NCBI GenBank assembly: GCA_947476335.1 | Contig: CANJQH010000005.1 | Span: forward strand, 26,989 to 90,988 | Source of the DNA: Anaerolineae bacterium | GTDB taxonomy: Bacteria; Chloroflexota; Anaerolineae; J036; Brachytrichaceae | Length of the DNA stretch: 64,000 nt | Direction: 5' to 3' | Part shown: piece after piece, positions 1-64,000 of the stretch | Layout of the letters: the number at the start of each line of letters is the position of its first letter | How positions within the stretch are numbered: the first letter of the stretch is position 1 | Program-made: the position numbers and the translations under genes | Notes under the pieces: model-generated | Told to the model about the DNA's origin: nothing | Database searches by the model: none | What the model saw: the letters and a program-made list of their open reading frames with translations, nothing else

Positions 1-1336
1 TGCCATACGTCTCGCGGGGAATCGCTGCCATAGCCGCTTCGCGCGCCTGTCGGCGCTCTTCGAGAATCTGTGGCCGCGATGCAGTAGTGTCTGTGGTAGC
101 CTCGATATTCGACTGGCGCCACTGATACACACTGTCGATGACGCGCTTCACCATGCCGAATTCTTCCGGCGACAGCGGCTGCGGGAAAGCACGCTGACGA
201 ATCAGCAGCTCGCGCAGGCTCGGCGCAGACTGGGCGACGTCGTTACCAATCCATGTGCGCAGCGATTCATCATTTTCGAGCAGCTGCAGCGCCTCATTCA
301 ACGCCTCGCTTCCGCTCTTAATGTCGATGCGCCAGCGGGTCAGGCGCGCGGCAAGACGCGCATTCTGCCCTTCGCGCCCAATCGCCAGCGAAAGCTGGTC
401 GTCCGGCACAATTACGGTGGCATTCTTGTTGTCCACCGACGGATGCACAGACATCACTTTGGCCGGCCCAAGTGCTTTCGTAATGAACACGCCAGGATCA
501 GCGTTCCACTCGATGATGTCAATCTTTTCACCGCGCAGCTCAGTGATGATGCTTTGAATGCGCGCTCCGCGCTGGCCCACACATGCACCCACCGGGTCGA
601 CGCCAGCCTGCAGTGCTGCCACCGCTACCTTCGAACGTGAGCCTGGCTCGCGCGCAATTTCCTTGATTTCAACCGCGCCGCTGGCCACCTCAGGCACCTC
701 AATCTCGAGCAGGCGCTTGAGCATATTCTTGTGCGCACGCGAAAGCACGATCTGCGGCCCGCGCGATGTGCGCTTCACCTCAGCGACATACGCACGCACA
801 CGCTGTTGCATGTCGTACTTTTCGCCAGGGATCATCTCCTTCTTCGGGAGCTGACCTTCAATGCGGCCAAGGTTAATCGTAAATCCAGTCGAATTCAGCG
901 CAGTAACGGTTCCGCTGACGATTTCGCCTTCACGCTCGATGAAGGTGTTGAACTGGAAATCTTTTTCTGCTTCGCGCAGTTTCTGCACGATGATCTGTTT
1001 GGCATTTTGTGCGGCGATACGGCCGAGATCATTCGGCGTGACGTCGACCATAATGCAATCCCCGAGCATCGCATCCGGCTTCTGCCGCAACGATTCCTCG
1101 AGGCCAATTTCGGTTCGCTCATCTATCACGGACTCGACGACTTCTTTTTCGACGAATACGCGCATGTCGCCGCTGTCCATGTCGACCAGCGAAGAAACCG
1201 CTTGGCCAGGCATGATATTCGCGTATTTGCGATACGCCTGGACGATAGCCTGCTCGATCACACGGGTGACGACCTCGCGAGGCAGTGTGCGTTCGGCACT
1301 GATCTGGTTTAGGGCAAGTACAAATTCGCTCTTCAT
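1..1336 (-). CDS. nusA: Transcription termination/antitermination factor NusA (C-terminus beyond window)
   Basis: Read on the minus strand from ATG at 1336; the frame stays open to base 1, so about 445 residues are present and the C-terminus lies outside. NusA binds RNA polymerase and nascent RNA and modulates pausing, termination and antitermination. The order is typical: N-terminal polymerase-binding domain beginning MKSEFVLALNQISAERT, an S1 domain around residues 135-200 (GEIVSGTVTALNSTGFTINL), then two KH domains with the G-rich loops VGQRGARIQ and IGREGQNARLAARL. The region after the KH domains is helical and poorly conserved. It is divergent from moaB. Family assignment is secure; the complete length is not known. 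Confidence 0.95.
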   Translation of the reverse strand, partial: MKSEFVLALNQISAERTLPREVVTRVIEQAIVQAYRKYANIMPGQAVSSLVDMDSGDMRVFVEKEVVESVIDERTEIGLEESLRQKPDAMLGDCIMVDVTPNDLGRIAAQNAKQIIVQKLREAEKDFQFNTFIEREGEIVSGTVTALNSTGFTINLGRIEGQLPKKEMIPGEKYDMQQRVRAYVAEVKRTSRGPQIVLSRAHKNMLKRLLEIEVPEVASGAVEIKEIAREPGSRSKVAVAALQAGVDPVGACVGQRGARIQSIITELRGEKIDIIEWNADPGVFITKALGPAKVMSVHPSVDNKNATVIVPDDQLSLAIGREGQNARLAARLTRWRIDIKSGSEALNEALQLLENDESLRTWIGNDVAQSAPSLRELLIRQRAFPQPLSPEEFGMVKRVIDSVYQWRQSNIEATTDTTASRPQILEERRQAREAAMAAIPRETYG

Positions 1337-1801
1337 CGAATGACCTCAGCGTAGAAAAGCAAAAGTGGGCTTGCGACCCACTTCCATTCGTTAGCGCCTG
1401 AAGTTGAAACTTATTTATACCACGTTTCAATAGATGCGTCAAAAGATGCGTCAAAAGGGGGAGTGACTAAACTCAAGGATATTCCGCGAATCACGGCATC
1501 GCCCCGCCGCCCTGCCGTGATTCGCGGGTTCATGTAGTCGAGTTTAGTCACTCCCTCAAAAGGCACGTTCATGGTGACAGTTCAGGGTTCAGGACTGACG
1601 TAAAAATCCTGAGCGAGGCTATATTCGGCTGGCGACATCGACGCCGACGTTCGTCAAGCCAAACACGCACAAGGAGAAAGGGGATTGGCCGCACAAAAAG
1701 CAGCGTCAGTGCGCCGATTGCTGAAATCTGCCCCAAACGCCGGATGCGTCCGACACCAGGCCGCCTCAGGGTGCACCCTGTCCAACGACTACAATCACAC
1801 C
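1337..1801. other. Intergenic region between nusA and moaB with a palindromic element
   Basis: This gap between divergent genes holds no convincing gene. Its main content is the 97-bp family F inverted-repeat element at 1459-1555. An open frame reaches upstream of moaB to 1685 but begins with TTG, and the extra 39 residues have no family resemblance. Confidence 0.6.
1459..1555. mobile_element. Family F palindromic MITE-like element with 8-bp target duplication
   Basis: The ends GGGAGTGACTAAACTC and GAGTTTAGTCACTCCC are exact inverted repeats, and an inner pair CGCGAATCACGGCA / TGCCGTGATTCGCG forms a second stem. The element is flanked on both sides by TCAAAAGG (1451-1458 and 1556-1563), an exact 8-bp direct repeat that reads as a target-site duplication. 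The ends resemble those of family A (GTGACTA-ACTCA against GTAACTACTCA, and CCGCGAA-CACG inside), so it may be a diverged subfamily. There is no coding capacity. Confidence 0.8.
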
Positions 1802-2320
1802 ATGACCAGCCCTTCTACTGAACAGCATCGCGCCATTGCCCATCGCCAGGGCCCAGTGCACGTCGCCGTGGTCACCGTCAGCGACACGCGCACGCGGGAA
1901 AATGACACAGGGGGAGACCTGATTCAGCAGCGGCTGATTGATGCCGGCCACGTCGTGGTTTTTCGCGAAATTGTGCGCGACGAACCTGAGCGCATCGACG
2001 CACTGCTCGAACGCATCGTCGTGGAAACTGACGCACGGCTGATTCTTTTCACCGGCGGAACCGGAATCGCGCCGCGCGACACTACCTTCGACGTTATTTC
2101 GCGCCGACTGGAAAAAACCATGCCCGGATTTGGCGAATTGTTCCGCATGCTCAGCTTTAAGGAAGTCGGCGCAGCTGCCATGCTTTCACGTGCTACTGCC
2201 GGAACGTATCGTGGACGTGTAGTTTGTTCAATGCCGGGAAGCCCAAACGCGGTGCAGGTGGCCATGGACAACCTGATTCTTCCTGAGATTGAACATCTTG
2301 CGTGGGAAGTAGCCCGCTGA
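1802..2320 (+). CDS. moaB: Molybdenum cofactor biosynthesis protein MoaB/Mog family
   Basis: 172 residues from ATG 1802, the usual size of MoaB (about 170). The family binds molybdopterin and, in Mog-type members, adenylylates it before molybdenum insertion. The diagnostic motif [14 protein letters not shown] is present near residue 80, and the C-terminal [11 protein letters not shown] segment fits the molybdopterin-binding fold. The frame is open upstream to 1685, but the first ATG with family-like sequence downstream is 1802 ([26 protein letters not shown]). No other cofactor gene lies nearby, so MoaB and MogA cannot be separated by context. Confidence 0.9.
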
Positions 2321-2372
2321 AGAGATTGATGCAGACTGGAGCCAGGCTATGGCCAAAGAAGTAGAGGAGAAA

Positions 2373-2444
2373 GCTACCTACGGGAGTTGAACCCGAAACC
2401 TATCGCTTACGAAGCGATTGCTCTACCGATTGAGCTAAGGTAGC
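2373..2444 (-). tRNA. tRNA-Thr (anticodon CGU)
   Basis: On the minus strand a 72-nt cloverleaf folds with a 7-bp acceptor stem (GCTACCT with AGGTAGC), D arm GCTC-AATCGGTA-GAGC, anticodon stem ATCGC/GCGAT with loop TTCGTAA (anticodon CGT), and T arm with TTCAACT. No CCA is encoded. The anticodon reads ACG, giving threonine. Confidence 0.93.
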
Positions 2445-2459
2445 AGTTGAACGGACAGC

Positions 2460-2488
2460 AGTATACACACGGACCACAGGTGAGTCAA
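2460..2488 (-). promoter_or_regulatory. Promoter of tRNA-Thr
   Basis: On the minus strand TTGACT (2483-2488) and TATACT (2460-2465) are separated by 17 nt, and the -10 box lies 15 nt upstream of the mature tRNA 5' end. This is close to the sigma-70 consensus. Confidence 0.65.
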
Positions 2489-2601
2489 TAGGAGAGTGCT
2501 CAAATCTAAAATGATGCGCCCTTCGTCCCGGATTCACTCACGCAGCGCGAGGACCGGATGGGCCATTTTCCAGCTCCGCAGAGGTGGGTTTTACTTACCT
2601 G

Positions 2602-2630
2602 TTGACACATTTCCCTCCCTCCGTTAGTAT
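2602..2630 (+). promoter_or_regulatory. Sigma-70 promoter of the aromatic amino acid operon
   Basis: TTGACA at 2602-2607 and TAGTAT at 2625-2630 with a 17-nt spacer. The expected start near 2637 lies just upstream of the tyrosine-rich leader peptide, so the short 5' UTR and the attenuator form one unit. Confidence 0.75.
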
Positions 2631-2650
2631 CCACACTCGTGGGTTTGAAC

Positions 2651-2740
2651 ATGTGCTTGTACGCAGGCTACCGCTATTATGGCTACTTTAGCAAGGCTAA
2701 AGAGAGCTTACTCGTGCGCGTATTCAGCACGGCAGGATAG
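2651..2740 (+). CDS. Tyrosine-rich leader peptide of the aro operon attenuator
   Basis: ATG 2651 to TAG 2738-2740 encodes 29 residues beginning MCLYAGYRYYGYF. Five of residues 4-12 are tyrosine (TAC, TAC, TAT, TAT, TAC) and residue 13 is phenylalanine. An in-frame GTG at 2639 is an alternative start. The codon run sits between the promoter and the antiterminator segment, as in classical leader peptides: slow decoding of Tyr codons would hold the ribosome upstream of the antiterminator strand. No strong Shine-Dalgarno sequence is visible. The peptide is probably only a translation sensor. Confidence 0.8.
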   Translation: MCLYAGYRYYGYFSKAKESLLVRVFSTAG

Positions 2741-2800
2741 ACGGAACGAAACGAACATCCTACAGGGCGCGGAGCACAGTAAGCTCTGCGCCCTTTTTTT
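2686..2800 (+). promoter_or_regulatory. Tyrosine attenuator: alternative antiterminator and terminator hairpins
   Basis: Three mutually exclusive pairings can be read. A protector hairpin pairs CTTTAGC (2686-2692) with GCTAAAG (2696-2702). An antiterminator pairs 2703-2717 with 2774-2787, 14 base pairs with one bulged C at 2713. A terminator pairs GGGCGCGGAGC (2765-2775) with GCTCTGCGCCC (2783-2793), followed by seven T. The antiterminator uses bases of the terminator stem and loop, so both cannot form together. A ribosome stalled on the Tyr codons would block the protector and free 2703-2717; one that finishes the peptide would cover that segment and let the terminator form. Confidence 0.8.
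2765..2800 (+). terminator. Attenuator terminator upstream of aroH
   Basis: An 11-bp GC-rich stem (one G-T pair) with loop ACAGTAA and a run of seven T at 2794-2800. It lies between the leader peptide and aroH, not after a gene, so it acts as a conditional terminator. Confidence 0.85.
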
Positions 2801-2841
2801 GTGTCACGGCCGTTTCAATACAGCAGGAGGAGTAAATTGAT

Positions 2842-3210
2842 ATGTGGATGCGAGGTGTCAGAGGCGCGACTTGCGCCACAGCCAACAGCAAAGAAGCCAT
2901 CATCGAAACAACGAAACAAATGCTGCAGCGCATTATTGTTGAGAACGACATGCAGCCGGACGAAATCGCCAGCGCATTTTTCTCGACCACGCGCGACCTA
3001 AATGCCGAATTCCCGGCCATCGCTGCACGCCAGCTCGGGTGGACCGATGTGCCGCTCATGTGTATGCACGAAATGGAGGTTCCCGGCGCCTTGCCTCAAT
3101 GTGTGCGAGTGATGGTGCACTGGAACACTGACAAACGGCCGAACCAGATTCGACACATCTATATCAACGGCGCCGAAAAGCTGCGCCCTGACCTGGTGCG
3201 CGAAGGCTGA
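2842..3210 (+). CDS. aroH: Chorismate mutase, AroH type
   Basis: 122 residues, the size of the monofunctional trimeric AroH chorismate mutases (B. subtilis 127). It converts chorismate to prephenate. The N-terminal MRGVRGA carries the active-site Arg equivalent, and HEMEVPGALPQCVRVMVHW matches the family segment with the catalytic Glu and Arg. A strong Shine-Dalgarno sequence, GCAGGAGGAG, lies about 9 nt before ATG 2842. It is the first structural gene after the attenuator and is followed by DAHP synthase and prephenate dehydrogenase, so flux toward tyrosine is controlled together. Confidence 0.93.
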   Translation: MWMRGVRGATCATANSKEAIIETTKQMLQRIIVENDMQPDEIASAFFSTTRDLNAEFPAIAARQLGWTDVPLMCMHEMEVPGALPQCVRVMVHWNTDKRPNQIRHIYINGAEKLRPDLVREG

Positions 3211-3302
3211 CAAACCAACCCGAACAAAATCGCTCGATCGGCGACTCTCACCACAGCAATCGTGCTGAAAAAGCGTGATGCGCAGATCGCAATATAGAAA
3301 TT

Positions 3303-4385
3303 ATGTCCTTCAAAACCGACGACGTGCGCATTCGCGAAATCAAGGAGCTTGCTCCGCCCGCGCATCTGATGCGCGAATTCCCACTTTCCAACGACGCATC
3401 CAGGGTTGTATACAACGCTCGCGAGGCGATCCACGGCATCCTGCACGGAAACGACGACCGTATGTTCGTCGTCGTCGGCCCATGCAGCATTCACGACACC
3501 CGTGCCGCACTCGAATACGCCGACCGCCTCAAGCTGCTGGCGGACCAGCTGACGAACGACCTCGTAATCATCATGCGCGTGTATTTTGAAAAGCCGCGCA
3601 CGACGGTCGGCTGGAAAGGCCTGATCAACGACCCATATCTGGACGGCTCGTTTCGCATCAACGAAGGCCTGCGCATCGCGCGCGAGCTGCTGCTGGAGAT
3701 CAACTCGCTTGGCCTGCCGGCGGCAACGGAATATCTCGACACAATTTCTCCACAGTACATCGCTGATTTGATCGCATGGGGCGCCATTGGCGCGCGCACA
3801 ACCGAATCGCAGGTGCACCGCGAACTCGCCAGCGGGCTATCCTGCCCCGTCGGGTTCAAAAATGGCACGGATGGCAACATCAAAATCGCTTCAGACGCAA
3901 TGATGGCCAGCCGCATGCCGCACCATTTTCTGTCAGTCACGAAAAGCGGCGTGAGCGCCATCGTTTCGACGGCGGGAAATCCGGATTGCCATGTGGTGTT
4001 GCGCGGTGGAAAAGATCCGAATTACGACGCCGCCAGCGTGCGCGCAGCAACGCAGTTCCTCATCAGCGTCGGGCTGAATCCGCGCCTGATGATCGACGCC
4101 TCACATGGCAACAGCAGCAAAAAACACGAGAACCAGATCCCGGTTTCCGAAGACATCGCCCGGCAGGTCGAACGCGGCGAACACAACATCGCCGGCGTCA
4201 TGATCGAGTCGAACCTGCTGGCCGGCCGCCAGGATATCGTCGCCGGCAAACCGCTGGAGTATGGCAAAAGCGTGACCGACGCGTGCATCGGCTGGGATGA
4301 CACGGTGCAGCTGCTGACGCGCCTGGCCAAAGCCGTGCGCAATCGCCGCGGCATCACCGAAAAGCCGGCGACGGCTGCAGTCTGA
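3303..4385 (+). CDS. aroG: 3-deoxy-7-phosphoheptulonate synthase, class I
   Basis: 360 residues, close to the AroF/AroG/AroH type (about 350). The enzyme condenses phosphoenolpyruvate and erythrose 4-phosphate, the first step of the shikimate pathway. Visible motifs are VVGPCSIHD, KPRTTVGWKG, GARTTESQVHRELASGLSCP, GFKNGTDG and DASHGNSSKKHENQ, which hold the substrate and metal ligands. It follows aroH after 92 nt and precedes tyrA by 5 nt. Allosteric specificity cannot be read with confidence; the tyrA/aroH context and upstream Tyr attenuator suggest a tyrosine-linked isozyme. Confidence 0.94.
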   Translation: MSFKTDDVRIREIKELAPPAHLMREFPLSNDASRVVYNAREAIHGILHGNDDRMFVVVGPCSIHDTRAALEYADRLKLLADQLTNDLVIIMRVYFEKPRTTVGWKGLINDPYLDGSFRINEGLRIARELLLEINSLGLPAATEYLDTISPQYIADLIAWGAIGARTTESQVHRELASGLSCPVGFKNGTDGNIKIASDAMMASRMPHHFLSVTKSGVSAIVSTAGNPDCHVVLRGGKDPNYDAASVRAATQFLISVGLNPRLMIDASHGNSSKKHENQIPVSEDIARQVERGEHNIAGVMIESNLLAGRQDIVAGKPLEYGKSVTDACIGWDDTVQLLTRLAKAVRNRRGITEKPATAAV

Positions 4386-4390
4386 ATCCG

Positions 4391-5278
4391 ATGACGAACG
4401 AAAATTCCGCACCAGACAGCGCACCCGCGCGCACAATCTGCATTGTCGGCATCGGGCTGATGGGCGCTTCCTTTGCCCTGGCGCTCAAAGCACGCGGCTA
4501 CAACGGGCGAATCACTGGCGTTTCGCGCAGCACCGCCACGCGTGACAAAGCGTTGCAGCGCAGCGTCGTCGATTTCGCCACGACCGATCTGGCCGAGGGC
4601 GTGCGCGACGCGGACGTAATTGTGCTGTGCACCCCCGTGCGGCTGCTCGTGGAACAAATCGCTGCAGTTGGCGCACTCTGCCGGCCGGGTGCAATCATCA
4701 CCGACATGGGCAGCACAAAGAGCAACGTCATCGCCGCCATGAACGCGCTGCCCGCGCACGTGCGTGCGATCGGTTCACATCCAATGTGCGGCAAAGAAAC
4801 CGCCGGCATCGACGTGGCCGAACCCGGCCTGTACGAAAACGCGCCATGGATTCTGACACGCAGCGCGCGCACCGACGATGAAGCATTCGCCGTCATACAA
4901 GCACTCGCCGTGCTCGTTGGCGCGCGGCCGCGCGAAATTGATGTGACGCAACATGATGCACTGCTCGCCCACGCCAGCCATCTTCCGTGGGCAGTGTCGA
5001 CCGCGATGGTCTACACCACCGACCATTTTGCTGTCGACCATCCAGCGGTCTGGCAAGTGACCGCGGGCGGCTACCGCGACACCAGCCGCGTCGCTGCAAG
5101 CGACGTCACGATGTGGACGGACATCGCACTGACCAATCAGTCCGCCATCCTCGCGGCCATTCGAGATTTTCAGTTTAGCCTTGATCAGCTGGCCGTGCTG
5201 ATCGAACGCGGCGACGAGGCGGGCCTGCGCTCATTCATCGAACGTGCAGCAGTGGCAAGAAAAGCGAAATACGGGTGA
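4391..5278 (+). CDS. tyrA: Prephenate dehydrogenase
   Basis: 295 residues with an N-terminal Rossmann fold (ICIVGIGLMGASFALALK) and the catalytic segment IGSHPMCGKETAG containing the active-site His. It oxidatively decarboxylates prephenate to 4-hydroxyphenylpyruvate, the committed step to tyrosine. There is no fused chorismate mutase domain, consistent with the separate aroH. No C-terminal ACT domain is visible, so feedback inhibition may be weak or absent, and control may rest more on the attenuator. The start is 5 nt after the DAHP synthase stop. Confidence 0.92.
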   Translation: MTNENSAPDSAPARTICIVGIGLMGASFALALKARGYNGRITGVSRSTATRDKALQRSVVDFATTDLAEGVRDADVIVLCTPVRLLVEQIAAVGALCRPGAIITDMGSTKSNVIAAMNALPAHVRAIGSHPMCGKETAGIDVAEPGLYENAPWILTRSARTDDEAFAVIQALAVLVGARPREIDVTQHDALLAHASHLPWAVSTAMVYTTDHFAVDHPAVWQVTAGGYRDTSRVAASDVTMWTDIALTNQSAILAAIRDFQFSLDQLAVLIERGDEAGLRSFIERAAVARKAKYG

Positions 5279-5284
5279 ACTTAA

Positions 5285-5328
5285 TTTCAGATTTCAGGTG
5301 GGTTCACGCCGACGCTGAAAATCTGAAC
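5285..5328. repeat. Inverted repeat downstream of tyrA
   Basis: TTCAGATTTCAG and CTGAAAATCTGAA are near-perfect inverted repeats just after the tyrA stop. The hairpin has no T-run, so terminator activity is doubtful. Similar AAATCTGAAAT sequence borders the neighbouring family A element. Confidence 0.4.
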
Positions 5329-5332
5329 TCTG

Positions 5333-5415
5333 GCAACGATTCAGGCCGTCCGATTTTTCAACGCGAAACACGCGCGTGTTTCGCAGGAAATACTGATCCA
5401 GTCCTGAATCGTTAC
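5333..5415. mobile_element. Family A MITE-like element between tyrA and aroA
   Basis: Ends GCAACGATTCAGG and CCTGAATCGTTAC, with the conserved inner blocks TTTTTCAACGCGAAACACG and GTGTTTCGCAGGAAATACTGATC. It is a short 83-bp copy without the long central stem. Flanks GAACTCTG (5325-5332) and GAAATCTG (5416-5423) agree at 7 of 8 positions, consistent with an aged 8-bp target duplication. It lies inside the aro operon without interrupting a gene. Confidence 0.8.
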
Positions 5416-5432
5416 GAAATCTGAAATCTGAA

Positions 5433-6743
5433 ATGGACAAAACCCTCTCCCGAATCCGCGCACTACAAGGTGTATTGCGCGTGCCGAGCGACCGCAGCAT
5501 CACCGTGCGCGCGACGTTGCTCGGCGCCGTGGCCGACGGCGTCAGCCGTGTGCGCGAGCCGCTCGATTCCGATGACACCAATGCTGCGCTGGACTGCCTT
5601 GCTGGCCTCGGCATAGCGGTGGCAAATCTTTCGAGCATGTGCGATCCGCTTGGATTGCGCATTCCTGGACTTGGGCTACGCGGGCTGCGCGCGCCACGCG
5701 AGACGCTGCACTGCGGTTCGTCAGGCGCAACAATGCGACTGCTGGCGGGCCTGCTGAGCGGGCAGCATTTCGATAGCACGCTCGATGGCAGCGAACAGCT
5801 GCGGCGGCGGCCGATGCGGCGCGTTACGGATCCGCTGGCGGTGATGGGCGCGCACATCGACAGCATTGACGGCAAAGCACCGCTTGCCATTCACGCAGCG
5901 TCGTCACTGCATGCGCTCGACTACGTCATGCCCGTAGCGAGTGCGCAGGTGAAATCGTCGATCTTGCTGGCGGGTTTGTACGCCGACGGCCCGGTGACGG
6001 TGCACGAGCCAGCACCGACGCGCGATCACACCGAGATCATGTTGCGCGCAATGGGCGCAGACATACGCACAGAGCGCAACGCTGACGGCAGTGCGGCGGT
6101 GACTTTGACGCCGCCGACGCGTCTGCGGCCGCTCGACATGCTGGTGCCAGCGGATATTTCGTCAGCGGCATTTTTTCTTGTTGCAGCGGCGCTGTTGCCC
6201 GAATCAAAGCTGACGTTGGTGGAGGTGGGGGTGAACGAAACCCGCACCGGCCTGCTGGACGCGATGCGGCAGATGGGGGTGCAGATTGAACAGCGCAACA
6301 CGCGCACCGAAGCGGGCGAACCGATTGCTGACCTGGTGGTGCACAGCGGCGAGCTGCACGCAATTGAAATTGGTGGCGCGCTGGTGGCGCGCATGATCGA
6401 TGAACTGCCGATTTTCGCCGTGCTGGCGACGCAGGCGCACGGCCGCACTGTAGTTCGCGATGCACAAGAGCTGCGTGTGAAGGAAAGCAACCGCGTCGAA
6501 GGGCTCGTGGCGCAACTGCGCGCGATGGGCGCACAAATTGAAGCAACGATGGATGGCTTTGTCATCAACGGCCCCACCCCGTTGTTGGGCGCAACCGTCG
6601 ACGGTTTGGGCGACCATCGTATGGCGATGTCGCTGGCGGTAGCTGCGCTGGCGGCACAAGGCGACACGTGCATTACGGGTGCGGAGTGCGTAAGCAAGAC
6701 ATACCCGGAGTTCTGGCGTGACTTGGATCGCGTTATGTTTTAA
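5433..6743 (+). CDS. aroA: 3-phosphoshikimate 1-carboxyvinyltransferase (EPSP synthase)
   Basis: 436 residues, standard for AroA (about 430). It transfers the enolpyruvyl group of phosphoenolpyruvate to shikimate 3-phosphate. Motifs include VPSDRSITVRATLLGAVADG at the N-terminus, the loop CGSSGATMRLLAGLL, QVKSSILLAGLYA, and the C-terminal LRVKESNRVEGL and DGLGDHRMAMSLAVAAL. ATG 5433 lies directly behind the AAATCTGAAATCTGAA sequence next to the family A element. It is the fourth structural gene of the operon. Confidence 0.95.
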   Translation: MDKTLSRIRALQGVLRVPSDRSITVRATLLGAVADGVSRVREPLDSDDTNAALDCLAGLGIAVANLSSMCDPLGLRIPGLGLRGLRAPRETLHCGSSGATMRLLAGLLSGQHFDSTLDGSEQLRRRPMRRVTDPLAVMGAHIDSIDGKAPLAIHAASSLHALDYVMPVASAQVKSSILLAGLYADGPVTVHEPAPTRDHTEIMLRAMGADIRTERNADGSAAVTLTPPTRLRPLDMLVPADISSAAFFLVAAALLPESKLTLVEVGVNETRTGLLDAMRQMGVQIEQRNTRTEAGEPIADLVVHSGELHAIEIGGALVARMIDELPIFAVLATQAHGRTVVRDAQELRVKESNRVEGLVAQLRAMGAQIEATMDGFVINGPTPLLGATVDGLGDHRMAMSLAVAALAAQGDTCITGAECVSKTYPEFWRDLDRVMF

Positions 6744-6778
6744 ATCAAACCCGGCTTTTTAGAAGCCGGGTTTGATTT
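6742..6778. terminator. Perfect 16-bp stem-loop after aroA
   Basis: AAATCAAACCCGGCTT (6742-6757) pairs exactly with AAGCCGGGTTTGATTT (6763-6778). The stem begins inside the aroA stop codon. The following sequence is T-rich but interrupted, so this may be a partial terminator or an RNA-stabilising hairpin between aroA and aroE. Its core, ACCCGGCTT-loop-AAGCCGGGT, recurs in the palindrome after the HAD gene near 56271. Confidence 0.55.
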
Positions 6779-6801
6779 AGTTTCTTAATTTTGTTTTGCC
6801 T

Positions 6802-7617
6802 ATGCGAATCGGACTCATCGGCTACCCCGTACAGCACAGCGCCTCGCCACGTATGCAGAACGCTGCATTCGCCGCCGTCGGACTCACAGAATGGACGTAC
6901 GAGCTGTGGCCTACGCCGCTCGACGCACTTGCCGAACGGTTGCGCGAATTGCGAAAAAACCACCACATCGGCGGCTGCAATGTCACCATTCCACATAAAC
7001 AGAATGTGCTCGGCGCCCTCGACGTCCTCAGCGACCACGCACGTATGCTCGGCGCGGTCAATACCATCGTCAAACGCGACGGACAGCTAATCGGTCACAA
7101 CACGGACTGGCTGGGGTTTCTCGCCGACCTGCGCTTCAACGGCTTCGAGCCCGTCGGTGGGCAGCGCGCGCTCGTGCTCGGCGCCGGCGGCTCGGCACGC
7201 GGCATCGTCTACGCACTGCTCAAGTGCGGACTGCGCGTTCACATTGTTAATCGCGATGCCGCGCGCGCCCATTCTCTGGCGCATGACCTGCATCCGCTCG
7301 GCACCGTGTCCGCCATCACCACCATGCACCAGGCCGGCGCCATCGACCTGATCATTAACTGCACGTCCGCCGGCATGGATCCACACCTCGACACCACGCC
7401 ATGGCCGCTCGATCTGCCCTTCCCGCGACAGGCATTTCTGTATGACCTCGTCTACAAACCACGACAGACTGTGTTGATACAACAAGCCGAGGCAGCCGGC
7501 GCGCGCTGCGCCGGCGGAATCGGCATGCTCGCCGAGCAAGGCGCCGCCGCCTTTGAACTCTGGACTGGCGTCCCCGCCGCGCAGGTTGCGCCTGTCATGC
7601 GCGCCGCGCTCGGCTAA
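6802..7617 (+). CDS. aroE: Shikimate dehydrogenase
   Basis: 271 residues from ATG 6802 (a TTG 6 nt upstream is also in frame). It reduces 3-dehydroshikimate with NADPH. The substrate-binding start IGLIGYPVQHSASPRMQNAAF and GGCNVTIPHK (with the catalytic Lys), the Rossmann loop VLGAGGSARGIVYAL, and GIGMLAEQGAAAFELWTG are all recognisable. The usual SPxxHN reads SPRMQN here, a His to Gln change worth noting but outside the catalytic pair. It follows the aroA hairpin. Confidence 0.93.
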   Translation: MRIGLIGYPVQHSASPRMQNAAFAAVGLTEWTYELWPTPLDALAERLRELRKNHHIGGCNVTIPHKQNVLGALDVLSDHARMLGAVNTIVKRDGQLIGHNTDWLGFLADLRFNGFEPVGGQRALVLGAGGSARGIVYALLKCGLRVHIVNRDAARAHSLAHDLHPLGTVSAITTMHQAGAIDLIINCTSAGMDPHLDTTPWPLDLPFPRQAFLYDLVYKPRQTVLIQQAEAAGARCAGGIGMLAEQGAAAFELWTGVPAAQVAPVMRAALG

Positions 7618-7644
7618 CCCACACGTAGAATCACCGCCATCTAT

Positions 7645-8826
7645 ATGCTGCGATTTCTTACTGCCGGCGAGTCGCACGGCCCCGCGCTGACCGCCATCCT
7701 CGAAGGCATGCCCGCGGGCCTGCCACTGCACTCCGAATTCATCGACCGCGACCTGGCGCGCCGCCAGCAGGGCTACGGCAGCGGCGGTCGCATGAAAATC
7801 GAACGCGACCATGCGCGCATCACCAGCGGTGTCATGGCCGGCCACACTACGGGCGGGCCGATCGCCTTCACCGTTGAGAATCTCGACTACGTGAAGTGGG
7901 CCGAACGCGACATCGAAGCGATGACGATTCCACGGCCGGGCCATGCCGATTTGACCGGCGCGGTGAAATACGGCTACCGCGAATTACGCCTGGCGCTCGA
8001 GCGCGCCAGTGCCCGTGAAACAACGATGCGCGTCGCCGTCGGCGCCGCATGTCGCGCACTGCTGGCCGAATTCGGCATCATCATCGGCGGCTATGTCGAA
8101 AGCATCGGCGAAGTCGGCATCGGCGAAACGACGAGCGGGCCAATCGACTACGCCGCGCGCTTCGCCGCAGCCGAACAATCGGACGTGCGCTGCTACGACA
8201 TTGCTCGATCCGAACGAATGCGCGCGCGCATTCGCCAGATCATGTCAGAAAAAGACACGCTCGGCGGCGTCATCGAGGTCGTCGTGCTGAACGCACCCCC
8301 CGGCCTCGGCAGCCATGTGCACTGGGACCGCCGGCTGAGCACGAAGCTGGCCGCCGCGGTAATGAGCATCCACGCGGTAAAGGGCGTCGAAATCGGCGAC
8401 GGGTTCGCCGAAGCGCAGCTGCCCGGCACGCAGGTACAAGACGAGCTGTTTCTTCAAGATGGCGAACTGCGCCGGCGCAGCAACCACGCCGGCGGTATCG
8501 AGGGCGGCATCAGCAACGGCGAGCCAATCGTGCTGCGCGCGGCATTCAAACCGATCGCCACCACACTCAACCCACTCGATTCCGTCGATCTCGCAAACGG
8601 CGAAGCAGTGAAGACAAAGTACGAACGCAGCGATTTCTGCCAGGCGCCGCGCGCGGTGCCGATCGTCGAGGCAATGGTGGCCCATGTGCTCGCGGAGGCG
8701 CTGCTCGAAAAACTTGGCGGGGACTCGATCGACGAAATGAAGCCGCGCTTCGCAGCGCTGCGCCGCATGCGGCTCGACGAGCTGCCAATGGACGCTGCGC
8801 CGTGGCGCTTCGGGTTCCAGCCATGA
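7645..8826 (+). CDS. aroC: Chorismate synthase
   Basis: 393 residues, the long form of the family (about 360-400). It forms chorismate by 1,4-elimination of phosphate from EPSP using reduced FMN. Diagnostic segments are LTAGESHGPALTAILEGMPAG, RRQQGYGSGGRMKIE, and RASARETTMRVAVGAACRALL with the family SARET motif. It overlaps the next gene by four bases (ATGA), indicating translational coupling with the aroK-aroB fusion. Confidence 0.96.
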   Translation: MLRFLTAGESHGPALTAILEGMPAGLPLHSEFIDRDLARRQQGYGSGGRMKIERDHARITSGVMAGHTTGGPIAFTVENLDYVKWAERDIEAMTIPRPGHADLTGAVKYGYRELRLALERASARETTMRVAVGAACRALLAEFGIIIGGYVESIGEVGIGETTSGPIDYAARFAAAEQSDVRCYDIARSERMRARIRQIMSEKDTLGGVIEVVVLNAPPGLGSHVHWDRRLSTKLAAAVMSIHAVKGVEIGDGFAEAQLPGTQVQDELFLQDGELRRRSNHAGGIEGGISNGEPIVLRAAFKPIATTLNPLDSVDLANGEAVKTKYERSDFCQAPRAVPIVEAMVAHVLAEALLEKLGGDSIDEMKPRFAALRRMRLDELPMDAAPWRFGFQP

Positions 8827-10475
8827 GCCGCGCCATCGCCCTCGCCGGTTTCATGGGCACCGGCAAGACCACGATCGGCGTCGAGCTGGCGGCGCTGCTC
8901 GACATGCCTTTCGTCGACGCTGATGTCGAACTCGAACAGCGTGAAGGGCGCAGCATTTCCAAAATCTTCGCTATCGATGGCGAGCCATATTTCCGCGCAC
9001 GCGAGCGTGAGCTGCTGCAGGAACTCAGCCAGCGCAGCGACATCGTCCTCGCCACAGGCGGCGGCATGGTGATCGATGCCGAAAACCGGCGGCTGCTGCT
9101 GGAGCGCTGTCTGTGTATCGGGCTGAGCGCACCGGCCGATGTGATTCTTGAACGCGTCGGCGGCGCCGAAGCGGCCCAGAAGCGGCCGATGCTGCGCAGC
9201 GCCGACGTGCGCGCACGCATCATCGAGCTGCTCACGGCGCGCGCGCCGGCCTACGCCGAGCTGCACTACCGCATCGAAACCGCCGGGCGCACACCGAACG
9301 AACTCGCCATGGAGATTGCCACCATTGCGCGCGCTGAAGTGCGCCGCATCCCGGTTGCCATTCCACCAGCCAGCCGCTACGACATCGTCATGGGCGATGG
9401 AATGCACGGCCAACTCGGCCGCATGATTGCGCAGCGCGGCTGGAGCGGCCCTGCAGCAATCGTCAGCGACGACGTCACCGGCCCTCACTTCGCAGATGCG
9501 CTGCGTAAATCACTGCGCGCCACCGGCATTGACGCATTCCTCGTCACCACACAGCATGGGGAACAGAACAAGACACTGGCTACGGTCGAATCGTTGTATC
9601 GCGCGTTCAGCGAACACGGCATGGATCGTCAGTCAGCGGTGATCGCACTGGGCGGCGGCGTGCTCGGCGACACCGCCGGCTTTGCAGCCGCGACCTATCT
9701 GCGCGGCGTGCCATTCGTTCAGATGCCGACGACGCTATTGGCGATGGCGGATTCAAGCATCGGCGGCAAAGTTGGTGTGGACACGCCATTCGGAAAAAAC
9801 CTCGTCGGCGCATTCAAGCAGCCCGACCTCGTCGTGATGGACGTGCGCTGCCTGCGCACGTTGCCAGTGATCGAGCTGCGCTGCGGCCTGGCTGAAATCA
9901 TCAAAGCCGCGCTGATTCGAGGCGGCGACGACTACGCACAGATTCGCGCATTGGAACACAGCCCGCTCGGGAGCCTTGATGTGAGCACTCCCCATCCCGA
10001 TGCCGTCGATGATGCGCTCCTGCATCTGCTGGTGAACGCAATTCATCTGAAGCGCGAAGTAGTGCAAGAGGACCCGGAGGAGCGCGGGCGGCGAGCCGTG
10101 CTGAACCTCGGCCACACTTTTGGCCACGGCATCGAAGCGTACAGCGGGCTGAAACTGAAGCACGGCTATGCAGTTTCGCTTGGCATGGTGTGTGCACTGC
10201 GGCTTTCCGAAGCTCTTTGCCTATGCGAATCCGAATTCGTCGAGGATGTACTCCACATTCTGCGCGGCGTCGGCCTGCCCACAAGCACACACGATGTCGC
10301 TGACCTGCTGCCGGGCTGGGACATCGGCGAAATCTGGCGGCTGATGCAGTCCGACAAAAAGAAGCGCGCCGGACGGCTGCGCTTCGTGCTGATCCGCAGC
10401 GCCGGCGACGTCTTCGTCCGCGGCGACGTCGACGAAGTCGCAGCCCGCGCGGCGCTGGCTGCGTTGAATCGCTGA
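8823..10475 (+). CDS. aroKB: Bifunctional shikimate kinase / 3-dehydroquinate synthase (AroK-AroB fusion)
   Basis: 550 residues from ATG 8823, which overlaps the aroC stop. Residues 1-175 form shikimate kinase: Walker A GFMGTGKTT, DADVELEQREGRSI, and the LATGGGMV motif. Residues about 185-550 form 3-dehydroquinate synthase: VIALGGGVLGDTAGFAAATYLRG, SSIGGKVGVDTPFGKNLVGAF, NLGHTFGHGIEAYSGLKLKHG. The open frame extends upstream inside aroC to 8049, but that part is an Arg-rich shadow of aroC. The two pathway steps (2 and 5) are not consecutive, so the fusion probably reflects co-expression. The fusion is uninterrupted with no frameshift. Confidence 0.94.
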   Translation: MSRAIALAGFMGTGKTTIGVELAALLDMPFVDADVELEQREGRSISKIFAIDGEPYFRARERELLQELSQRSDIVLATGGGMVIDAENRRLLLERCLCIGLSAPADVILERVGGAEAAQKRPMLRSADVRARIIELLTARAPAYAELHYRIETAGRTPNELAMEIATIARAEVRRIPVAIPPASRYDIVMGDGMHGQLGRMIAQRGWSGPAAIVSDDVTGPHFADALRKSLRATGIDAFLVTTQHGEQNKTLATVESLYRAFSEHGMDRQSAVIALGGGVLGDTAGFAAATYLRGVPFVQMPTTLLAMADSSIGGKVGVDTPFGKNLVGAFKQPDLVVMDVRCLRTLPVIELRCGLAEIIKAALIRGGDDYAQIRALEHSPLGSLDVSTPHPDAVDDALLHLLVNAIHLKREVVQEDPEERGRRAVLNLGHTFGHGIEAYSGLKLKHGYAVSLGMVCALRLSEALCLCESEFVEDVLHILRGVGLPTSTHDVADLLPGWDIGEIWRLMQSDKKKRAGRLRFVLIRSAGDVFVRGDVDEVAARAALAALNR

Positions 10476-10538
10476 ATCGGTGCTTTTTTGAAAATCCGCC
10501 CCATCTCAGCGACGTCATCCACAACTGGTGAAAATGCA

Positions 10539-10574
10539 CGTCACCTGCGCCCTCAAAAAAGAGCGCAGGTGACG
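10539..10574. terminator. Stem-loop after aroKB, likely bidirectional terminator
   Basis: CGTCACCTGCG (10539-10549) pairs with CGCAGGTGACG (10564-10574), and CTC/GAG extends the stem around an AAAAAA loop with a CC bulge. It lies between the end of aroKB and the convergent small gene at 10608, and A/T-rich tracts follow on both sides. Confidence 0.5.
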
Positions 10575-10607
10575 CAGAGACAAAAACGATTTTTCTCTAA
10601 CCACAAC

Positions 10608-10952
10608 TTAGGCACCTGCAAAAGCAACTCCAAGCACACGGTAGTTTCGCAGTTCGAAGTCCGTCTGCATCGAACATCCCAGCCGACTCGCATACTTTAA
10701 ATATGTGCCGACCTTGCCAAGCACGATAATTTCGTGATGTAAATATTGCCCGGGACATCGACTACCACTGCATAACTGCGCCTCGATCAGCCACATGTGA
10801 TCCGTCTGAAAATCTCCTCGAATATTCTGTAGCAGCCACCGTCGCAGCCGCCCCCTGCGTTCAACATGCATCACAGTCCCGATCACCTGCACCGTCTTTC
10901 CGTAAAAATATCCAAGATCTCGCATCTGTGTACCTCCGAGTTCAATTTCCAC
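10608..10952 (-). CDS. Hypothetical small protein, possible OB-fold
   Basis: 114 residues from ATG 10952; a second ATG at 10925 (MRDLGYFYGKTVQVIGTV) is an equally good start. I do not recognise a named family. The pattern of a beta-rich GKTVQVIGTVMHVERRGRL stretch, then WLLQNIRGDF and DHMWLIEAQ, resembles small OB-fold proteins found beside mobile DNA, but this is weak. It stands alone in an AT-richer gap between aroKB and aroQ, next to a family A element. It could be a laterally acquired gene or, less likely, not a gene. Confidence 0.4.
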   Translation of the reverse strand: MEIELGGTQMRDLGYFYGKTVQVIGTVMHVERRGRLRRWLLQNIRGDFQTDHMWLIEAQLCSGSRCPGQYLHHEIIVLGKVGTYLKYASRLGCSMQTDFELRNYRVLGVAFAGA

Positions 10953-11022
10953 TCAGCCAGCTGCTCAGCCTTCTGCATTCTGTCAGCAACCCCAACTTTC
11001 GCTCTTTCAGATCAAGTCTTTC

Positions 11023-11105
11023 GTAACTGCTCAAGCTGGTTTATTTCCCATCGCAAAACACGCGCATTTTTCACAGAAAATACTGATCCAGGCATGAGTA
11101 GTTGC
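11023..11105. mobile_element. Family A MITE-like element, degenerate
   Basis: GTAACTGCTCAAGC at the left and GGCATGAGTAGTTGC at the right match family A ends, with CATCGCAAAACACGCG and TCACAGAAAATACTGATCC inside. The central stem is mostly lost and no target duplication can be seen. Confidence 0.7.
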
Positions 11106-11274
11106 CCCGTTAAATGCGAAAGTTTTTGTATGCGCTGTGCTTCGCCAAAAATTGACCTACATGAAACCACGACGCAAGAATCATGGCACAAACTTCATGA
11201 ATATTCAGTGCGTAACACTGGCAAAAAGCTGACGAAGTGCAGACATGATGGCGGCGTTCTACAATCGCATCCGC

Positions 11275-11721
11275 ATGAGTACGCACATTCTGGTCCTGCA
11301 CGGACCCAATCTGAACCTGCTCGGCCTGCGCGAGCCCGAGGTGTACGGACGCACGACACTGGCGGACATCGACCACGCGCTCGCCGAAATCGCCGCAGCG
11401 CGCGGCGCGGTGCTGACGACGCTGCAAAGCAACCACGAAGGCGCGCTCATCGACGCGCTTCATGCGGCCCGCACGACAACGCGCGGTGTTCTGATCAATC
11501 CAGGCGGCCTGACGCACACCAGCGTGGCTCTACGCGATGCCATCGCCGGCATCGCCCTGCCCTGCGTCGAGGTCCATCTTTCAAATGTGCATAAGCGCGA
11601 GGAGTTCCGCCATCATTCGTTCATCTCCGCCGTCGCCGTCGGCACCGTCGTCGGCTTCGGCTGGCGCAGCTACACCCTCGGTCTGACGGCGCTGCTCGAC
11701 CATCTGGAAGGCGCAAAGTGA
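11275..11721 (+). CDS. aroQ: 3-dehydroquinate dehydratase, type II
   Basis: 148 residues from ATG 11275 (an in-frame ATG at 11245 would add ten atypical residues). It dehydrates 3-dehydroquinate to 3-dehydroshikimate, the missing step of the pathway encoded just upstream. Diagnostic motifs: [20 protein letters not shown] with the catalytic Tyr, [28 protein letters not shown] and [18 protein letters not shown] with the catalytic His. It is about 800 nt downstream of aroKB and may have its own promoter. It overlaps the MFS gene by four bases (GTGA). Confidence 0.95.
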
Positions 11722-12971
11722 GCGTAGCTTCTTCCGCTTCCGCGCCTCTGCCGAAAGGGCTGAACGGCTACCGCGTCATGCTGGCGCGCAATCCGAATGT
11801 GCGCACGCTGTGGTTCGGACAGGTCGTTTCGTACCTGGGCGACTGGTTCAACACCGTAGCCGTGCTCGGCCTGATCGTTGAGCTGACACATTCAGCATCA
11901 GGGGCGAGCCTGTCAATTGCAACAGGCATCCTGCCATCGGCTTTCGCTGGCTTGTTCCTGGCCGGCATCGCAGCTGACCGCTTCAACCGCAAGCACGTGA
12001 TGATCGCAGCCGACCTGATCCGCGCCGCCGTCGCATTGACGTACCTCATCGTAGACACGCCGGAGAAGGTATGGCTGGCCTACGTCGCCACAGCGACGCT
12101 GTCGTTCACATCAGCATTCTTCGCACCGGCATCGTCGGCGGCGATGCCGAATTTGGCGACGCGCGAAGAGCTGCCACTTATCGGCGCGCTCGGACAGACG
12201 ACGTTCGCCACAACCATCGTGGTGGGCGCGATGCTGGGCGGCGCAGTAGCGCATCTGTGGGGCCGCGAAGTCTGTTTCATGTTGAACTCGGCATCGTTCC
12301 TGCTGTCTGCATTTTTCATTTCGCGCGCGTATGGAAAATTCAACGCGGTGCCCGGCGCGGCAGCATCAGGAGGCATGGGATGGCGCATCCTGACGGAAGG
12401 CGCGCGCTACATTCGCTCGAACGAAGTGACGCGCGCATACGTATTCGTCAAGCTGGCATGGGCATGGATCTTCGGTGGAGTGGGCTTGTATTCGATCTTT
12501 GCCATACAGATTTACGACGTCGGTGACGTTGGCACAAGCTGGTTGTATGCGGCGCGCGGCGTCGGCGCATTCATTACGCCGCTGCTGTTCGGCAGCATAT
12601 TTTCGCTGCACGAGCACACTCGGTTGAAATGGGCCATCCGCGCCGGAATCCTTATCTCGATCACCGGATACGCCATCTTCGGACTAAGTACGAACGCGTG
12701 GCAGGGCATGCTCGGCACGTTCATCGGCCACGCCGGCGGCGCACTGGTTTGGACATTCTCGAACGTGATCGTGCAGTCGAGCGCGCCTGATTACGTCCGC
12801 GGACGCGTAATGGCGCTGGATTCGGTCATCATGAGCAGCGTGCTGGCAGTGTCAGCCCTACTCGCCGGCGCCATTGCCAGTGCGACAAACCCACACATCG
12901 GCGTGCTGGCGATGGTGGCGCTGGCGATCGTCGGTGCTGGCATATGGCTGGTGAAATTTCGCGGGAAATAA
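11718..12971 (+). CDS. Major facilitator superfamily transporter
   Basis: 417 residues starting at GTG 11718, overlapping the aroQ stop by four bases. About twelve hydrophobic segments are visible. The N-terminal part, [30 protein letters not shown], with [21 protein letters not shown] as the loop 2-3 motif, matches the EntS/MFS_3 type of drug or siderophore exporters. Coupling to aroQ suggests export of an aromatic compound, but that is inference only; the substrate is unknown. Confidence 0.85.
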
Positions 12972-13032
12972 CGAACGTATTGCGACATATGCACCGCTTC
13001 GGGCTGCATATCGCAGCCATACCTGTCCTCTC

Positions 13033-13144
13033 GTAACTACTCAGGCCCAAATCAGTATTTCCCGCGAAACACACTATTCTCTCCCCCTTCGGGGGAGAGA
13101 ATAGTGTGTTTCGCGTTGGAAAAATGGCTGACCTGAGTAGTTAC
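13033..13144. mobile_element. Family A MITE-like element, full length with exact 8-bp target duplication
   Basis: 112-bp palindromic element with ends GTAACTACTCAGG and CCTGAGTAGTTAC. A perfect 25-bp central stem runs from CGCGAAACACACTATTC to its complement around the loop TTC. It is flanked by GTCCTCTC at 13025-13032 and 13145-13152, an exact 8-bp direct repeat. This is the clearest full-length family A copy in the window. Confidence 0.92.
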
Positions 13145-13195
13145 GTCCTCTCTATTCAGCCTCTCCTCACCCACCTCGCATAGCCTTCCACCCCG

Positions 13196-14698
13196 ATGAA
13201 TATCCTCGTCGTGGGTGCGGGCGTCGGCGGCGCCACCGCCGCCGCACTGCTCGCCAAAGCCGGCCACCGCGTCACTTTGCTCGAAGCGCATGTCTATCCC
13301 GGCGGCTGCGCCGGCACGTTCTTTCACCAGGGCTATCGCTTCGATGCCGGCGCCACGCTCGCCGGCGGCTTCCACCCCGGCGGCCCGCACGACGTCGTCG
13401 GCCACACACTCGGCATCCGCTGGAAGACGCACCCTGCCGAACCCGCCTGGCGCGTACACCTGCCCGACCGCACCATCACACGCTTCGGCCACGAAGCGAA
13501 CTGGCACGCCGAACTCGAGCGCACCTTCGCCGCCGCCCCCGATCGCGATGCAATCCTGCGCTTCTTCTTTCGATCCGAACGCATCAGCGACGCCGTCTGG
13601 AACTTCGCCGCCCGCCGCCCGACCTGGCCGCCATCCTCCGTCGCCGATCTCTTCCGCACTGCGGCCACGCTGCGACCCGACACACTTCTCACCCTGCCCC
13701 TGCTCACACAGACGATGGGCGCATGGGCGCGCAGCAGCGGCGTGCGCGATCGCGCAGCGCTCACGTTCCTCGACGCGCAGCTGCTCATCAGCGCACAGAC
13801 CACGGCCGACAATGCCAGCGCGCTCTTCGGCGCCGCCGCAGCCGATCTGCCGCGCAAGGGCGTCAACCACATCGAAGGCGGCATCGGCACAATTTCGCGC
13901 CAGCTCATCGATGCGCTCGTCGCACACGGCGGCGAAGTACATTACCGCCAGGAGGTCACCCGCTTCGAAACGCGCAACGGCCGCATCATCGCAGCGCACA
14001 CAAACAAAGGCGCCCGCTTCGAATGCGACGCCGTCGTCGCAAATTTCACACCGTGGGATCTCGCGCGCCTGCTCGGGAAAGATGCACCGCCGGCACTCAC
14101 ACGACAAACACAGCGCATGCGCGATCAATGGGGCGCGTTTACGCTCTACCTCGGCGTACAGGACGATGACGAGAACGGCGCCGAGGATTCAAGCGTCGAA
14201 CATCATCAGGTCGTCGCCGATTACACACAGCCGCTCGGTGAGACAAACTCGATCTTCCTTTCATTCTCGATGCGCGGCGACGCCGCACGTGCGCCGGCAG
14301 GCCATCGCGCGCTGACGATTTCCACACACACGCGCACAGCCGAGTGGTGGGCGCTGCGCGACAAACCCGGCGCAAAGCAGGAGTACGACGATCGCGTCGC
14401 ACACTACGCCGAAACGATGCTCACCCACGCCGAACGCGCCGTGCCCGGCCTGCGCTCGCACATCCGACTACAGCTCGAAGGGACGCCGGTCACGTTCCGC
14501 TTCTACACGCGCCGCCATCGCGGTGGCGTCGGCGGCTTCCCGTTCACCAGCATCTTCACCGCGCGCGGCCCCGCCACCGGTTTGCATAACGCATGGCTCG
14601 TCGGCGACTCGATCTTCCCCGGCCAGAGCACCGCGGGCGTAACGATGGGCGCGCTGCGCGTCGTCGATGAAATCGGACGACGTCACTTCAAAATGTAG
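13196..14698 (+). CDS. CrtI-family carotenoid desaturase / phytoene-dehydrogenase-like FAD oxidoreductase
   Basis: 500 residues. The N-terminal FAD-binding motif VGAGVGGATAAALLAKAGHRVTLLE and YPGGCAGTFFHQGYRFDAGAT, with the C-terminal WLVGDSIFPGQSTAGVTMGALRVVDEI, place it in the CrtI/CrtD/CrtO group. It probably acts on a carotenoid or related polyene in the membrane. Without neighbouring carotenoid genes the reaction (desaturation, isomerisation or ketolation) cannot be fixed. Its 3' end overlaps the end of the convergent Schlafen-like gene by 16 bases. Confidence 0.8.
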   Translation: MNILVVGAGVGGATAAALLAKAGHRVTLLEAHVYPGGCAGTFFHQGYRFDAGATLAGGFHPGGPHDVVGHTLGIRWKTHPAEPAWRVHLPDRTITRFGHEANWHAELERTFAAAPDRDAILRFFFRSERISDAVWNFAARRPTWPPSSVADLFRTAATLRPDTLLTLPLLTQTMGAWARSSGVRDRAALTFLDAQLLISAQTTADNASALFGAAAADLPRKGVNHIEGGIGTISRQLIDALVAHGGEVHYRQEVTRFETRNGRIIAAHTNKGARFECDAVVANFTPWDLARLLGKDAPPALTRQTQRMRDQWGAFTLYLGVQDDDENGAEDSSVEHHQVVADYTQPLGETNSIFLSFSMRGDAARAPAGHRALTISTHTRTAEWWALRDKPGAKQEYDDRVAHYAETMLTHAERAVPGLRSHIRLQLEGTPVTFRFYTRRHRGGVGGFPFTSIFTARGPATGLHNAWLVGDSIFPGQSTAGVTMGALRVVDEIGRRHFKM

Positions 14699-16098
14699 TA
14701 CGTCCCTTTTTTCTCACCGACGCGCAGCAACACGCCAAGATCAACCAGACCAGAAAGATCGGCGCGCAATGTCTCCGCAGTCACCTGCGGACATAGCGCC
14801 TGCATATCACGATTGGTGATGCGGCTATGCTCGCGCAGATAATGCACTGCGCGCACCTGGCGTTCGTTCATACCGCTAGGATCGGCGCTCGAGCGCGGCT
14901 CGCCCGCCGATCCTGCATACAGACCCTGTAATGCAACACGACGCTCACGCACATTCGACAGCGTCACGGTGAAGCTGTACGACGTAGCATGAAAACGCGG
15001 CGAGGGATGCCCGGCGGCGACCATGTCCTCAATCATGCGATCAACGCCAAGGCCGAGCTCCTCAATGTAGCCCCACTGAAAAAGCCCCTGCACAATGCGC
15101 GGGTTGCGCGAGAAGTGTTCCTCAATGATGTTGTCCAGCGTGATGTAGCCCGCCAGCCCACCCGGCGAAATGATCTCAAGACGGTCGGCATACTTGCGCA
15201 CTTCGATGCGGCGCCCACGCAGTCGATAGTCTCGATGACATACCGCATTCACCAGCGCTTCGCGCACCGCAAACACCGGATACTCCAACACTTCCTCGCG
15301 CTCAAGCCCTTTGACAATCGCGCCCACGCGCATCTCCTCAAAGACAACCTGCCACGTGCGCTGAATCACCTGCGACAACGGCCCACCAATTTCTTCACGT
15401 CGCCCATAGCCGACGCGCCCTTGTTCGCCACGCGGCCCGGTGCCTGGAAATTTTACGAACACCACACCGCTGTGCGGTAGAAACGCCTGCGGGTTGCGAC
15501 AAAAAAGCAGCACGCCAGCCACCGTCGGACGCCCATGAAAATCAAGCGCACCGATGTCGTGCAGCAGGCTGGCCGCGTTCTGCACCGTCGGCGGCACGAT
15601 GCCGGTGAGCCGACGTGTGCGCGACTCGCGGCGCGCAATGTACTCGGCAACGATGGCGTCATCGAAGTCGTCGAGCGTGGCGCCGGCGACGGCGTCGGCC
15701 TCGTAGTCGCCGGTGGATTTGGTCGACGCCAGCCCGCGAATTTCTTCTCCAGTCAACGCACGATTTTCGCGGCCAGTACGAACAAACACACGTCCATCGG
15801 CAAGCGAATGCAAATCGAGGCTGCGCGGAACGCGAATCAGAACCGCCGGACCACTGGCATTGCCGCTCGCCTCGATCGCCGCTCGCACAGGCGGACTCGT
15901 CAATGCCGCAGCGCGCCGCAGCAGCGCCTCAACATCCTCGGACGTGAGCGACGACGTTTCGCGACCATGCTCGTCGTAACCAGGCACGATCGTTCCACCG
16001 TCACTGTTGGCGAACGCCACCAGCGTTTCAGAAAGATGCTGTACGTCAGCCTGCTTCAGCCAAGCGAGTAGATGGCCTGTGGCTCGAAGAGAAGTCAT
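14683..16098 (-). CDS. Schlafen AlbA_2-domain ATP-binding protein (putative transcriptional regulator)
   Basis: 471 residues from ATG 16098; the frame is open further upstream but would overlap the next gene. The N-terminal third (SETLVAFANSDGGTIVPGYDE) is the AlbA_2/Schlafen domain. It is followed by a GHKL-type ATPase region with YPVFAVREALVNAVCHRDY and RIVQGLFQWGYIEELGLGVDRMIEDM, and a C-terminal winged-helix segment. Such proteins are often called RecG-like or helicase-like, but helicase motifs are absent. Function is unknown; regulatory or defence-associated roles have been suggested for relatives. Confidence 0.82.
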   Translation of the reverse strand: MTSLRATGHLLAWLKQADVQHLSETLVAFANSDGGTIVPGYDEHGRETSSLTSEDVEALLRRAAALTSPPVRAAIEASGNASGPAVLIRVPRSLDLHSLADGRVFVRTGRENRALTGEEIRGLASTKSTGDYEADAVAGATLDDFDDAIVAEYIARRESRTRRLTGIVPPTVQNAASLLHDIGALDFHGRPTVAGVLLFCRNPQAFLPHSGVVFVKFPGTGPRGEQGRVGYGRREEIGGPLSQVIQRTWQVVFEEMRVGAIVKGLEREEVLEYPVFAVREALVNAVCHRDYRLRGRRIEVRKYADRLEIISPGGLAGYITLDNIIEEHFSRNPRIVQGLFQWGYIEELGLGVDRMIEDMVAAGHPSPRFHATSYSFTVTLSNVRERRVALQGLYAGSAGEPRSSADPSGMNERQVRAVHYLREHSRITNRDMQALCPQVTAETLRADLSGLVDLGVLLRVGEKKGTYYILK

Positions 16099-16114
16099 CG
16101 TTGAGCCAAAATTA

Positions 16115-17176
16115 TCAGCGCAATTGTGATATTGCGCAGCGAAACCCGACATCACCTGCCGATGCCGATGCATCGACTTTGATGCGGCGCGTGGTGCGCA
16201 GTTCCTCCGGCAGATTCGTGAACGAGCCGCCGCGGATCACTTTCTGATCAGCCTTCTGCGGCCCCTGTGGGTCGGTCACGTCTCCTGCGGCGTAGGTATC
16301 GGGCCGATACCAGTCCTGCACCCATTCCCAAACGTTGCCAGCTGCGTCAAACATTCCATCCACTGCACGATTACGCGCGTTGAAGCCGACGGGCGCGGTG
16401 TCGCCAACGCTCACAGCCGCCGCATCGAAGTCCCTCCCCCACGGGTAACGCAGCGCATCCACACCCCGCGCAGCACGCTCCCACTCAGCTTCAGTAGGCA
16501 AACGCTTACCCACCCAGCGGCAATAGGCTTCGGCGTCGTACCACGACACCCAGCGCACCGGATGATCAAAGCGCGAGCCCACAGCATCGATGCTCCAGAT
16601 TTTGTTGAACGGGGAAGCATTTTCTTCAGCATTGGTTCGCCAATGCAGCGCGCGCACGAAATCGCGGAATTCGCCGACGGTCACCTCATAGCGGTCGATG
16701 ACATACGTGCTCAGCATCACTCTATGTTCGGGTGCCTCATCACCACCGTCGCGGTTGCTGCCCATGACAAACACGCCGGTTGGAATCACGATCATAGAAC
16801 CGGGTGGCCCGTCGCCGCCATAGATGCGCTGGTGAACGGACGTGCCAAATGGCGCACCATTCGCGCGTAGCGCAATTTCAAATTCGCCATTCTGCGTCGC
16901 CTGCCAGGCGAAGACCACCGCCCCCGTCCCACTGCGCGGCGCCGGCGATGTCGCGACCACGGCACCGTCGACAAGCAGCTCAAGCACACCACCTGGCGGC
17001 GCTGCCTCGATGCGCACAGAGTACCAGCGCCGCACACCCGCACGCTGCGCAGGAAGTTCGCCAGCGGTCGCGCGCGGCGACACAAATTCAGCCGAACCAC
17101 CCGCACCGAAGGCAGGTCGCCCGTTCACCGCGAACACTACTGAGATAATCACCGTCGTCCAAAAACCAGTTCGCAT
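16115..17176 (-). CDS. Secreted FGE-sulfatase-fold protein (SUMF1-like, non-catalytic)
   Basis: 353 residues from ATG 17176. Residues 1-28 form a signal peptide (MRTGFWTTVIISVVFAVNG). A beta-rich domain follows, then from about residue 125 the formylglycine-generating-enzyme fold: MIVIPTGVFVMGSNRDGGDEAPEHRV, WYDAEAYCRWVGKRLPTEAEWERAARG, AAGNVWEWVQDWY, IRGGSFTNLPEELRTTRRI. The active-site cysteine pair of true FGE enzymes is absent from the GGSF region, so sulfatase activation is unlikely and a ligand-binding or scaffold role outside the membrane is more probable. The start at 17176 leaves 24 nt to the divergent gene. Confidence 0.8.
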   Translation of the reverse strand: MRTGFWTTVIISVVFAVNGRPAFGAGGSAEFVSPRATAGELPAQRAGVRRWYSVRIEAAPPGGVLELLVDGAVVATSPAPRSGTGAVVFAWQATQNGEFEIALRANGAPFGTSVHQRIYGGDGPPGSMIVIPTGVFVMGSNRDGGDEAPEHRVMLSTYVIDRYEVTVGEFRDFVRALHWRTNAEENASPFNKIWSIDAVGSRFDHPVRWVSWYDAEAYCRWVGKRLPTEAEWERAARGVDALRYPWGRDFDAAAVSVGDTAPVGFNARNRAVDGMFDAAGNVWEWVQDWYRPDTYAAGDVTDPQGPQKADQKVIRGGSFTNLPEELRTTRRIKVDASASAGDVGFRCAISQLR

Positions 17177-17200
17177 ATCGTACTTTTGTACCACAGCTCC

Positions 17201-17941
17201 ATGCCGAAGCGCCTCATGCCCACCCCTGTTCAGCTGAACAACGAAATGTTGTTGCTCGGGCTTGAAAAGACTACGCACGTGCTCACAATCGCTGAGATGC
17301 ACCGCGGAGCGCTGCTGCTCGATCTCGTGCGCTGCGTGCTGATGACGCGCGACGGACACGCGACAGGCTTGCCACTGCACCACCAGGGCCGGCTATTCGT
17401 ACAAAATGAGCCGGGGCGCGAACTGGCGCTCGATCTTGAAGACACAGCCGTCGCCGCAGTCCTTCACGACGCACAAAGTGTGCGCAGCCCGGCACGCCAC
17501 GCCGGCCACTCGTTTTTTGCAGCGCTCACAGCGACGGCACCGCGCGCGCGCATGCGCACCATCGAACGCATCGCCGTCGGCCTGCGCCCCCTCGGCGCCG
17601 CAGCACCATGGATCACTACCGTGCTGTGGAGCGAAGGTAAACATCTGTGCACACCCGGCTCATGGAGCGATTTTCTGGCGAACGGCGGCTGGATGATCGA
17701 GCCATTATTCATGGAACCGCGCTCAGCGCTGCGCGGATACCAGCGCACACATGCGCTCAGCGACGCACACATGCAGCTCATCACATCCCTGCTGCAGCGC
17801 CGCCTCGAAACCACAAATGAGTGGCTGCTGCTCGAACGCGAAGACTACGATGCACTGCTGTCATCCGGGCAGCACGGCTTCATCACAGCAAACGACCTGC
17901 TCCTGAAGTTAAAGATTCATAATCCCTACAGGCCGAGCTGA
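17201..17941 (+). CDS. Conserved-looking protein of unknown function
   Basis: 246 residues from ATG 17201 ([16 protein letters not shown]); ATG 17216 is also possible. I do not recognise a family. It is a soluble protein without signal peptide or membrane segments, with several His and Trp residues ([46 protein letters not shown]). Codon use resembles that of its neighbours and the opposite strand lacks a plausible gene, which supports it as real. Its end overlaps the convergent ruvB end by 16 bases, and it is divergent from the FGE-fold gene. Confidence 0.6.
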
Positions 17942-18975
17942 CCCTGTTCGGTGCGTGTATACGCGAGGCCCAGGTGCGCAAAAGCGCGCGCAGTCGCCAC
18001 ACGGCCGCGCGGGGTGCGGTCGAGAAAGCCGAGCTGCAGAAGATACGGTTCGACGACGTCCATGATTGTGTCGCTCTCTTCGCTGATGCTGGCGGCGAGC
18101 GTCTCCAGTCCAACCGGGCCGCCGTTGAATTTCTCGATAATCGCGCACAGCACGCGCCGGTCGATGTCATCGAGGCCGAGCGGATCCACTTCAAGCAGCG
18201 ACAGTGCAGCAACGGCGAGCGCCTGCGTCACGCGGCCGTCACCCTTCACCTGTGCGTAGTCGCGCACACGGCGCAGCAGGCGCAGTGCTACGCGCGGTGT
18301 GCCACGTGCGCGACGCGCCACCTCGCTACGCGCGTCGTCATCGAGCGGCGTATTCAGCAGTTGCGCTGCGCGAGCGACGATCAACTCGATTGCCGCGACG
18401 GGATAGAAGTCGACGCGCAGCTGCGCACCGAAGCGCGCACGCAGCGGCGCGGTCATCAGCGCCAAACGAGTAGTAGCCCCGACGATGGTGATCGGCGGCA
18501 GCTTCAGCCGTACGCTGCGCGCACTTGGCCCCTTACCGATCACGATGTCGAGCGCCTGGTCTTCCATGGCCGGATATAGCACTTCTTCAACGGCACGGTT
18601 CAAACGATGAATTTCATCGATGAACAAAATATCGCCCGCATGCAGGTTCGTGAGAATCGCAGCAAGATCGCCCGCACGCTCGATGGCAGGGCCCGATGTG
18701 ACACGCACAGCCGTGCCCATTTCGTTACCGGCAATATGTGCCAGCGTCGTTTTGCCAAGGCCGGGCGGCCCATGAATCAGCACATGATCGAGCGACTCGC
18801 CTCGCGCGCGCGCAGCAGCAATCATCACCCGCAGGTTGTCGCGTACGGTGTTCTGACCAATCAGCTCGTCGAGCCGCTGCGGGCGCAGCGCACGGTCGAG
18901 CGCGCCCTCATCGCCGGACTGTTTCACGCCATCCACCGTGCGTCCGTCGGAAGCACCGCCATCCTTCACATTCAT
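17926..18975 (-). CDS. ruvB: Holliday junction branch migration helicase RuvB
   Basis: 349 residues from ATG 18975; an upstream in-frame ATG at 19017 adds residues unlike the family. RuvB is the AAA+ motor that drives branch migration with RuvA. Motifs: [11 protein letters not shown], Walker [15 protein letters not shown], Walker [24 protein letters not shown], sensor [18 protein letters not shown], and a C-terminal winged helix with [40 protein letters not shown]. ruvA and ruvC are not in the window. Confidence 0.96.
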
Positions 18976-19060
18976 TGCGCGCAAATTATAGGACGCATGT
19001 TCTATCACCCAAGCCATGCCTAAGCCATGGGACGCAGCCGCCGTTGCGCGCGCTCATTTT

Positions 19061-19172
19061 CTTCCGTCGAAATAGCACCGAAGGCGCGACGCAGCCCCAG
19101 CCCAGACCATCGGTCTGGGTGACGGCCCGCGCCATCTCGTGAAATTTGCCCACAACGGCGGACGCACCCGTT
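19061..19172. repeat. Family D repeat, copy 1
   Basis: The sequence runs from CCGTCGAAATAGCACCGAAG through the palindrome CCCAGACCATCGGTCTGGG to GTGAAATTTGCCCACAACGG. It matches copies near 38157-38265 and (inverted) 63890-64000. It has an internal palindrome but no clear terminal inverted repeats. It fills the gap between ruvB and the NYN gene. Confidence 0.7.
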
Positions 19173-19212
19173 ACAAACAAACAGTAATTCACCACCGCGT
19201 AAAATTCCCTCC

Positions 19213-19806
19213 ATGCCTCTGCTCATCGACGGCCACAACCTCATCGGCCAATCCCCGGATCTCAAACTCAGCGATCCGAATGACGAGGCGAAACTGATTC
19301 ACCGCCTGAAGCAGTATGCGATCAAAGTGGACAAACAAATCACGGTGATTTTTGACAACGGCAAACATGCCGACTTCGCACAGCTGTGGGATTCGCATGA
19401 GCAGCACGGCAAGGTCAATGCACGCTGGGCGCCGTCGGGACGGATCGCCGACGACGTCATTCGCGATATCGTCGGCGGCACAAAAGACCGTCGCGGCCTG
19501 ATGGTAATCACCTCAGACGGCGCAGTCGCCAGCTTCGTGCGCGCATGCGGCGTGCGCGTCCAGTCATCGGCCGAATTTGTAAAGGAATTACAGAAAGTGC
19601 TCGGCGAGAAAAATCAGCCCATAGCAAAACCCGCCAACAGCAGCACAAGCGAAATCGACGAATGGCTGAAAGTATTCAAGGAACCAGCTACATCCCGCAT
19701 CGAGCCGCTGCCATTCAAGGATCCGATCAGTGAAGTAGAGAAAAAGCGCCTGCGCCGCATGGAACAGCTGCGCAAGCAAACTCGCGGCGGCGGACGGCTG
19801 TCATGA
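19213..19806 (+). CDS. YacP-like NYN-domain protein (putative ribonuclease)
   Basis: 197 residues. The N-terminal LLIDGHNLIGQSP, QITVIFDNGKHADF, ADDVIRDIVGG and LMVITSDGAVASFVRACG carry the conserved acidic residues of the NYN (PIN-like) nuclease fold, as in B. subtilis YacP/Rae1. The C-terminal third is charged and ends in an Arg-rich tail, EKKRLRRMEQLRKQTRGGGR, likely to bind RNA. Role in ribosome-associated or mRNA cleavage is inferred from the family. It overlaps the TauE gene by four bases (ATGA). Confidence 0.85.
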   Translation: MPLLIDGHNLIGQSPDLKLSDPNDEAKLIHRLKQYAIKVDKQITVIFDNGKHADFAQLWDSHEQHGKVNARWAPSGRIADDVIRDIVGGTKDRRGLMVITSDGAVASFVRACGVRVQSSAEFVKELQKVLGEKNQPIAKPANSSTSEIDEWLKVFKEPATSRIEPLPFKDPISEVEKKRLRRMEQLRKQTRGGGRLS

Positions 19807-20540
19807 CGAACGCCAGCCTACTCATCGCCGTCGGTGCAGCAATTTTTTTCGGCGCACTCATCCAGTCCACCGTCGGTTTCGGCAGCGCGCTGATCGCGAT
19901 GCCGCTGCTCACGCGGCTGCTCGGCCTGCACGAGGCGACGGCGCTGTTCGGCGTCATCAGCATGGCGATGAGCGTTGTCTTGCTCGCGCTGGGCCATCGA
20001 AGGCTCGATTTGCGTGAATCATGGCAGCTCAACGTGGCAGCAATCCTCGGCGTGCCCGTCGGGCTCTGGGTGCTGCAAGTGGCACCAGAATCGTTCGTGC
20101 TGCACGGCCTGGGCGCATTGCTGCTGATTTACGGCGGCGGCGGACTGTGGCTGAGCCGCAGCGGGAAACGCATCGTCCTGAGCGCACCACAATGGCTGGC
20201 GTGGCCGATGGGCTTCATCTCCGGCATCCTCGGCGGCGCTTACAACACCAACGGCCCGCCGCTCGTCGTGTACGGCACACTGCGGCGCTGGGAACCGGAG
20301 AAGTTTCGCGTCACGCTGCAAACAGTATTTTTCACATCGAGCATCGCCATCGCACTCGGCCATGCCAGCGCCGGCTTCTGGCACAGCAGCACATTCGTGC
20401 AGGCGCTGCTATGCCTGCCTTTATTGTGGCTGGCCGCACAGATCGGCCGCAGGCTCACCACACGCATCGATGCGACAACGTTCGTGCGCTGGGTCTATGC
20501 AGCACTAATCGTGCTCGGCGTATCACTGCTGGCGCGCTAA
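19803..20540 (+). CDS. TSUP family anion permease (TauE/SafE-like)
   Basis: 245 residues with about eight membrane segments. The repeated family motifs ALIQSTVGFGSALIAMPLLTRLLG near residue 20 and FISGILGGAYNTNGPPLVVYGTLR near residue 140 are the signature of the sulfite/organosulfonate exporter family. The start overlaps the NYN gene stop and the end abuts the convergent cox-linked gene. The substrate is unknown. Confidence 0.9.
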   Translation: MTNASLLIAVGAAIFFGALIQSTVGFGSALIAMPLLTRLLGLHEATALFGVISMAMSVVLLALGHRRLDLRESWQLNVAAILGVPVGLWVLQVAPESFVLHGLGALLLIYGGGGLWLSRSGKRIVLSAPQWLAWPMGFISGILGGAYNTNGPPLVVYGTLRRWEPEKFRVTLQTVFFTSSIAIALGHASAGFWHSSTFVQALLCLPLLWLAAQIGRRLTTRIDATTFVRWVYAALIVLGVSLLAR

Positions 20541-21025
20541 TTCACCCTGACAGCTATCACGGTCACATAGGTTTCATCGGGGAAGACACCCCACAGGCGC
20601 GCGCGCAGGCGATATTCGCCGGGGCCGTCAAACAGTCGGCCGCGCACGACAAGCACATCCCTCTCCGTTTCAAAATTAAATACACGGCCATCCACCTGTG
20701 ACGCAGGCGCCACTTCAAGTGTGCCAGACACAGTACGGTTTGCACCGAGCCGCAAATCCGTCGTCTTCAGCATGACCACACCCTCCGCCCCAGCGACACC
20801 AGGAAAAGGGCTGACAGAGTAGGCGAGCTCCATATTCGCCACGCGCTGATGGCCGAAACCATCCGCGTTCAGCGGCATTTCAATGGAAGGCGCCGGCCAC
20901 GGCGCAGCAGATATGGTCCCACGCATGCGGCTAATCGCGATACCCGCCATGACAATCACCATTCCACAGACGACGGCGATCACGATAAAACGCAAACCAA
21001 ATCGCAAGCCAAGTCGATGATTCAC
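20537..21025 (-). CDS. Membrane-anchored protein at the end of the cox operon (YtkA/FixH-like)
   Basis: 162 residues from GTG 21025, 11 nt after the coxC stop on the minus strand with GGGAC just before it. One N-terminal transmembrane helix (FIVIAVVCGMVIVMAGIAI) anchors a beta-rich domain outside the membrane (ELAYSVSPFPGVAGAEGVV, LRLGANRTVSGTLEVAP, GEYRLRARLWGVFPDETY). The layout resembles YtkA/FixH-like accessory proteins linked to copper or cytochrome oxidase maturation, but no copper-binding motif is obvious. The assignment rests mostly on context. Confidence 0.55.
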   Translation of the reverse strand: MNHRLGLRFGLRFIVIAVVCGMVIVMAGIAISRMRGTISAAPWPAPSIEMPLNADGFGHQRVANMELAYSVSPFPGVAGAEGVVMLKTTDLRLGANRTVSGTLEVAPASQVDGRVFNFETERDVLVVRGRLFDGPGEYRLRARLWGVFPDETYVTVIAVRVN

Positions 21026-21035
21026 AAGTCCCGTC

Positions 21036-21611
21036 TCACAACACGTACAGCACGGTAAACACCGCCAGCCACACAGCAACGATGAAGTACCAGTACATCA
21101 CTGTCGCATCAACGAGCAGGCGTCGCCGCGCGTTCAGCTGATGCATCGACGCACGGACAAGCACGATCAACATCAGTACGACGCCGACAAAGACGCGCAC
21201 CGCGTGAAAAAACAAGAGAAAGAGGAAGAGCGAGCCGTAGCTGCTGCCCTGTGCAATGTACGCCAGCTCACGAAATTCCTGCGTCTGCACCGCCATAAAA
21301 ACCACGGCGCATACGACGGAGGCGGCCATCCAAAATACCAGACCTCGCTGGTCGTCACGCCCGATGCTGCGCGACGCAAGCCACATGGTGACAGCGCTGA
21401 TCAGCGTCAACGCCGTATTCAACACAGCCGGCGCAAGCAACGGGCGCGCAACGCCATCCGGCGGCCACGCCGAGTTTGACGTAACGCCGAGGTAATACCA
21501 CGCGAAAAACAACGCAGCGAAAAACATCGTCTCGGAGACGATGAACAGGCGCACACCGATGCGACCGGTGCGCCGCCGCTGCTCGATCGCGAATTGAGCC
21601 GAACTCAGCAC
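21036..21611 (-). CDS. coxC: Cytochrome c oxidase subunit III
   Basis: 191 residues from GTG 21611, preceded by AGGAAAAG; an ATG at 21653 is in frame but adds an unlikely N-terminus. Five hydrophobic segments and family blocks are visible: RLFIVSETMFFAALFFAWYYLG, NTALTLISAVTMWLASR, FFHAVRVFVGVVLMLIVL, YWYFIVAVWLAVFTVLYVL. It is the short form without the first two helices, common in bacterial caa3/aa3 oxidases. Subunit III stabilises subunit I and shapes proton uptake. Confidence 0.93.
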   Translation of the reverse strand: MLSSAQFAIEQRRRTGRIGVRLFIVSETMFFAALFFAWYYLGVTSNSAWPPDGVARPLLAPAVLNTALTLISAVTMWLASRSIGRDDQRGLVFWMAASVVCAVVFMAVQTQEFRELAYIAQGSSYGSLFLFLLFFHAVRVFVGVVLMLIVLVRASMHQLNARRRLLVDATVMYWYFIVAVWLAVFTVLYVL

Positions 21612-21665
21612 GTTCTTTTCCTCACGAGAATCGCACCCCAACGGAATGCGCAAAGATTTTTATGG

Positions 21666-21821
21666 GTAACTCAGTCCTTCCTCGATCGATCTTGTGAATC
21701 GCTGTTTCTCATCACTAAAGCAGCCGGAGCAGCCAGGAACATCAAGAACGATAGAAATTGCAATTCACAAACAGATTTCAAAACGACAAGTCGTTTTTTC
21801 AGGCACAGCCCTGAGTTAATG
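21666..21821. repeat. Putative inverted-repeat element between coxIV-like gene and coxC
   Basis: GTAACTCAG at 21666 and CTGAGTTAATG at 21811-21821 are inverted ends resembling shortened family A termini. The inner palindrome AAACGACAAGTCGTTT is near the right end. The right end contains the stop codon of the coxIV-like gene. The remaining sequence has no gene. Confidence 0.4.
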
Positions 21822-22046
21822 TGCGGCGCCAGAATCCTCCACATCAGCTGCGTTGCGGACTTCGTCGTAAATCCACGTGTAAAGTCCGTATCCAGTCAGC
21901 AGTACGCCGAGCACGATAAAAGGGACGCGAAAAATCGTCGGCGCAATCGAAAATCCCATCAGGCACATACCCGCAGCCAGCAGCAACGGCGACAGGCTCG
22001 GGGCAGGCATGTGAATGTGCTCTTCGTGTTCGTTGGTGTGATTCAT
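21816..22046 (-). CDS. Small cytochrome c oxidase subunit IV-like membrane protein
   Basis: 76 residues from ATG 22046. A His/Glu-rich N-terminus (MNHTNEHEEHIHMPAPSLSP) leads into two transmembrane helices (LLLAAGMCLMGFSI and VPFIVLGVLLTGYGLYTWIYDEV). Size, two helices and position between coxA and coxC genes match the aa3/caa3 subunit IV family. The stop codon TAA coincides with the end of the inverted repeat at 21666-21821. Confidence 0.75.
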   Translation of the reverse strand: MNHTNEHEEHIHMPAPSLSPLLLAAGMCLMGFSIAPTIFRVPFIVLGVLLTGYGLYTWIYDEVRNAADVEDSGAAH

Positions 22047-22068
22047 AACAATTAAAAAATTTCCCAAT

Positions 22069-22140
22069 GCAACGACTCAGGCCAGTCCAATTTCCATCGT
22101 GTGTTTCACAGAAAATTTCGTCCTGAAGCTGAGTCGCTGT
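22069..22140. mobile_element. Family A MITE-like element, short copy
   Basis: GCAACGACTCAGGCC at the left and CTGAAGCTGAGTCGCTG at the right match family A, with CATCGTGTGTTTCACAGAAAAT inside. The copy is about 72 bp without the full central stem. It sits in the cox operon between the 33-residue peptide gene and the coxIV-like gene. Confidence 0.65.
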
Positions 22141-22155
22141 CTCTCCAAATCCGTT

Positions 22156-22257
22156 TTAGCGCGGCATGTACGTCAGCACCCATGCCATACCGATAGCACT
22201 TCCCAAAAGGAAGACACCTAGCGCGGCGATGACGGTCCATCGCGCGCGGTTTTTCAT
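22156..22257 (-). CDS. 33-residue single-helix membrane peptide in the cox operon
   Basis: ATG 22257 to TAA 22156 encodes 33 residues with a basic start (MKNRARW) and one strong transmembrane helix (TVIAALGVFLLGSAIGMAWVL). It lies between ctaB and the coxIV-like gene, in the same direction. Small single-helix subunits are common in bacterial oxidases (CtaF/CcoQ-like), but no sequence family is recognised. Start and function are inferred; there is no clear ribosome binding site. Confidence 0.5.
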   Translation of the reverse strand: MKNRARWTVIAALGVFLLGSAIGMAWVLTYMPR

Positions 22258-22300
22258 ATTTGCAGGAATCATTACTGCTCACTTTTGATCGAGCTGGGCC

Positions 22301-22394
22301 TAAGTTCCTGTCCATAAGTTTTGTCCGGCAGATTCGCCTCCCCCGCTTTGCGGGGGAGGCGAATCTGCCGCCAGAACTTTTGGCGACTCACTTA
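22301..22394. mobile_element. Family B MITE-like element, copy 1
   Basis: 94 bp including both flanking TA dinucleotides. Ends are TAAGTTCCTGTCCATAAG and CTTTTGGCGACTCACTTA, with a perfect GC-rich central stem (CGGCAGATTCGCCTCCCCC and complement, loop TTT). Removing it restores GGCCTAGATCAG, a CTAG site. The right end supplies the TAA stop of the COX15-CtaB gene. Confidence 0.93.
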
Positions 22395-23723
22395 GATCAG
22401 CACAAGACGGTCAATCATCATCACGACGAACAGCAGCGCCAGGTACAACAGCGAATAGCCATAGAGTCCCCAGATACGCTTCGGAACCGGGTCACGCTGC
22501 GCACGCCACGCGTAATAGATAAACAGCCCTCCGAGCGCAGTCGCACCGATCAGATAGATCCAGCCCATCACGCCAAGCGGCACGAGCGCGAGTGAAATCG
22601 CGAACATGCCCACAGAGTAGATCACAATCTGGCGCGACGTTTCTACATCGCCTGCGACAACCGGCAACATCGGCACGCCAGCTGCAGCGTAGTCGCGTTT
22701 TTTCATCAGCGCCAGCGCCCAGAAATGCGGCGGCGTCCAGTAGAACACGATCAGGAAAAGCAGCATCGCCGCCCACGTGATCGAGCCGCTGCCGGCTGCC
22801 CAGCCGATCATCGGTGGAATCGCGCCGGCGCCGCCGCCGATGACGATGTTCTGCCAGGTGCTGCGCTTGAGCCAGTGCGTGTAGATCACCGTGTAGTAGA
22901 CGAAGCCGATCACGGCCAGCGCCGCCGCCGCAATGTTCACAAACAACACGAAAATCAACAGCGACAACGCAAACATCGTCAATCCAAAGACCAGCGCCCG
23001 CCGCGGCGTCACACGCCCGCTTGGAATCGGCCGCAGTTTCGTGCGACCCATCTTGTCATCAATGTCGCTGTCGTACCACATGTTCACCGCATTCGCAGCC
23101 CCGGCCATCATGTAGCCACCCAGCAGCGTCCACAGCACAAGGTACCACGGCGGCGCACCGCGCGGCGTCACAAACATGCCCGCCAGCGTGGTAAACAGCA
23201 GCAGCGAAATCACACGCGGCTTCGTCAGCGCCACATACGCGCCGATCATTTCCTGCATCACCCGGCCCGAATCCGTGCTGCGCAGCGCCAGCGCTGCAGC
23301 GACGGACGAAGCCAGCGTCAGCACGCCCAGCAGGCCGTGCATAGTCACATCCGCAGGCGGCAGCGCCGCACGCACGAGCACAGCGCCGATCAGCACATCA
23401 GACGCAGCAAAGACCAGCGCCAGCAGCGAATACACTCGTGCAGGCGCGGGCGCTCGAACAACCCACGACGCAGCCGCAACGGCAGCGAGCAGCACACCCA
23501 CAAGCACGACCACAGCACGATGCGCCAGATCGACCCATGCGCCGGGCGAGCCCACAAAGGCGCACATCGGCCAGCTCGCACATGCCAACGCCGCACCGAG
23601 CGGCCGCAGCAGCAGCCCGGAGACCAGCACAAGCACGACCGTGGCCGCCGTCACCGCCGCCACTCGTGGAAGAGCGCGGGCAACGAACGACGTCGGTCGA
23701 CTAACGGCGATCTCGATATTCAT
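22392..23723 (-). CDS. ctaB: Fused heme A synthase-like / protoheme IX farnesyltransferase (COX15-CtaB)
   Basis: 443 residues from ATG 23723. Residues 1-150 contain four helices and His-bearing segments (DLAHRAVVVLVGVLLAAV, MHGLLGVLTLASSVAA), like half of a COX15/CtaA protein. Residues about 160-443 are CtaB: LTKPRVISLLLFTTLAGMF, the prenyltransferase motif NMWYDSDIDDKMGRT, and YWTPPHFWALALMKKRDY. CtaB converts heme B to heme O; CtaA makes heme A. The half-length COX15 domain has one four-helix unit, so it may need to dimerise or may be vestigial. It lies in the cox operon and its stop codon belongs to a family B element. Confidence 0.9.
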   Translation of the reverse strand: MNIEIAVSRPTSFVARALPRVAAVTAATVVLVLVSGLLLRPLGAALACASWPMCAFVGSPGAWVDLAHRAVVVLVGVLLAAVAAASWVVRAPAPARVYSLLALVFAASDVLIGAVLVRAALPPADVTMHGLLGVLTLASSVAAALALRSTDSGRVMQEMIGAYVALTKPRVISLLLFTTLAGMFVTPRGAPPWYLVLWTLLGGYMMAGAANAVNMWYDSDIDDKMGRTKLRPIPSGRVTPRRALVFGLTMFALSLLIFVLFVNIAAAALAVIGFVYYTVIYTHWLKRSTWQNIVIGGGAGAIPPMIGWAAGSGSITWAAMLLFLIVFYWTPPHFWALALMKKRDYAAAGVPMLPVVAGDVETSRQIVIYSVGMFAISLALVPLGVMGWIYLIGATALGGLFIYYAWRAQRDPVPKRIWGLYGYSLLYLALLFVVMMIDRLVLI

Positions 23724-23831
23724 AATATGCAAAAGTGTACCCGTCCCAAATTTCCCCGTCCTTCACATGCATAAGACAAGCACAAGCGAGAGGGCCGGAA
23801 AATTCAGGCATCAGAACTTTTGGCAAGGCAC

Positions 23832-25466
23832 TCAGTGATGTGCAGCCGGCGTCACTCCGCCGTTGCGCGCATCCAGCGCCGGACGATCACTCTGCACCGT
23901 CGGGATGACGGCAAAGTTGTACTCGGGCGGCGGCGACGGAATCATCCACTCAAGCGTGTTGCCTTCCCACGGATCGGCCGGTGCCGCTTCCTTCGAGCGC
24001 GCGATCTTCACCAGATTGATGATGAACACCAAAATTGACAGTGCAATCGTGAACGCACCAATCGTCGCCACCAGGTTGCCTGCGGCCCAGCCACGGTCAC
24101 CTGCGTAAGTCGCGATGCGACGCGGCATGCCTTCGAGGCCGAGGATATGCATCGGAAAGAACGTCAGGTTGAAACCGAAGAACATCAGCACAAAATGCAG
24201 CTTGCCGAGTTTGTCGTCGAACATGCGGCCGACCATCTTCGGTGCCCAGTAATACAAGCCTGCAAAGATGCCGAACACCGATCCACCAAACAGCACGTAA
24301 TGGAAGTGCGCAACCACCCAGTAACTGTTGTGCAAGTACGAATCGACCGGGCCCGCTGCCTGTATCACACCAGTAATGCCACCAATGACAAACGTGCTCA
24401 GAAAGCCTATGCACATCAGCAGCGGCGTCTTGAGGTTCAGCGACCCACCCCACATCGTAAAGATCCAGTTGAACATCTTCACGCCCGTAGGAACGGCGAT
24501 GACCATCGTGGTGAAGATGAAGAAGCGCTCGATCGCCGGGCTCACACCGCTGACGAACATATGGTGCACCCACGTCGTGAAGCCAAGAATGCCGATCAGC
24601 GCCGTCGAAATCACCACGGCCTTCGCGCCGAAGAGCGGCTTACGCGAGAACACCGGCAGCACTTCAGAGACCACACCCATCGCAGGCAATACCATGATAT
24701 ATACGGCCGGATGCGAATAGAACCAGAACATGTGCTGCCACAGGCGCGCGTTGCTGGTAGTGAAAAACTGTGTTGAAAAGTTGCGGTCCGCCACAAGCAT
24801 CACCAGCGCCGCCGTCAGCACCGGCGTGGCCAGCAGCACCATCACCGCCGTCGTGGCCATTGCCCACACGAACATCGGGATCCGCCATGCCGTCATGCCC
24901 GGCGCGCGCATCGTGAATATGGTGACCATGAAATTCACCGCACCCAGCGTGCTGCCGATGCCGGCCAGGATCAGACCGAGCAGCCAGATATCCATGCCCG
25001 ATTGCGGCGAATAAGTCGATGTCGAAAGCGGTACATATGCCGTCCACGCCGCCGCTGAGCGATCACCGACGAGGAACGCGATCGACATCACCAGGCCGGC
25101 ACCGAGCGTGATCCAGAAGCTGAATGCATTCAGCCGCGGGAATGCCACGTCGCGCGCACCGATCATGATCGGCAGGAAATAGTTGCCGAAGCCGCCCACC
25201 AGCATCGGGATCGTGAACAGGAAAATCATGCCTGTCCCGTGCATGGTAAAGATCTGGTTGTACGTGTTCGGATCGACCAGCGTCATCCCCGGCGCAGCCA
25301 GCTGCGTGCGGATGATCAACGCCAGAAGACCGGACCCTATAAAGAAAACGAAGGCCATCACCATGTACATGAGGCCGACTTTCTTGTGGTCGACCGTAGC
25401 CAACCACCCGAGCAGGCCACTTTTGGCCTTGTCCTGCGAACGAACGGGAATGCTGATGCTTGCCAT
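23832..25466 (-). CDS. coxA: Cytochrome c oxidase subunit I, A2-type heme-copper oxidase
   Basis: 544 residues from ATG 25466 (upstream ATG 25529 adds an unlikely soluble stretch). Twelve helices hold the six histidine ligands: MHGTGMIFLF (low-spin heme), WFYSHPAVYIMVLP (CuB His and Tyr), TTWVHHMF (CuB pair) and VVAHFHYVLFGG (heme ligands). The motif is YSHPAV, not GHPEV, so the D-channel glutamate is missing and the enzyme belongs to the A2 type, as in Rhodothermus and Thermus caa3 oxidases. It reduces oxygen and pumps protons at the inner membrane. It follows coxB after 90 nt. Confidence 0.96.
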   Translation of the reverse strand: MASISIPVRSQDKAKSGLLGWLATVDHKKVGLMYMVMAFVFFIGSGLLALIIRTQLAAPGMTLVDPNTYNQIFTMHGTGMIFLFTIPMLVGGFGNYFLPIMIGARDVAFPRLNAFSFWITLGAGLVMSIAFLVGDRSAAAWTAYVPLSTSTYSPQSGMDIWLLGLILAGIGSTLGAVNFMVTIFTMRAPGMTAWRIPMFVWAMATTAVMVLLATPVLTAALVMLVADRNFSTQFFTTSNARLWQHMFWFYSHPAVYIMVLPAMGVVSEVLPVFSRKPLFGAKAVVISTALIGILGFTTWVHHMFVSGVSPAIERFFIFTTMVIAVPTGVKMFNWIFTMWGGSLNLKTPLLMCIGFLSTFVIGGITGVIQAAGPVDSYLHNSYWVVAHFHYVLFGGSVFGIFAGLYYWAPKMVGRMFDDKLGKLHFVLMFFGFNLTFFPMHILGLEGMPRRIATYAGDRGWAAGNLVATIGAFTIALSILVFIINLVKIARSKEAAPADPWEGNTLEWMIPSPPPEYNFAVIPTVQSDRPALDARNGGVTPAAHH

Positions 25467-25556
25467 AAATATTTCACGGCGCATCTCTTCATCGTGCAAC
25501 CAGTGCACAAAAACAAAGATAGGCGCCAAATCTGCGCAGATTTTTCTGATTGCCGA

Positions 25557-26291
25557 CTAGCGGGACGCGACGACGGTCTCTTGCGCTGCGACTGAGCCCT
25601 TATACCAGGCGTTGAATTCTTCCTGCGGCACAATTTTGATGTTGTTCAACATGTACGCGTGGCGGACGCCGCAGAAGAAATTACACTGACCAATGTACTC
25701 GCCGGGCTGTGCATCTTGAATAAAAATCGCCGTGCGCTCACCGGGATTGACGTAGAGCATCGGCCCCAGCTGCGGTACCCACCAGGCGTGAATTACGTCG
25801 GCGGAGGTTAGGTCGAGGCGAATCGACTTACCGGCCGGCAGCACGAGCGCTTTGCCGTCGTTGCTGTCCGCAACGAGGCCGCCGGCGGTCTTGTAGGTAT
25901 ACGTCCAAAACCACTGGCGTCCGGTGATTTCCACCACCAGATCAACCGCAGCCGATTCGTTTACGCGCCGCTCAGCGACCTTGTCGCCGATGGCGTGTAT
26001 TCGCGTGATAGGCGCGTTGGAAGAGCCATGGCCCGTCAACTTGCCGGCAGTGTCGATGGACAACCAGAAAACAATGGCCACAACGATAGCCGGCACGATT
26101 GTCCATCCAAGCTCGGCAAGATTATTGCCGTGCACCGGGACGGGCGAATCTGTCGCACTTTTACGACGAAAGCGCACAGCCGTGACCAAAAGCAGTACTT
26201 CGACGAGCACGAACGTGACCACGGCGAGCACGAACACGACATCGTAAAGGTTCTTGATGAGCTGTGCGTCAGGGGTAGCGGGAGGGAGCAT
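25557..26291 (-). CDS. coxB: Cytochrome c oxidase subunit II
   Basis: 244 residues. Two N-terminal helices (VVFVLAVVTFVLVEVLLLV, WTIVPAIVVAIVFWLSI) precede a CuA cupredoxin domain with DVIHAWWVPQLG and the copper-binding segment CNFFCGVRHAYM. The spacing Cys-x3-Cys-x3-His-x2-Met is conserved, but the usual Ser-Glu between the cysteines is Asn-Phe-Phe. There is no C-terminal CxxCH, so this is aa3-like and not a cytochrome c fusion. It is the first gene of the operon and accepts electrons from a separate cytochrome or copper protein. Confidence 0.94.
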   Translation of the reverse strand: MLPPATPDAQLIKNLYDVVFVLAVVTFVLVEVLLLVTAVRFRRKSATDSPVPVHGNNLAELGWTIVPAIVVAIVFWLSIDTAGKLTGHGSSNAPITRIHAIGDKVAERRVNESAAVDLVVEITGRQWFWTYTYKTAGGLVADSNDGKALVLPAGKSIRLDLTSADVIHAWWVPQLGPMLYVNPGERTAIFIQDAQPGEYIGQCNFFCGVRHAYMLNNIKIVPQEEFNAWYKGSVAAQETVVASR

Positions 26292-26385
26292 GTTTTTTTG
26301 TTACCTGCGAGATCCCGGCGAAATCATGCTCCAGCACTCCACCTGCTCAAAGAGCGGTCGGCACAGAACCAATTTCGCCGGACAA

Positions 26386-26400
26386 CCTAAACCGTTTAGG
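26386..26400. promoter_or_regulatory. Palindromic operator candidate upstream of coxB
   Basis: CCTAAAC-C-GTTTAGG is a perfect 15-bp palindrome about 95 nt upstream of the coxB start. It has the size of a dimeric repressor site. The regulator is unknown. Confidence 0.45.
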
Positions 26401-26535
26401 CGCCACCGGGCCGAATCCGGCCAGCGGCTTCCGATTTTAACCGATCGAGCCTCACGGTCGTGTGACTTTCAGCGGATGCTTCACTGGTCATTCGTCATGG
26501 CGCAACACCTCCATCACCAATGTGTGCGAATGGAT

Positions 26536-26563
26536 TTGACAAGTAGCTGCATGTCCGTATAAT
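26536..26563 (+). promoter_or_regulatory. Consensus sigma-70 promoter of the gntR-korAB operon
   Basis: TTGACA (26536-26541) and TATAAT (26558-26563) are exact consensus hexamers with a 16-nt spacer. A strong promoter would usually be paired with repression. Confidence 0.8.
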
Positions 26564-26572
26564 CTAGTTTAA

Positions 26573-26613
26573 TTCGATTCATCCGATAAATCCGAGAGAT
26601 TCGATTGATCGGA
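26573..26613 (+). promoter_or_regulatory. Candidate GntR operator: 14-bp direct repeat
   Basis: TTCGATTCATCCGA (26573-26586) and TTCGATTGATCGGA (26600-26613) match at 12 of 14 positions, 27 bp apart start to start, just downstream of the -10 box and before the gntR start. This is a position where binding of the encoded regulator would repress its own operon. Confidence 0.5.
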
Positions 26614-26639
26614 ATGTAGTGTAGTAGGAAATCGCTGAA

Positions 26640-27359
26640 ATGCGCAAGCAGCCCTCCGAATTGCTCAATTTCATCTTTGACAATGCACACGCCCTGCCCG
26701 ACGGAAAGCTTCCGTCGCTCGACGTGCTCAGTGTGCAACTCCGCATCAGCACTGGAAAGCTGCGAGAACAGCTTGAAGTGGCGCGGGTGCTTGGCATTGT
26801 CGAAGTGCGTCCGCGAACCGGTATCCGGCTCACGGAATACGCCTTTGCGCCGGCAGTGCGCTTCAGCCTGCTCTATGCGCTCTCGTTGGACCACAACCTG
26901 TTCGACAGTTTCTCCGCGCTGCGCAACCACGTGGAGTTCGCCTTCTTCCACGAAGCAGTTGCCAAACTCACAGCCGACGACTACGCGCATCTCAAGATGC
27001 TGGTGCAACGAGCCTGGGACAAACTGGAAAACGATACGGTGCGCATTCCTCATGCCGAACACCGTGATCTGCATCTGACTATCTTCAGCCGCCTGAACAA
27101 TCCATTTGTGCGCGGGCTGCTCGAGGCGTACTGGGATGCGTACGAAGCCGAAGGGTTGAGCGTCTTCAGCGATTACGACTACCTGCACGAAGTGTGGCAG
27201 TACCACGACGGAATCGTGAACGCGATCGTCATGGGCAGTCACGATGAAGCCTATCGACTGCTGGTTCAGCACACCCGGCTGATTCAGCGCATTCCCAAAT
27301 CACGGTCAATGCGTCCGCGCAATTCTGTGCGGTCCAAACTCCCCGAGGAGCTTTCATGA
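26640..27359 (+). CDS. GntR family regulator with FCD domain
   Basis: 239 residues. The N-terminal 75 residues form a winged helix (KLPSLDVLSVQLRISTGKLREQLEVARVLGIVEVRPRTGIRLTEY has the GntR spacing). The C-terminal FCD ligand domain follows, with HLKMLVQRAWDKLE and His-bearing segments HAEHRDLHLTIFSRLNNPFVRGLLEAYW and VWQYHDGIVNAI that likely bind a metal and an organic acid. It overlaps korA by four bases, so it probably senses a metabolite of that enzyme. The exact effector is not known. Confidence 0.88.
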   Translation: MRKQPSELLNFIFDNAHALPDGKLPSLDVLSVQLRISTGKLREQLEVARVLGIVEVRPRTGIRLTEYAFAPAVRFSLLYALSLDHNLFDSFSALRNHVEFAFFHEAVAKLTADDYAHLKMLVQRAWDKLENDTVRIPHAEHRDLHLTIFSRLNNPFVRGLLEAYWDAYEAEGLSVFSDYDYLHEVWQYHDGIVNAIVMGSHDEAYRLLVQHTRLIQRIPKSRSMRPRNSVRSKLPEELS

Positions 27360-29188
27360 TTTCGAATTCAGTTACAACCGCAGACACACAACTCACAGCA
27401 GCACAGCGTCCGTCCGTCGTTAACGATTTTTCGATCACGGCAGCGACGAAAAATGGCTCCGGCAGCCAGACGGCAAACCTGGCGCTGCTGCGCTCGCTAT
27501 TCAAAATGGGCATTCCCGTCAGCGGCAAGAACATGTTCCCATCGAACATTCAAGGCCGCCCGACCTGGTATACCATCCGCACCAGCGGGGATGGTTTTAT
27601 CGCCCGGCGCGACGTCTCTGAAATCATGGTGGCGCTGAATCCTGACACCGCACTTGAAGATCATGAGAAGACGGCGCCCGGCGGCGCTTTCTTCTACGAA
27701 GAAACGATCAAGATGCCGCTGCAGCGCGACGACATCAGCTATTACCCGATTCCGGCCAAACGCATCGCCAGCGAGCTCGAAAAGGACCCCAAGCTCAAAA
27801 CGTATTCGGCCAACATGGTCTACGTCGGCGTGCTGATGTGGTCGCTCGGCATTGAAGAGCGCGAGATGGAAGCGGCGCTGATGCACCATTTCAAGGGCAA
27901 GCAGAAGCCGGTCGATTCGAATATGAAGGTGGTGCGCACTTCGATCGAATGGGCGCAGGCCAACCTCACCAAAACCGACCCATTCCGCGTCGAGCGCATC
28001 GACAAGACCAAAGGTCTGATCATGATCGACGGCAACACTGCCGGCGCACTGGGCTCAATCTACGGCGGTGTCAGTTTTGTCGCTTGGTATCCGATCACCC
28101 CGGCCACCAGCGTCGCCGACGGCCTGACGGATTACCTGCCGCGCCTGCGCATCGATCCTGAAACCAAGGCGCCGACCTATGCGGTGGTCCAGACGGAAGA
28201 CGAACTCGCCGCACTGGGTATGGTGCTTGGCGCAGGCTGGGCGGGCGCACGTGCGATGACCAGCACGTCGGGCCCGGGCATCTCGCTGATGGCCGAGTTC
28301 TCCGGCCTCGGCTATTTCGCCGAACTGCCGGCGGTGATCTGGGATGTGCAGCGCATGGGCCCGGCCACCGGCCTGCCCACACGCGTCTCACAGGGCGACA
28401 TTATCAAAGCCTACTGGCTCGGCCACGGCGACACCAAGCACGTTGTGCTGCTTCCCGGTGATCCCTTCGAGTGCTTCGAAATGGGCTGGCGTGCGCTCGA
28501 CCTCGCCGAGCGCCTGCAGACGCCAGTTTTCGTACTGAGCGACCTCGACATAGGTATGAACCAGTGGATGTGCAAGCCGTTCGAATATCCGACCGAGGCG
28601 ATGGACCGCGGCAAGGTGCTGACCGCCGAGCAGCTCACCGAACTCAAGGGCTTCGCGCGCTACAAGGACATCGACGGAGACGGCATCGGCTGGCGCACAC
28701 TGCCGGGCACGAACCATCCGCTCGCGGCGTACTTTACGCGCGGCTCCGGCCACAACGAACGTGCGCAGCTGTCTGAGCGCAGCGAAGACTGGGAAGCGAA
28801 CATGGAGCGCCTCACGCGCAAATTTGAAACGGCGCGCTCGCTGGTGCCTGCGCCGGTAATCGACAGCGTCGAGGGCGCCGAAATCGGTTTCATCGGCTTC
28901 GGCAGCACCACGCCGGCGATCGACGAAGCCCGCACACTGCTTGCGCACAAGGGCATCAAGACCAGCTTCCTGCGCGTGCGCGCACTGCCGCTGCATCAAC
29001 AGGTGCACGACTTCATCGCCGCACACAAAAAGATTCACGTCGTGGAAATGAACACGGATTCACAGCTGGCGTCACTGCTCGCGCTGCACGTACCCGAATT
29101 CGCCACACGACTCGTGCGCACCAACAACAACAGCGGCCTGCCCATCTCGGCGGCGTGGCTGATCAAGCGCATCGAAGGCGCGAAGTAG
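27356..29188 (+). CDS. korA: 2-oxoacid:ferredoxin oxidoreductase alpha subunit (gamma-alpha fusion)
   Basis: 610 residues. Residues 25-200 are the gamma domain (GSGSQTANLALLRSLFKMGIPVSGKNMFPS), followed by the alpha pyrimidine-binding domain (DGNTAGALGSIYGGVSFVAWYPITPATSVADGL, TSGPGISLMAEFSGLGYFAELPAV) and a C-terminal transketolase-like domain (IGFIGFGSTTPAIDEA). Together with KorB it decarboxylates 2-oxoglutarate (most likely) to succinyl-CoA, reducing ferredoxin. The fused subunit matches two-subunit KorAB enzymes that function in aerobic TCA cycles. Start codon overlaps gntR. Confidence 0.93.
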   Translation: MISNSVTTADTQLTAAQRPSVVNDFSITAATKNGSGSQTANLALLRSLFKMGIPVSGKNMFPSNIQGRPTWYTIRTSGDGFIARRDVSEIMVALNPDTALEDHEKTAPGGAFFYEETIKMPLQRDDISYYPIPAKRIASELEKDPKLKTYSANMVYVGVLMWSLGIEEREMEAALMHHFKGKQKPVDSNMKVVRTSIEWAQANLTKTDPFRVERIDKTKGLIMIDGNTAGALGSIYGGVSFVAWYPITPATSVADGLTDYLPRLRIDPETKAPTYAVVQTEDELAALGMVLGAGWAGARAMTSTSGPGISLMAEFSGLGYFAELPAVIWDVQRMGPATGLPTRVSQGDIIKAYWLGHGDTKHVVLLPGDPFECFEMGWRALDLAERLQTPVFVLSDLDIGMNQWMCKPFEYPTEAMDRGKVLTAEQLTELKGFARYKDIDGDGIGWRTLPGTNHPLAAYFTRGSGHNERAQLSERSEDWEANMERLTRKFETARSLVPAPVIDSVEGAEIGFIGFGSTTPAIDEARTLLAHKGIKTSFLRVRALPLHQQVHDFIAAHKKIHVVEMNTDSQLASLLALHVPEFATRLVRTNNNSGLPISAAWLIKRIEGAK

Positions 29189-29362
29189 GTAGAAACGCGA
29201 CTTGCTGCTTGCCACGTTTCATCCGTTTTGAACTCTGAATCGCGTTCTCCCATCCCGCGCCCCTCCGAAGAAAGGGCGAAAGAAAAGAAGGGAAAAAGGA
29301 TGCGATTCAGAGGGTGAAATTGACAAAACAGCACAAGCAGTAAGTCTGATGGAGAACAAAAC

Positions 29363-30466
29363 ATGACACAGACCATCAACAGTGGCCAAAGCGTTAAGCC
29401 GGCCAGCGTCGCACAGAACATGCCGCTATCCGGCCTGGCCAAAAAAGCCAACGTCAACATCATCGGCCTCGAAAAGGCCGACTACAAGGGTGCAGACAGC
29501 ACACTGTGCAGCGGCTGCGGCCACGACTCAATCTCGGCCCAGATCATCACCGCCTGCTACGAACTCGGTATACAGCCTGAATCGCTGATCAAGTTCAGCG
29601 GCATCGGCTGCTCGTCGAAATCGCCGGCGTACTTCATGAGCCGCTCCTTCGGCTTCAACTCGCTGCATGGCCGCATGCCGTCCGTCGCTCAGGGTGCGCT
29701 GCTGGCGAACCACTCGCTGCAGGGCCTCGGCGTCAGCGGCGACGGCGACACCGGTTCAATCGGTATCGGTCAGTTCCTCCACTTGGTGCGCCGCAACCTG
29801 CGCATGGTGTACATCATCGAGAACAACGGTGTCTATGGCCTGACCAAAGGACAGTTCAGCGCCACTTCAGACATCGGACAGGAGCTCAAGCACGCCGGCA
29901 AGAACGAGCTGCCTCCGATCGACCTGTGCGCCGAAGCCATCATCAGCGGCTGCGGCTTCGTCGCACGCTCTTTCGCCGGCGACCCGAAGCAGGTCGTACC
30001 GCTCATCAAAGCAGCGCTGCGCCACCGCGGCACCGCCGTTCTCGACATCATCAGCCCGTGCGTGACGTTCAACAACAAAGACGACAGCACCAAGAGCTAC
30101 ACCTGGGGCCGCGAACACGACGAGCGCATCAACGACATCCAGTTCGTGCCGAACGCCAACGAGATTCAGGTTGAATACAACGCCGGTGAAGCCAAGGAAG
30201 TCGAACTGCACGACGGCTCGAAGATCGTGTTGCACAAGGTCGACGAAACCATGCACGATCCGACCGACAAACACGCCGCCATGCGCTTGCTCACCGACGC
30301 GCACGACAAGCAGGAATTCGTCACCGGCCTGCTCTACATCGATCCGAATCGCGAAAACCTCGCCGAAGTGCACGATCTCGGCGAAACGCCCATCGCGCAC
30401 ATCCCCAATAGCAAGCTGCGCCCAAGCCCGGAAAGCCTGCTGAAGCTGATCGCAGGCATGTTCTAA
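29363..30466 (+). CDS. korB: 2-oxoacid:ferredoxin oxidoreductase beta subunit
   Basis: 367 residues after a 174-nt gap from korA; GGAG lies upstream of ATG 29363. The TPP-binding motif GDGDTGSIGIGQFLHLVRRN continues to VYIIENNGVYGLTKGQ, and LCSGCGHDSI gives the first Cys pair of the [4Fe-4S] site. A third Cys is in GIGCSSKSP. The beta subunit binds thiamine pyrophosphate and passes electrons to ferredoxin. No separate ferredoxin-like delta subunit is encoded nearby. Substrate choice between 2-oxoglutarate and other oxoacids is inferred. Confidence 0.93.
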   Translation: MTQTINSGQSVKPASVAQNMPLSGLAKKANVNIIGLEKADYKGADSTLCSGCGHDSISAQIITACYELGIQPESLIKFSGIGCSSKSPAYFMSRSFGFNSLHGRMPSVAQGALLANHSLQGLGVSGDGDTGSIGIGQFLHLVRRNLRMVYIIENNGVYGLTKGQFSATSDIGQELKHAGKNELPPIDLCAEAIISGCGFVARSFAGDPKQVVPLIKAALRHRGTAVLDIISPCVTFNNKDDSTKSYTWGREHDERINDIQFVPNANEIQVEYNAGEAKEVELHDGSKIVLHKVDETMHDPTDKHAAMRLLTDAHDKQEFVTGLLYIDPNRENLAEVHDLGETPIAHIPNSKLRPSPESLLKLIAGMF

Positions 30467-30473
30467 GCGAGGA

Positions 30474-30592
30474 TAGTGGCCAGTGATAGTGGTTGGTGAT
30501 AGTGGATGGTGATAGTGATAGCAGATAGATTGTTAATCAGCACTCCGCTATCACTATCTACTAACACTATCTACTAACACTATCTACCAGCT
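30474..30592. repeat. Family E repeat, GATAGTG-type inverted array, copy 1
   Basis: Degenerate direct repeats of GATAGTG on the left (GTGATAGTGGTTGGTGATAG) face their complements CTATCACTATC on the right, forming an imperfect long hairpin between korB and tyrS. Copies with the same design lie at 31855, 44698 and 48359. Confidence 0.75.
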
Positions 30593-30618
30593 CTAACCAT
30601 CCCGCACGATCACTCGAA

Positions 30619-31845
30619 ATGACCCTCGATCCCACATCGCTCTCCCTCGACGAACAAGTTGCACTGCTCATGCAGGGCACAGATTTCGGCGATGAAACGC
30701 TTGCCCGCACAATGGCGCGCGAACTGCGCACGCGTCTCGAAAAAAGCCGGGAGACCGGCAAGCCGCTGAAGATTTACACCGGCTACGACCCGCGCACATC
30801 CGACCTGCATCTCGGTCATACGATCACCATGCGCAAGCTGCGCCAGTTCCAGGAGCTGGGACATGAAGTCGTCTTCCTGATCGGCAACTACACCAGCCTG
30901 CTCGGTGATCCATCCGACAAGAATAAGGCGCGCGAGCTGCTGACAGCCGACGATGTCGCGCGCAATGGGCGCACGTACGCCGAACAGGCGTTCAAAATTC
31001 TCGACCCACAGAAAACCCTCGTGCGTTACAACGCCGAGTGGCTCAGCACGTTGTCCTTTCTCGATGTCATTAAACTGGCGCAGAATTTCACGATTCAGCA
31101 ATTCATGACGCGCGAAAACTTCGCGCTGCGTCTCGAAAAAGGCGAGCCAATTTACCTGCACGAGACGTTCTACGCGCTCATGCAGGGCTATGACGCCGTC
31201 GCGCTGGAATGCGATGTACAGGTTGGCGGCAGCGACCAGCTGTTCAATATTCTGACGGCCGGCCGCAAGCTGCAGGAAGCGTACGAACAGCGCCCACAAA
31301 TCGGCTTATTCGTAAAAATTCTGCCCGGCACCGACGGCGTCGTGAAAATGTCGAAGTCGCTCGGCAATCACATCCCGATTCTGGCCTCACCCGAGGACAT
31401 GTACGGCAAGGTGATGAGCGTGCCTGATTCGGCAATTCAGGTCTACTTCGAACTCGCCACACGCTACACTCCCACCCAAGTCGAAGCAGCAAAAGCCAAG
31501 CTTGCGAGCGGCGTCAACCCGCGCGACGTAAAAATGGAGTTGGCGCGCGAGATCGTCTCGATTTTCCACGGCGACGCAGCTGCCACAGCTGGCGAGCAAC
31601 ACTTCATCAACCTGTTTCAGAAGGGCGACGTGCCCGACGAAATGCCAGAGATCGCACTCGGCGATGCGCGCAATATCGTCGACGTCATCGTGCAGGCCAG
31701 CTTCACCAAAAGCAAGGGCGACGCCAAACGCCTGATCGAAGGCGGCGGCGTCAGCATCGACGGCGAACGCATCACCGACTGGAAAGTAGAGGCTCATCCC
31801 GGTGTGCTGAAAGCCGGCAAACGCAATTTCGCGCGGCTGGTGTGA
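30619..31845 (+). CDS. tyrS: Tyrosyl-tRNA synthetase
   Basis: 408 residues, class I synthetase of the second (TyrZ-like) type. The HIGH-like motif is DLHLGH in GYDPRTSDLHLGHTITMRK, and the KMSKS motif is intact in VVKMSKSLGNH. Tyrosine and tRNA contacts are in FYALMQGYDAVALECDVQVGGSDQLFN. The last 60 residues form an S4 RNA-binding domain (AKRLIEGGGVSIDGERI). It is flanked by family E repeats on both sides. It charges tRNA-Tyr and so sets the signal for the tyrosine attenuator near 2686. No T-box or attenuator is visible upstream of it. Confidence 0.96.
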   Translation: MTLDPTSLSLDEQVALLMQGTDFGDETLARTMARELRTRLEKSRETGKPLKIYTGYDPRTSDLHLGHTITMRKLRQFQELGHEVVFLIGNYTSLLGDPSDKNKARELLTADDVARNGRTYAEQAFKILDPQKTLVRYNAEWLSTLSFLDVIKLAQNFTIQQFMTRENFALRLEKGEPIYLHETFYALMQGYDAVALECDVQVGGSDQLFNILTAGRKLQEAYEQRPQIGLFVKILPGTDGVVKMSKSLGNHIPILASPEDMYGKVMSVPDSAIQVYFELATRYTPTQVEAAKAKLASGVNPRDVKMELAREIVSIFHGDAAATAGEQHFINLFQKGDVPDEMPEIALGDARNIVDVIVQASFTKSKGDAKRLIEGGGVSIDGERITDWKVEAHPGVLKAGKRNFARLV

Positions 31846-31854
31846 GGAGAAGCA

Positions 31855-31921
31855 GATAGTGATAGCAGATAGTGATAGTGATCGACTGTGCTCTGCAATT
31901 CACGATCACTATCCACCATCT
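31855..31921. repeat. Family E repeat, copy 2
   Basis: GCAGATAGTGATAGCAGATA with its inverted counterpart GATCACTATCCACCATC forms a short hairpin between convergent tyrS and the aminotransferase gene. It may serve as a terminator. Confidence 0.65.
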
Positions 31922-31937
31922 TCTCTCCACTCTCTCT

Positions 31938-33275
31938 TCACGCCACCACGAATTCGTCCGAGATCTCGAGGGCTCTGTCGATGATCTCCAGACCGAAATC
32001 GAGTTCTTCTTTCGTCACACACAGCGGCGGATTGGCGAAGAAACTGTTCCAGCGCACAAACGTGAACAGGCCGTTGTCATTGAAGAATTTCTTGATGAGG
32101 TTCATCACCTCCATGTCCTTGCCCGAAGCGTTGTAAGGCGCCATCGGCTCCTTCGTCTCGCGGTTTTTCACGAGTTCAAAGATCGAGAACAGACCGATGT
32201 GTCGCACATCGCCGACAGATGGATGATTTGCCTTCATATCGTCCATGCGCTGCGCCAGATATGCGCCCATCGTCGCCGCATTCTCAACAAGCTTGTCGTC
32301 GATCAGGACATTAACTGCCGCGACCGCTGCTGCGCAACTCACTGCATGGCCGCCGTACGTCAATCCAGCCCACAGCACGTGGTTGTCGAAATATTTGCCG
32401 ATCTCTTCACTGACGATGCAGTTGCCGAGCGGCAGGTAGCTGCTGGTGAGGCCCTTCGCCATCGTCATGATGTCCGGCACGATGTCGTAATGTTCGCACG
32501 CAAACATCTTGCCAGTGCGTCCAAAGCCGCACATCACTTCATCAAGGATCAGAAAAATACCGTACTTGTCGCACAACTGGCGCAGGCCCTGATAGTACGA
32601 CTTCGTCGGAATGATGATGCCGTTCGTGCCGGTGATCGTCTCGGCGATGATTGCAGCGATGTTGCCCGGACCTTCAAACTTGATGATGTCCTCAGTCTGA
32701 TTCAGGCACTCCGTCATGAATGCCTCTTCACTGATGGGCAGCCGGCTGCGGTAATAGAAGGGATCAGGAATCCGGTGCACCCCGGGAATCCCCGGCTCAG
32801 CTGCCCAGCGACGCGGATCGCCCGTCAGCGTCATCGAAGCCGCAGTACCACCGTGATAACCACGATAGCGCGCGAGAATCTTGTGCTTGCCACTCACCAT
32901 GCGCGCAATCTTGATCGCGTTCTCCACCGCTTCGGAACCACCGAGTGTGAAGAAGCTCTTCTTCAGATTGCCGGGCGTAATTTTTGCCAGCATCTCACCA
33001 AGCACCGCCCGCGGCTCCGTCGTCGCATACGGATTGATGTACGCGATTTTATCGAGCTGGTCAATAATGGCCTGCTTGACACGTTTGTTGCCGTGGCCAA
33101 TATTCACGCTCATCAACTGTGAGTTGAAGTCGATGAATTTTTTGTTGTCGGCCGTCCAAAAATAAACACCCTCTGCACGGTCTGCTGTGAGCGGCGAATA
33201 GCCACCCTGCATGCTCCACTCAAACAAGGTGTATTCCCTGCTCTTCTCGATGATTTCTTTTTCCGTGAGTGCCAT
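31938..33275 (-). CDS. Class III aminotransferase (omega-amino acid:pyruvate type)
   Basis: 445 residues from ATG 33275 (MALTEKEIIEKS); the open frame upstream is noise. PLP enzyme of the acetylornithine/beta-alanine/taurine transaminase group. Visible parts are HGNKRVKQAIIDQLDKIAY, GGSEAVENAIKIAR, RYRGYHGGTAASMTLTGDPRRW, FLILDEVMCGFGRTG (PLP-binding Asp) and TMAKGLTSSYLPLG with the Schiff-base Lys. The early WTADNKKFIDFNSQLMSVNIGH and the overall pattern are closest to taurine- or beta-alanine-pyruvate transaminases, but the substrate is not determined. Confidence 0.88.
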   Translation of the reverse strand: MALTEKEIIEKSREYTLFEWSMQGGYSPLTADRAEGVYFWTADNKKFIDFNSQLMSVNIGHGNKRVKQAIIDQLDKIAYINPYATTEPRAVLGEMLAKITPGNLKKSFFTLGGSEAVENAIKIARMVSGKHKILARYRGYHGGTAASMTLTGDPRRWAAEPGIPGVHRIPDPFYYRSRLPISEEAFMTECLNQTEDIIKFEGPGNIAAIIAETITGTNGIIIPTKSYYQGLRQLCDKYGIFLILDEVMCGFGRTGKMFACEHYDIVPDIMTMAKGLTSSYLPLGNCIVSEEIGKYFDNHVLWAGLTYGGHAVSCAAAVAAVNVLIDDKLVENAATMGAYLAQRMDDMKANHPSVGDVRHIGLFSIFELVKNRETKEPMAPYNASGKDMEVMNLIKKFFNDNGLFTFVRWNSFFANPPLCVTKEELDFGLEIIDRALEISDEFVVA

Positions 33276-33358
33276 GCGACGGAGTCTACTCCGAAATATC
33301 AGAGGAGAAAAACTGGGGCATCCGCCGTTGAAAGCGCGCAGCACAAATCTCAATTGCC

Positions 33359-33419
33359 GTAACAACTCATGCCTGGATCAGTGTTTCGCGTTGGAAAACC
33401 GGATGGCCCAATTCGTTAC
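33359..33419. mobile_element. Family A MITE-like element, internally deleted copy
   Basis: GTAACAACTCATGCCTGGATC joins directly to TTTCGCGTTGGAAAACCGGATGG and ends with ATTCGTTAC. The central stem is missing, leaving 61 bp. The right terminal GTTAC contains the TAA stop codon of the DUF4230 gene (33416-33418). Confidence 0.7.
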
Positions 33420-34135
33420 TCATTGCCGATAAACCGCACTTCTCGATATCCCGCCAGCAGCAGCATGTGCTCGATGATCATGCGGCCGTTGCGATCAGCA
33501 TCCTCAAGAATGCCGCTCTCCACAGCCGTCGCGCGAATCGCCTGCACCGCCTTCTCACGCGCCTGCGATTCAAGATCCTTCGACTGCGGCAGCAACACCA
33601 GATTCGTGCGATCGAACACGCGCGTCGTGCAGCGGCTCGTTTCGTCGTCGATGAGATACACGTCCTGAATTTCGGCACGAGGCAGGCGCACCGTTACTCT
33701 TTCGCCGTCGACAATCACATCCTCAGCGCGCAAGTTCGACAAATCGATGCCCGCACGCACACGGCCGCACGCGATCAGCACCAGGCGCTCATAAACAATG
33801 CTGCCGACCCGTGCTTTTTCTGCCTCAACCACCGTCGACATCAACGTCTGCGCAGTAACCAAGTCCGCAGCCGCACGCACCTGCAACATCGCAGGCGGAC
33901 GCACAATCATCGTCGGCGTGCTCTGTGGCAGCACCGTCGCCAGCATACCGCCCGGCTTCACGTTCTCAAACACATCGCTCACCGCGCGCCCCATGCTGAA
34001 CACGATCGCCACCACCAGCAGCGCCGCCGCCGCGATCACCCCGGCGAAAACCAGCAGCGCCATCACGCAGCCGCTGCGCGGTGGACGCGAACCCGATTGC
34101 GCAGATTCAGGAGAAGTCTGAACACCTGTGTGCAT
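33416..34135 (-). CDS. DUF4230 membrane-anchored protein
   Basis: 239 residues. A proline/serine-rich start is followed by one transmembrane helix (VMALLVFAGVIAAAALLVVAIVF) and a DUF4230-like soluble domain of about 170 residues (LIACGRVRAGIDLSNLRAEDVIVDGERVTVRLPRAEI, LLPQSKDLESQAREKAVQAIRA). Biochemical function is unknown. The stop codon is inside a family A element end, so the native C-terminus may have been altered by the insertion. Confidence 0.75.
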   Translation of the reverse strand: MHTGVQTSPESAQSGSRPPRSGCVMALLVFAGVIAAAALLVVAIVFSMGRAVSDVFENVKPGGMLATVLPQSTPTMIVRPPAMLQVRAAADLVTAQTLMSTVVEAEKARVGSIVYERLVLIACGRVRAGIDLSNLRAEDVIVDGERVTVRLPRAEIQDVYLIDDETSRCTTRVFDRTNLVLLPQSKDLESQAREKAVQAIRATAVESGILEDADRNGRMIIEHMLLLAGYREVRFIGNE

Positions 34136-34227
34136 ACCAACAAAGCAGAAAGCGCACGTTCAACGGTACTACGTTCAGCCAGGGCCCATCTCGATGAGAC
34201 AAACCCTGACCAGATCATCACTTCCAC

Positions 34228-34518
34228 TCAGTATTCGTTCGACGGCGGTGGTTCTTCCATCGGAATTCCCAGCGCGCGCACATGGTCTTCGAGCTTCTTC
34301 GTGCTCGGCTCAACCAGCACCGACCCGTCTGGGAACAGCAGCGTCGGAATACTGCGGAAGCCGTTGTTGACCGACTTCACATATTCTTCAGCATCCTTGC
34401 TCTTATCGACGTCGACCCACTCATACGTGATCTTATGCTTGTCCATCCACGAACGTGCACGGCGGGTATCGCCACACCACATGGCACCGTAGAATTTCAC
34501 TGTTATCTGTTCAGACAT
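34228..34518 (-). CDS. Mycoredoxin/NrdH-like glutaredoxin
   Basis: 96 residues with a thioredoxin fold. The active site is WCGDTRRARSWMDKH: the second cysteine of CxxC is Thr (CGDT), a monothiol-like centre, with the cis-Pro segment SIPTLLFPDGSVLVEPS. Relatives in high-GC bacteria are mycoredoxins with CGYC or CGDT sites. A monothiol site suggests reduction of mixed disulfides or sulfur transfer, not ribonucleotide reductase. It is adjacent to the VWA/chelatase-like pair. Confidence 0.87.
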   Translation of the reverse strand: MSEQITVKFYGAMWCGDTRRARSWMDKHKITYEWVDVDKSKDAEEYVKSVNNGFRSIPTLLFPDGSVLVEPSTKKLEDHVRALGIPMEEPPPSNEY

Positions 34519-34541
34519 CTCATTGCTCCTTTAGCTTCTTC

Positions 34542-35477
34542 TTACTTGAGCTCTTTTTTCACTGCTTCATACAACGCTTCTGCATGCAGCTCGCGCAGCG
34601 AGAGACAGCGTGCTTCCATCTGCTCCGCCAGCTTGCGCGCCAGCCCCTGATCAAACGCCGCATGTTCCATGTTGATCACCACCGATCGAATATGCTCATC
34701 GCGAAACTGATTCGCAATGCGATGCGCCTCGATCTGCGGCGGCAGGTTGCCCATGCTCACGTTGCCGGCGCCATCCGTCAGCAGGATAAACAGTGGCATC
34801 ACCTCCGGGTGAATGCGCTTCTCGCGCTGAATGACGTGGTGTGAAAGCGTCAGCCCGGCGCTCAGCGGTGTCTTTCCACCAACGGGAATATCGCGCAGCG
34901 CGCGCTGTGCAAGATCGACCGACGACGTCGGCGGCAGCACCAGCGTCGCCGTCGCCTTCTGAAAAACGACAAGGCCGACGCGGTCGCGCCGCTGATACGC
35001 ATCCGTCAACAGTGACATGATCGCGCCTTTCGTCGCCATCATGCGCTCGGCCACGGCCATGCTCCACGATGCGTCCACAGCGAACATGATCAGGTTCGCC
35101 GCACGACGCACGCGCAGCTTTTTGCGCAGGTCCGGCTTGCGCACCAAGAAAGCCATCGGCTTCTCTTCGGCTGGCACCTCACCTCTCTGCACCGCATCCT
35201 CGACCTCAGCGCGACGCCGCTTCTGGTGCACCGCTGCAGCACGCAACGTGGCGTCGAACGCCAAGTCCTCAGGCCGGCCGCGCATCGGCAGCGCCTTAAT
35301 GTAACGACCGCGCTTACGCTCGGTCTTCGTCGTGCTGCGCTTACCCGCGCTGGATCGCGTCATCTTGTCCAGCGGCGTATTTAGCTTGCGTGTGTTGAAT
35401 TCCTGACCAATTTTGGTCTGCTGACCACCTTTGAAGTCCTGCGCGCTCTGCGGGGCCGCCGGGGCTGACTGCGGCAT
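34542..35477 (-). CDS. VWA-domain protein, BchD/ChlD C-terminal-like
   Basis: 311 residues from ATG 35477, 38 nt after the AAA gene stop. The first 110 residues are basic and low-complexity (KRSTTKTERKRGRYIK). A von Willebrand A domain follows with MIDAS motif FAVDASWSM and GGKTPLSAGLTLSHHV, LLTDGAGN. This is the C-terminal half of a BchD/ChlD magnesium chelatase subunit without its own AAA domain. Paired with the AAA protein it may act as a metal-insertion or assembly machine. Confidence 0.8.
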   Translation of the reverse strand: MPQSAPAAPQSAQDFKGGQQTKIGQEFNTRKLNTPLDKMTRSSAGKRSTTKTERKRGRYIKALPMRGRPEDLAFDATLRAAAVHQKRRRAEVEDAVQRGEVPAEEKPMAFLVRKPDLRKKLRVRRAANLIMFAVDASWSMAVAERMMATKGAIMSLLTDAYQRRDRVGLVVFQKATATLVLPPTSSVDLAQRALRDIPVGGKTPLSAGLTLSHHVIQREKRIHPEVMPLFILLTDGAGNVSMGNLPPQIEAHRIANQFRDEHIRSVVINMEHAAFDQGLARKLAEQMEARCLSLRELHAEALYEAVKKELK

Positions 35478-35515
35478 GGCGTCCGCAGGACTTTGCGAAT
35501 TCTCCGAATTTTCGT

Positions 35516-36619
35516 TCAGCCCCGTTTCACTTTTTTTGCTGAACCATCCTGCTGCTGCTGATTTTGCTGCTGCGTCGACGACTCCTGCTGCTGTTCTTCG
35601 ATCTGCTGCAGCTTTTCACTCAACACCTGCATGGCATGCTCGGTATCTTGGAACGGATGGCGCTTGAGGCGATGCGGCAGCGCGAGTTCGGCCGACATCA
35701 GAATGTCCTGGTCGGTGATCTCGGTGCGGCCCATCAGCGCCGCATGCGCACGTGATGCGCGCAAAATCACCAGGTCGGCGCGATGACCGTCCACACCGAG
35801 CGACGCCACGAGATTGGCGATCGTCGCCAGGTCGCGCTGCGCATACTTCACAGATGAAACACGCTCACGCGCCTCATGAATTTCCTGCGTCAACGCATAT
35901 TCGAACGATTGCCATTCGATCTGGAAAGCAGTCGGATCAGCTTCGTACGCCAGGTTGCGCTCAAGAATCTGCATGCGCGACTTCGGATCCTTCACGCCGG
36001 CCACATCCACACACAGCGCAAAACGGTCCAGCAGCTGCGGCCGCAAATCGCCCTCTTCCGGATTCATCGAACCGACGAGCACGAAGCGCGCCGGATGCGA
36101 AAAGCTGATGCCTTCGCGCTCGACTACATTGACGCCCATAGCAGCCACGTCCAACAACAGATCAACAACGTGGTCATCGAGCAGGTTCACTTCGTCCACA
36201 TACAGCACGCCGCGGTTGGCCGCAGCCAGCACGCCAGGCTCAAAATGCTTCTCGCCGCGCTGAATGGCTTTTTCAATGTCAAGTGTGCCGACCACGCGGT
36301 CTTCGGTGGCGCTGACAGGCAGATTGACGAAACGCGTGCGGCGCTTGACAACATGGAACACCTCGCCGCGATCGCTGCGCTGCTGCAAATCTTCCGTCCA
36401 GCTGGACTTATTGGCCGGATCCGACGAATACGGATCACCTTCGAAGACGTCGATTTCCGGCAGAATCGCTGCCAGCGCGCGCGCAGCCGTCGACTTGGCC
36501 GTGCCGCGTTCACCGCGGATCAGCACGCCGCCGATCTGTGGATAAATCGCATTGAGAACGAGTGCGCGCTTCATTCGGTCCTGACCGACGATGGCGCTGA
36601 ACGGAAAAATACTTGCCAT
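35516..36619 (-). CDS. Mg-chelatase subunit I-like AAA+ ATPase (BchI/ChlI family)
   Basis: 367 residues. MASIFPFSAIVGQDRMKRALVLNAIYP is the BchI start, with Walker A IRGERGTAKST, Walker B VLYVDEVNLLDDHVVDLLLDVAA, and FVLVGSMNPEEGDLRPQLLDRFAL. A Gln-rich tail of 30 residues (QQQQESSTQQQNQQQQ) is unusual and may be a flexible linker to the VWA partner. No BchH/CobN subunit or porphyrin gene is in the window, so the metal and substrate are unknown. Roles as a cobalt or magnesium chelatase motor, or a MoxR-like chaperone, are both possible. Confidence 0.85.
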   Translation of the reverse strand: MASIFPFSAIVGQDRMKRALVLNAIYPQIGGVLIRGERGTAKSTAARALAAILPEIDVFEGDPYSSDPANKSSWTEDLQQRSDRGEVFHVVKRRTRFVNLPVSATEDRVVGTLDIEKAIQRGEKHFEPGVLAAANRGVLYVDEVNLLDDHVVDLLLDVAAMGVNVVEREGISFSHPARFVLVGSMNPEEGDLRPQLLDRFALCVDVAGVKDPKSRMQILERNLAYEADPTAFQIEWQSFEYALTQEIHEARERVSSVKYAQRDLATIANLVASLGVDGHRADLVILRASRAHAALMGRTEITDQDILMSAELALPHRLKRHPFQDTEHAMQVLSEKLQQIEEQQQESSTQQQNQQQQDGSAKKVKRG

Positions 36620-36763
36620 GGTGGGCGGTATTGTAGCTTGCGGAGGACATCAAGAATTGCAAGGCCATTGCAAGGGATGCACTCGCCGTTGGAAGTGAAG
36701 GCCGCGGATTTTTGATGTGCAAATCCACACTCTCTGCTTGTCCACAGGCTCCACACGAAATTT

Positions 36764-37789
36764 TTATGCGCCGGACTTCCGGCCCGAAAGCCCGATCAGC
36801 AATGCGACAACAGAGACGAACAACGTACCGAGTGTAAGCAGCTTGAACAGCGGCGGCTGTGACAACAGCGCCGCACCGCCGAAAAGTGTGCAAACGAGGA
36901 GATAGGCAATACAAATACGGCGCGGGCTCCAGCCCATATCGATGAGGCGCAGGTGCAGATGGCCACGATCCGCATGTGCAGGGCTACGGCCGCGCCGCGC
37001 CCGATCGAAAATCTGCCAGGCCACGTCGGCAATGGGCAAACCAACGACGAGCAGCAGCAGCGCGATCTTCGCACCCGCGATGATGCCGATGCCGGCGAGC
37101 GCAAATCCGAGGAAGAGCGAGCCACCGCCCAGAAAAAGCCGCGCCGGCTGAAAATTGAACAGCAGAAATCCAAGCAGCGCACCCGCCAGCGCTGCCGGCA
37201 ACAGCGCCACACTCAACTGCCCCTCACGCAACATATGAATCAGTGTGAACAACGCAGCCACGAGTGACACACTCGCCGCCAGTCCATCGACGCCGTCGAG
37301 GAAATTGATCGTGTTCATCATACCGAGGAACCAAAACAGCGTCAGCACCGCAGTGACGACGAACGGCAGCACAATTTCAGCATTCGTAAACGGATTACGA
37401 AAGCGTTCGATAAAGATCAGCGCGGTGATGGCCACTCCCGCAGCGAGCGCCTGCCCAAACAGCTGCGGGCCGAAGCGCAGCTCGAAACGATCGTCAATTA
37501 CGCCAAGCACGAACGCGATCGCACCACCGGCGAGCAGGCCCAACAGGCGCAGCCGCTCATTCGGATCCTGCGTTGGCAGGCCAAACATATGACCAAGCAG
37601 CGCTGCCGCTGTGAATGCGCCGAACAGCGGCAGCGCGCCCAGACGCGACGTCACTCGCGCATGCTTCCGCCGGCCGCCCGGCACATCGGCGATGCCCAGC
37701 CGAATCCCGACGCGCATCGCCACCCACGACAGCAGTGCCGACGCGAGAAATGCACCGAGCGCGGTGAGGAGCAGTGCGGGAATCCACAT
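36764..37789 (-). CDS. WecA/TagO-like undecaprenyl-phosphate sugar-1-phosphate transferase
   Basis: 341 residues from ATG 37789 (MWIPALLLTALGAF); the frame continues upstream only through repeat sequence. About eleven helices and the MraY/WecA motifs are present: GIADVPGGRRKHARVTSRLG (loop 1), GVIDDRFELRFGPQLFGQ, MMNTINFLDGVDGLAASVSL, and HADRGHLHLRLIDMGWS with the HxxH-like loop. It transfers sugar-1-phosphate to undecaprenyl phosphate, the first membrane step in cell-wall polymer or O-glycan synthesis. It is followed by the AAA/VWA pair. Confidence 0.9.
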   Translation of the reverse strand: MWIPALLLTALGAFLASALLSWVAMRVGIRLGIADVPGGRRKHARVTSRLGALPLFGAFTAAALLGHMFGLPTQDPNERLRLLGLLAGGAIAFVLGVIDDRFELRFGPQLFGQALAAGVAITALIFIERFRNPFTNAEIVLPFVVTAVLTLFWFLGMMNTINFLDGVDGLAASVSLVAALFTLIHMLREGQLSVALLPAALAGALLGFLLFNFQPARLFLGGGSLFLGFALAGIGIIAGAKIALLLLVVGLPIADVAWQIFDRARRGRSPAHADRGHLHLRLIDMGWSPRRICIAYLLVCTLFGGAALLSQPPLFKLLTLGTLFVSVVALLIGLSGRKSGA

Positions 37790-37830
37790 CACTCGTGATT
37801 GTACAAAGCGAAGTTCACTCAATCCAATCA

Positions 37831-38014
37831 CGGGTGCATTCGCCAAAAGGGGCAAACTTTCGACCGCCGGCGATCGGCACTGATTGGAATCCTCGAAACG
37901 CGCTATCTCCCTCCCCCGAAGGGGGAGGGAGATAGCGCGTTTCGAGGGATTTACCAACGATGGGCCGATAGCGATGGCGGATGACCAAATCGCCCCTTTT
38001 GGCGAATGCACCCT
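37831..38014. mobile_element. Family C inverted-repeat element
   Basis: GGGTGCATTCGCCAAAAGGG and its complement CCCTTTTGGCGAATGCACCC bound a 184-bp element. A central perfect stem (CTCGAAACGCGCTATCTCCC with complement, loop GAA) resembles the centre of family A. The Arg-rich frames running through it are not genes. A half copy (GGGTGCATTCGCCAGAAGGG) follows at 38032-38065, which could be a solo end or a tandem remnant. Confidence 0.75.
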
Positions 38015-38156
38015 CCAATCACCCAATCACGGGGTGCATTCGCCAGAAGGGGCGACCTTTGACCGCACGTCACTGCGCCGCCGTCACCCGGGGCTTGCGC
38101 ACCTTCGGGGCTGATCGCTGGTCTGCCGCGGTGGACCGCGCCATTGGCGCGCAGGT

Positions 38157-38265
38157 TCCGTCGAAAAAGCGCTGAAGGCGCGACTCAGCCCCAGCCCACG
38201 CCATCAGTCTGGGTGACGGCCCACGCTATTTTGTGAAATCTGCCCCCAACAGCGGATGCACGCGC
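38157..38265. repeat. Family D repeat, copy 2
   Basis: TCCGTCGAAAAAGCGCTGAA through CCCAGCCCACGCCATCAGTC to GTGAAATCTGCCCCCAACAG aligns with the copies near 19061 and 63890. Its internal palindrome (CCCACGCCATCAGTCTGGG) is decayed relative to copy 1. Confidence 0.65.
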
Positions 38266-38448
38266 AGAGATCAAAAATTGATTCATGAAATAAAACCTGC
38301 GATCTCCACTTCGTCGTGACCACCGCGACCGTCGCACGAAAATCTTTCCCTTCGCGTTTTTCCCGGCTTGGCGTCAGGCCGGCCGCCAAAATCCGCCCCA
38401 CCACAGCCCTATCGCTGCTGCCCCACCGTAATGGGATGATTCAACCCT

Positions 38449-38895
38449 ATGGCTAATCTCATTGTACGACCGGTGCGCACAGACGATTTCAACGCATGGC
38501 TGCCACTCTGGCAGGGCTATCAGCACTTCTATCAGACGCAGATTTCTGAACGCACAACGGCAACAACCTGGCAGCGTTTTCTCGATCCGTCTGAACCCGT
38601 ACACGCGGCCCTTGCCGAACTCGACGGCGCCATCGTCGGCATAGTGCACTTCATCGAACATCGCAGTACTTGGACAGAGGGCAATTACATGTACCTTCAG
38701 GACCTGTTCACTGCACCGGAAGCACGCCGCAAAAACGTCGCCCGCACACTGATCGAATACGTATACGCACAATCGCACGAACGAGGCTGTGCCCGCGTCT
38801 ATTGGCTCACACACGAGACCAACGCCGATGCGCGTGCGCTGTACGACGACGTCGCGATGCGCTCGGGCTTCATTCAGTATCGAAAAATGCTTTGA
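38449..38895 (+). CDS. GNAT family N-acetyltransferase
   Basis: 148 residues. The acetyl-CoA loop motif A is YLQDLFTAPEARRKNVARTLIEYVYAQ, with LYDDVAMRSGFIQYRKML at the end as in standard GNAT proteins. The N-terminus (LIVRPVRTDDFNAWLPLWQGYQHFY) also fits. The acyl acceptor is unknown. It lies 103 nt before the rhamnosidase in the same direction. Confidence 0.87.
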   Translation: MANLIVRPVRTDDFNAWLPLWQGYQHFYQTQISERTTATTWQRFLDPSEPVHAALAELDGAIVGIVHFIEHRSTWTEGNYMYLQDLFTAPEARRKNVARTLIEYVYAQSHERGCARVYWLTHETNADARALYDDVAMRSGFIQYRKML

Positions 38896-38998
38896 TCGCG
38901 CGCAAGTTGCGCAGACCCATCTCCTGTGCTTACATCCGGTGCATCGCGGCAGCTCTTGCTCGACGAATGCCCACATACGCCGCTGCGATTCACACATC

Positions 38999-41485
38999 AT
39001 GAGCACAGCGCACGATTTCCCCGAGGTCCGCTGGCAGGGCCACTGGATCTGGACGCCCGACGACGTCATCGAATTCGGCTTCGAAACATCCGGAGATGAA
39101 CAGAAAAAGCGCAGAGAAAGCACGGTGCTTTTTCGGCGCAGCGTGCGTCTGTCCGCAGCACCGCAGCATGCGCCGGCGCGCATGACAGCTGACTCGCGCT
39201 ATGCGCTGTACATCAACGGCATCGAACTCTCGCGCGGGCCGGTGCGCAGCCAGCCGCGCCGCATGATGTACGACATCGTCGATCTGGCGCCGGCGCTGCG
39301 CCCGGGCATCAACGTGATCACCGTGATTGTGAAAAATTACGGCCGCGGCAACTCATACTACATTCCGGCCGTGCCGAACACCGGCCTCGGCAAAACCGGT
39401 GCGTTCGTATTCGAAGCCAACCTCGGCGATGCCGGCTGGCTGGTGAGCGACGACTCCTGGCGCACGCTGCGCTGCACTGCCTGGGACTTCGACGCGCTGG
39501 ACGACGGCAACGTGATCGCGATGGGTGTGCCGGTCGAAGTACTGGACGCCCGGCTGCTGCCGTTCGACTGGCAGGCGTCTTCATTCGACGATTCGTCGTG
39601 GAAGCCCGCCCAGCTGCTGCGTTCGATTCACATCGGCGGCTATGCGCGCTCGCAGCCGCCGAGCGATCCGTACGGCCCACTGCATCCACGCACAATTGCC
39701 CAGCTCGGCGGCGAAACGGTGACCGCAGCACAGGCAACGCTGCAGCGCCTGCACGACGACGTTGGCCCAGCGGTGATCATGCCGGCGCAGCGCATGATTC
39801 GCTCGCTGGCGCTCTCCAGCGATGCCGCAGCCTCAGTGACGCTGCCCATCATCATCGAACGCACATCGCCCTGCACGCGCATCATGATCGACTTCGGCCG
39901 CATCGTCGCCGGCGCTGTGCGGCTGATCGTGCGCGCACCCGCTGGCGTTGTGTTCGATTTGGCCTATCCCGAGGACCTGCTCACCGGCGGCGAAAATGGC
40001 CCGCTCGCGCCGGCCACCGGCAGCCGCTACATCTCGCGCGGCGAACATGACGACTTCGAAACCTTCGACGTCAACGGGCTGCGCTACGTGTATATCCTCG
40101 TGCATGGCGTCGGCGACCCAGTCACGATCGAGCACATCGCCGTGCACGAACGCCTGTATCCATGGACGCCCGGCGCCGATTTCGAAAGCAGCGACGCGGC
40201 AATCAATCGCATGTACCGCGCCGGCATCCGCACTGTGGAGCTGAATTCGCATGATGCCTTTCTGGATTGTCCAACGCGCGAGCAGCGCGCGTGGGTCGGC
40301 GACAGCGTGGTGCATCAGATGGTGCATCTTGCCACCAACTGCGACTGGCGGCTGGCCTGGCAATATCTTTTCCTCGGCGCGTCACCACGCTACGACGGCA
40401 TCCTGCCGATGAGCGTTTCAGGCGACTTTGAGGCGGCCGGCGGCTACACCATTCCCGAGTGGAGCCTGCACTGGGTACACGGCGTTTATAACCTCTACCG
40501 CTTCTCCGGTGATGCCGCGCTCGTTAAGGAATACATGCCTGTGGTCGAACGCATCCTGCGTTGGTACGCGCCGTACCAGACGCGCGCCGGCGTCATCAAA
40601 GATCTGCCTGAGTGGTGCCTGATGGACTGGGGAGCGCAGTTCCTCGAAGACACCAGTTCGATTCACACCGCGATCTGGGCGCGCAGCCTGCGCGAGTTCG
40701 CCGAGATGGCGACATGGCTGGAAGAAAACGCCAGCCGCCGCTGGGCCGAAGGCCTGTACGAGCGCGCACAAGCAGGCTTCGAAATGTTCTGGGACGAGGA
40801 GCGCGGCGTCTACGTCGACCACATCAAAGACGGCGTGCGCCGCCCAGCCGTCAGTCAGATCGCGTGCGCACTGGCGGTAGCGTCTGGGCTGGCCCCGCGC
40901 GCACGCTGGCAGCGCATCATGAACACAGCCACCGATTCGCGAAGACTGGTGGTGCGCACATGGACCGGCGGCGATGATGGCGGCTACTCCATGCCGAAGC
41001 TGCTGCGCCAGATGCAGGGTATCTACGAGGCGGACTGGGACGTGGAAAACGAGATCACCCTCGCCCAGCCGTTCATGAGCTACGTCGTGCACGACGCCCT
41101 CGCCGCAGCCGACATGGCCGCTTCCATTCCGTCGCTGGCGGGCCGCTGGAACGAATTCCTGCACAACGGCTACGACACGTTCGGCGAGTGCTGGGGCTGG
41201 GGCACGCATGTGCACGGCTGGAGCAGCACGCTCACGCGCGACTTCATTTTCTACACGCTCGGCGTCACCCCCGCCACACCCGGCTACACCCATGCCCGCA
41301 TCGCACCACGCCTCGGCCCTCTGACGTGGGTGCGCGGCAGCGTGCCAACTCCGTACGGCCTGATTCGCGTCGAAGTCGAAGTTCAGGGCAACATCGTGCG
41401 CATCGAATCACCGGTGCCGTTCACACTTGATCTGCCCAATCAACCTGCGCGCTCGTTCGATCCGGGACGATACAAGCTGCCATGA
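38999..41485 (+). CDS. GH78 alpha-L-rhamnosidase family protein
   Basis: 828 residues from ATG 38999; the frame is open upstream to 38789 but that part overlaps the GNAT gene. N-terminal beta-sandwich modules (WQGHWIWTPDDVIEF, RYALYINGIELSRGPVRS) precede an (alpha/alpha)6 barrel with the GH78 signature DCPTREQRAWVGDSVV around residue 422, GGYTIPEWSLHWVHGVY, and a C-terminal beta domain. There is no signal peptide, so it probably cleaves imported rhamnosides inside the cell. It overlaps the FIST gene by four bases. Confidence 0.9.
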   Translation: MSTAHDFPEVRWQGHWIWTPDDVIEFGFETSGDEQKKRRESTVLFRRSVRLSAAPQHAPARMTADSRYALYINGIELSRGPVRSQPRRMMYDIVDLAPALRPGINVITVIVKNYGRGNSYYIPAVPNTGLGKTGAFVFEANLGDAGWLVSDDSWRTLRCTAWDFDALDDGNVIAMGVPVEVLDARLLPFDWQASSFDDSSWKPAQLLRSIHIGGYARSQPPSDPYGPLHPRTIAQLGGETVTAAQATLQRLHDDVGPAVIMPAQRMIRSLALSSDAAASVTLPIIIERTSPCTRIMIDFGRIVAGAVRLIVRAPAGVVFDLAYPEDLLTGGENGPLAPATGSRYISRGEHDDFETFDVNGLRYVYILVHGVGDPVTIEHIAVHERLYPWTPGADFESSDAAINRMYRAGIRTVELNSHDAFLDCPTREQRAWVGDSVVHQMVHLATNCDWRLAWQYLFLGASPRYDGILPMSVSGDFEAAGGYTIPEWSLHWVHGVYNLYRFSGDAALVKEYMPVVERILRWYAPYQTRAGVIKDLPEWCLMDWGAQFLEDTSSIHTAIWARSLREFAEMATWLEENASRRWAEGLYERAQAGFEMFWDEERGVYVDHIKDGVRRPAVSQIACALAVASGLAPRARWQRIMNTATDSRRLVVRTWTGGDDGGYSMPKLLRQMQGIYEADWDVENEITLAQPFMSYVVHDALAAADMAASIPSLAGRWNEFLHNGYDTFGECWGWGTHVHGWSSTLTRDFIFYTLGVTPATPGYTHARIAPRLGPLTWVRGSVPTPYGLIRVEVEVQGNIVRIESPVPFTLDLPNQPARSFDPGRYKLP

Positions 41486-42756
41486 CTCGATCACACGACA
41501 TTCCACAGTTCGCTTCGGCGTTCGTCACACAGCCGAACATGCACGCCGATCTCGATCCGCAGCGCGCGATCCTGCAAATCAGCGACACCATCACCGCCGC
41601 ACTCGGCCCGGAACCGATCGACCTGCTGCTGTGGTTCGCATCCGGCAGCGTGGCCAACCACACCGAGCAGATCGCAGCAACAATTTCTGAACGGTTGAAT
41701 CCGCGCGTGCAACTCGGCTGCACCGCCATCGCCGTGCTGCATGACGAACGCGAATATGAAAACGCGTCCGCACTCAGCGCACTGGCAGCACGACTGCCCG
41801 GCGCCACGCTGACGCCCTTTCACCTGCAGGCGCAGAACATTTCAGACTGGGCAGCGCTCATAGCCGATGCAGACATGTTCATCGAAGCCATCGGCGCGCC
41901 AAAAAATCCCCGATTGTTCGTGCTGCTCGCCGATCCAGCCACAGCACCGCTCGACATGGGCGGAGAAATTAGCATCAGCATCCTGCGCGCGCTCAACGAT
42001 TACTTTCCAGGCGTGCCAGCTGTTGGCGGCGTAGCAAGCAACGGCATGCACCCAAACGCAAATTGCCTGCTGCTGAACAACGTCACCACACACACCGGTG
42101 TCATCGGCATCGCCATCAGCGGCGATATCGACATCGAGGTGATTACGTCGCAGGGCTGCCGCCCAGTCGGGCCGATCTTCACCGTCACCGCCGCGCACGA
42201 AAATTTGATCGACAGTCTTGATGGCGAAAAACCGCTCGCGCTGCTGCAACAAGTGGTCGAAAACCTCAGCGTGAATGATCGCCGGCTGTTGCACAGCGGC
42301 GGCCTCTACGTCGGTCGCGCCGTGCGCCGGCTCGCAGATTCAGACGGCGCACCCGGCCGCGGCGATTTTCTCGTGCGTGGCGTGCTCGGCATCGATTCGC
42401 GCACCGACGCGCTGATGATCGCCGATGTCGCGGATCCCGGCGATATGCTGCAATTTCACGTGCGCGATGCTGCGACCGCAGTCGAAGATCTTGAACTGTG
42501 CCTGGCGCCACAGGCCTTCTCACAACCACCTTCCGGCGCACTGCTGTTCACCTGCAACGGCCGCGGCACACATCTATTCGGCCGCCCACATGCAGATACA
42601 TCTACGATCCAGCAAATGCTCGCAACTGATGACGCCATCCCACTAGCCGGCTTCTTCTGCGCCGGCGAAATTGCACCTATCGGCGCTCACAATTTCTTGC
42701 ACACGCATACCGCCAGCGTTGTGCTCTTTCGTGCAACAACACCTCAGACACTCTGA
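41482..42756 (+). CDS. FIST-domain protein (FIST_N and FIST_C)
   Basis: 424 residues. The N-terminal FIST domain shows EPIDLLLWFASGSVANHTEQIAATI, LGCTAIAVL and VPAVGGVASNGMHPN; the C-terminal part contains GALLFTCNGRGTHLFGRPHADTS and IPLAGFFCAGEIAPIG, the most conserved FIST_C block with the Cys-Asn-Gly-Arg motif. FIST domains are proposed small-ligand sensors, often of amino acids. No kinase or output domain is fused, so it may act as a free-standing sensor or scaffold. ATGA overlap with the rhamnosidase implies co-translation. Confidence 0.88.
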   Translation: MTRSHDIPQFASAFVTQPNMHADLDPQRAILQISDTITAALGPEPIDLLLWFASGSVANHTEQIAATISERLNPRVQLGCTAIAVLHDEREYENASALSALAARLPGATLTPFHLQAQNISDWAALIADADMFIEAIGAPKNPRLFVLLADPATAPLDMGGEISISILRALNDYFPGVPAVGGVASNGMHPNANCLLLNNVTTHTGVIGIAISGDIDIEVITSQGCRPVGPIFTVTAAHENLIDSLDGEKPLALLQQVVENLSVNDRRLLHSGGLYVGRAVRRLADSDGAPGRGDFLVRGVLGIDSRTDALMIADVADPGDMLQFHVRDAATAVEDLELCLAPQAFSQPPSGALLFTCNGRGTHLFGRPHADTSTIQQMLATDDAIPLAGFFCAGEIAPIGAHNFLHTHTASVVLFRATTPQTL

Positions 42757-42762
42757 ATTACT

Positions 42763-42872
42763 GTACATACTCAGGTTGGCCAATTTTCCAACGCGAAACA
42801 CGCGATCCTTCCCCCTTCGGGGGAAGGATCGCGTGTTTCGCGGGAAATACTGATTTATGCCTGAGTAGTTAC
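42763..42872. mobile_element. Family A MITE-like element, full length
   Basis: 110 bp with ends GTACATACTCAGG and CCTGAGTAGTTAC. The central stem CGCGAAACACGCGATCCTTC is perfectly complementary to the other arm and differs from the 13033 copy. Flanks GAATTACT and AAATTATT agree at 6 of 8 positions, consistent with an old target duplication. It lies between the FIST and gamma-glutamyltransferase genes. Confidence 0.85.
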
Positions 42873-42895
42873 AAATTATTTTTATAGCTACGACT

Positions 42896-44695
42896 ATGTC
42901 CACTACACGACCCACCCTGCTCGGCACACGCGGCATCGTCACCGCCGGCCACTATCTCGCCACATCCGCCGGCATGCGCATCCTGCAGCAGGGAGGCAAC
43001 GCCTTCGACGCCGGCGCAGCCACATGCATTTGTCTGAATCTGCTCGAGCCACAAAACAACGGCATCGGTGGTGAAGCACCGACGTTGGTGTATTCCGCGA
43101 AAGAACAGCGCGTCTTCGCACTGTCCGGTCAGGGCTGGTCGCCGCGCGCCTTCACCATCGACTGGTGCCGCGAGAACAACATCGACCTGATCCCCGGCGA
43201 CGGGTTCCTGCCCGCCTGCGTACCAGCCACGCTCGATACATGGGCCTTCGCACTCGCACGCTGGGGCACGATGAGTATGGAACAGGTGCTCGCGCCCGCC
43301 ATCGAGCTGGCGGAAGGCGGCTTCCCAATGTATGCCAGCCTGCACACACACCTGCACCTCAACACGCAGAAATACACGGAGCGCTATCCAAGCACCGGCC
43401 AGCTATATCTCCCAAATCATCGCGTTCCCGCTGTCGGTGAGGTATGGCGCAATCGTGACTTCGGCGCAATGCTGCGCATGATGGTATCCGCCGAACGCGG
43501 CGCGCGAAGCCGTGGACGAGTGACCGGCATCGAAGCGGCGCGCAATGTTTTCTACGAAGGTGAAATCGCCGCACGCATCCTCGACTTCGCCCGCACTCAC
43601 CCACTGATCGACGCAAGCGGCCGCGCACATACTGCCCTGCTCGATGCATCCGATTTCGCTGAATGGCACGCGCAGACCGAAGACAGCCTCACATATGACT
43701 ACGCAGAGATGACAGTACACAAGTGCGGACCGTGGACGCAGGGGCCGGTCTTCCTCCAGCAGCTCGCCCTGCTCTCCGGCTACGACCTTGCTGCGATGGG
43801 CCACAACTCAGCCGAGTACCTGCACACGCTCATGGAGGTTGCCAAGCTCGCCTTCGCCGATCGCGAGGCCCGCTATGGCGATCCGCAGTTTGACGAGGTT
43901 CCCCTCGGCCGGCTGCTGTCCGCCGAATACAACGACGCACGACGCGCGCTGATCGAACGCACTGCGTCGGCAACGATGCGGCCGGGTGATCTGCGCAATG
44001 GCGCACCGGTATACGCCTCGGAATTCGATGTACAAGCCAATAACCGGCGCGCACTGGCGATGAGTGCCGAAGGCGCATCAGCGCCTGCGTATCGCATCAA
44101 ACATGCACACCTCGGCGACACCACACACTGCGACGTCATCGACCGCGCCGGCAACATGATCGCCTGCACGCCGAGCGGCGGCTGGATCGGCACATCGCCA
44201 GTCATCCCCGGCCTCGGTTTTTCGCTGGGTACCCGCGGCCAGATGTTCTATCTGAATCCGCAGCGGCCCAACGCACTCGCACCGCACAAACGCCCGCGCG
44301 CCACACTGACGCCGACACTGGTCACGCGCAACGGCGCGCCGCACATGGTATTCGGCACACCAGGCGGCGACGCACAGGATCAGTGGACGCTGCAAATGTT
44401 CTTGAACATGGTCGTCTTCGGCATGCCGGTGCAACAGGCCATCGACGAACCAACCGTACACAGCGTGCACTTCCCCTCATCGTTTTATCCGCGCGAATCT
44501 TTTCCAGCGCGGCTCGAAGCAGAGGATCGCATCCCAGCGGCGGTGCTCGATGATCTGCGCGCCCGCGGCCACGACGTGTCCGTCGTCGATGGCTGGTCGA
44601 ATGGCAAGTGCATGGGCATCGTACGCGACGACGCCGCCGTACTGCACGGTGGCGCGTCATCACGCGGCGAACTCGCGTACGCCATGGCACTCTGA
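42896..44695 (+). CDS. ggt: Gamma-glutamyltransferase family protein
   Basis: 599 residues. GIVTAGHYLATSAGMRILQQGGNAFDAGAAT is the typical start of the large subunit; GDTTHCDVIDRAGNMIACTPSGGWIG contains the autocatalytic Thr (TTH-x-D) at the start of the small subunit, and RPRATLTPTLV and GTPGGDAQDQWTLQMFLN follow. The enzyme cleaves gamma-glutamyl bonds (for example glutathione) or acts as an acylase. No signal peptide is apparent, so a cytoplasmic acylase-like role is possible. It is followed by family E/B repeats. Confidence 0.9.
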   Translation: MSTTRPTLLGTRGIVTAGHYLATSAGMRILQQGGNAFDAGAATCICLNLLEPQNNGIGGEAPTLVYSAKEQRVFALSGQGWSPRAFTIDWCRENNIDLIPGDGFLPACVPATLDTWAFALARWGTMSMEQVLAPAIELAEGGFPMYASLHTHLHLNTQKYTERYPSTGQLYLPNHRVPAVGEVWRNRDFGAMLRMMVSAERGARSRGRVTGIEAARNVFYEGEIAARILDFARTHPLIDASGRAHTALLDASDFAEWHAQTEDSLTYDYAEMTVHKCGPWTQGPVFLQQLALLSGYDLAAMGHNSAEYLHTLMEVAKLAFADREARYGDPQFDEVPLGRLLSAEYNDARRALIERTASATMRPGDLRNGAPVYASEFDVQANNRRALAMSAEGASAPAYRIKHAHLGDTTHCDVIDRAGNMIACTPSGGWIGTSPVIPGLGFSLGTRGQMFYLNPQRPNALAPHKRPRATLTPTLVTRNGAPHMVFGTPGGDAQDQWTLQMFLNMVVFGMPVQQAIDEPTVHSVHFPSSFYPRESFPARLEAEDRIPAAVLDDLRARGHDVSVVDGWSNGKCMGIVRDDAAVLHGGASSRGELAYAMAL

Positions 44696-44697
44696 GA

Positions 44698-44873
44698 AGC
44701 AGCTGGTGGTAGTGGCTACGTTCCTGTCCATAAGTTTTGTCCGGCAGATTCGCCTCCCCCGCAAAGCAGGGGAGGCGAATCTGCCGCCAGAACTTTTGGC
44801 GACTCACTTAGTGATAGTGGTCCGATGCTCACAATTCACCATCACTATCTACTATCACTATCTACTCACGACA
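44698..44873. repeat. Family E repeat, copy 3, interrupted by a family B element
   Basis: GCTGGTGGTAGTGG and GTGATAGTGGTCCGATGC on the left, with CACCATCACTATCTACTATC on the right, form the same GATAGTG-type inverted design. The left arm is split by the 94-bp family B copy at 44717-44810, showing that E was there first. Confidence 0.75.
44717..44810. mobile_element. Family B MITE-like element, copy 2 (inside a family E repeat)
   Basis: 94 bp including both TA. The central loop region reads CGCAAAGCA instead of CGCTTTGCG, i.e. it is inverted relative to copy 1 and has one mismatch. Removing the element restores GGCTAGTGATAG, a CTAG site. Confidence 0.92.
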
Positions 44874-46311
44874 CGCTTACGTCGTGCGCACTGCTCTCCG
44901 ACTTTCCAGCCGAAGTGATGCGCACGAATTCGGCGTTGGCCCACAGTTCCTGAATGTTGGCCGCGCCGGCATAGCTCAGGCCGGAGCGATAGCCGCCCAC
45001 CAGCTGATACAGCATGTCGCGCACCGGCCCGCGCGCCGGCACCATCGCCTCAACGCCCTCCGGCACGACACGCTCCCATTCCTCCGGATCGACCTCACGC
45101 TTCAGATCCACTTCGCGCCGATCGATGTTCGCCGTCAGCGACGCCATGCCACGCACTACGCGAAAGCGGCGGCCGTTGCGCACCACGCTTGCGCCCGGTG
45201 CCTCGTCCGTGCCGGCCAGCAGGCTGCCGAGCATCACCGTGCTCGCACCAACTGCCAGCGCCTTCGTAATATCGCCGCTCGTGCGGATGCCGCCGTCGGC
45301 GATGATCGGCACACCCAGACGCTGCCCAGCCTGCGCACACTCGTCGACCGCCATCAGCTGCGGGACACCGAACCCAGTCACGATGCGCGTAATGCAAATC
45401 GAGCCGGCGCCCACGCCGACTTTCACCGCATCTGCGCCTGCCTCAGCCAGATCACGCACACCTGCGGCTGATGCGACGTTGCCAGCTACCACGTCGACCT
45501 TCGGAAAATACTGCTTCAGTGCGCGCGTCATTTCGATCACGCTGTCGGAATGGCCGTGCGCGATGTCGATCACCAGCGCATCCACACCGGCATTGACGCA
45601 CGCCGCGGCGCGCTCGATATCTTCGCGCTTCGTACCCAGCGCCGCAGCCACGCGCAAACGACCGCGTTCGTCCTTCGTCGCATTCGGCCAGAGTTCGAGC
45701 TTCACGATGTCCTGCGCAGTGATCAGCCCGCTCAAGCCGCCCTGTGCATCAAGCACTGGCAGCTTCTCCAGCCGATGCATACGCAACACCGCACGCGCAT
45801 CCTCCAGCGACGTGCCTTCCTGCACCGTCACGAGTTTTTCGCGCGGCGTCATCACGTTCGTCACGGCCAAATCATCAAGCGCTTCAAATATCAAATCACG
45901 CGTAGACACAAGCCCGACCAGCGTTCCAGCCGCATCGACGATCAGCAGACCACCAATGGCATGCTCGATCAGCGCTTCCTTCGCCTGACGCACCGTTGCC
46001 GTGTCCTGCAACGTGTACGGATGCTCGACGACATAGCCTTCGGCGCGCTTCACACGCGACACTTCGTCTGCCTGTCGCTCGATGGTCATAAATCGATGCA
46101 GCACTCCGATACCGCCCGTGCGTGCCATCGCGATCGCCATCGCAGATTCGGTAACCGTATCCATGTTCGACGACACCACAGGCACTCCAAGACGAATGTG
46201 GCGCGTGAACTGCGTCGACGTATCGACAGCATGACGGGAACGGATCGACGAACGCTGCGGCATCAGCAACACATCATCGAAAGTCAATGCGGTTTCCTGA
46301 CGAAGCTTCAT
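44866..46311 (-). CDS. guaB: Inosine-5'-monophosphate dehydrogenase
   Basis: 481 residues. [13 protein letters not shown] at the start, [30 protein letters not shown], then two CBS domains (residues about 95-210, [16 protein letters not shown] and [19 protein letters not shown]), and the catalytic flap [23 protein letters not shown] with the active-site Cys, [19 protein letters not shown]. It oxidises IMP to XMP, the first step to GMP. The CBS pair is the usual regulatory module. It is convergent with ggt across the repeat-rich gap. Confidence 0.97.
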
Positions 46312-46435
46312 TCCATGACTCCTGTACGCCGACGCCGATCCCTTGACGACAACGGTGAATTACCGACCTCGTGCATTCTATCGATGCCAAAGATAAATAC
46401 TGAGAATAAATGCCGAAAATAAAATTTTTGATTCT

Positions 46436-46548
46436 GTAGCTATTCAGACCTAAATCAGTATTTCCCGCAAAACACGCTTTTCCCTCCCCCCGAAGGGAGA
46501 AGGAATAGTGTGTTTCGCGATAGAAAATAAAGCAGCCTGAGTAGTTAC
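46436..46548. mobile_element. Family A MITE-like element
   Basis: GTAGCTATTCAGACCTAAATC at the left and GCAGCCTGAGTAGTTAC at the right bound 113 bp. The central stem is imperfect (CACGCTTTTCCCTCCCC against GAAGGGAGAAGGAATAGTG). No clear target duplication is seen. It lies between divergent guaB and the DinB-like gene. Confidence 0.82.
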
Positions 46549-46575
46549 ACAATCTGAAATAGATAATTCCTCCTC

Positions 46576-47058
46576 ATGGACATCCGTTATCACATGCTGA
46601 TCGACGCACTCGCAGGAACGCCGCGCGACCTGCGGCGGCTGCTGCGCCCGGTTTCGCAATACGAAGCCGTGCTGCGCATCACGGACGGTGCGTGCATTCT
46701 CGATGTGCTGCGCAGCTTCGCAGCGTACGAATCCGCAGCGCGCACACAGTTCAAACACATCGTCGACGCCGATCACCCCGTCCTGTCCGAGGCGTTGGCG
46801 CCAGCAACATTCGCCAACGCCGACGCTGATGGCTACATCACTACGTTCACCACCGAAAGGATGCAAACAATCGATTGGCTGCTCACACTTTCGCAGGCAC
46901 AATGGCTGCGCACCGCCACCCACGAGCGACATGGCACCGTGCGCCTGCGCACACTCGTCGAACTGCACATCGGGCGCGACAACGAACAACTCGCCCGCAT
47001 CGTCGACATGAGAGAATCACTCCGCAAACGCCCTGCGGCAAATTCATCATCAGAATAA
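46576..47058 (+). CDS. DinB-like metal-dependent hydrolase-fold protein
   Basis: 160 residues in a four-helix DinB-type pattern: MLIDALAGTPRDLRRLLRP, GACILDVLRSFAAYES, and HGTVRLRTLVELHIGRDNEQLARI with the His-bearing third helix. Family members are often thiol-dependent or bind divalent metal, but the substrate is unknown. The stop codon TAA (47056-47058) lies in the first bases of a family A element. Confidence 0.7.
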   Translation: MDIRYHMLIDALAGTPRDLRRLLRPVSQYEAVLRITDGACILDVLRSFAAYESAARTQFKHIVDADHPVLSEALAPATFANADADGYITTFTTERMQTIDWLLTLSQAQWLRTATHERHGTVRLRTLVELHIGRDNEQLARIVDMRESLRKRPAANSSSE

Positions 47059-47271
47059 TTACTCAGACTTAAATCAATCTTTCCCGCAAAACATGTTGTT
47101 CCTCCCATACTAAGTTCCTGTCCATAAGTTTTGTCCGGCAGATTCGCCTCCCCCGCTTTGCGGGGGAGGCGAATCTGCCGCCAGAACTTTTGGCGACTCA
47201 CTTAGAGTCCTCCTGTGCTGGCGAAGAAATTCCGTGTTTCGCAGTAAAAATTAATTCGACTAAGTAGTTAC
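47055..47271. mobile_element. Family A MITE-like element with a nested family B element
   Basis: The family A ends ATAATTACTCAGAC and GACTAAGTAGTTAC are separated by 189 bp, because a family B copy (47111-47204) is inserted. Internal A blocks CCCGCAAAACATG and TTCCGTGTTTCGCAGTAAAA are decayed. The left end supplies the stop of the DinB-like gene. Confidence 0.78.
47111..47204. mobile_element. Family B MITE-like element, copy 3 (nested in family A)
   Basis: 94 bp including both TA, nearly identical to copy 1 and in the same orientation. Removing it restores CATACTAGAGTCC, a CTAG site inside the family A element. Confidence 0.93.
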
Positions 47272-47283
47272 GAATCAATACTC

Positions 47284-48264
47284 ATGACCACCGAGAACCG
47301 CTTTCTCACACTGCTTCACAACGCCGTTCACGACGATGCGCCCATCATGATCGACGGCGCAATGGGGACCATGCTCATGGCAGCCGGCCTCATGTTCGGC
47401 GACCCGCCGGATCAGTGGAACGTGCTGCCCGACAAGCGCGACAAAGTGCGCAGCGTCTACCGCGGCTATCTGCAGGCCGGATCGCAGCTCATTCTCACCA
47501 ACAGTTTCGGCGGCACTTCGTATCGCCTGAAAATGCACAATCTGCAGGACCAGGTCTTCGAAATCAACAAAGCCGCCGCTGCGCTGGCACGCGAGGAAGC
47601 GGGCGACCGCGTCGTGGCCGGCTCGATAGGACCCACCGGCGAGCTGTTCGAACCGATGGGCGCGCTCACCTACGCCGGCGCAGTCGACGCCTTCGCAGCA
47701 CAGGCCGAAGGGCTTGCAGCAGGCGGCGCTGATGTGCTATGGGTCGAGACGATGAGCGACCTGAGCGAAGTACGTGCAGCAATCGAGGGTGCACAAAGGG
47801 CTGCGCCACATCTGCCCGTCGCCTGCACAATGACGTTCGACACGCGCGGCTTCACTATGATGGGCATCAGCCCGACGCAGGCGATGCAGGAATTGGCCTC
47901 GCTGAACATCACCGCACTCGGTGGAAACTGCGGCAACGGCCCCGACGAACTCGAAACGGTCATCTATTCGATGCGCCGCGAGAACCCGGACCTGCCGCTG
48001 ATCGCCAAGAGCAACGCCGGCATGCCCGTGCTCGTAAACGGCAAAACCACCTACGTCGCCTCACCCGAAGTCATGGGCCACCACGCCAAGCGCTTCCGCG
48101 CCCTCGGCGCGCGCCTCATCGGCGGCTGCTGCGGCAACACACCCGTGCACATCGCAGCCATGCGCCAAGCGCTCTTCACCGAAGCGCCGCTCGATCCGGG
48201 TTCCGTCCATATCACCGTTGACGTCGCCGAACGAAAGACGGCGGTGAGGCGGCGGAAGGAATAG
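47284..48264 (+). CDS. Homocysteine S-methyltransferase family protein
   Basis: 326 residues, a single TIM barrel of the betaine-homocysteine/MetH-N type. IMIDGAMGTMLMAAGL at the start, ILTNSFGGTSYRL, AGSIGPTGELFEPMGALTYAG, and the zinc cysteines in TALGGNCGNGPDELE and IGGCCGNTPVHIAAM are present. It transfers a methyl group to homocysteine or another thiol. Followed in the same direction by DUF1638 and a small partner gene, it probably belongs to a one-carbon demethylation module. The methyl donor is unknown. Confidence 0.9.
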   Translation: MTTENRFLTLLHNAVHDDAPIMIDGAMGTMLMAAGLMFGDPPDQWNVLPDKRDKVRSVYRGYLQAGSQLILTNSFGGTSYRLKMHNLQDQVFEINKAAAALAREEAGDRVVAGSIGPTGELFEPMGALTYAGAVDAFAAQAEGLAAGGADVLWVETMSDLSEVRAAIEGAQRAAPHLPVACTMTFDTRGFTMMGISPTQAMQELASLNITALGGNCGNGPDELETVIYSMRRENPDLPLIAKSNAGMPVLVNGKTTYVASPEVMGHHAKRFRALGARLIGGCCGNTPVHIAAMRQALFTEAPLDPGSVHITVDVAERKTAVRRRKE

Positions 48265-48265
48265 C

Positions 48266-48359
48266 TAAGTGAGTCGCCAAATGTTCTGGCGGCAGATTCG
48301 CCTCCCCCGCTTTGCGGGGGAGGCGAATCTGCCGGACAAAACTTATGGACAGGAACTTA
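48266..48359. mobile_element. Family B MITE-like element, copy 4
   Basis: 94 bp including both TA, reverse orientation (TAAGTGAGTCGCC first). Removing it restores AATAGCTAGTGGTAGG, a CTAG site at the edge of a family E repeat. It starts one base after the stop of the methyltransferase gene. Confidence 0.93.
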
Positions 48360-48447
48360 GTGGTAGGCGAAGAGTGATCGTAGATAGTGATCGTAAAAAA
48401 TAGGACCGTCTGCGATTACTATCAACGATTACTCTTCCGCTATCCAC
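48359..48447. repeat. Family E repeat, copy 4
   Basis: GTGGTAGGCGAAGAGTGATC and GTAGATAGTGATCG face GCGATTACTATCAACG and ATTACTCTTCCGCTATC, an imperfect inverted array like copies 1-3. It ends just before the DUF1638 gene. Confidence 0.65.
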
Positions 48448-48453
48448 TTGCCC

Positions 48454-49227
48454 ATGCACACCACCGCCCTCCTCCTCTGCGGCGCGCTCGCTCGTGAAGT
48501 GCTTGCGATCGTGCGCACGCACGGCTGGGTGGTCGATTGCCATGCGATCTCCGCGCGCGAGCACATGATGCCGGTGCGCATCGCGCCGCTGGTCGAAGCA
48601 AAATTGCGCGAGCTGTTGCCGCGCTACGAACGCGTCGCAGTCATTTACGGAGACTGCGGCACAAGCGGCGCCCTCGACGAGGTGCTGCTGCGTTTTGGCG
48701 TGCCGCGCATCGCCGGGCCGCACTGCTATGAGATGTACGCCGGCGCTGACTATGCTGTGCTGACCGATGCCGAGCCAGGCACGTTTTTCCTCACGGATTT
48801 TCTGCTGCGCGGCTTCGACGGCATGGTGTGGAAAGGTCTCGGCCTTGATCGATATCCACAACTGGCAGCGGATTATTTTCACAACTACACGCGCGTGGTC
48901 TACCTCGCGCAATTCGACGATGCAGCGCTGCGCGCAAAAGCCACGCTTGTGGCACAGCGACTCAACCTGCCGCTCGAAGTGCGCCGTACTGGCTGCGGCG
49001 CACTGGAGTCGCGGCTGGTTGCACTGATCGAAGAAATACGCGCAGGCGCGCACGCCCCGCGCAAAGAAGAACTGCACAGAGAACTGCACAGAGAACTGCA
49101 TAAGGATCTACAAGATGACGACCGTTCAAATTCTCTACTGGCACGACATCCCCTCGCAAGTGCGCGCGCGCGAAGGCCGCGCCCGAGCGAGCGTCGCGCT
49201 CAGCGCACGCTTCCAGGAAGCGATTGA
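48454..49227 (+). CDS. DUF1638 protein (methyltransferase-associated)
   Basis: 257 residues from ATG 48454 (TTG 48448 is in frame). LLLCGALAREVLAIVRTHGWVVDCHAI, VAVIYGDCGTSGALDEVL, FFLTDFLLRGFDGMVWKGLGL and YFHNYTRVVYLAQF match DUF1638, a family usually found beside corrinoid or betaine methyltransferase genes. Residues beyond about 205 are unlike the family: a 12-bp tandem repeat (three units, 49069-49104, giving EELHRELHRELHK) leads into 113 nt that overlap the next gene. Repeat slippage probably shifted or extended the native end. Function is unknown. Confidence 0.78.
   Translation: MHTTALLLCGALAREVLAIVRTHGWVVDCHAISAREHMMPVRIAPLVEAKLRELLPRYERVAVIYGDCGTSGALDEVLLRFGVPRIAGPHCYEMYAGADYAVLTDAEPGTFFLTDFLLRGFDGMVWKGLGLDRYPQLAADYFHNYTRVVYLAQFDDAALRAKATLVAQRLNLPLEVRRTGCGALESRLVALIEEIRAGAHAPRKEELHRELHRELHKDLQDDDRSNSLLARHPLASARARRPRPSERRAQRTLPGSD
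49069..49104 (+). repeat. Three-unit 12-bp tandem repeat at the DUF1638 3' end
   Basis: GAACTGCACAGA occurs twice exactly and then as GAACTGCATAAG. It keeps frame within the DUF1638 ORF and ends at the AAGGA ribosome binding site of the next gene. Confidence 0.85.
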
Positions 49228-49417
49228 CGCCGCAGCCATGGCCTGCGGGCTCATCGGCTCCGACGATTACACGAACGCATTCACCTGGGGCGACGCCGTC
49301 GAACATCCAGGCACACCCGACGAGGCGGCTGCAGAAGCAGCGGCGCGTATCGAGGCGGAGATACAGGAAATCGATTGGCGCGCGACGGCGAAAAAAGTGC
49401 GCGAGGGGAAAAAGTAA
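49115..49417 (+). CDS. Small conserved protein of the 'virulence factor' family linked to methyltransferase clusters
   Basis: 100 residues; ATG 49115 follows AAGGA by about 10 nt. MTTVQILYWHDIPSQVRARE, ALSARFQEAIDAAAM and EAAARIEAEIQEIDW match the small family annotated as virulence factor (PF13769-like) that sits beside DUF1638 and methylamine/betaine-type methyltransferase genes. The name has little functional meaning. Context suggests an accessory role in one-carbon transfer. Its start lies within the 3' end of the DUF1638 frame. Confidence 0.7.
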   Translation: MTTVQILYWHDIPSQVRAREGRARASVALSARFQEAIDAAAMACGLIGSDDYTNAFTWGDAVEHPGTPDEAAAEAAARIEAEIQEIDWRATAKKVREGKK

Positions 49418-49418
49418 A

Positions 49419-49527
49419 GGGTCAGACCTAGATCAATACCTCACACAAAACACGCGATTTCTTTCTCCTCGAAGGGGAAAGAAATCGCGTGTTTTGCGTT
49501 GGAAAACTGGATGGCCTGAGTAATTGC
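49419..49527. mobile_element. Family A MITE-like element, 5' end truncated
   Basis: GGTCAGACCTAGATCAATACC at the left lacks the outermost bases; the right end is GATGGCCTGAGTAATTGC. The central stem AAAACACGCGATTTCTTTC is perfectly complementary (19 bp) but different in sequence from other copies. It contains an unoccupied CTAG, the same position used by nested family B copies elsewhere. It separates convergent genes. Confidence 0.8.
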
Positions 49528-49536
49528 CTTTACTCT

Positions 49537-51534
<1,998 letters not shown>

Positions 51535-51607
51535 TTACCGCGTGACGGAGGATGCACCCATATGTTTTTGTTGTTCTACCCTCAGCCGCTTCGGTACACT
51601 GCATCCC

Positions 51608-53692
51608 ATGTCCAGCTTCCACGTCGGCATAGACATCGGCGGCACCTTCACCGACCTCATCCTCGTCGATCCCACGACCGGCGTCTTCGTCCTTGGCAAG
51701 GAACTCACCACACCCAATGATCCATCGCGCGCAGTACAAACAGTGCTGGCCGACGCACTGCAACGCATCGGTGCGTCCGCTGCCGACGTTGCGCGCATCG
51801 TGCACGGCACCACGCTGGTCACGAACGCTGTCATTGAACGCCGTGGTGCGCACACTGCACTACTCACCAGCACAGGCTTCCGCGATTCCATCGAGATCGG
51901 CCGCGAAAATCGCTACGATTTATATGACCTGATGCTGGAAAATCCGCGGCCACTTGTGCCACGCCACCTGCGCGTTGAAATTCCACAGCGCACTCTTGCC
52001 GACGGTACCACGTTGCAGCCGCTCGATGAAGTATTCGTCGCACGCCTCACCACCGAACTTACCGACGCCGGCGTTGAAGCCATCGCCATCTGCTTCCTGC
52101 ACAGCTTCACCAATCCACACGACGAACAGCGCACACGCGACATACTCAAAGCCGCTGCGCCACAAATTCGCGTGTCGATCTCGTCCGATGTCAATCCGGA
52201 AATCCGCGAATTCGAACGCGCCTCGACGACGATTCTCAACGTCTATGTGCAAGAACGCGTCGAACATTACCTGCACGAACTTGAAGGCCGGCTGCGCGAT
52301 ATGGGCTTCGCCGGGCGCTTCTACATGATGCTATCCAGCGGCGGCATCGCCACCATCGACACCGCCGTGCAATTTCCGGTGCGCCTGCTCGAATCCGGCC
52401 CAGCCGCCGGCGCCCTCGCTGCCGCACGCTATGGCCACCAATCTTCCATCGACAGCCTCATCTCGTTCGACATGGGCGGCACCACCGCCAAAATCGCCGT
52501 CGTTGACGATGGCCGCCCACTCATCACACACGACTTCGAAGTCGACCGGCGCTACCGCTTCAAGAAAGGCTCCGGCCTGCCGGTGCGCATCCCCGTCATC
52601 GAGATGATCGAGATCGGCACCGGTGGTGGATCGATCGCGCGCATCGACGCGCTCAGCCTGCTCAAGGTCGGACCCGATTCCGCCGGCTCAGCACCCGGCC
52701 CGGTCTGCTACGGCCGCGGCGGCGATCAGCCAACTGTCACCGACGCCGACCTGTTGCTGGGCTATCTCGATCCAGAGTTTTTTCTCGGCGGCCGCATGGC
52801 GCTCGACCTGATCGGCGCGACAGCGGCGATCGAACGTCGCATCGCGCAGCCGCTCGGCGTGTCCATTGCCGAAGCAGCGTGGGGCATTCATCAGGTGGCG
52901 AATGAAGCCATGGCCAACGCCGCACGCGTGCATACGCTCGAGCGCGGCCGCGATCCGCGCAGGCTGCCGATCTTCGCCTTCGGCGGCGCCGGCCCAGTGC
53001 ACGCATTTCGCATTGCGCAGGCGCTCGGCGCACCGTCGCTGCTCTTCCCACTCGGCGCAGGCGTCATGAGCACCGTCGGCTTTCTCTCGGCACCGCTGGC
53101 CTTCGACTTCGTGCGCTCATGGCGACGCCCGCTCGACGAGATCGACTTCTCACACGCCTCAGCACTGCTGCAGGAAATGGAAGTGCAGGGCGAACGCGTG
53201 CTCGTGCAATCCGGCGTCGATCCGGCGCAAATTACGCACCGCCGCGAAGCAGATATGCGCTACATCGGCCAGGGTCACGAAATTCGTGTACCGCTGCCAG
53301 CCGGCGAACTGACGACCGCGCATGCTATGGATGTGGCAGCGGCATTTCGAAACACCTATCAACGGCTCTACGAACGGCTCGGGCCGCCAGTCGGTCTCGA
53401 AATTCTGAACTGGCGCGTCACGTCCTCCGGCCCGGATCCGCGCCTGATGCTGCGCTTCGACGCGCCGATGACGACGCATGCCGACGACGCCGTGCGCGGC
53501 CGCCGCAACGCATACTTTCCGGAGCTCGGCGGCTTCACATCGACGCCGGTGTACGATCGCTATCGCCTCGCACCCGGTACACATTTCACCGGGCCCGCCA
53601 TCGTCGAAGAACGCGAATCGACCGTCATCGTCGGCCCGCACGCTGAGTGCGAAATCGATGCACATTGGAATCTGCGCGTGCAACTGCCCTGA
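51608..53692 (+). CDS. hyuA: Hydantoinase/oxoprolinase alpha-type subunit (HyuA)
   Basis: 694 residues from ATG 51608 (the frame is open upstream to 51488 over unlikely sequence). VGIDIGGTFTDLILVDPTTG is the ATP-binding start of the ASKHA fold, with VHGTTLVTNAVIERRGAHTALLTS, SFDMGGTTAKIAVVDDG, and AFGGAGPVHAFRIAQALG. It forms an ATP-dependent hydrolase with HyuB, acting on hydantoins, 5-oxoproline or related cyclic amides (or acetone/acetophenone-type carboxylation in related complexes). Substrate is not determined. Confidence 0.92.
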   Translation: MSSFHVGIDIGGTFTDLILVDPTTGVFVLGKELTTPNDPSRAVQTVLADALQRIGASAADVARIVHGTTLVTNAVIERRGAHTALLTSTGFRDSIEIGRENRYDLYDLMLENPRPLVPRHLRVEIPQRTLADGTTLQPLDEVFVARLTTELTDAGVEAIAICFLHSFTNPHDEQRTRDILKAAAPQIRVSISSDVNPEIREFERASTTILNVYVQERVEHYLHELEGRLRDMGFAGRFYMMLSSGGIATIDTAVQFPVRLLESGPAAGALAAARYGHQSSIDSLISFDMGGTTAKIAVVDDGRPLITHDFEVDRRYRFKKGSGLPVRIPVIEMIEIGTGGGSIARIDALSLLKVGPDSAGSAPGPVCYGRGGDQPTVTDADLLLGYLDPEFFLGGRMALDLIGATAAIERRIAQPLGVSIAEAAWGIHQVANEAMANAARVHTLERGRDPRRLPIFAFGGAGPVHAFRIAQALGAPSLLFPLGAGVMSTVGFLSAPLAFDFVRSWRRPLDEIDFSHASALLQEMEVQGERVLVQSGVDPAQITHRREADMRYIGQGHEIRVPLPAGELTTAHAMDVAAAFRNTYQRLYERLGPPVGLEILNWRVTSSGPDPRLMLRFDAPMTTHADDAVRGRRNAYFPELGGFTSTPVYDRYRLAPGTHFTGPAIVEERESTVIVGPHAECEIDAHWNLRVQLP

Positions 53693-53700
53693 GTGAAATC

Positions 53701-55422
53701 ATGAGCGAAAATTTGTCGACCATCCAGATCGAGGTGCTGTGGAATCGGCTGTTGTCCATCGCAAACGAACAACAATCCGCGCTGATGCGCACCGCATTCA
53801 GCACTATCGTGCGTGAATCACTCGACCTCGCCTGCGGTGTCTTCGACGGCCGCGGCCGCATGATCGCGCAGTCGGACACCGGCACGCCAGGGCACATCAA
53901 CCCGATGGCCACAGGCGTGCCGGCGCTTTTGCGCGTGTATCCACCCGAGACGCTGCGGCCCGGCGACGTCATCGTCACCAACGACCCGTGGCTGACAGCC
54001 GGCCAGATCAACGACTTCACTGTGCTCACGCCGGTCTTCCGCGACGGTGCCATCGTGGCGTATTTCGCCAACTGCTGCCACTCGGCCGACATCGGCGGGC
54101 GCATCCTTTCCGCCGAAGCCAGCGAGGTCTACGAAGAGGGCTTGCGCGTGCCGGTGACGAAGCTGTTCGACGCCGGCGAGCCGAACCACGAACTGTTCAA
54201 ACTCATTCGGGCAAACGTACGCACGCCTGACGAAACCGTCGGCGACCTGTATGCCCAGGCGACGTGCAACGCCGTCGGCGCGCGCAGCCTGACAGCGATG
54301 ATGGATGAGTTTGGCCTGCACAGCCTCGACGCACTGGCAGAGGAAATCATCGGCCGCTCCGAACGCGCCATGCGCGCGGCGATCCGTGCACTTCCAGACG
54401 GGCGCTGGACGCACGAAGTATGGAGCGACGGTTTCGAAGAGCCGATCCGGCTATGCGTCGCTGTTGAAATCTGCGGCGATGAACTCTTCATCGATTTCGC
54501 CGGATCCGCGCCGCAGAGCAGCCATGGCATCAACGTGGTGCTGAACTACACTCGCGGCTACGCCTCTTTCGCGATGAAAGCCGCCGTCTGTCCGGACGTG
54601 CCGCACAACGAAGGCTCGTTTCGGCCGGTGCACGTGGATGCACCGCGCGGTTCAATCCTGAACTGCATCGAGCCTGCGGCGGTGGCGTCGCGCCATCTCG
54701 TCGGCCACTTCCTGCCCGGCCTGATCTTCGGCGCGCTGGCCGAAGCACTACCCGGGCGACTGCTCGCCGGCGGCGCCGATCCGGCATGGATGAGCATCTG
54801 GCGCGGCCGCCGCCCGGACGGCCGCACATTCAACATCACAGTATTTCAGCTCGGCGGATCCGGCGCACGGCAGCAAAAAGATGGCCTGAGCACGACCGGA
54901 TTCCCAAGCGGCGTCGGCGGCGTGCCCGCCGAAGTCATTGAAACGCTCACACCACTCGTGCAGCACGAGCGCACACTGCGCACCGATTCCGGCGGCGCCG
55001 GCCGGCGCCGCGGCGGACTTGGCCAGCATACGCGCTGGAGCAGCCGCAGCGGCGAGACATGGAGCGCCTCTGCCATGATCGACCGCACGCGCTTCGCAGC
55101 GCAGGGCCTCAGCGGCGGACGCCCCGGCGCCGTCGGCGAATTCGTCGTCGATGAACAACCGCGCCCACCGAAGACCGTCGTGCGCTTTGCAGCCAACGCA
55201 TTGGTGCGGCTCAGCCTGCCCGGCGGTGCCGGCTATGGCGACCCGCTGCTGCGCGATCCGCACGACGTACTGGCTGATGTGGTCGAGGGCTACGTCAGCA
55301 TCGAAGCAGCAAAACGCGAGTACGGCGTCGCCGTGCGCTACACCGGCGATCCCTCGCGGATTCTGCAGCTGCCGCACGAATTCGTGCTCGACATAGACGC
55401 GACAAACGCTCTGCGCAACTGA
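53701..55422 (+). CDS. hyuB: Hydantoinase/oxoprolinase beta-type subunit (HyuB)
   Basis: 573 residues from ATG 53701, 8 nt after hyuA. EVLWNRLLSIANEQQSALMRTAFSTIVRES, DTGTPGHINPMATGV, VTNDPWLTAGQINDFTVLTPVF and HSADIGGRI match the family; GGAGRRRGGLGQ and LSLPGGAGYGDPLLRDP are near the C-terminus. It is the partner of HyuA. The ORF ends 12 nt before a nested family A/B element. Confidence 0.92.
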   Translation: MSENLSTIQIEVLWNRLLSIANEQQSALMRTAFSTIVRESLDLACGVFDGRGRMIAQSDTGTPGHINPMATGVPALLRVYPPETLRPGDVIVTNDPWLTAGQINDFTVLTPVFRDGAIVAYFANCCHSADIGGRILSAEASEVYEEGLRVPVTKLFDAGEPNHELFKLIRANVRTPDETVGDLYAQATCNAVGARSLTAMMDEFGLHSLDALAEEIIGRSERAMRAAIRALPDGRWTHEVWSDGFEEPIRLCVAVEICGDELFIDFAGSAPQSSHGINVVLNYTRGYASFAMKAAVCPDVPHNEGSFRPVHVDAPRGSILNCIEPAAVASRHLVGHFLPGLIFGALAEALPGRLLAGGADPAWMSIWRGRRPDGRTFNITVFQLGGSGARQQKDGLSTTGFPSGVGGVPAEVIETLTPLVQHERTLRTDSGGAGRRRGGLGQHTRWSSRSGETWSASAMIDRTRFAAQGLSGGRPGAVGEFVVDEQPRPPKTVVRFAANALVRLSLPGGAGYGDPLLRDPHDVLADVVEGYVSIEAAKREYGVAVRYTGDPSRILQLPHEFVLDIDATNALRN

Positions 55423-55434
55423 TAATCATTACGT

Positions 55435-55610
55435 GTAACTACTCAGGCCTAAGTGAGTCGCCAAAAGTTCTGGCGGCAGATTCGCCTCCCCCGCTTTGCG
55501 GGGGAGGCGAATCTGCCGGACAAAACTTATGGACAGGAACTTAGATCAGCAGCTTTTGCGAACCACGCGACCCACGTTGGGAAACCGGATGGCCTCAGAA
55601 ATACCCTTAC
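55435..55610. mobile_element. Family A MITE-like element with a nested family B element
   Basis: GTAACTACTCAGGC at 55435 and GTTGGGAAACCGGATGGCC near the right end belong to family A; the family B copy 55450-55543 splits it. The right terminus is decayed and no target duplication is clear. Confidence 0.75.
55450..55543. mobile_element. Family B MITE-like element, copy 5 (nested in family A)
   Basis: 94 bp including both TA, reverse orientation. Removing it restores GGCCTAGATCAG, the same internal CTAG site found uninterrupted in the family A copy at 49419. Confidence 0.93.
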
Positions 55611-55640
55611 TTGTTATCCAGAGATCCCAGGAACAACACA

Positions 55641-56255
55641 ATGCAGAACGACATTTCCCACTTGACCATCGACGCAGTGATTTTCGACATCGGCGGCGTG
55701 TTGGTGCAGACGGCCGACCTGGAGCCGCGCCGGCGCTGGGAACGTGTGCTCGGCATGCCCGACTGGGGCCTGGCGGACGCCGTATTTGGCAGCGAGCCGT
55801 CGCGTGAGGCGTTTGTCGGCGCGGCCGATGCCGGCGATGTCTGGCGCCACATCGGCGAACGCTTCGGCCTCGATGAAACGCAGCGCATGCAAATCGCCCA
55901 TGATTTCTGGGCCGGCGACGTGATAAACCAGCCATGGATCGACGACATCGCACAGTTGCAGAAGCACATGCCTACTGCCATCCTGAGCAACGCATGGCGT
56001 GACATGCGCGACCGCGACCGTCGCCGCATCGACATGAGCGGCTTCGTAAGCGTGGTGTATTCGTGTGAGGAGGGCATCCGTAAGCCCGATCCCCATATTT
56101 ACGAGCGCGCGCTCGAGCGGCTGAACCTGCGCGATGCATCGCGCGTATTGTTCATCGATGACTTCGTCGAAAACATCGAGGCGGCGCGCACCGTCGGCCT
56201 GCGCGCCGTACGCTACGAGCCGGGTCTGACGCTGGCGGCGGCGTTATGTTCGTAA
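55641..56255 (+). CDS. HAD family (subfamily IA) phosphatase-like hydrolase
   Basis: 204 residues from ATG 55641 with AGGA nearby. Motif I is VIFDIGGVLV: the second Asp of the usual DxD is replaced by Gly (DIGG), as in several HAD-IA members. Motif II TAILSNAW, motif III Lys in GIRKPDPHIYERALERL, and motif IV VLFIDDFVENIEAARTVGL are present. Likely a small-molecule phosphatase of unknown substrate. The last codons form the left arm of a 69-nt palindrome. Confidence 0.85.
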   Translation: MQNDISHLTIDAVIFDIGGVLVQTADLEPRRRWERVLGMPDWGLADAVFGSEPSREAFVGAADAGDVWRHIGERFGLDETQRMQIAHDFWAGDVINQPWIDDIAQLQKHMPTAILSNAWRDMRDRDRRRIDMSGFVSVVYSCEEGIRKPDPHIYERALERLNLRDASRVLFIDDFVENIEAARTVGLRAVRYEPGLTLAAALCS

Positions 56256-56305
56256 AGCAACCCGGCTTCTAAGAAGCCGGGTTGCTTTACGAACATAACG
56301 CCGCC
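56237..56305. terminator. Perfect 34-bp palindrome overlapping the HAD gene stop
   Basis: The left arm 56237-56270 and right arm 56272-56305 are exact reverse complements around a single A at 56271. The left arm includes the last six codons and stop of the HAD gene, so the coding sequence is copied in inverted form downstream. The core ACCCGGCTT/AAGCCGGGT also occurs after aroA. As RNA it is a very stable hairpin, a likely terminator, though no long T-run follows directly. Confidence 0.75.
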
Positions 56306-56311
56306 AAGTTT

Positions 56312-56328
56312 TTAACACATCGTTAACT
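56312..56328 (+). promoter_or_regulatory. Candidate Pho box upstream of pstS
   Basis: TTAACA (56312-56317), five bases, then TTAACT (56323-56328), an 11-bp-spaced direct repeat like PhoP boxes (TTAACA-N5-TTAACA) of Gram-positive bacteria. A T-rich tract follows. The start codon of pstS is 28 nt downstream, so the site would lie close to or in the promoter. Confidence 0.55.
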
Positions 56329-56356
56329 TTTTTTAATATCGTCAGCCGCTGAACTT

Positions 56357-57184
56357 ATGAAGAACATCGACTGGCGCCCGCTCGCAGCAGCAGCAGCGCT
56401 GCTTCTTACCAGCGCATGCGGGCGCGCCAACCGCGGTGCCGGCATCAACCTCTCCGGCTCGACGTCCGTCAGCCCCTTCGCCGAACACCTCGGCGAGCTG
56501 TACCACAAACAGCATCCCGAAACGCACATCAACGTGCAGTCCCTCGGCTCGTCCGCCGGCATCCAGGCCGCCATCGATGGCGTCGCCGAAATCGGCATGT
56601 CGTCACGCGAACTCAAACCTGAAGAAGCAGCCAAACTCGACGAACTCGTTATCGCCCGCGACGCGCTCGCCGTGATCGTCCACCCAAGCAATCCAGTGCA
56701 CGACCTCACCCAGGAACAGGTGCGCGCCATCTTTGGAGGAAGCATCACCAACTGGCGTGATGTCGGTGGTGAGGATCGATCAATCACGCTCGTCGCCCGC
56801 GAAGCCGGTTCTGGCACCTACTCAGCCTTCCAGGAACTTATGCTTGGCAAACAAACGGTTACGAATGCGGCACTGCGTCAGGGTTCCAACGGCGCCATCC
56901 GCCAGGTGGTGGCCGAAGACGCCGGCGCAATCGGCTACATTTCGCTTGGCATTGTCGACACATCGGTGCGCGCCATATCAATCGGCGGCGTCGCAGCCAC
57001 TCACGACACCGGCATCGAAGACAGCTACAAGTTCGTGCGCAATTTCCTCTTCGTCTGGCCAAAGGGCGAAAAACTGCCGGCCGATGCACAAGCATTCATC
57101 GACTACGTGCTCAGCGACGAAGGCCAGGCTGAGTTTGAAAATCTCGGCCTAATCCGCGTGAAGGTAACTACTCAGGCTAAGTGA
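56357..57184 (+). CDS. pstS: Phosphate ABC transporter substrate-binding lipoprotein PstS
   Basis: 275 residues. Residues 1-20 are a lipoprotein signal with lipobox LTSAC. The mature part has the PstS phosphate-binding blocks INLSGSTSVSPFAEHLGELY, INVQSLGSSAGIQAAIDGVAEIGMSSREL and LVAREAGSGTYSAFQEL. It captures phosphate outside the membrane for the PstC/PstA channel. The native end was probably RVK-stop: a family A element inserted right there (8-bp duplication GCGTGAAG) and the frame now ends with five extra residues TTQAK using a TGA in the nested family B copy. Confidence 0.93.
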   Translation: MKNIDWRPLAAAAALLLTSACGRANRGAGINLSGSTSVSPFAEHLGELYHKQHPETHINVQSLGSSAGIQAAIDGVAEIGMSSRELKPEEAAKLDELVIARDALAVIVHPSNPVHDLTQEQVRAIFGGSITNWRDVGGEDRSITLVAREAGSGTYSAFQELMLGKQTVTNAALRQGSNGAIRQVVAEDAGAIGYISLGIVDTSVRAISIGGVAATHDTGIEDSYKFVRNFLFVWPKGEKLPADAQAFIDYVLSDEGQAEFENLGLIRVKVTTQAK

Positions 57185-57367
57185 GTCGCCAAAAGTTCTG
57201 GCGGCAGATTCGCCGCCCCTGCTTTGCGAGGGCGGCGAATCTGCCGGACAAAACGTACGGACAGGAACTTAGCCATTTTTCCAACGCGAAACACACTATT
57301 CTCTCCCCCGAAGGGGGAGAGAATAGTGTGTTTCGCGGGAAATACTGATTTGGGCCTGAGTAGTTAC
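57164..57367. mobile_element. Family A MITE-like element with nested family B, exact 8-bp target duplication
   Basis: Ends GTAACTACTCAGG and CCTGAGTAGTTAC bound 204 bp. GCGTGAAG at 57156-57163 and 57368-57375 is an exact target duplication lying over the original 3' end of pstS. The central stem CGCGAAACACACTATTCTCT is perfect. A family B copy occupies 57178-57271. Confidence 0.93.
57178..57271. mobile_element. Family B MITE-like element, copy 6, with compensatory stem changes
   Basis: 94 bp including both TA, reverse orientation, nested in family A. Its central stem reads CGCCGCCCCTGC / GCGAGGGCGGCG instead of CGCCTCCCCCGC / GCGGGGGAGGCG: two base-pair changes, both keeping the pairing. Removing the element restores CAGGCTAGCCATT, a CTAG site. 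Confidence 0.92.
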
Positions 57368-57381
57368 GCGTGAAGTAAATC

Positions 57382-57474
57382 GTGACTACTCAGCTTCAGA
57401 TCAATATTTCCTGCAAGATGCGCCATCCCAGCGTGAAGCACACTGGGATAGCACCGTCTCGCCTGAGTCATTGC
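57382..57474. mobile_element. Second, degenerate family A element between pstS and pstC
   Basis: GTGACTACTCAGCTTCAGATC at the left and CTCGCCTGAGTCATTGC at the right, with CAATATTTCCTGCAAGATG inside, match family A. The stem ATCCCAG...CTGGGAT is short and different. It follows the nested copy after seven bases beyond the target duplication. Confidence 0.7.
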
Positions 57475-57485
57475 AGTTAATCAAT

Positions 57486-58631
57486 ATGCACGAAACACTT
57501 CGTGAACGCGTGATCCGTCTGCTGCTGGCCGTGTGCGCCTGGTCGGCGGTGCTCAGCCTCGGCGTGATCACCGTATTCATCTTCCAAGCCGGCCTACCGC
57601 TGGTATTCAAAATCGGCCTGCGTGATTTTCTCTTCAATGCAAACTGGGACCCCACCGCCAAGTCTCCGTCTTTCGGCATTTTTTCGATGATCGTCGGTTC
57701 GCTATGGCTTACGTTCGGTGCGCTGCTCGTCGGTGTACCTCTCGGCATTGCCGTCACCATCTTCATGACCGACCTGGCGCCGCCGCCGCTGGTGGCCGTC
57801 AGGCGCCCGGCCGTGCAGCTGCTGGCCGGCATCCCCTCGGTCATTTACGGCTTCGTCGGACTCACCACGCTCGCACCGCTCGTGCGCAATGTCTTCGGCG
57901 GGCCAGGCCTGAGTGTGCTTACCGGCGCCCTGATTCTCGGCGCCCTGATTCTCGGCGTCATGATTCTGCCGACGGTGATTTCGATCAGCGAAGACGCCGT
58001 GCGCACCGTGCCGCCGGCGTTACGCCAAGGTGCACGGGCGCTTGGCGCCACGCGCTGGCAGATGCTCGTCGGCGTCGTTCTGCCCGCAGCACGCTCAGGC
58101 ATTGTCGCCAGCGTCATCCTCGCCATGGGCCGCGCACTCGGGGAAACCATGGCCGTCATCATGATGATCGGCAACTCACTGCGCACCCCCGGCTCAATTT
58201 TCGATGCAGCGACGACACTCACTTCAAACATCGGGCTTGAAATGGCCTACGCCAGCGGCGCCCACCGCGAGGCATTGTTTGCAACCGGCGCCGTACTCTT
58301 CCTGCTTATCATGGGGTTGAACAGCATCACCAACGTCGTTGTCCATCGCACAGCATTCAGCAGGCGTCGCGCGTCGCCGATATGGCCGCATTCTTTCTCG
58401 ACGGCGAATGTGTTGAGTTCGGCCCGCGCGACCACATCTTTGTCTCTCCGCAGGACGAACGAACCGAAAGTTACGTCACCGGGCGATTCGGCTAAACTCG
58501 CGCCGCATGTACATCACGCCGCCACTGAACCGCACCGAGCTGATCAACGCGCTTATCACCCGCATCGGTGCGCGCAACTATCTCGAGATCGGCGTCAACA
58601 ACGGCCGCAGCTTCTCCGCCATTCAGTGTGA
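57486..58631 (+). CDS. pstC: Phosphate ABC transporter permease PstC with aberrant C-terminal extension
   Basis: 381 residues from ATG 57486. Residues 1-288 are PstC: IVGSLWLTFGALLVGVPLGIAVTIFMTDLAP, RRPAVQLLAGIPSVIYGFVGL, the EAA-like loop QGARALGATRWQMLVGVVLPAARSGI and ILAMGRALGETMAVIMM. At about 58349 the homology ends and the frame continues for 93 unrelated residues through a pstB remnant and the start of the next gene. This suggests a deletion that removed pstA and most of a pstB copy. The natural end of PstC would be near NVVVHR, so core membrane segments look complete. Confidence 0.88.
   Translation: MHETLRERVIRLLLAVCAWSAVLSLGVITVFIFQAGLPLVFKIGLRDFLFNANWDPTAKSPSFGIFSMIVGSLWLTFGALLVGVPLGIAVTIFMTDLAPPPLVAVRRPAVQLLAGIPSVIYGFVGLTTLAPLVRNVFGGPGLSVLTGALILGALILGVMILPTVISISEDAVRTVPPALRQGARALGATRWQMLVGVVLPAARSGIVASVILAMGRALGETMAVIMMIGNSLRTPGSIFDAATTLTSNIGLEMAYASGAHREALFATGAVLFLLIMGLNSITNVVVHRTAFSRRRASPIWPHSFSTANVLSSARATTSLSLRRTNEPKVTSPGDSAKLAPHVHHAATEPHRADQRAYHPHRCAQLSRDRRQQRPQLLRHSV
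58349..58495 (+). pseudogene. 3' remnant of a second pstB gene
   Basis: In a frame different from pstC, 48 codons read HSIQQASRVADMAAFFLDGE and continue to the family-typical end ERTESYVTGRFG followed by TAA at 58493. This is the segment of PstB after the H-loop histidine (THNMQQA in intact PstB). It is joined directly to pstC, so the first four-fifths of this pstB and any intervening pstA were deleted. It has no start of its own. Confidence 0.88.
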
Positions 58632-59919
58632 GCACAAAATCGGCGTCGATCCGAAGCCGGTAAACGCAAACATCGTCGGCCTGACCTCGGATGCGTTCTT
58701 TGCACAGAATCGCGAGACGTTCGACGTGATCTTCATCGACGGCCTGCACGAAGCGGAGCAAGTACATCGCGACATCACGAATGCGCTCGCTGGGTTGAAC
58801 GACAACGACGGCGGCTTCATCATCTGCCACGATATGAATCCATGGTCGGAGAAAACGCAGCATGTGCCATACGCCGGTGGCAGCTGGACAGGCGATTGCT
58901 GGAAAGCCTTCGTGCGCCTGCGCACAGAACGCGGCGACCTTGAAATGTGCGTGGTCAACATCGACTGCGGCTGCGCCGTGATCCGCCGTGGTTCGCAGAA
59001 ACTGCTGCCCGTTCCCGCTGCGCTTGACTATCGCGGTCTCTCGCGCCATCGCCGCGAGTGGCTCAACCTGGTGACGGCGGAGGAGTTCGATGCGTGGCTG
59101 CAAAGCGATATGCGCACACCGATCATCGCGCAGCCGGCACCTTCGCTGTGGCGCGCAACGGCGCAAGGAATCGCCATGGCGGCGATGCTGGTCGCTCTCA
59201 TTCTCGTTCCTTATTTCGTGCTGGATATCATGAATGGAGCGCAGGAGAACTGGTCGTTATTTGGCTTCTGCATCGCAGTCGGTGCAGTAGCCTGCACGCT
59301 CACTCTTCCTCTGACCGCAGCAGCAGCCGTGCGCATCGGCGTCTATGCGGCGATGCCGCGAAGGCGGACCTGGATCGGGTCGACGATCACGACCGCCGCC
59401 CGTGTGACGGCGTTGATCCCCCCTCTTTTGATCGGCCTGCTTTTCGGAAAAGCGAGCATCGTTGGCCTTCTGTCGATCGGGGACACTGTGCGTGAAAGTC
59501 CAGGAATCTTCATGGGATTCTTTTTCGCAGCGATGCTGCTCACCTGCGGGGTATTGCTGCTGCCCACGATCGTACATGCGACCATTCGTTCGGTCCTGGC
59601 GCTGCCGCTCAGCCTGCGCGAACCGCGCTTCCATCCTGCGATGACGCGCGGCGAATTTACTCACACGGTCGTGCTGCCAAACGCCATGCCGACGATTGTT
59701 CCCGGGATCGGCGTCGCCTTCGGACGCATCTGCTGTGATTTCGGATTCCTTTCGTTATTGACGTGGCTCGCTTTGAACGAAGCAGGCTTTTTCGAAGTCC
59801 TGTCCTATCGCAAGCCGTACTTCGATGTCATGTATATCGTCACCCTGATCATGAACATCGCAGCGTGGTTCCTGCTGCAGCGCGTCACACGGCAGGCGCC
59901 ACGCACCATCCGCACATAG
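58507..59919 (+). CDS. SAM-dependent methyltransferase-like domain fused to a PstA-like permease
   Basis: 470 residues without a frameshift. Residues 1-200 resemble a class I methyltransferase (Methyltransf_24-like): [58 protein letters not shown], ending [13 protein letters not shown]. Residues 215-470 hold about six helices and align with Pst[14 protein letters not shown] for the VPSI-loop, [20 protein letters not shown], then a degenerate EAA loop ([37 protein letters not shown]). Met202 could be a separate permease start. It occupies the pstA position between pstC and pstB. Whether the permease part still works is unknown. Confidence 0.75.
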
Positions 59920-59959
59920 CGACTCGGGTACACTGCCCAGCGGCAGTCAGGAGCCAATT

Positions 59960-60769
59960 ATGAATTCGACCTTGACGGCGGTAGCCGCGACACCCATCAC
60001 AGATGAAAAAATGAGCCTGGAGAAAGTCTCGGTGTACTACGGCACTTTTCGCGCCGTCGCCGAAGTCACGCTTCCGATTCGCTGCAATCAGATCACATCG
60101 ATCATCGGCCCATCGGGCTGCGGCAAGAGCACGCTGCTGCGCTCACTCAACCGCATGAACGAGCTGCTCGGCAACACGCGTGTCGAAGGGAAAGTACAGC
60201 TCGACGGCGAAGATATCTACGCGCCGAAGGTGGACCCGGTCGCGGTCCGACGGCGCGTCGGCATGGTCTTCCAGCGCCCGAATCCATTTCCCAAGTCGAT
60301 TTACGACAACGTCGCGTACGGCGTCACGCTGGGAAAGCGCCTTGCGAAGGACGAGCTCGACGCGATCGTCGAACGCAGCCTGCGCGGTGCAGCGCTGTGG
60401 GACGACGTAAAGGACAAGCTCAAACAAAGTGGTACAGCGCTCTCCGGCGGCCAGCAGCAGCGCCTGTGCATCGCACGCGCCATTGCCGTCGAACCAGAAA
60501 TCATCCTGATGGACGAGCCTTGCTCCGCACTCGACCCAATCGCCACGCTGCGCGTCGAAGAACTCATGCAAGAACTCAAAGCGCGCTACACCATCGTCAT
60601 CGTCACGCACAACATGCAGCAGGCCGCACGTGCCAGCGACCACTGCGCCGTGATGATGATGCGCCCCGAACGCGCCGGTGAGCTGGCCGAATTCGGCGAG
60701 ACGCTGCGCATCTTTACGCAGCCGCACGACAAGCGCACCGAGGACTACATCACCGGTCGCTTCGGCTGA
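59960..60769 (+). CDS. pstB: Phosphate ABC transporter ATP-binding protein PstB
   Basis: 269 residues; CAGGAG precedes ATG 59960. All ATPase motifs are intact: Walker [24 protein letters not shown]-loop [19 protein letters not shown], signature [16 protein letters not shown], Walker [14 protein letters not shown] and H-loop [13 protein letters not shown], with the family end [11 protein letters not shown]. An insertion [15 protein letters not shown] replaces the usual short turn. It powers phosphate uptake. No phoU follows. Confidence 0.95.
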
Positions 60770-60777
60770 GCTCTCGC

Positions 60778-61788
60778 ATGCAACTGCCCAAGCTCCACGA
60801 AATCTGGGACCTGCCGTCCAGCTGCGTCATCGAACCACTGGCTCGCGGTGGGTACAACAATTTTCTCTTCGGCGTACGGCCATGCACAGGTGCGCCAATT
60901 ACAAACGTACTGCGCGTCTATGGCAATCACAGTAGCGCACGACATATCGAGCACGAGCTCGCAGCTTTGCTGCAGCTGCAGCGCCAGAAGCTACCCTTCA
61001 GCGTCCCCACACCCGAGATCACGCGCCGCGGTGAAATATGCGCCACCACAATTACGGCGGAGGGCCAGCGTCTCATGGTACTGCTTCCCTTTCTGCCCGG
61101 TGTGAATCCGAACACCGCCGATCTCGCGCAGGCCGAAGCCGTCGGGCGCACGATCGCACAGCTATTGCGCGCCATGAAGAAACTCGACGTGCGTGGCGTG
61201 CGCCTGCCCCCACCAGCGCGCGATCTGGATCGCGTGCATCCTCTCATCACAGACGCACTACTCGCGCCCGAGGAACTTGGCTCGCTGCTCGATGAGCAGA
61301 AATGTATCGCCGTACAGGATGTGCTCGCGCGCACGATCGAAGCGACGGAAGCCTGCTGGAAATCGCTCGGCAGTCAGCTGACTCACGGCGACGTCATTCC
61401 AGGCAACGTGCTCGTCGAAGGCACACATGTCACCGCCGTGCTCGACTTCGAGAACTGCGCGCTCAATCCGCCGGCAATGGACCTCGCCGGTGCGCTCGAC
61501 ACCTGGCTGTGGGACGTCATCGGCCGCGATGCGCTATGGGAACGCTTCAACGCACTCGGCCACGGCTACAGCAGCGTGACGCGCTTGTCTTCGAAAGAGA
61601 TCACCGCATTGCCAACGCTGATCCGGCTGCGGAACGCAGTTGTGCTCATGCATCTGATCGGCCGCTTCCTCGGCGGCCTCAGTCCATTCATCGATGTCGA
61701 ATCGTGGATCGAGAGCTTCCTGCAGATCGATGCATGGCTCGCGAAGAATGGCGACAGAATGTGCGAGCGAGCGGCAAAGTGGGGATGA
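60778..61788 (+). CDS. APH-family kinase-like protein (aminoglycoside phosphotransferase/homoserine kinase II fold)
   Basis: 336 residues. The N-lobe shows EPLARGGYNNFLFGV and NVLRVYGNHSSARHIEHELAALLQL; the catalytic loop is LTHGDVIPGNVLVEG with Asp and Asn, and the metal Asp is in AVLDFENCALNPPAMDLAGAL. Family members phosphorylate small alcohols such as homoserine, choline or antibiotics. No resistance function should be assumed. It lies 8 nt after pstB in the same direction. Confidence 0.87.
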   Translation: MQLPKLHEIWDLPSSCVIEPLARGGYNNFLFGVRPCTGAPITNVLRVYGNHSSARHIEHELAALLQLQRQKLPFSVPTPEITRRGEICATTITAEGQRLMVLLPFLPGVNPNTADLAQAEAVGRTIAQLLRAMKKLDVRGVRLPPPARDLDRVHPLITDALLAPEELGSLLDEQKCIAVQDVLARTIEATEACWKSLGSQLTHGDVIPGNVLVEGTHVTAVLDFENCALNPPAMDLAGALDTWLWDVIGRDALWERFNALGHGYSSVTRLSSKEITALPTLIRLRNAVVLMHLIGRFLGGLSPFIDVESWIESFLQIDAWLAKNGDRMCERAAKWG

Positions 61789-61802
61789 GCAATAAGAATT
61801 TC

Positions 61803-61918
61803 GTAACTACTCAGGCCCAAATCTGTATTTCCCGCGAAACACGCTATTCTCTCCCCCTTCAGGGGGGAAGGAATAGCGTGTTTCGCGTTGGAAAAATGGC
61901 TGACCTGAGTAGTTACGA
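61803..61918. mobile_element. Family A MITE-like element
   Basis: Ends GTAACTACTCAGG and CCTGAGTAGTTAC, with CCCGCGAAACACGCTATTC and its complement as stem. The centre is slightly imperfect (CCCCCTTCAGGGGGG). The right flank GAAATCTGAAATC matches that next to the 5333 copy. It separates the convergent kinase and amt genes and may act as a terminator for both. Confidence 0.85.
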
Positions 61919-61937
61919 AATCTGAAATCGAGAATCT

Positions 61938-63551
61938 CTACCGTGACACCGGCGACACGCCGACGTTCGACGGCATCTTCGCCGGGCTCGGTGCGCCGGG
62001 GACGTAGCTCTCGTCTCCAAAGTAGCCGTGCACGCCCATCTCCGGGATGTCCAGGCCGCGCACTTCCACATCCGCCGCTACGCGCAGCAGGCCAAACTTA
62101 TTGATCACGATGAAGAACAGCCACGACAAGCCGCCCGCCACGACAGTCACCGTCGACACCGAAATCACCTGCGCGATCAGCTGCCCGAAGCCGCCGCCGT
62201 AAAACAGGCCGGTCACCGGCGTCGACATGCCGTTCCAGCCGGCGGTGATGTCGTAGCCATTGGCGAACAGCCCAACCGACAGCGCGCCCCACATGCCACA
62301 CACGAAGTGCACAGGCACCGCGCCAACCGGGTCGTCGATCTTCACCTTCTCAAGCCAACCAGACGCCCAAACGACGAGCACACCCGCAACGGCGCCGATG
62401 ATGGCGGCATCGACGCTATTCACGAACGCGCACGGCGCAGTAATCGCCACCAGTCCGGCCAGCATGCCATTCACCGACATCGCCGGATCCGGCTTCTTCG
62501 TCGTATGGATGAACCACATATAGAGCATCGTCACAATGCCACCGACGGAGCCAGCTACCAGTGTGTTCGCCGCTGCATTCGCCGCCAGCTGGCCGAACGT
62601 GCCCGTGAAACCGAGCGACGAACCAGGATTGAAACCGAACCAGCCGAAGAACAGAATTACCGTGCCCAGAATGCCAAACGGCAGGTTGTGCGCCGGAATC
62701 GTGTTCGCCGAACCATCCTTGTTGAAACGACCGATACGCGGGCCCATCACGATCGCACCCACCAGGCCAATCACGCCACCGACCATGTGCACAGGCGCGT
62801 CACCGGCGAAGTCCACCACACCATTGCCCAGCCCGGCCAGCCGGCCAAGATTTTGCAGCCAGCCACCGCCCCACACCCAGTTGCCGATCAGCGGATACAT
62901 GAACATGCTGACCCACAAAGCCATCAGGCAAAAGCCAGACCACTTGATGCGCTCGGCCGTCGAGCCAGTCGGGATCGTCGCAGCGGTATCCATGAACACC
63001 ATCTGAAAGATGAAGAACGCCAGGATGCCGGTGTTCAGTCCGACACCGACGAGCATGAAGCCGCTTCCACCGAGCAGACCGGCGTTGCCAATCGCAATAA
63101 GCGGCGTGGCAAGACCACCCGCCCAGTCACCGAGCGTCACCGGCGAATGCGCCCACGATCCAGCAACTGCACCAGTAACCAACGACTCACCCCATGCATG
63201 ATTCACTGCACCATACTGAAAAGCGAAGCCGGTCAGCCAGTATCCGAACGCACCAATTGCGAACACAAGCATGTTCATCGCCATCGTATGCGCCGCATTT
63301 TTCGCACGCGTAAATCCGACTTCGACCAGCGCAAAGCCGGCCTGCATAAAGAACACGATAAATGCCGCCAGCAACACCCACATGATGTTGAGCGCATCTT
63401 TGGTCTCCTTAGCCATCGCCTGTACGCTATCTACGGTCGGCGGCTCCGTGGTCTGGCCCAGCACCCGCGACGCGATGCCAAAGAAAAGCGCCAGTGACAG
63501 AACTGTGCCCGTCAGCCGCAGCACGAAACGAAAAAAATTGCGTTTGACCAT
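61938..63551 (-). CDS. amt: Ammonium transporter Amt
   Basis: 537 residues from ATG 63551. An N-terminal signal segment (FFRFVLRLTGTVLSLALFFGIASRVLG) precedes eleven membrane helices with the AMT blocks FFMQAGFALVEVGFTRAKN, GDWAGGLATPLI, DFAGDAPVHMVGGVIGLVGA and HNLPFGILGTVILFFGWFGFNPGSSL. It conducts ammonium at the cytoplasmic membrane. No glnB/glnK gene follows within the window, which ends upstream. The leader has a 240-nt 5' UTR with hairpins. The frame is open further upstream but would read through the leader. Confidence 0.95.
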   Translation of the reverse strand: MVKRNFFRFVLRLTGTVLSLALFFGIASRVLGQTTEPPTVDSVQAMAKETKDALNIMWVLLAAFIVFFMQAGFALVEVGFTRAKNAAHTMAMNMLVFAIGAFGYWLTGFAFQYGAVNHAWGESLVTGAVAGSWAHSPVTLGDWAGGLATPLIAIGNAGLLGGSGFMLVGVGLNTGILAFFIFQMVFMDTAATIPTGSTAERIKWSGFCLMALWVSMFMYPLIGNWVWGGGWLQNLGRLAGLGNGVVDFAGDAPVHMVGGVIGLVGAIVMGPRIGRFNKDGSANTIPAHNLPFGILGTVILFFGWFGFNPGSSLGFTGTFGQLAANAAANTLVAGSVGGIVTMLYMWFIHTTKKPDPAMSVNGMLAGLVAITAPCAFVNSVDAAIIGAVAGVLVVWASGWLEKVKIDDPVGAVPVHFVCGMWGALSVGLFANGYDITAGWNGMSTPVTGLFYGGGFGQLIAQVISVSTVTVVAGGLSWLFFIVINKFGLLRVAADVEVRGLDIPEMGVHGYFGDESYVPGAPSPAKMPSNVGVSPVSR

Positions 63552-63559
63552 ATAAAACT

Positions 63560-63780
63560 CTTGAACTTCATGCCGCCTGTTGCGGCATATTTCAACAATG
63601 GTCACGACGACCAGGTCGTGTTCCTCCGCAGCCGGAGTTCGGCCGCATGAAGCTGGATGTCCTAAGCTTACCCACAGCGGGTTGGAAGCCGTGCGCGGCA
63701 TCATGGCGCGGCACAAAACACCATTCGGAAAAACGAAAACGCCCTCGTAACACATCGTTACGAGAGCGTCATGGATCCCG
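63560..63780 (-). promoter_or_regulatory. Structured 5' leader of amt
   Basis: Read on the minus strand the leader contains CTCTCGTAAC-GATGT-GTTACGAGGG followed by CGTTTTCGTTTTT, which looks like an intrinsic terminator early in the leader. Close to the start codon lies ATGCCGC-AACAG-GCGGCAT, a perfect 7-bp hairpin. An ATG ACG CTC TCG TAA mini-frame overlaps the first hairpin. This suggests attenuation-type control, but no known riboswitch motif is recognised. Confidence 0.45.
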
Positions 63781-63790
63781 AGTGAGTGTT

Positions 63791-63818
63791 AGTGTATGAA
63801 TTTCATACCTGTTGTCAA
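63791..63818 (-). promoter_or_regulatory. amt promoter with palindromic operator
   Basis: On the minus strand TTGACA (63813-63818) and TACACT (63791-63796) are 16 nt apart. GTATGAATTTCATAC (63794-63808), a perfect 15-bp palindrome, overlaps the -10 box and spacer, a position for a repressor. Confidence 0.65.
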
Positions 63819-63889
63819 GCATGCGCCTACCTAAAATTAGGTATTCGTAACTAACGTGACTTGCTACCTTAGGCAGAATTTCGGCCTGG

Positions 63890-64000
63890 TCGCGACGGCG
63901 TCGCGTCCCCGATAAATTTGCCCATGCCACGCCCGGACCGTTGGTCCGGGCTGGGCAAGCGGCGCGCCTCCGGCGCTTTTTCGTCCAGCATGAGCGCCGG
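63890..64000. repeat. Family D repeat, copy 3 (inverted), at the window end
   Basis: On the minus strand GGACGAAAAAGCGCCGGAGG, then CCCGGACCAACGGTCCGGGC and GGGCAAATTTATCGGGGACG align with copies near 19061 and 38157. Its internal palindrome has G:C where copy 1 has A:T pairs, again keeping the pairing. It may continue beyond the window. Confidence 0.65.

Follow-up and report, generated by a model that had tools for sequence, protein, structure and literature searches.

The stretch of DNA analysed here, 64,000 nucleotides from an Anaerolineae bacterium and called the window below, carries between positions 2602 and 2800 what is most probably a ribosome-mediated transcription attenuator, sensing charged tRNA-Tyr with a contribution of tRNA-Phe and standing before an operon of aromatic amino acid biosynthesis. 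Judged by its sequence, the mechanism class, ribosome-mediated attenuation, is very likely, and from the sequence parts, their conservation and covariation, and the pathway genes behind them we infer ribosome stalling and terminator read-through. When charged tRNA is plentiful, the ribosome would run through the leader, the RNA arm at 2703–2717 would be covered or retaken by two protector helices, P1 and P2, and with this arm occupied the terminator at 2764–2800 would stop RNA polymerase. A shortage of charged tRNA-Tyr or tRNA-Phe would make the ribosome stall at codons 7–13 and hold P1 and P2 apart, so that the arm would pair with 2774–2787; the terminator could then not form, and the aroH operon would be transcribed.

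Organisation of the probable attenuator locus

All elements of the locus lie on the forward strand. A sequence scan places a sigma-70-type promoter-like site, TTGACA-N17-TAGTAT, at 2602–2630, with the -35 box TTGACA at 2602–2607, a 17-nt spacer and the -10 box TAGTAT at 2625–2630; ten of its twelve positions match the consensus, and two such sites, one of them on the other strand, occur within 2440–2860, the average in shuffled sequences being 0.3. A tRNA-Thr gene (CGT) at 2372–2444 on the minus strand is divergent from this site. Direct reading gives a leader ORF of 29 codons at 2651–2740, MCLYAGYRYYGYFSKAKESLLVRVFSTAG, the ATG of which lies 20 nt past the -10 box and shows no clear Shine-Dalgarno sequence, in contrast to the strong one of aroH, AGGAGGAG, at 2825–2832. 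The control codons Tyr4, Tyr7, Tyr9, Tyr10, Tyr12 and Phe13 occupy 2660–2689. Among the 2,833 start-to-stop readings of 10–60 codons on both strands of the window, four contain at least five Tyr in 12 codons, and all four are alternative starts of this one ORF. The first-pass annotation, made from the letters of the sequence, had named a consensus promoter and a 29-codon leader with these same residues, and both are recovered, the former as a promoter-like site.

The arrangement recurs in the 19 aligned members of the window's family, all of which have a perfect TTGACA, a spacer of 16–17 nt and a TA-box upstream of the leader ATG, the distance from the -10 box to the ATG being 13–20 nt. The anti-Shine-Dalgarno duplex of the leader reaches -3.3 kcal/mol or weaker in 18 of the 19. 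Transcription starts, as a rule, some 7 nt past the -10 box. The 5' UTR of the leader would then measure about 6–13 nt, and the leader mRNA, with a start site predicted from the promoter-like site, is predicted to be nearly leaderless. Translation of the ORF would begin from this short 5' end.

The RNA from 2637 to 2804 folds 2.56 standard deviations better than dinucleotide shuffles, 2 of 200 of which equalled it. In the predicted fold, the outer protector stem P1 (2652–2731; 2652–2657/2726–2731 and 2659–2664/2718–2723) joins the start-codon region to the stretch directly past the antiterminator arm. The inner protector hairpin P2, the 1:2 pairing (2681–2708; 2681–2684/2705–2708 and 2686–2692/2696–2702), found by folding and covariation, begins within the last Tyr-Phe codons, and its base occupies the AGCU of the antiterminator arm. 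This arm, segment 2, lies inside the leader ORF at 2703–2717 and, again by fold and covariation, forms an antiterminator of 14 bp, with 2703–2712 and 2714–2717 pairing with 2774–2787. Between the leader ORF and aroH follows a GC-rich intrinsic terminator (2764–2800; scan and covariation) with a stem of 12 pairs, 2764–2775/2783–2794, and seven T at 2794–2800. As the antiterminator partner 2774–2787 sits inside the terminator, the two structures are mutually exclusive. The protector hairpin, the 14-bp antiterminator and the overlapping terminator with seven T of the initial description are thereby all recovered.

When nascent RNA was folded with the leading edge of a stalled ribosome in place, the antiterminator was the resulting fold in all seven sequences tried (of the 19 family members) and, in the window, at all six stall codons tried. 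Window RNA ending after segment 3 has the antiterminator as its best fold also without a ribosome or with a ribosome at the stop codon, and only in the full-length window RNA does static folding favour the terminator; the antiterminator forms without a ribosome in three of the seven sequences (the window, L012 and L044). The footprint assumed for a ribosome at the leader stop codon is downstream of the arm at 2703–2717. Since static folds do not separate the states, the switch would have to be kinetic, as is the decision between terminator and antiterminator in classical attenuators.

The downstream operon

Pfam and NCBIfam profiles identify seven genes behind the terminator, all on the forward strand: an aroH-type chorismate mutase (2842–3210; PF07736, TIGR01796), a DAHP synthase of the AroG type (3303–4385; PF00793, NF006723), prephenate dehydrogenase (tyrA, 4391–5278; PF02153, PF20463), EPSP synthase (aroA, 5433–6743; PF00275), shikimate dehydrogenase (aroE, 6796–7617; PF08501), chorismate synthase (aroC, 7645–8826; PF01264) and a fused shikimate kinase/3-dehydroquinate synthase (aroKB, 8826–10475 with an approximate start; PF01202, PF01761, PF24621). 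The aroQ gene (11245–11721) stands apart from the operon. Directly after aroA and before aroE lies a 19-pair hairpin at 6740–6780, which may be an internal terminator or an RNA-stability element and could split the operon. The attenuator had been said to drive everything from aroH to aroKB; the gene identities hold, and we infer that its control reaches along the operon, that of the last genes being no more than presumed because of this intervening hairpin.

Covariation within the family

Aligning relatives was one of the checks proposed for the attenuator: P2, the antiterminator and the terminator covary, and the control codons of the relatives are mixed Phe and Tyr. In the alignment of the 19 family members, for which the structure was taken from the window, 94.7% of cells are paired in P2 (six cells changed on both sides), 94.3% in the antiterminator (double changes at three pairs, in a single cell for each) and 99.1% in the terminator (14 cells changed on both sides). 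Controls in which the partner was slid by 1–3 columns reach at most 68.9%, 44.7% and 63.3%, respectively, scoring lower partly because the structure comes from the window. For each of the three helices, the percentage paired and the covariation score were reached by none of 500 shuffles, and the number of double-change pairs by 24 (P2), 2 (antiterminator) and 63 (terminator) of 500. Examples of antiterminator arms are AGCTTATT with AATAAGCT in L012, AGCTTGCC with GGCAAGCT in L044 and GGCTTGCC with GGTAAGCC in L040; the antiterminator pair 78–144 is broken in nine of the 19.

Cognate and swapped arms were also compared, giving for P1 mean energies of -19.0 vs -14.4 kcal/mol (permutation p of about 1e-4, ten chosen representatives) and for the antiterminator a permutation p of 0.004, both permutations ignoring relatedness. 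The cognate partner of P1 ranks first in 7 of 19 members, and the window's own partner is fourth of 19. The last Tyr-Phe codon pair, TACTTT, is invariant in all 19 aligned members, and little sequence is conserved outside helices and codons. One family member (L042/L188) has the leader and the stem and lacks the T-run.

Distribution among related genomes

Upstream of aroH or DAHP synthase genes, 120 non-redundant loci were gathered, and a leader was scored as a short ORF with at least six aromatic residues in ten within 420 nt upstream. Such an aromatic leader is present in 61 of the 120 loci; elsewhere, counting both strands, 17 of 15,399 short ORFs qualify, and one of these 17 background ORFs, L022, is apparently a true leader just past the 420-nt limit. 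Aromatic leaders precede 40 of 48 terminators that stand before the aroH or DAHP synthase gene and none of 24 other terminators. When the loci are grouped manually, by the titles of the records and the kinship of the genomes, the leader occurs in 20 of 23 loci of the window's family, in 19 of 22 of other families of its class, in 10 of 17 Chloroflexales-type loci and in 12 of 24 loci of other or unspecified titles. One of the three family misses is cut by a contig end, and the other two come from a genus with an attenuator before another DAHP synthase; the remaining seven Chloroflexales-type loci have exactly five aromatic residues in ten. By the same six-in-ten criterion no leader was found in seven loci of Dehalococcoidia or in 27 of Planctomycetota, none of the latter exceeding three aromatic residues in ten. 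Six Oscillochloris- or Chloroflexales-type loci (L062, L068, L072, L074, L076 and L082) have in common a short leader like MPNLANSFSFYYFTGPHMVRSLRTV, which with five aromatic residues in ten falls just below the cut-off.

A covariance model, R1, built from the 19 family members and searched at E <=0.01, matches 34 of 99 genomes, 26 of 28 in the window's family and 8 of 71 outside it. Seven of the family genomes matched are absent from the model (G001, G003, G004, G008, G010, G014 and G019), and two genomes of the family, G015 and G022, gave no match at this threshold. By coordinates, seven of the eight matches outside the family lie upstream of aroH; in G037 the distance is about 0.7 kb and an ORF intervenes. 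The match in G053 (L191), located outside aro operons and without a leader or an aro gene, was taken as chance. A distant search of phage records gave 163, and among the 20 matches listed the DAHP synthase stretch was the only part of the query matched.

The gene behind the element varies between genera. It is a chorismate mutase in g1, g7 and g8 and an AroG-type DAHP synthase in g3, g5 and g6, and in six genomes of g2 and g4 the next gene after the R1 match reads as a DAHP synthase, which bears a ferredoxin-like domain in all three cases examined by Pfam (L184, L185 and L186); one of these six genomes, G003 (L186), has the frame MHGAFSFTGYWYHVSFGNAKGSLPGHARSSR, below the aromatic cut-off. With chorismate mutase, AroG-type DAHP synthase and DAHP synthase with a ferredoxin-like domain behind the same element, the gene that follows this one kind of switch is not fixed.

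T-box matches and other branches of the pathway

T-boxes bind tRNA directly and need no translation. The attenuator locus itself has no Rfam match at gathering score, T-box (RF00230) and Trp and Phe leaders included, and at E <=10 a single match, to the trpB motif (E 6.9, below the cut-off). Elsewhere in the window's genome there are three T-box matches (L193, L194 and L195), all below the Rfam gathering score. The best of them lies upstream of trpE, where no Trp leader was found, and has GAA-UGG at the specifier position, UGG being, by the specifier-reading rule that we apply here, a likely Trp specifier; the other two precede genes that read, by sequence alone, as leuS and serS. A GGAAUGGAC motif is shared with the trpE T-boxes of G012, G018 and G022 in the window's family and was not seen at the trpE T-box loci of G041 and G045. 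Across the 45 genomes searched, T-box matches at E <=1e-6 occur in all, above the Rfam cut-off in 24. Of 33 T-box loci gathered, 6 contain trpE, that of the window's genome included. With a T-box match before trpE and a probable attenuator before aroH, tRNA charging is apparently sensed in both ways for a single aromatic pathway in this genome. The first-pass view that T-boxes or proteins take this role in most lineages outside the proteobacteria needs a twist, as the genome with the probable attenuator also has three sub-gathering T-box matches. A Trp T-box before trpE would fit the lack of Trp codons in the window's leader, yet 40 of the 69 leaders of the composition set described below hold Trp. 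A T-box before trpE has already been published for Chloroflexi (Dehalococcoides, PMC2494555).

Of the genes beyond chorismate mutase, tyrA lies inside the operon and pheA on another contig. Upstream of pheA in the window's genome (L128, reverse complement, about 1313–1489), a GTG ORF with FAGFSLFWFSQF overlaps the start of pheA at TAATG, and arms GAGCGGA and TCCGCTC flank its Phe run; it is a possible Phe leader. No such ORF adjoins pheA in the 19 other pheA loci examined in the family, where weak ORFs with five aromatic residues in ten occur at least about 0.7 kb before pheA in L146 (two) and L149 (one). A division of labour with a Phe leader before pheA was dropped, given that none of the 19 relatives has an adjoining ORF.

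Amino acid specificity and alternative explanations

The composition set comprises 69 leaders with at least six aromatic residues in ten, 62 from the 120 loci and seven from R1 loci. Tyr and Phe are both present in all 69, which makes Phe plus Tyr the conserved signal; the summed codons of the other 68 leaders are 208 Tyr, 298 Phe and 46 Trp. The window's leader, with five Tyr, one Phe and no Trp, is the second most Tyr-biased of the set, after L028. The chance of at least five Tyr in six at the overall rate is 0.03, ignoring shared ancestry, and the Tyr bias of the window relative to the other leaders is modest. Phe and Tyr are what the pathway yields past chorismate mutase; the window's leader reads as a Tyr-heavy version of this joint signal. 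A specificity for Tyr alone as a conserved trait is rejected, the leaders of the relatives being mixed. Of the ribosome-mediated tyrosine attenuator originally proposed, the mechanism class stands on conservation, covariation and pathway genes, and tyrosine alone proves too narrow.

How much weight tyrosine carries in the window depends on whether its excess is more than drift. An attenuator for Phe and Tyr jointly, or for aromatic residues in general, that gives Tyr no role of its own is a serious alternative, to which we give a little less than an even chance. It would account for the presence of both residues in every leader, for the predominance of Phe in the other 68, for an invariant Tyr-Phe at the last control codons and for the alignment of Tyr9 of the window with Phe in L006 and L008 (RYYGYF vs RFYGYF). 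Against this stand the five Tyr among the six control codons of the window, the single leader of 69 that is more Tyr-biased, and the placement of tyrA in the operon with pheA on another contig.

The other explanations are all improbable. The likeliest of them, a plain constitutive terminator that sets a basal level behind an incidental ORF, would suit the lack of a clear Shine-Dalgarno sequence, but many families retain the aromatic ORF, ahead of differing genes, together with a covarying antiterminator, and exchanges of F to W in the alignment, two base changes each, preserve the aromatic class. Slightly less probable is a trans-acting small protein, besides or instead of attenuation, like the reported peTrpL of Sinorhizobium meliloti. 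The GKGSLLARG-like stretch conserved in the window's family would favour it; the nucleotides that encode it are, however, also those of the antiterminator arm, and this explains its conservation; outside the family the peptide differs. The least probable is control of the terminator by a metabolite-binding riboswitch or a T-box with a coincidental ORF: T-box matches exist elsewhere in the genome and a folded leader does lie upstream of the terminator, but Rfam offers for the locus nothing beyond the one match at E 6.9, and the scarcity of conserved sequence outside helices and codons also speaks against it. The reading retained for the window is an attenuator responsive to the charging of tRNA-Tyr, with tRNA-Phe contributing.

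Significance and comparison with known systems

A broader reading, which we consider to have an even chance, is that of an old attenuator class of Chloroflexota, separately evolved, which would be a nearly leaderless, joint sensor of Phe and Tyr charging, would have had the genes behind it swapped (chorismate mutase and two DAHP synthase types), would share the pathway with a Trp T-box at trpE, and would here be retuned to tyrosine with seven genes on one switch. The element accounts for a group of short aromatic ORFs and offers a handle, readable from sequence, on aromatic amino acid control in mostly uncultured bacteria. An attenuator and a likely Trp T-box in one genome would also provide a natural test of tRNA-binding RNA against translating ribosome, branch by branch.

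The classical attenuators of Enterobacteria at pheA/pheST and trp work by 1:2, 2:3 and 3:4 pairings and carry control codons for the amino acid produced, and the locus described here resembles them in both respects. It differs from them in having no Rfam Trp_leader or Phe_leader match, in its two-part protector, P1 plus P2, in an antiterminator arm placed within the leader ORF, ahead of its stop codon, and in its predicted near-leaderless start. In the literature consulted, leader-peptide attenuation is placed in Proteobacteria, Actinobacteria and some Firmicutes, a 2010 survey adding Firmicutes to systems known from the first two; according to a 2013 study, the attenuation motifs may have originated in gamma-proteobacteria. 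If a Phe/Tyr attenuator is deeply conserved in Anaerolineae and Chloroflexales, attenuation would be older, or would have arisen more than once. Titles and abstract starts among the matches listed name no such attenuator for Chloroflexi, an earlier mention being possible.

The nearest characterised case is aroR-aroF in Corynebacterium glutamicum (Neshat et al. 2014, via PMC11802643 and PMC4046766), where a leader peptide with Phe and Tyr codons likewise precedes a DAHP synthase operon and ribosome stalling at these codons is described. The likeness is one of description: that system belongs to Actinobacteria, three aromatic residues are named there compared with six in the window, and AroR (Phe-Tyr-Phe) responds to Phe and not to Tyr according to a review (PMC11802643). 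Leaders that begin at the 5' end or lack a ribosome binding site are likewise reported for S. meliloti trpL (PMC7298713) and C. glutamicum ilvBNC (by a title cited in PMC4046766), which serve other amino acids in other phyla. The Dehalococcoides trpE T-box (PMC2494555) senses tRNA charging for the same pathway as the attenuator; a T-box is absent from the attenuator locus, and the window's genome has its T-box match before trpE. Beyond the first-pass annotation, what is new here is the predicted near-leaderless start, a switch that stands before different first genes, and a trpE T-box match, below the Rfam cut-off, in the same genome.
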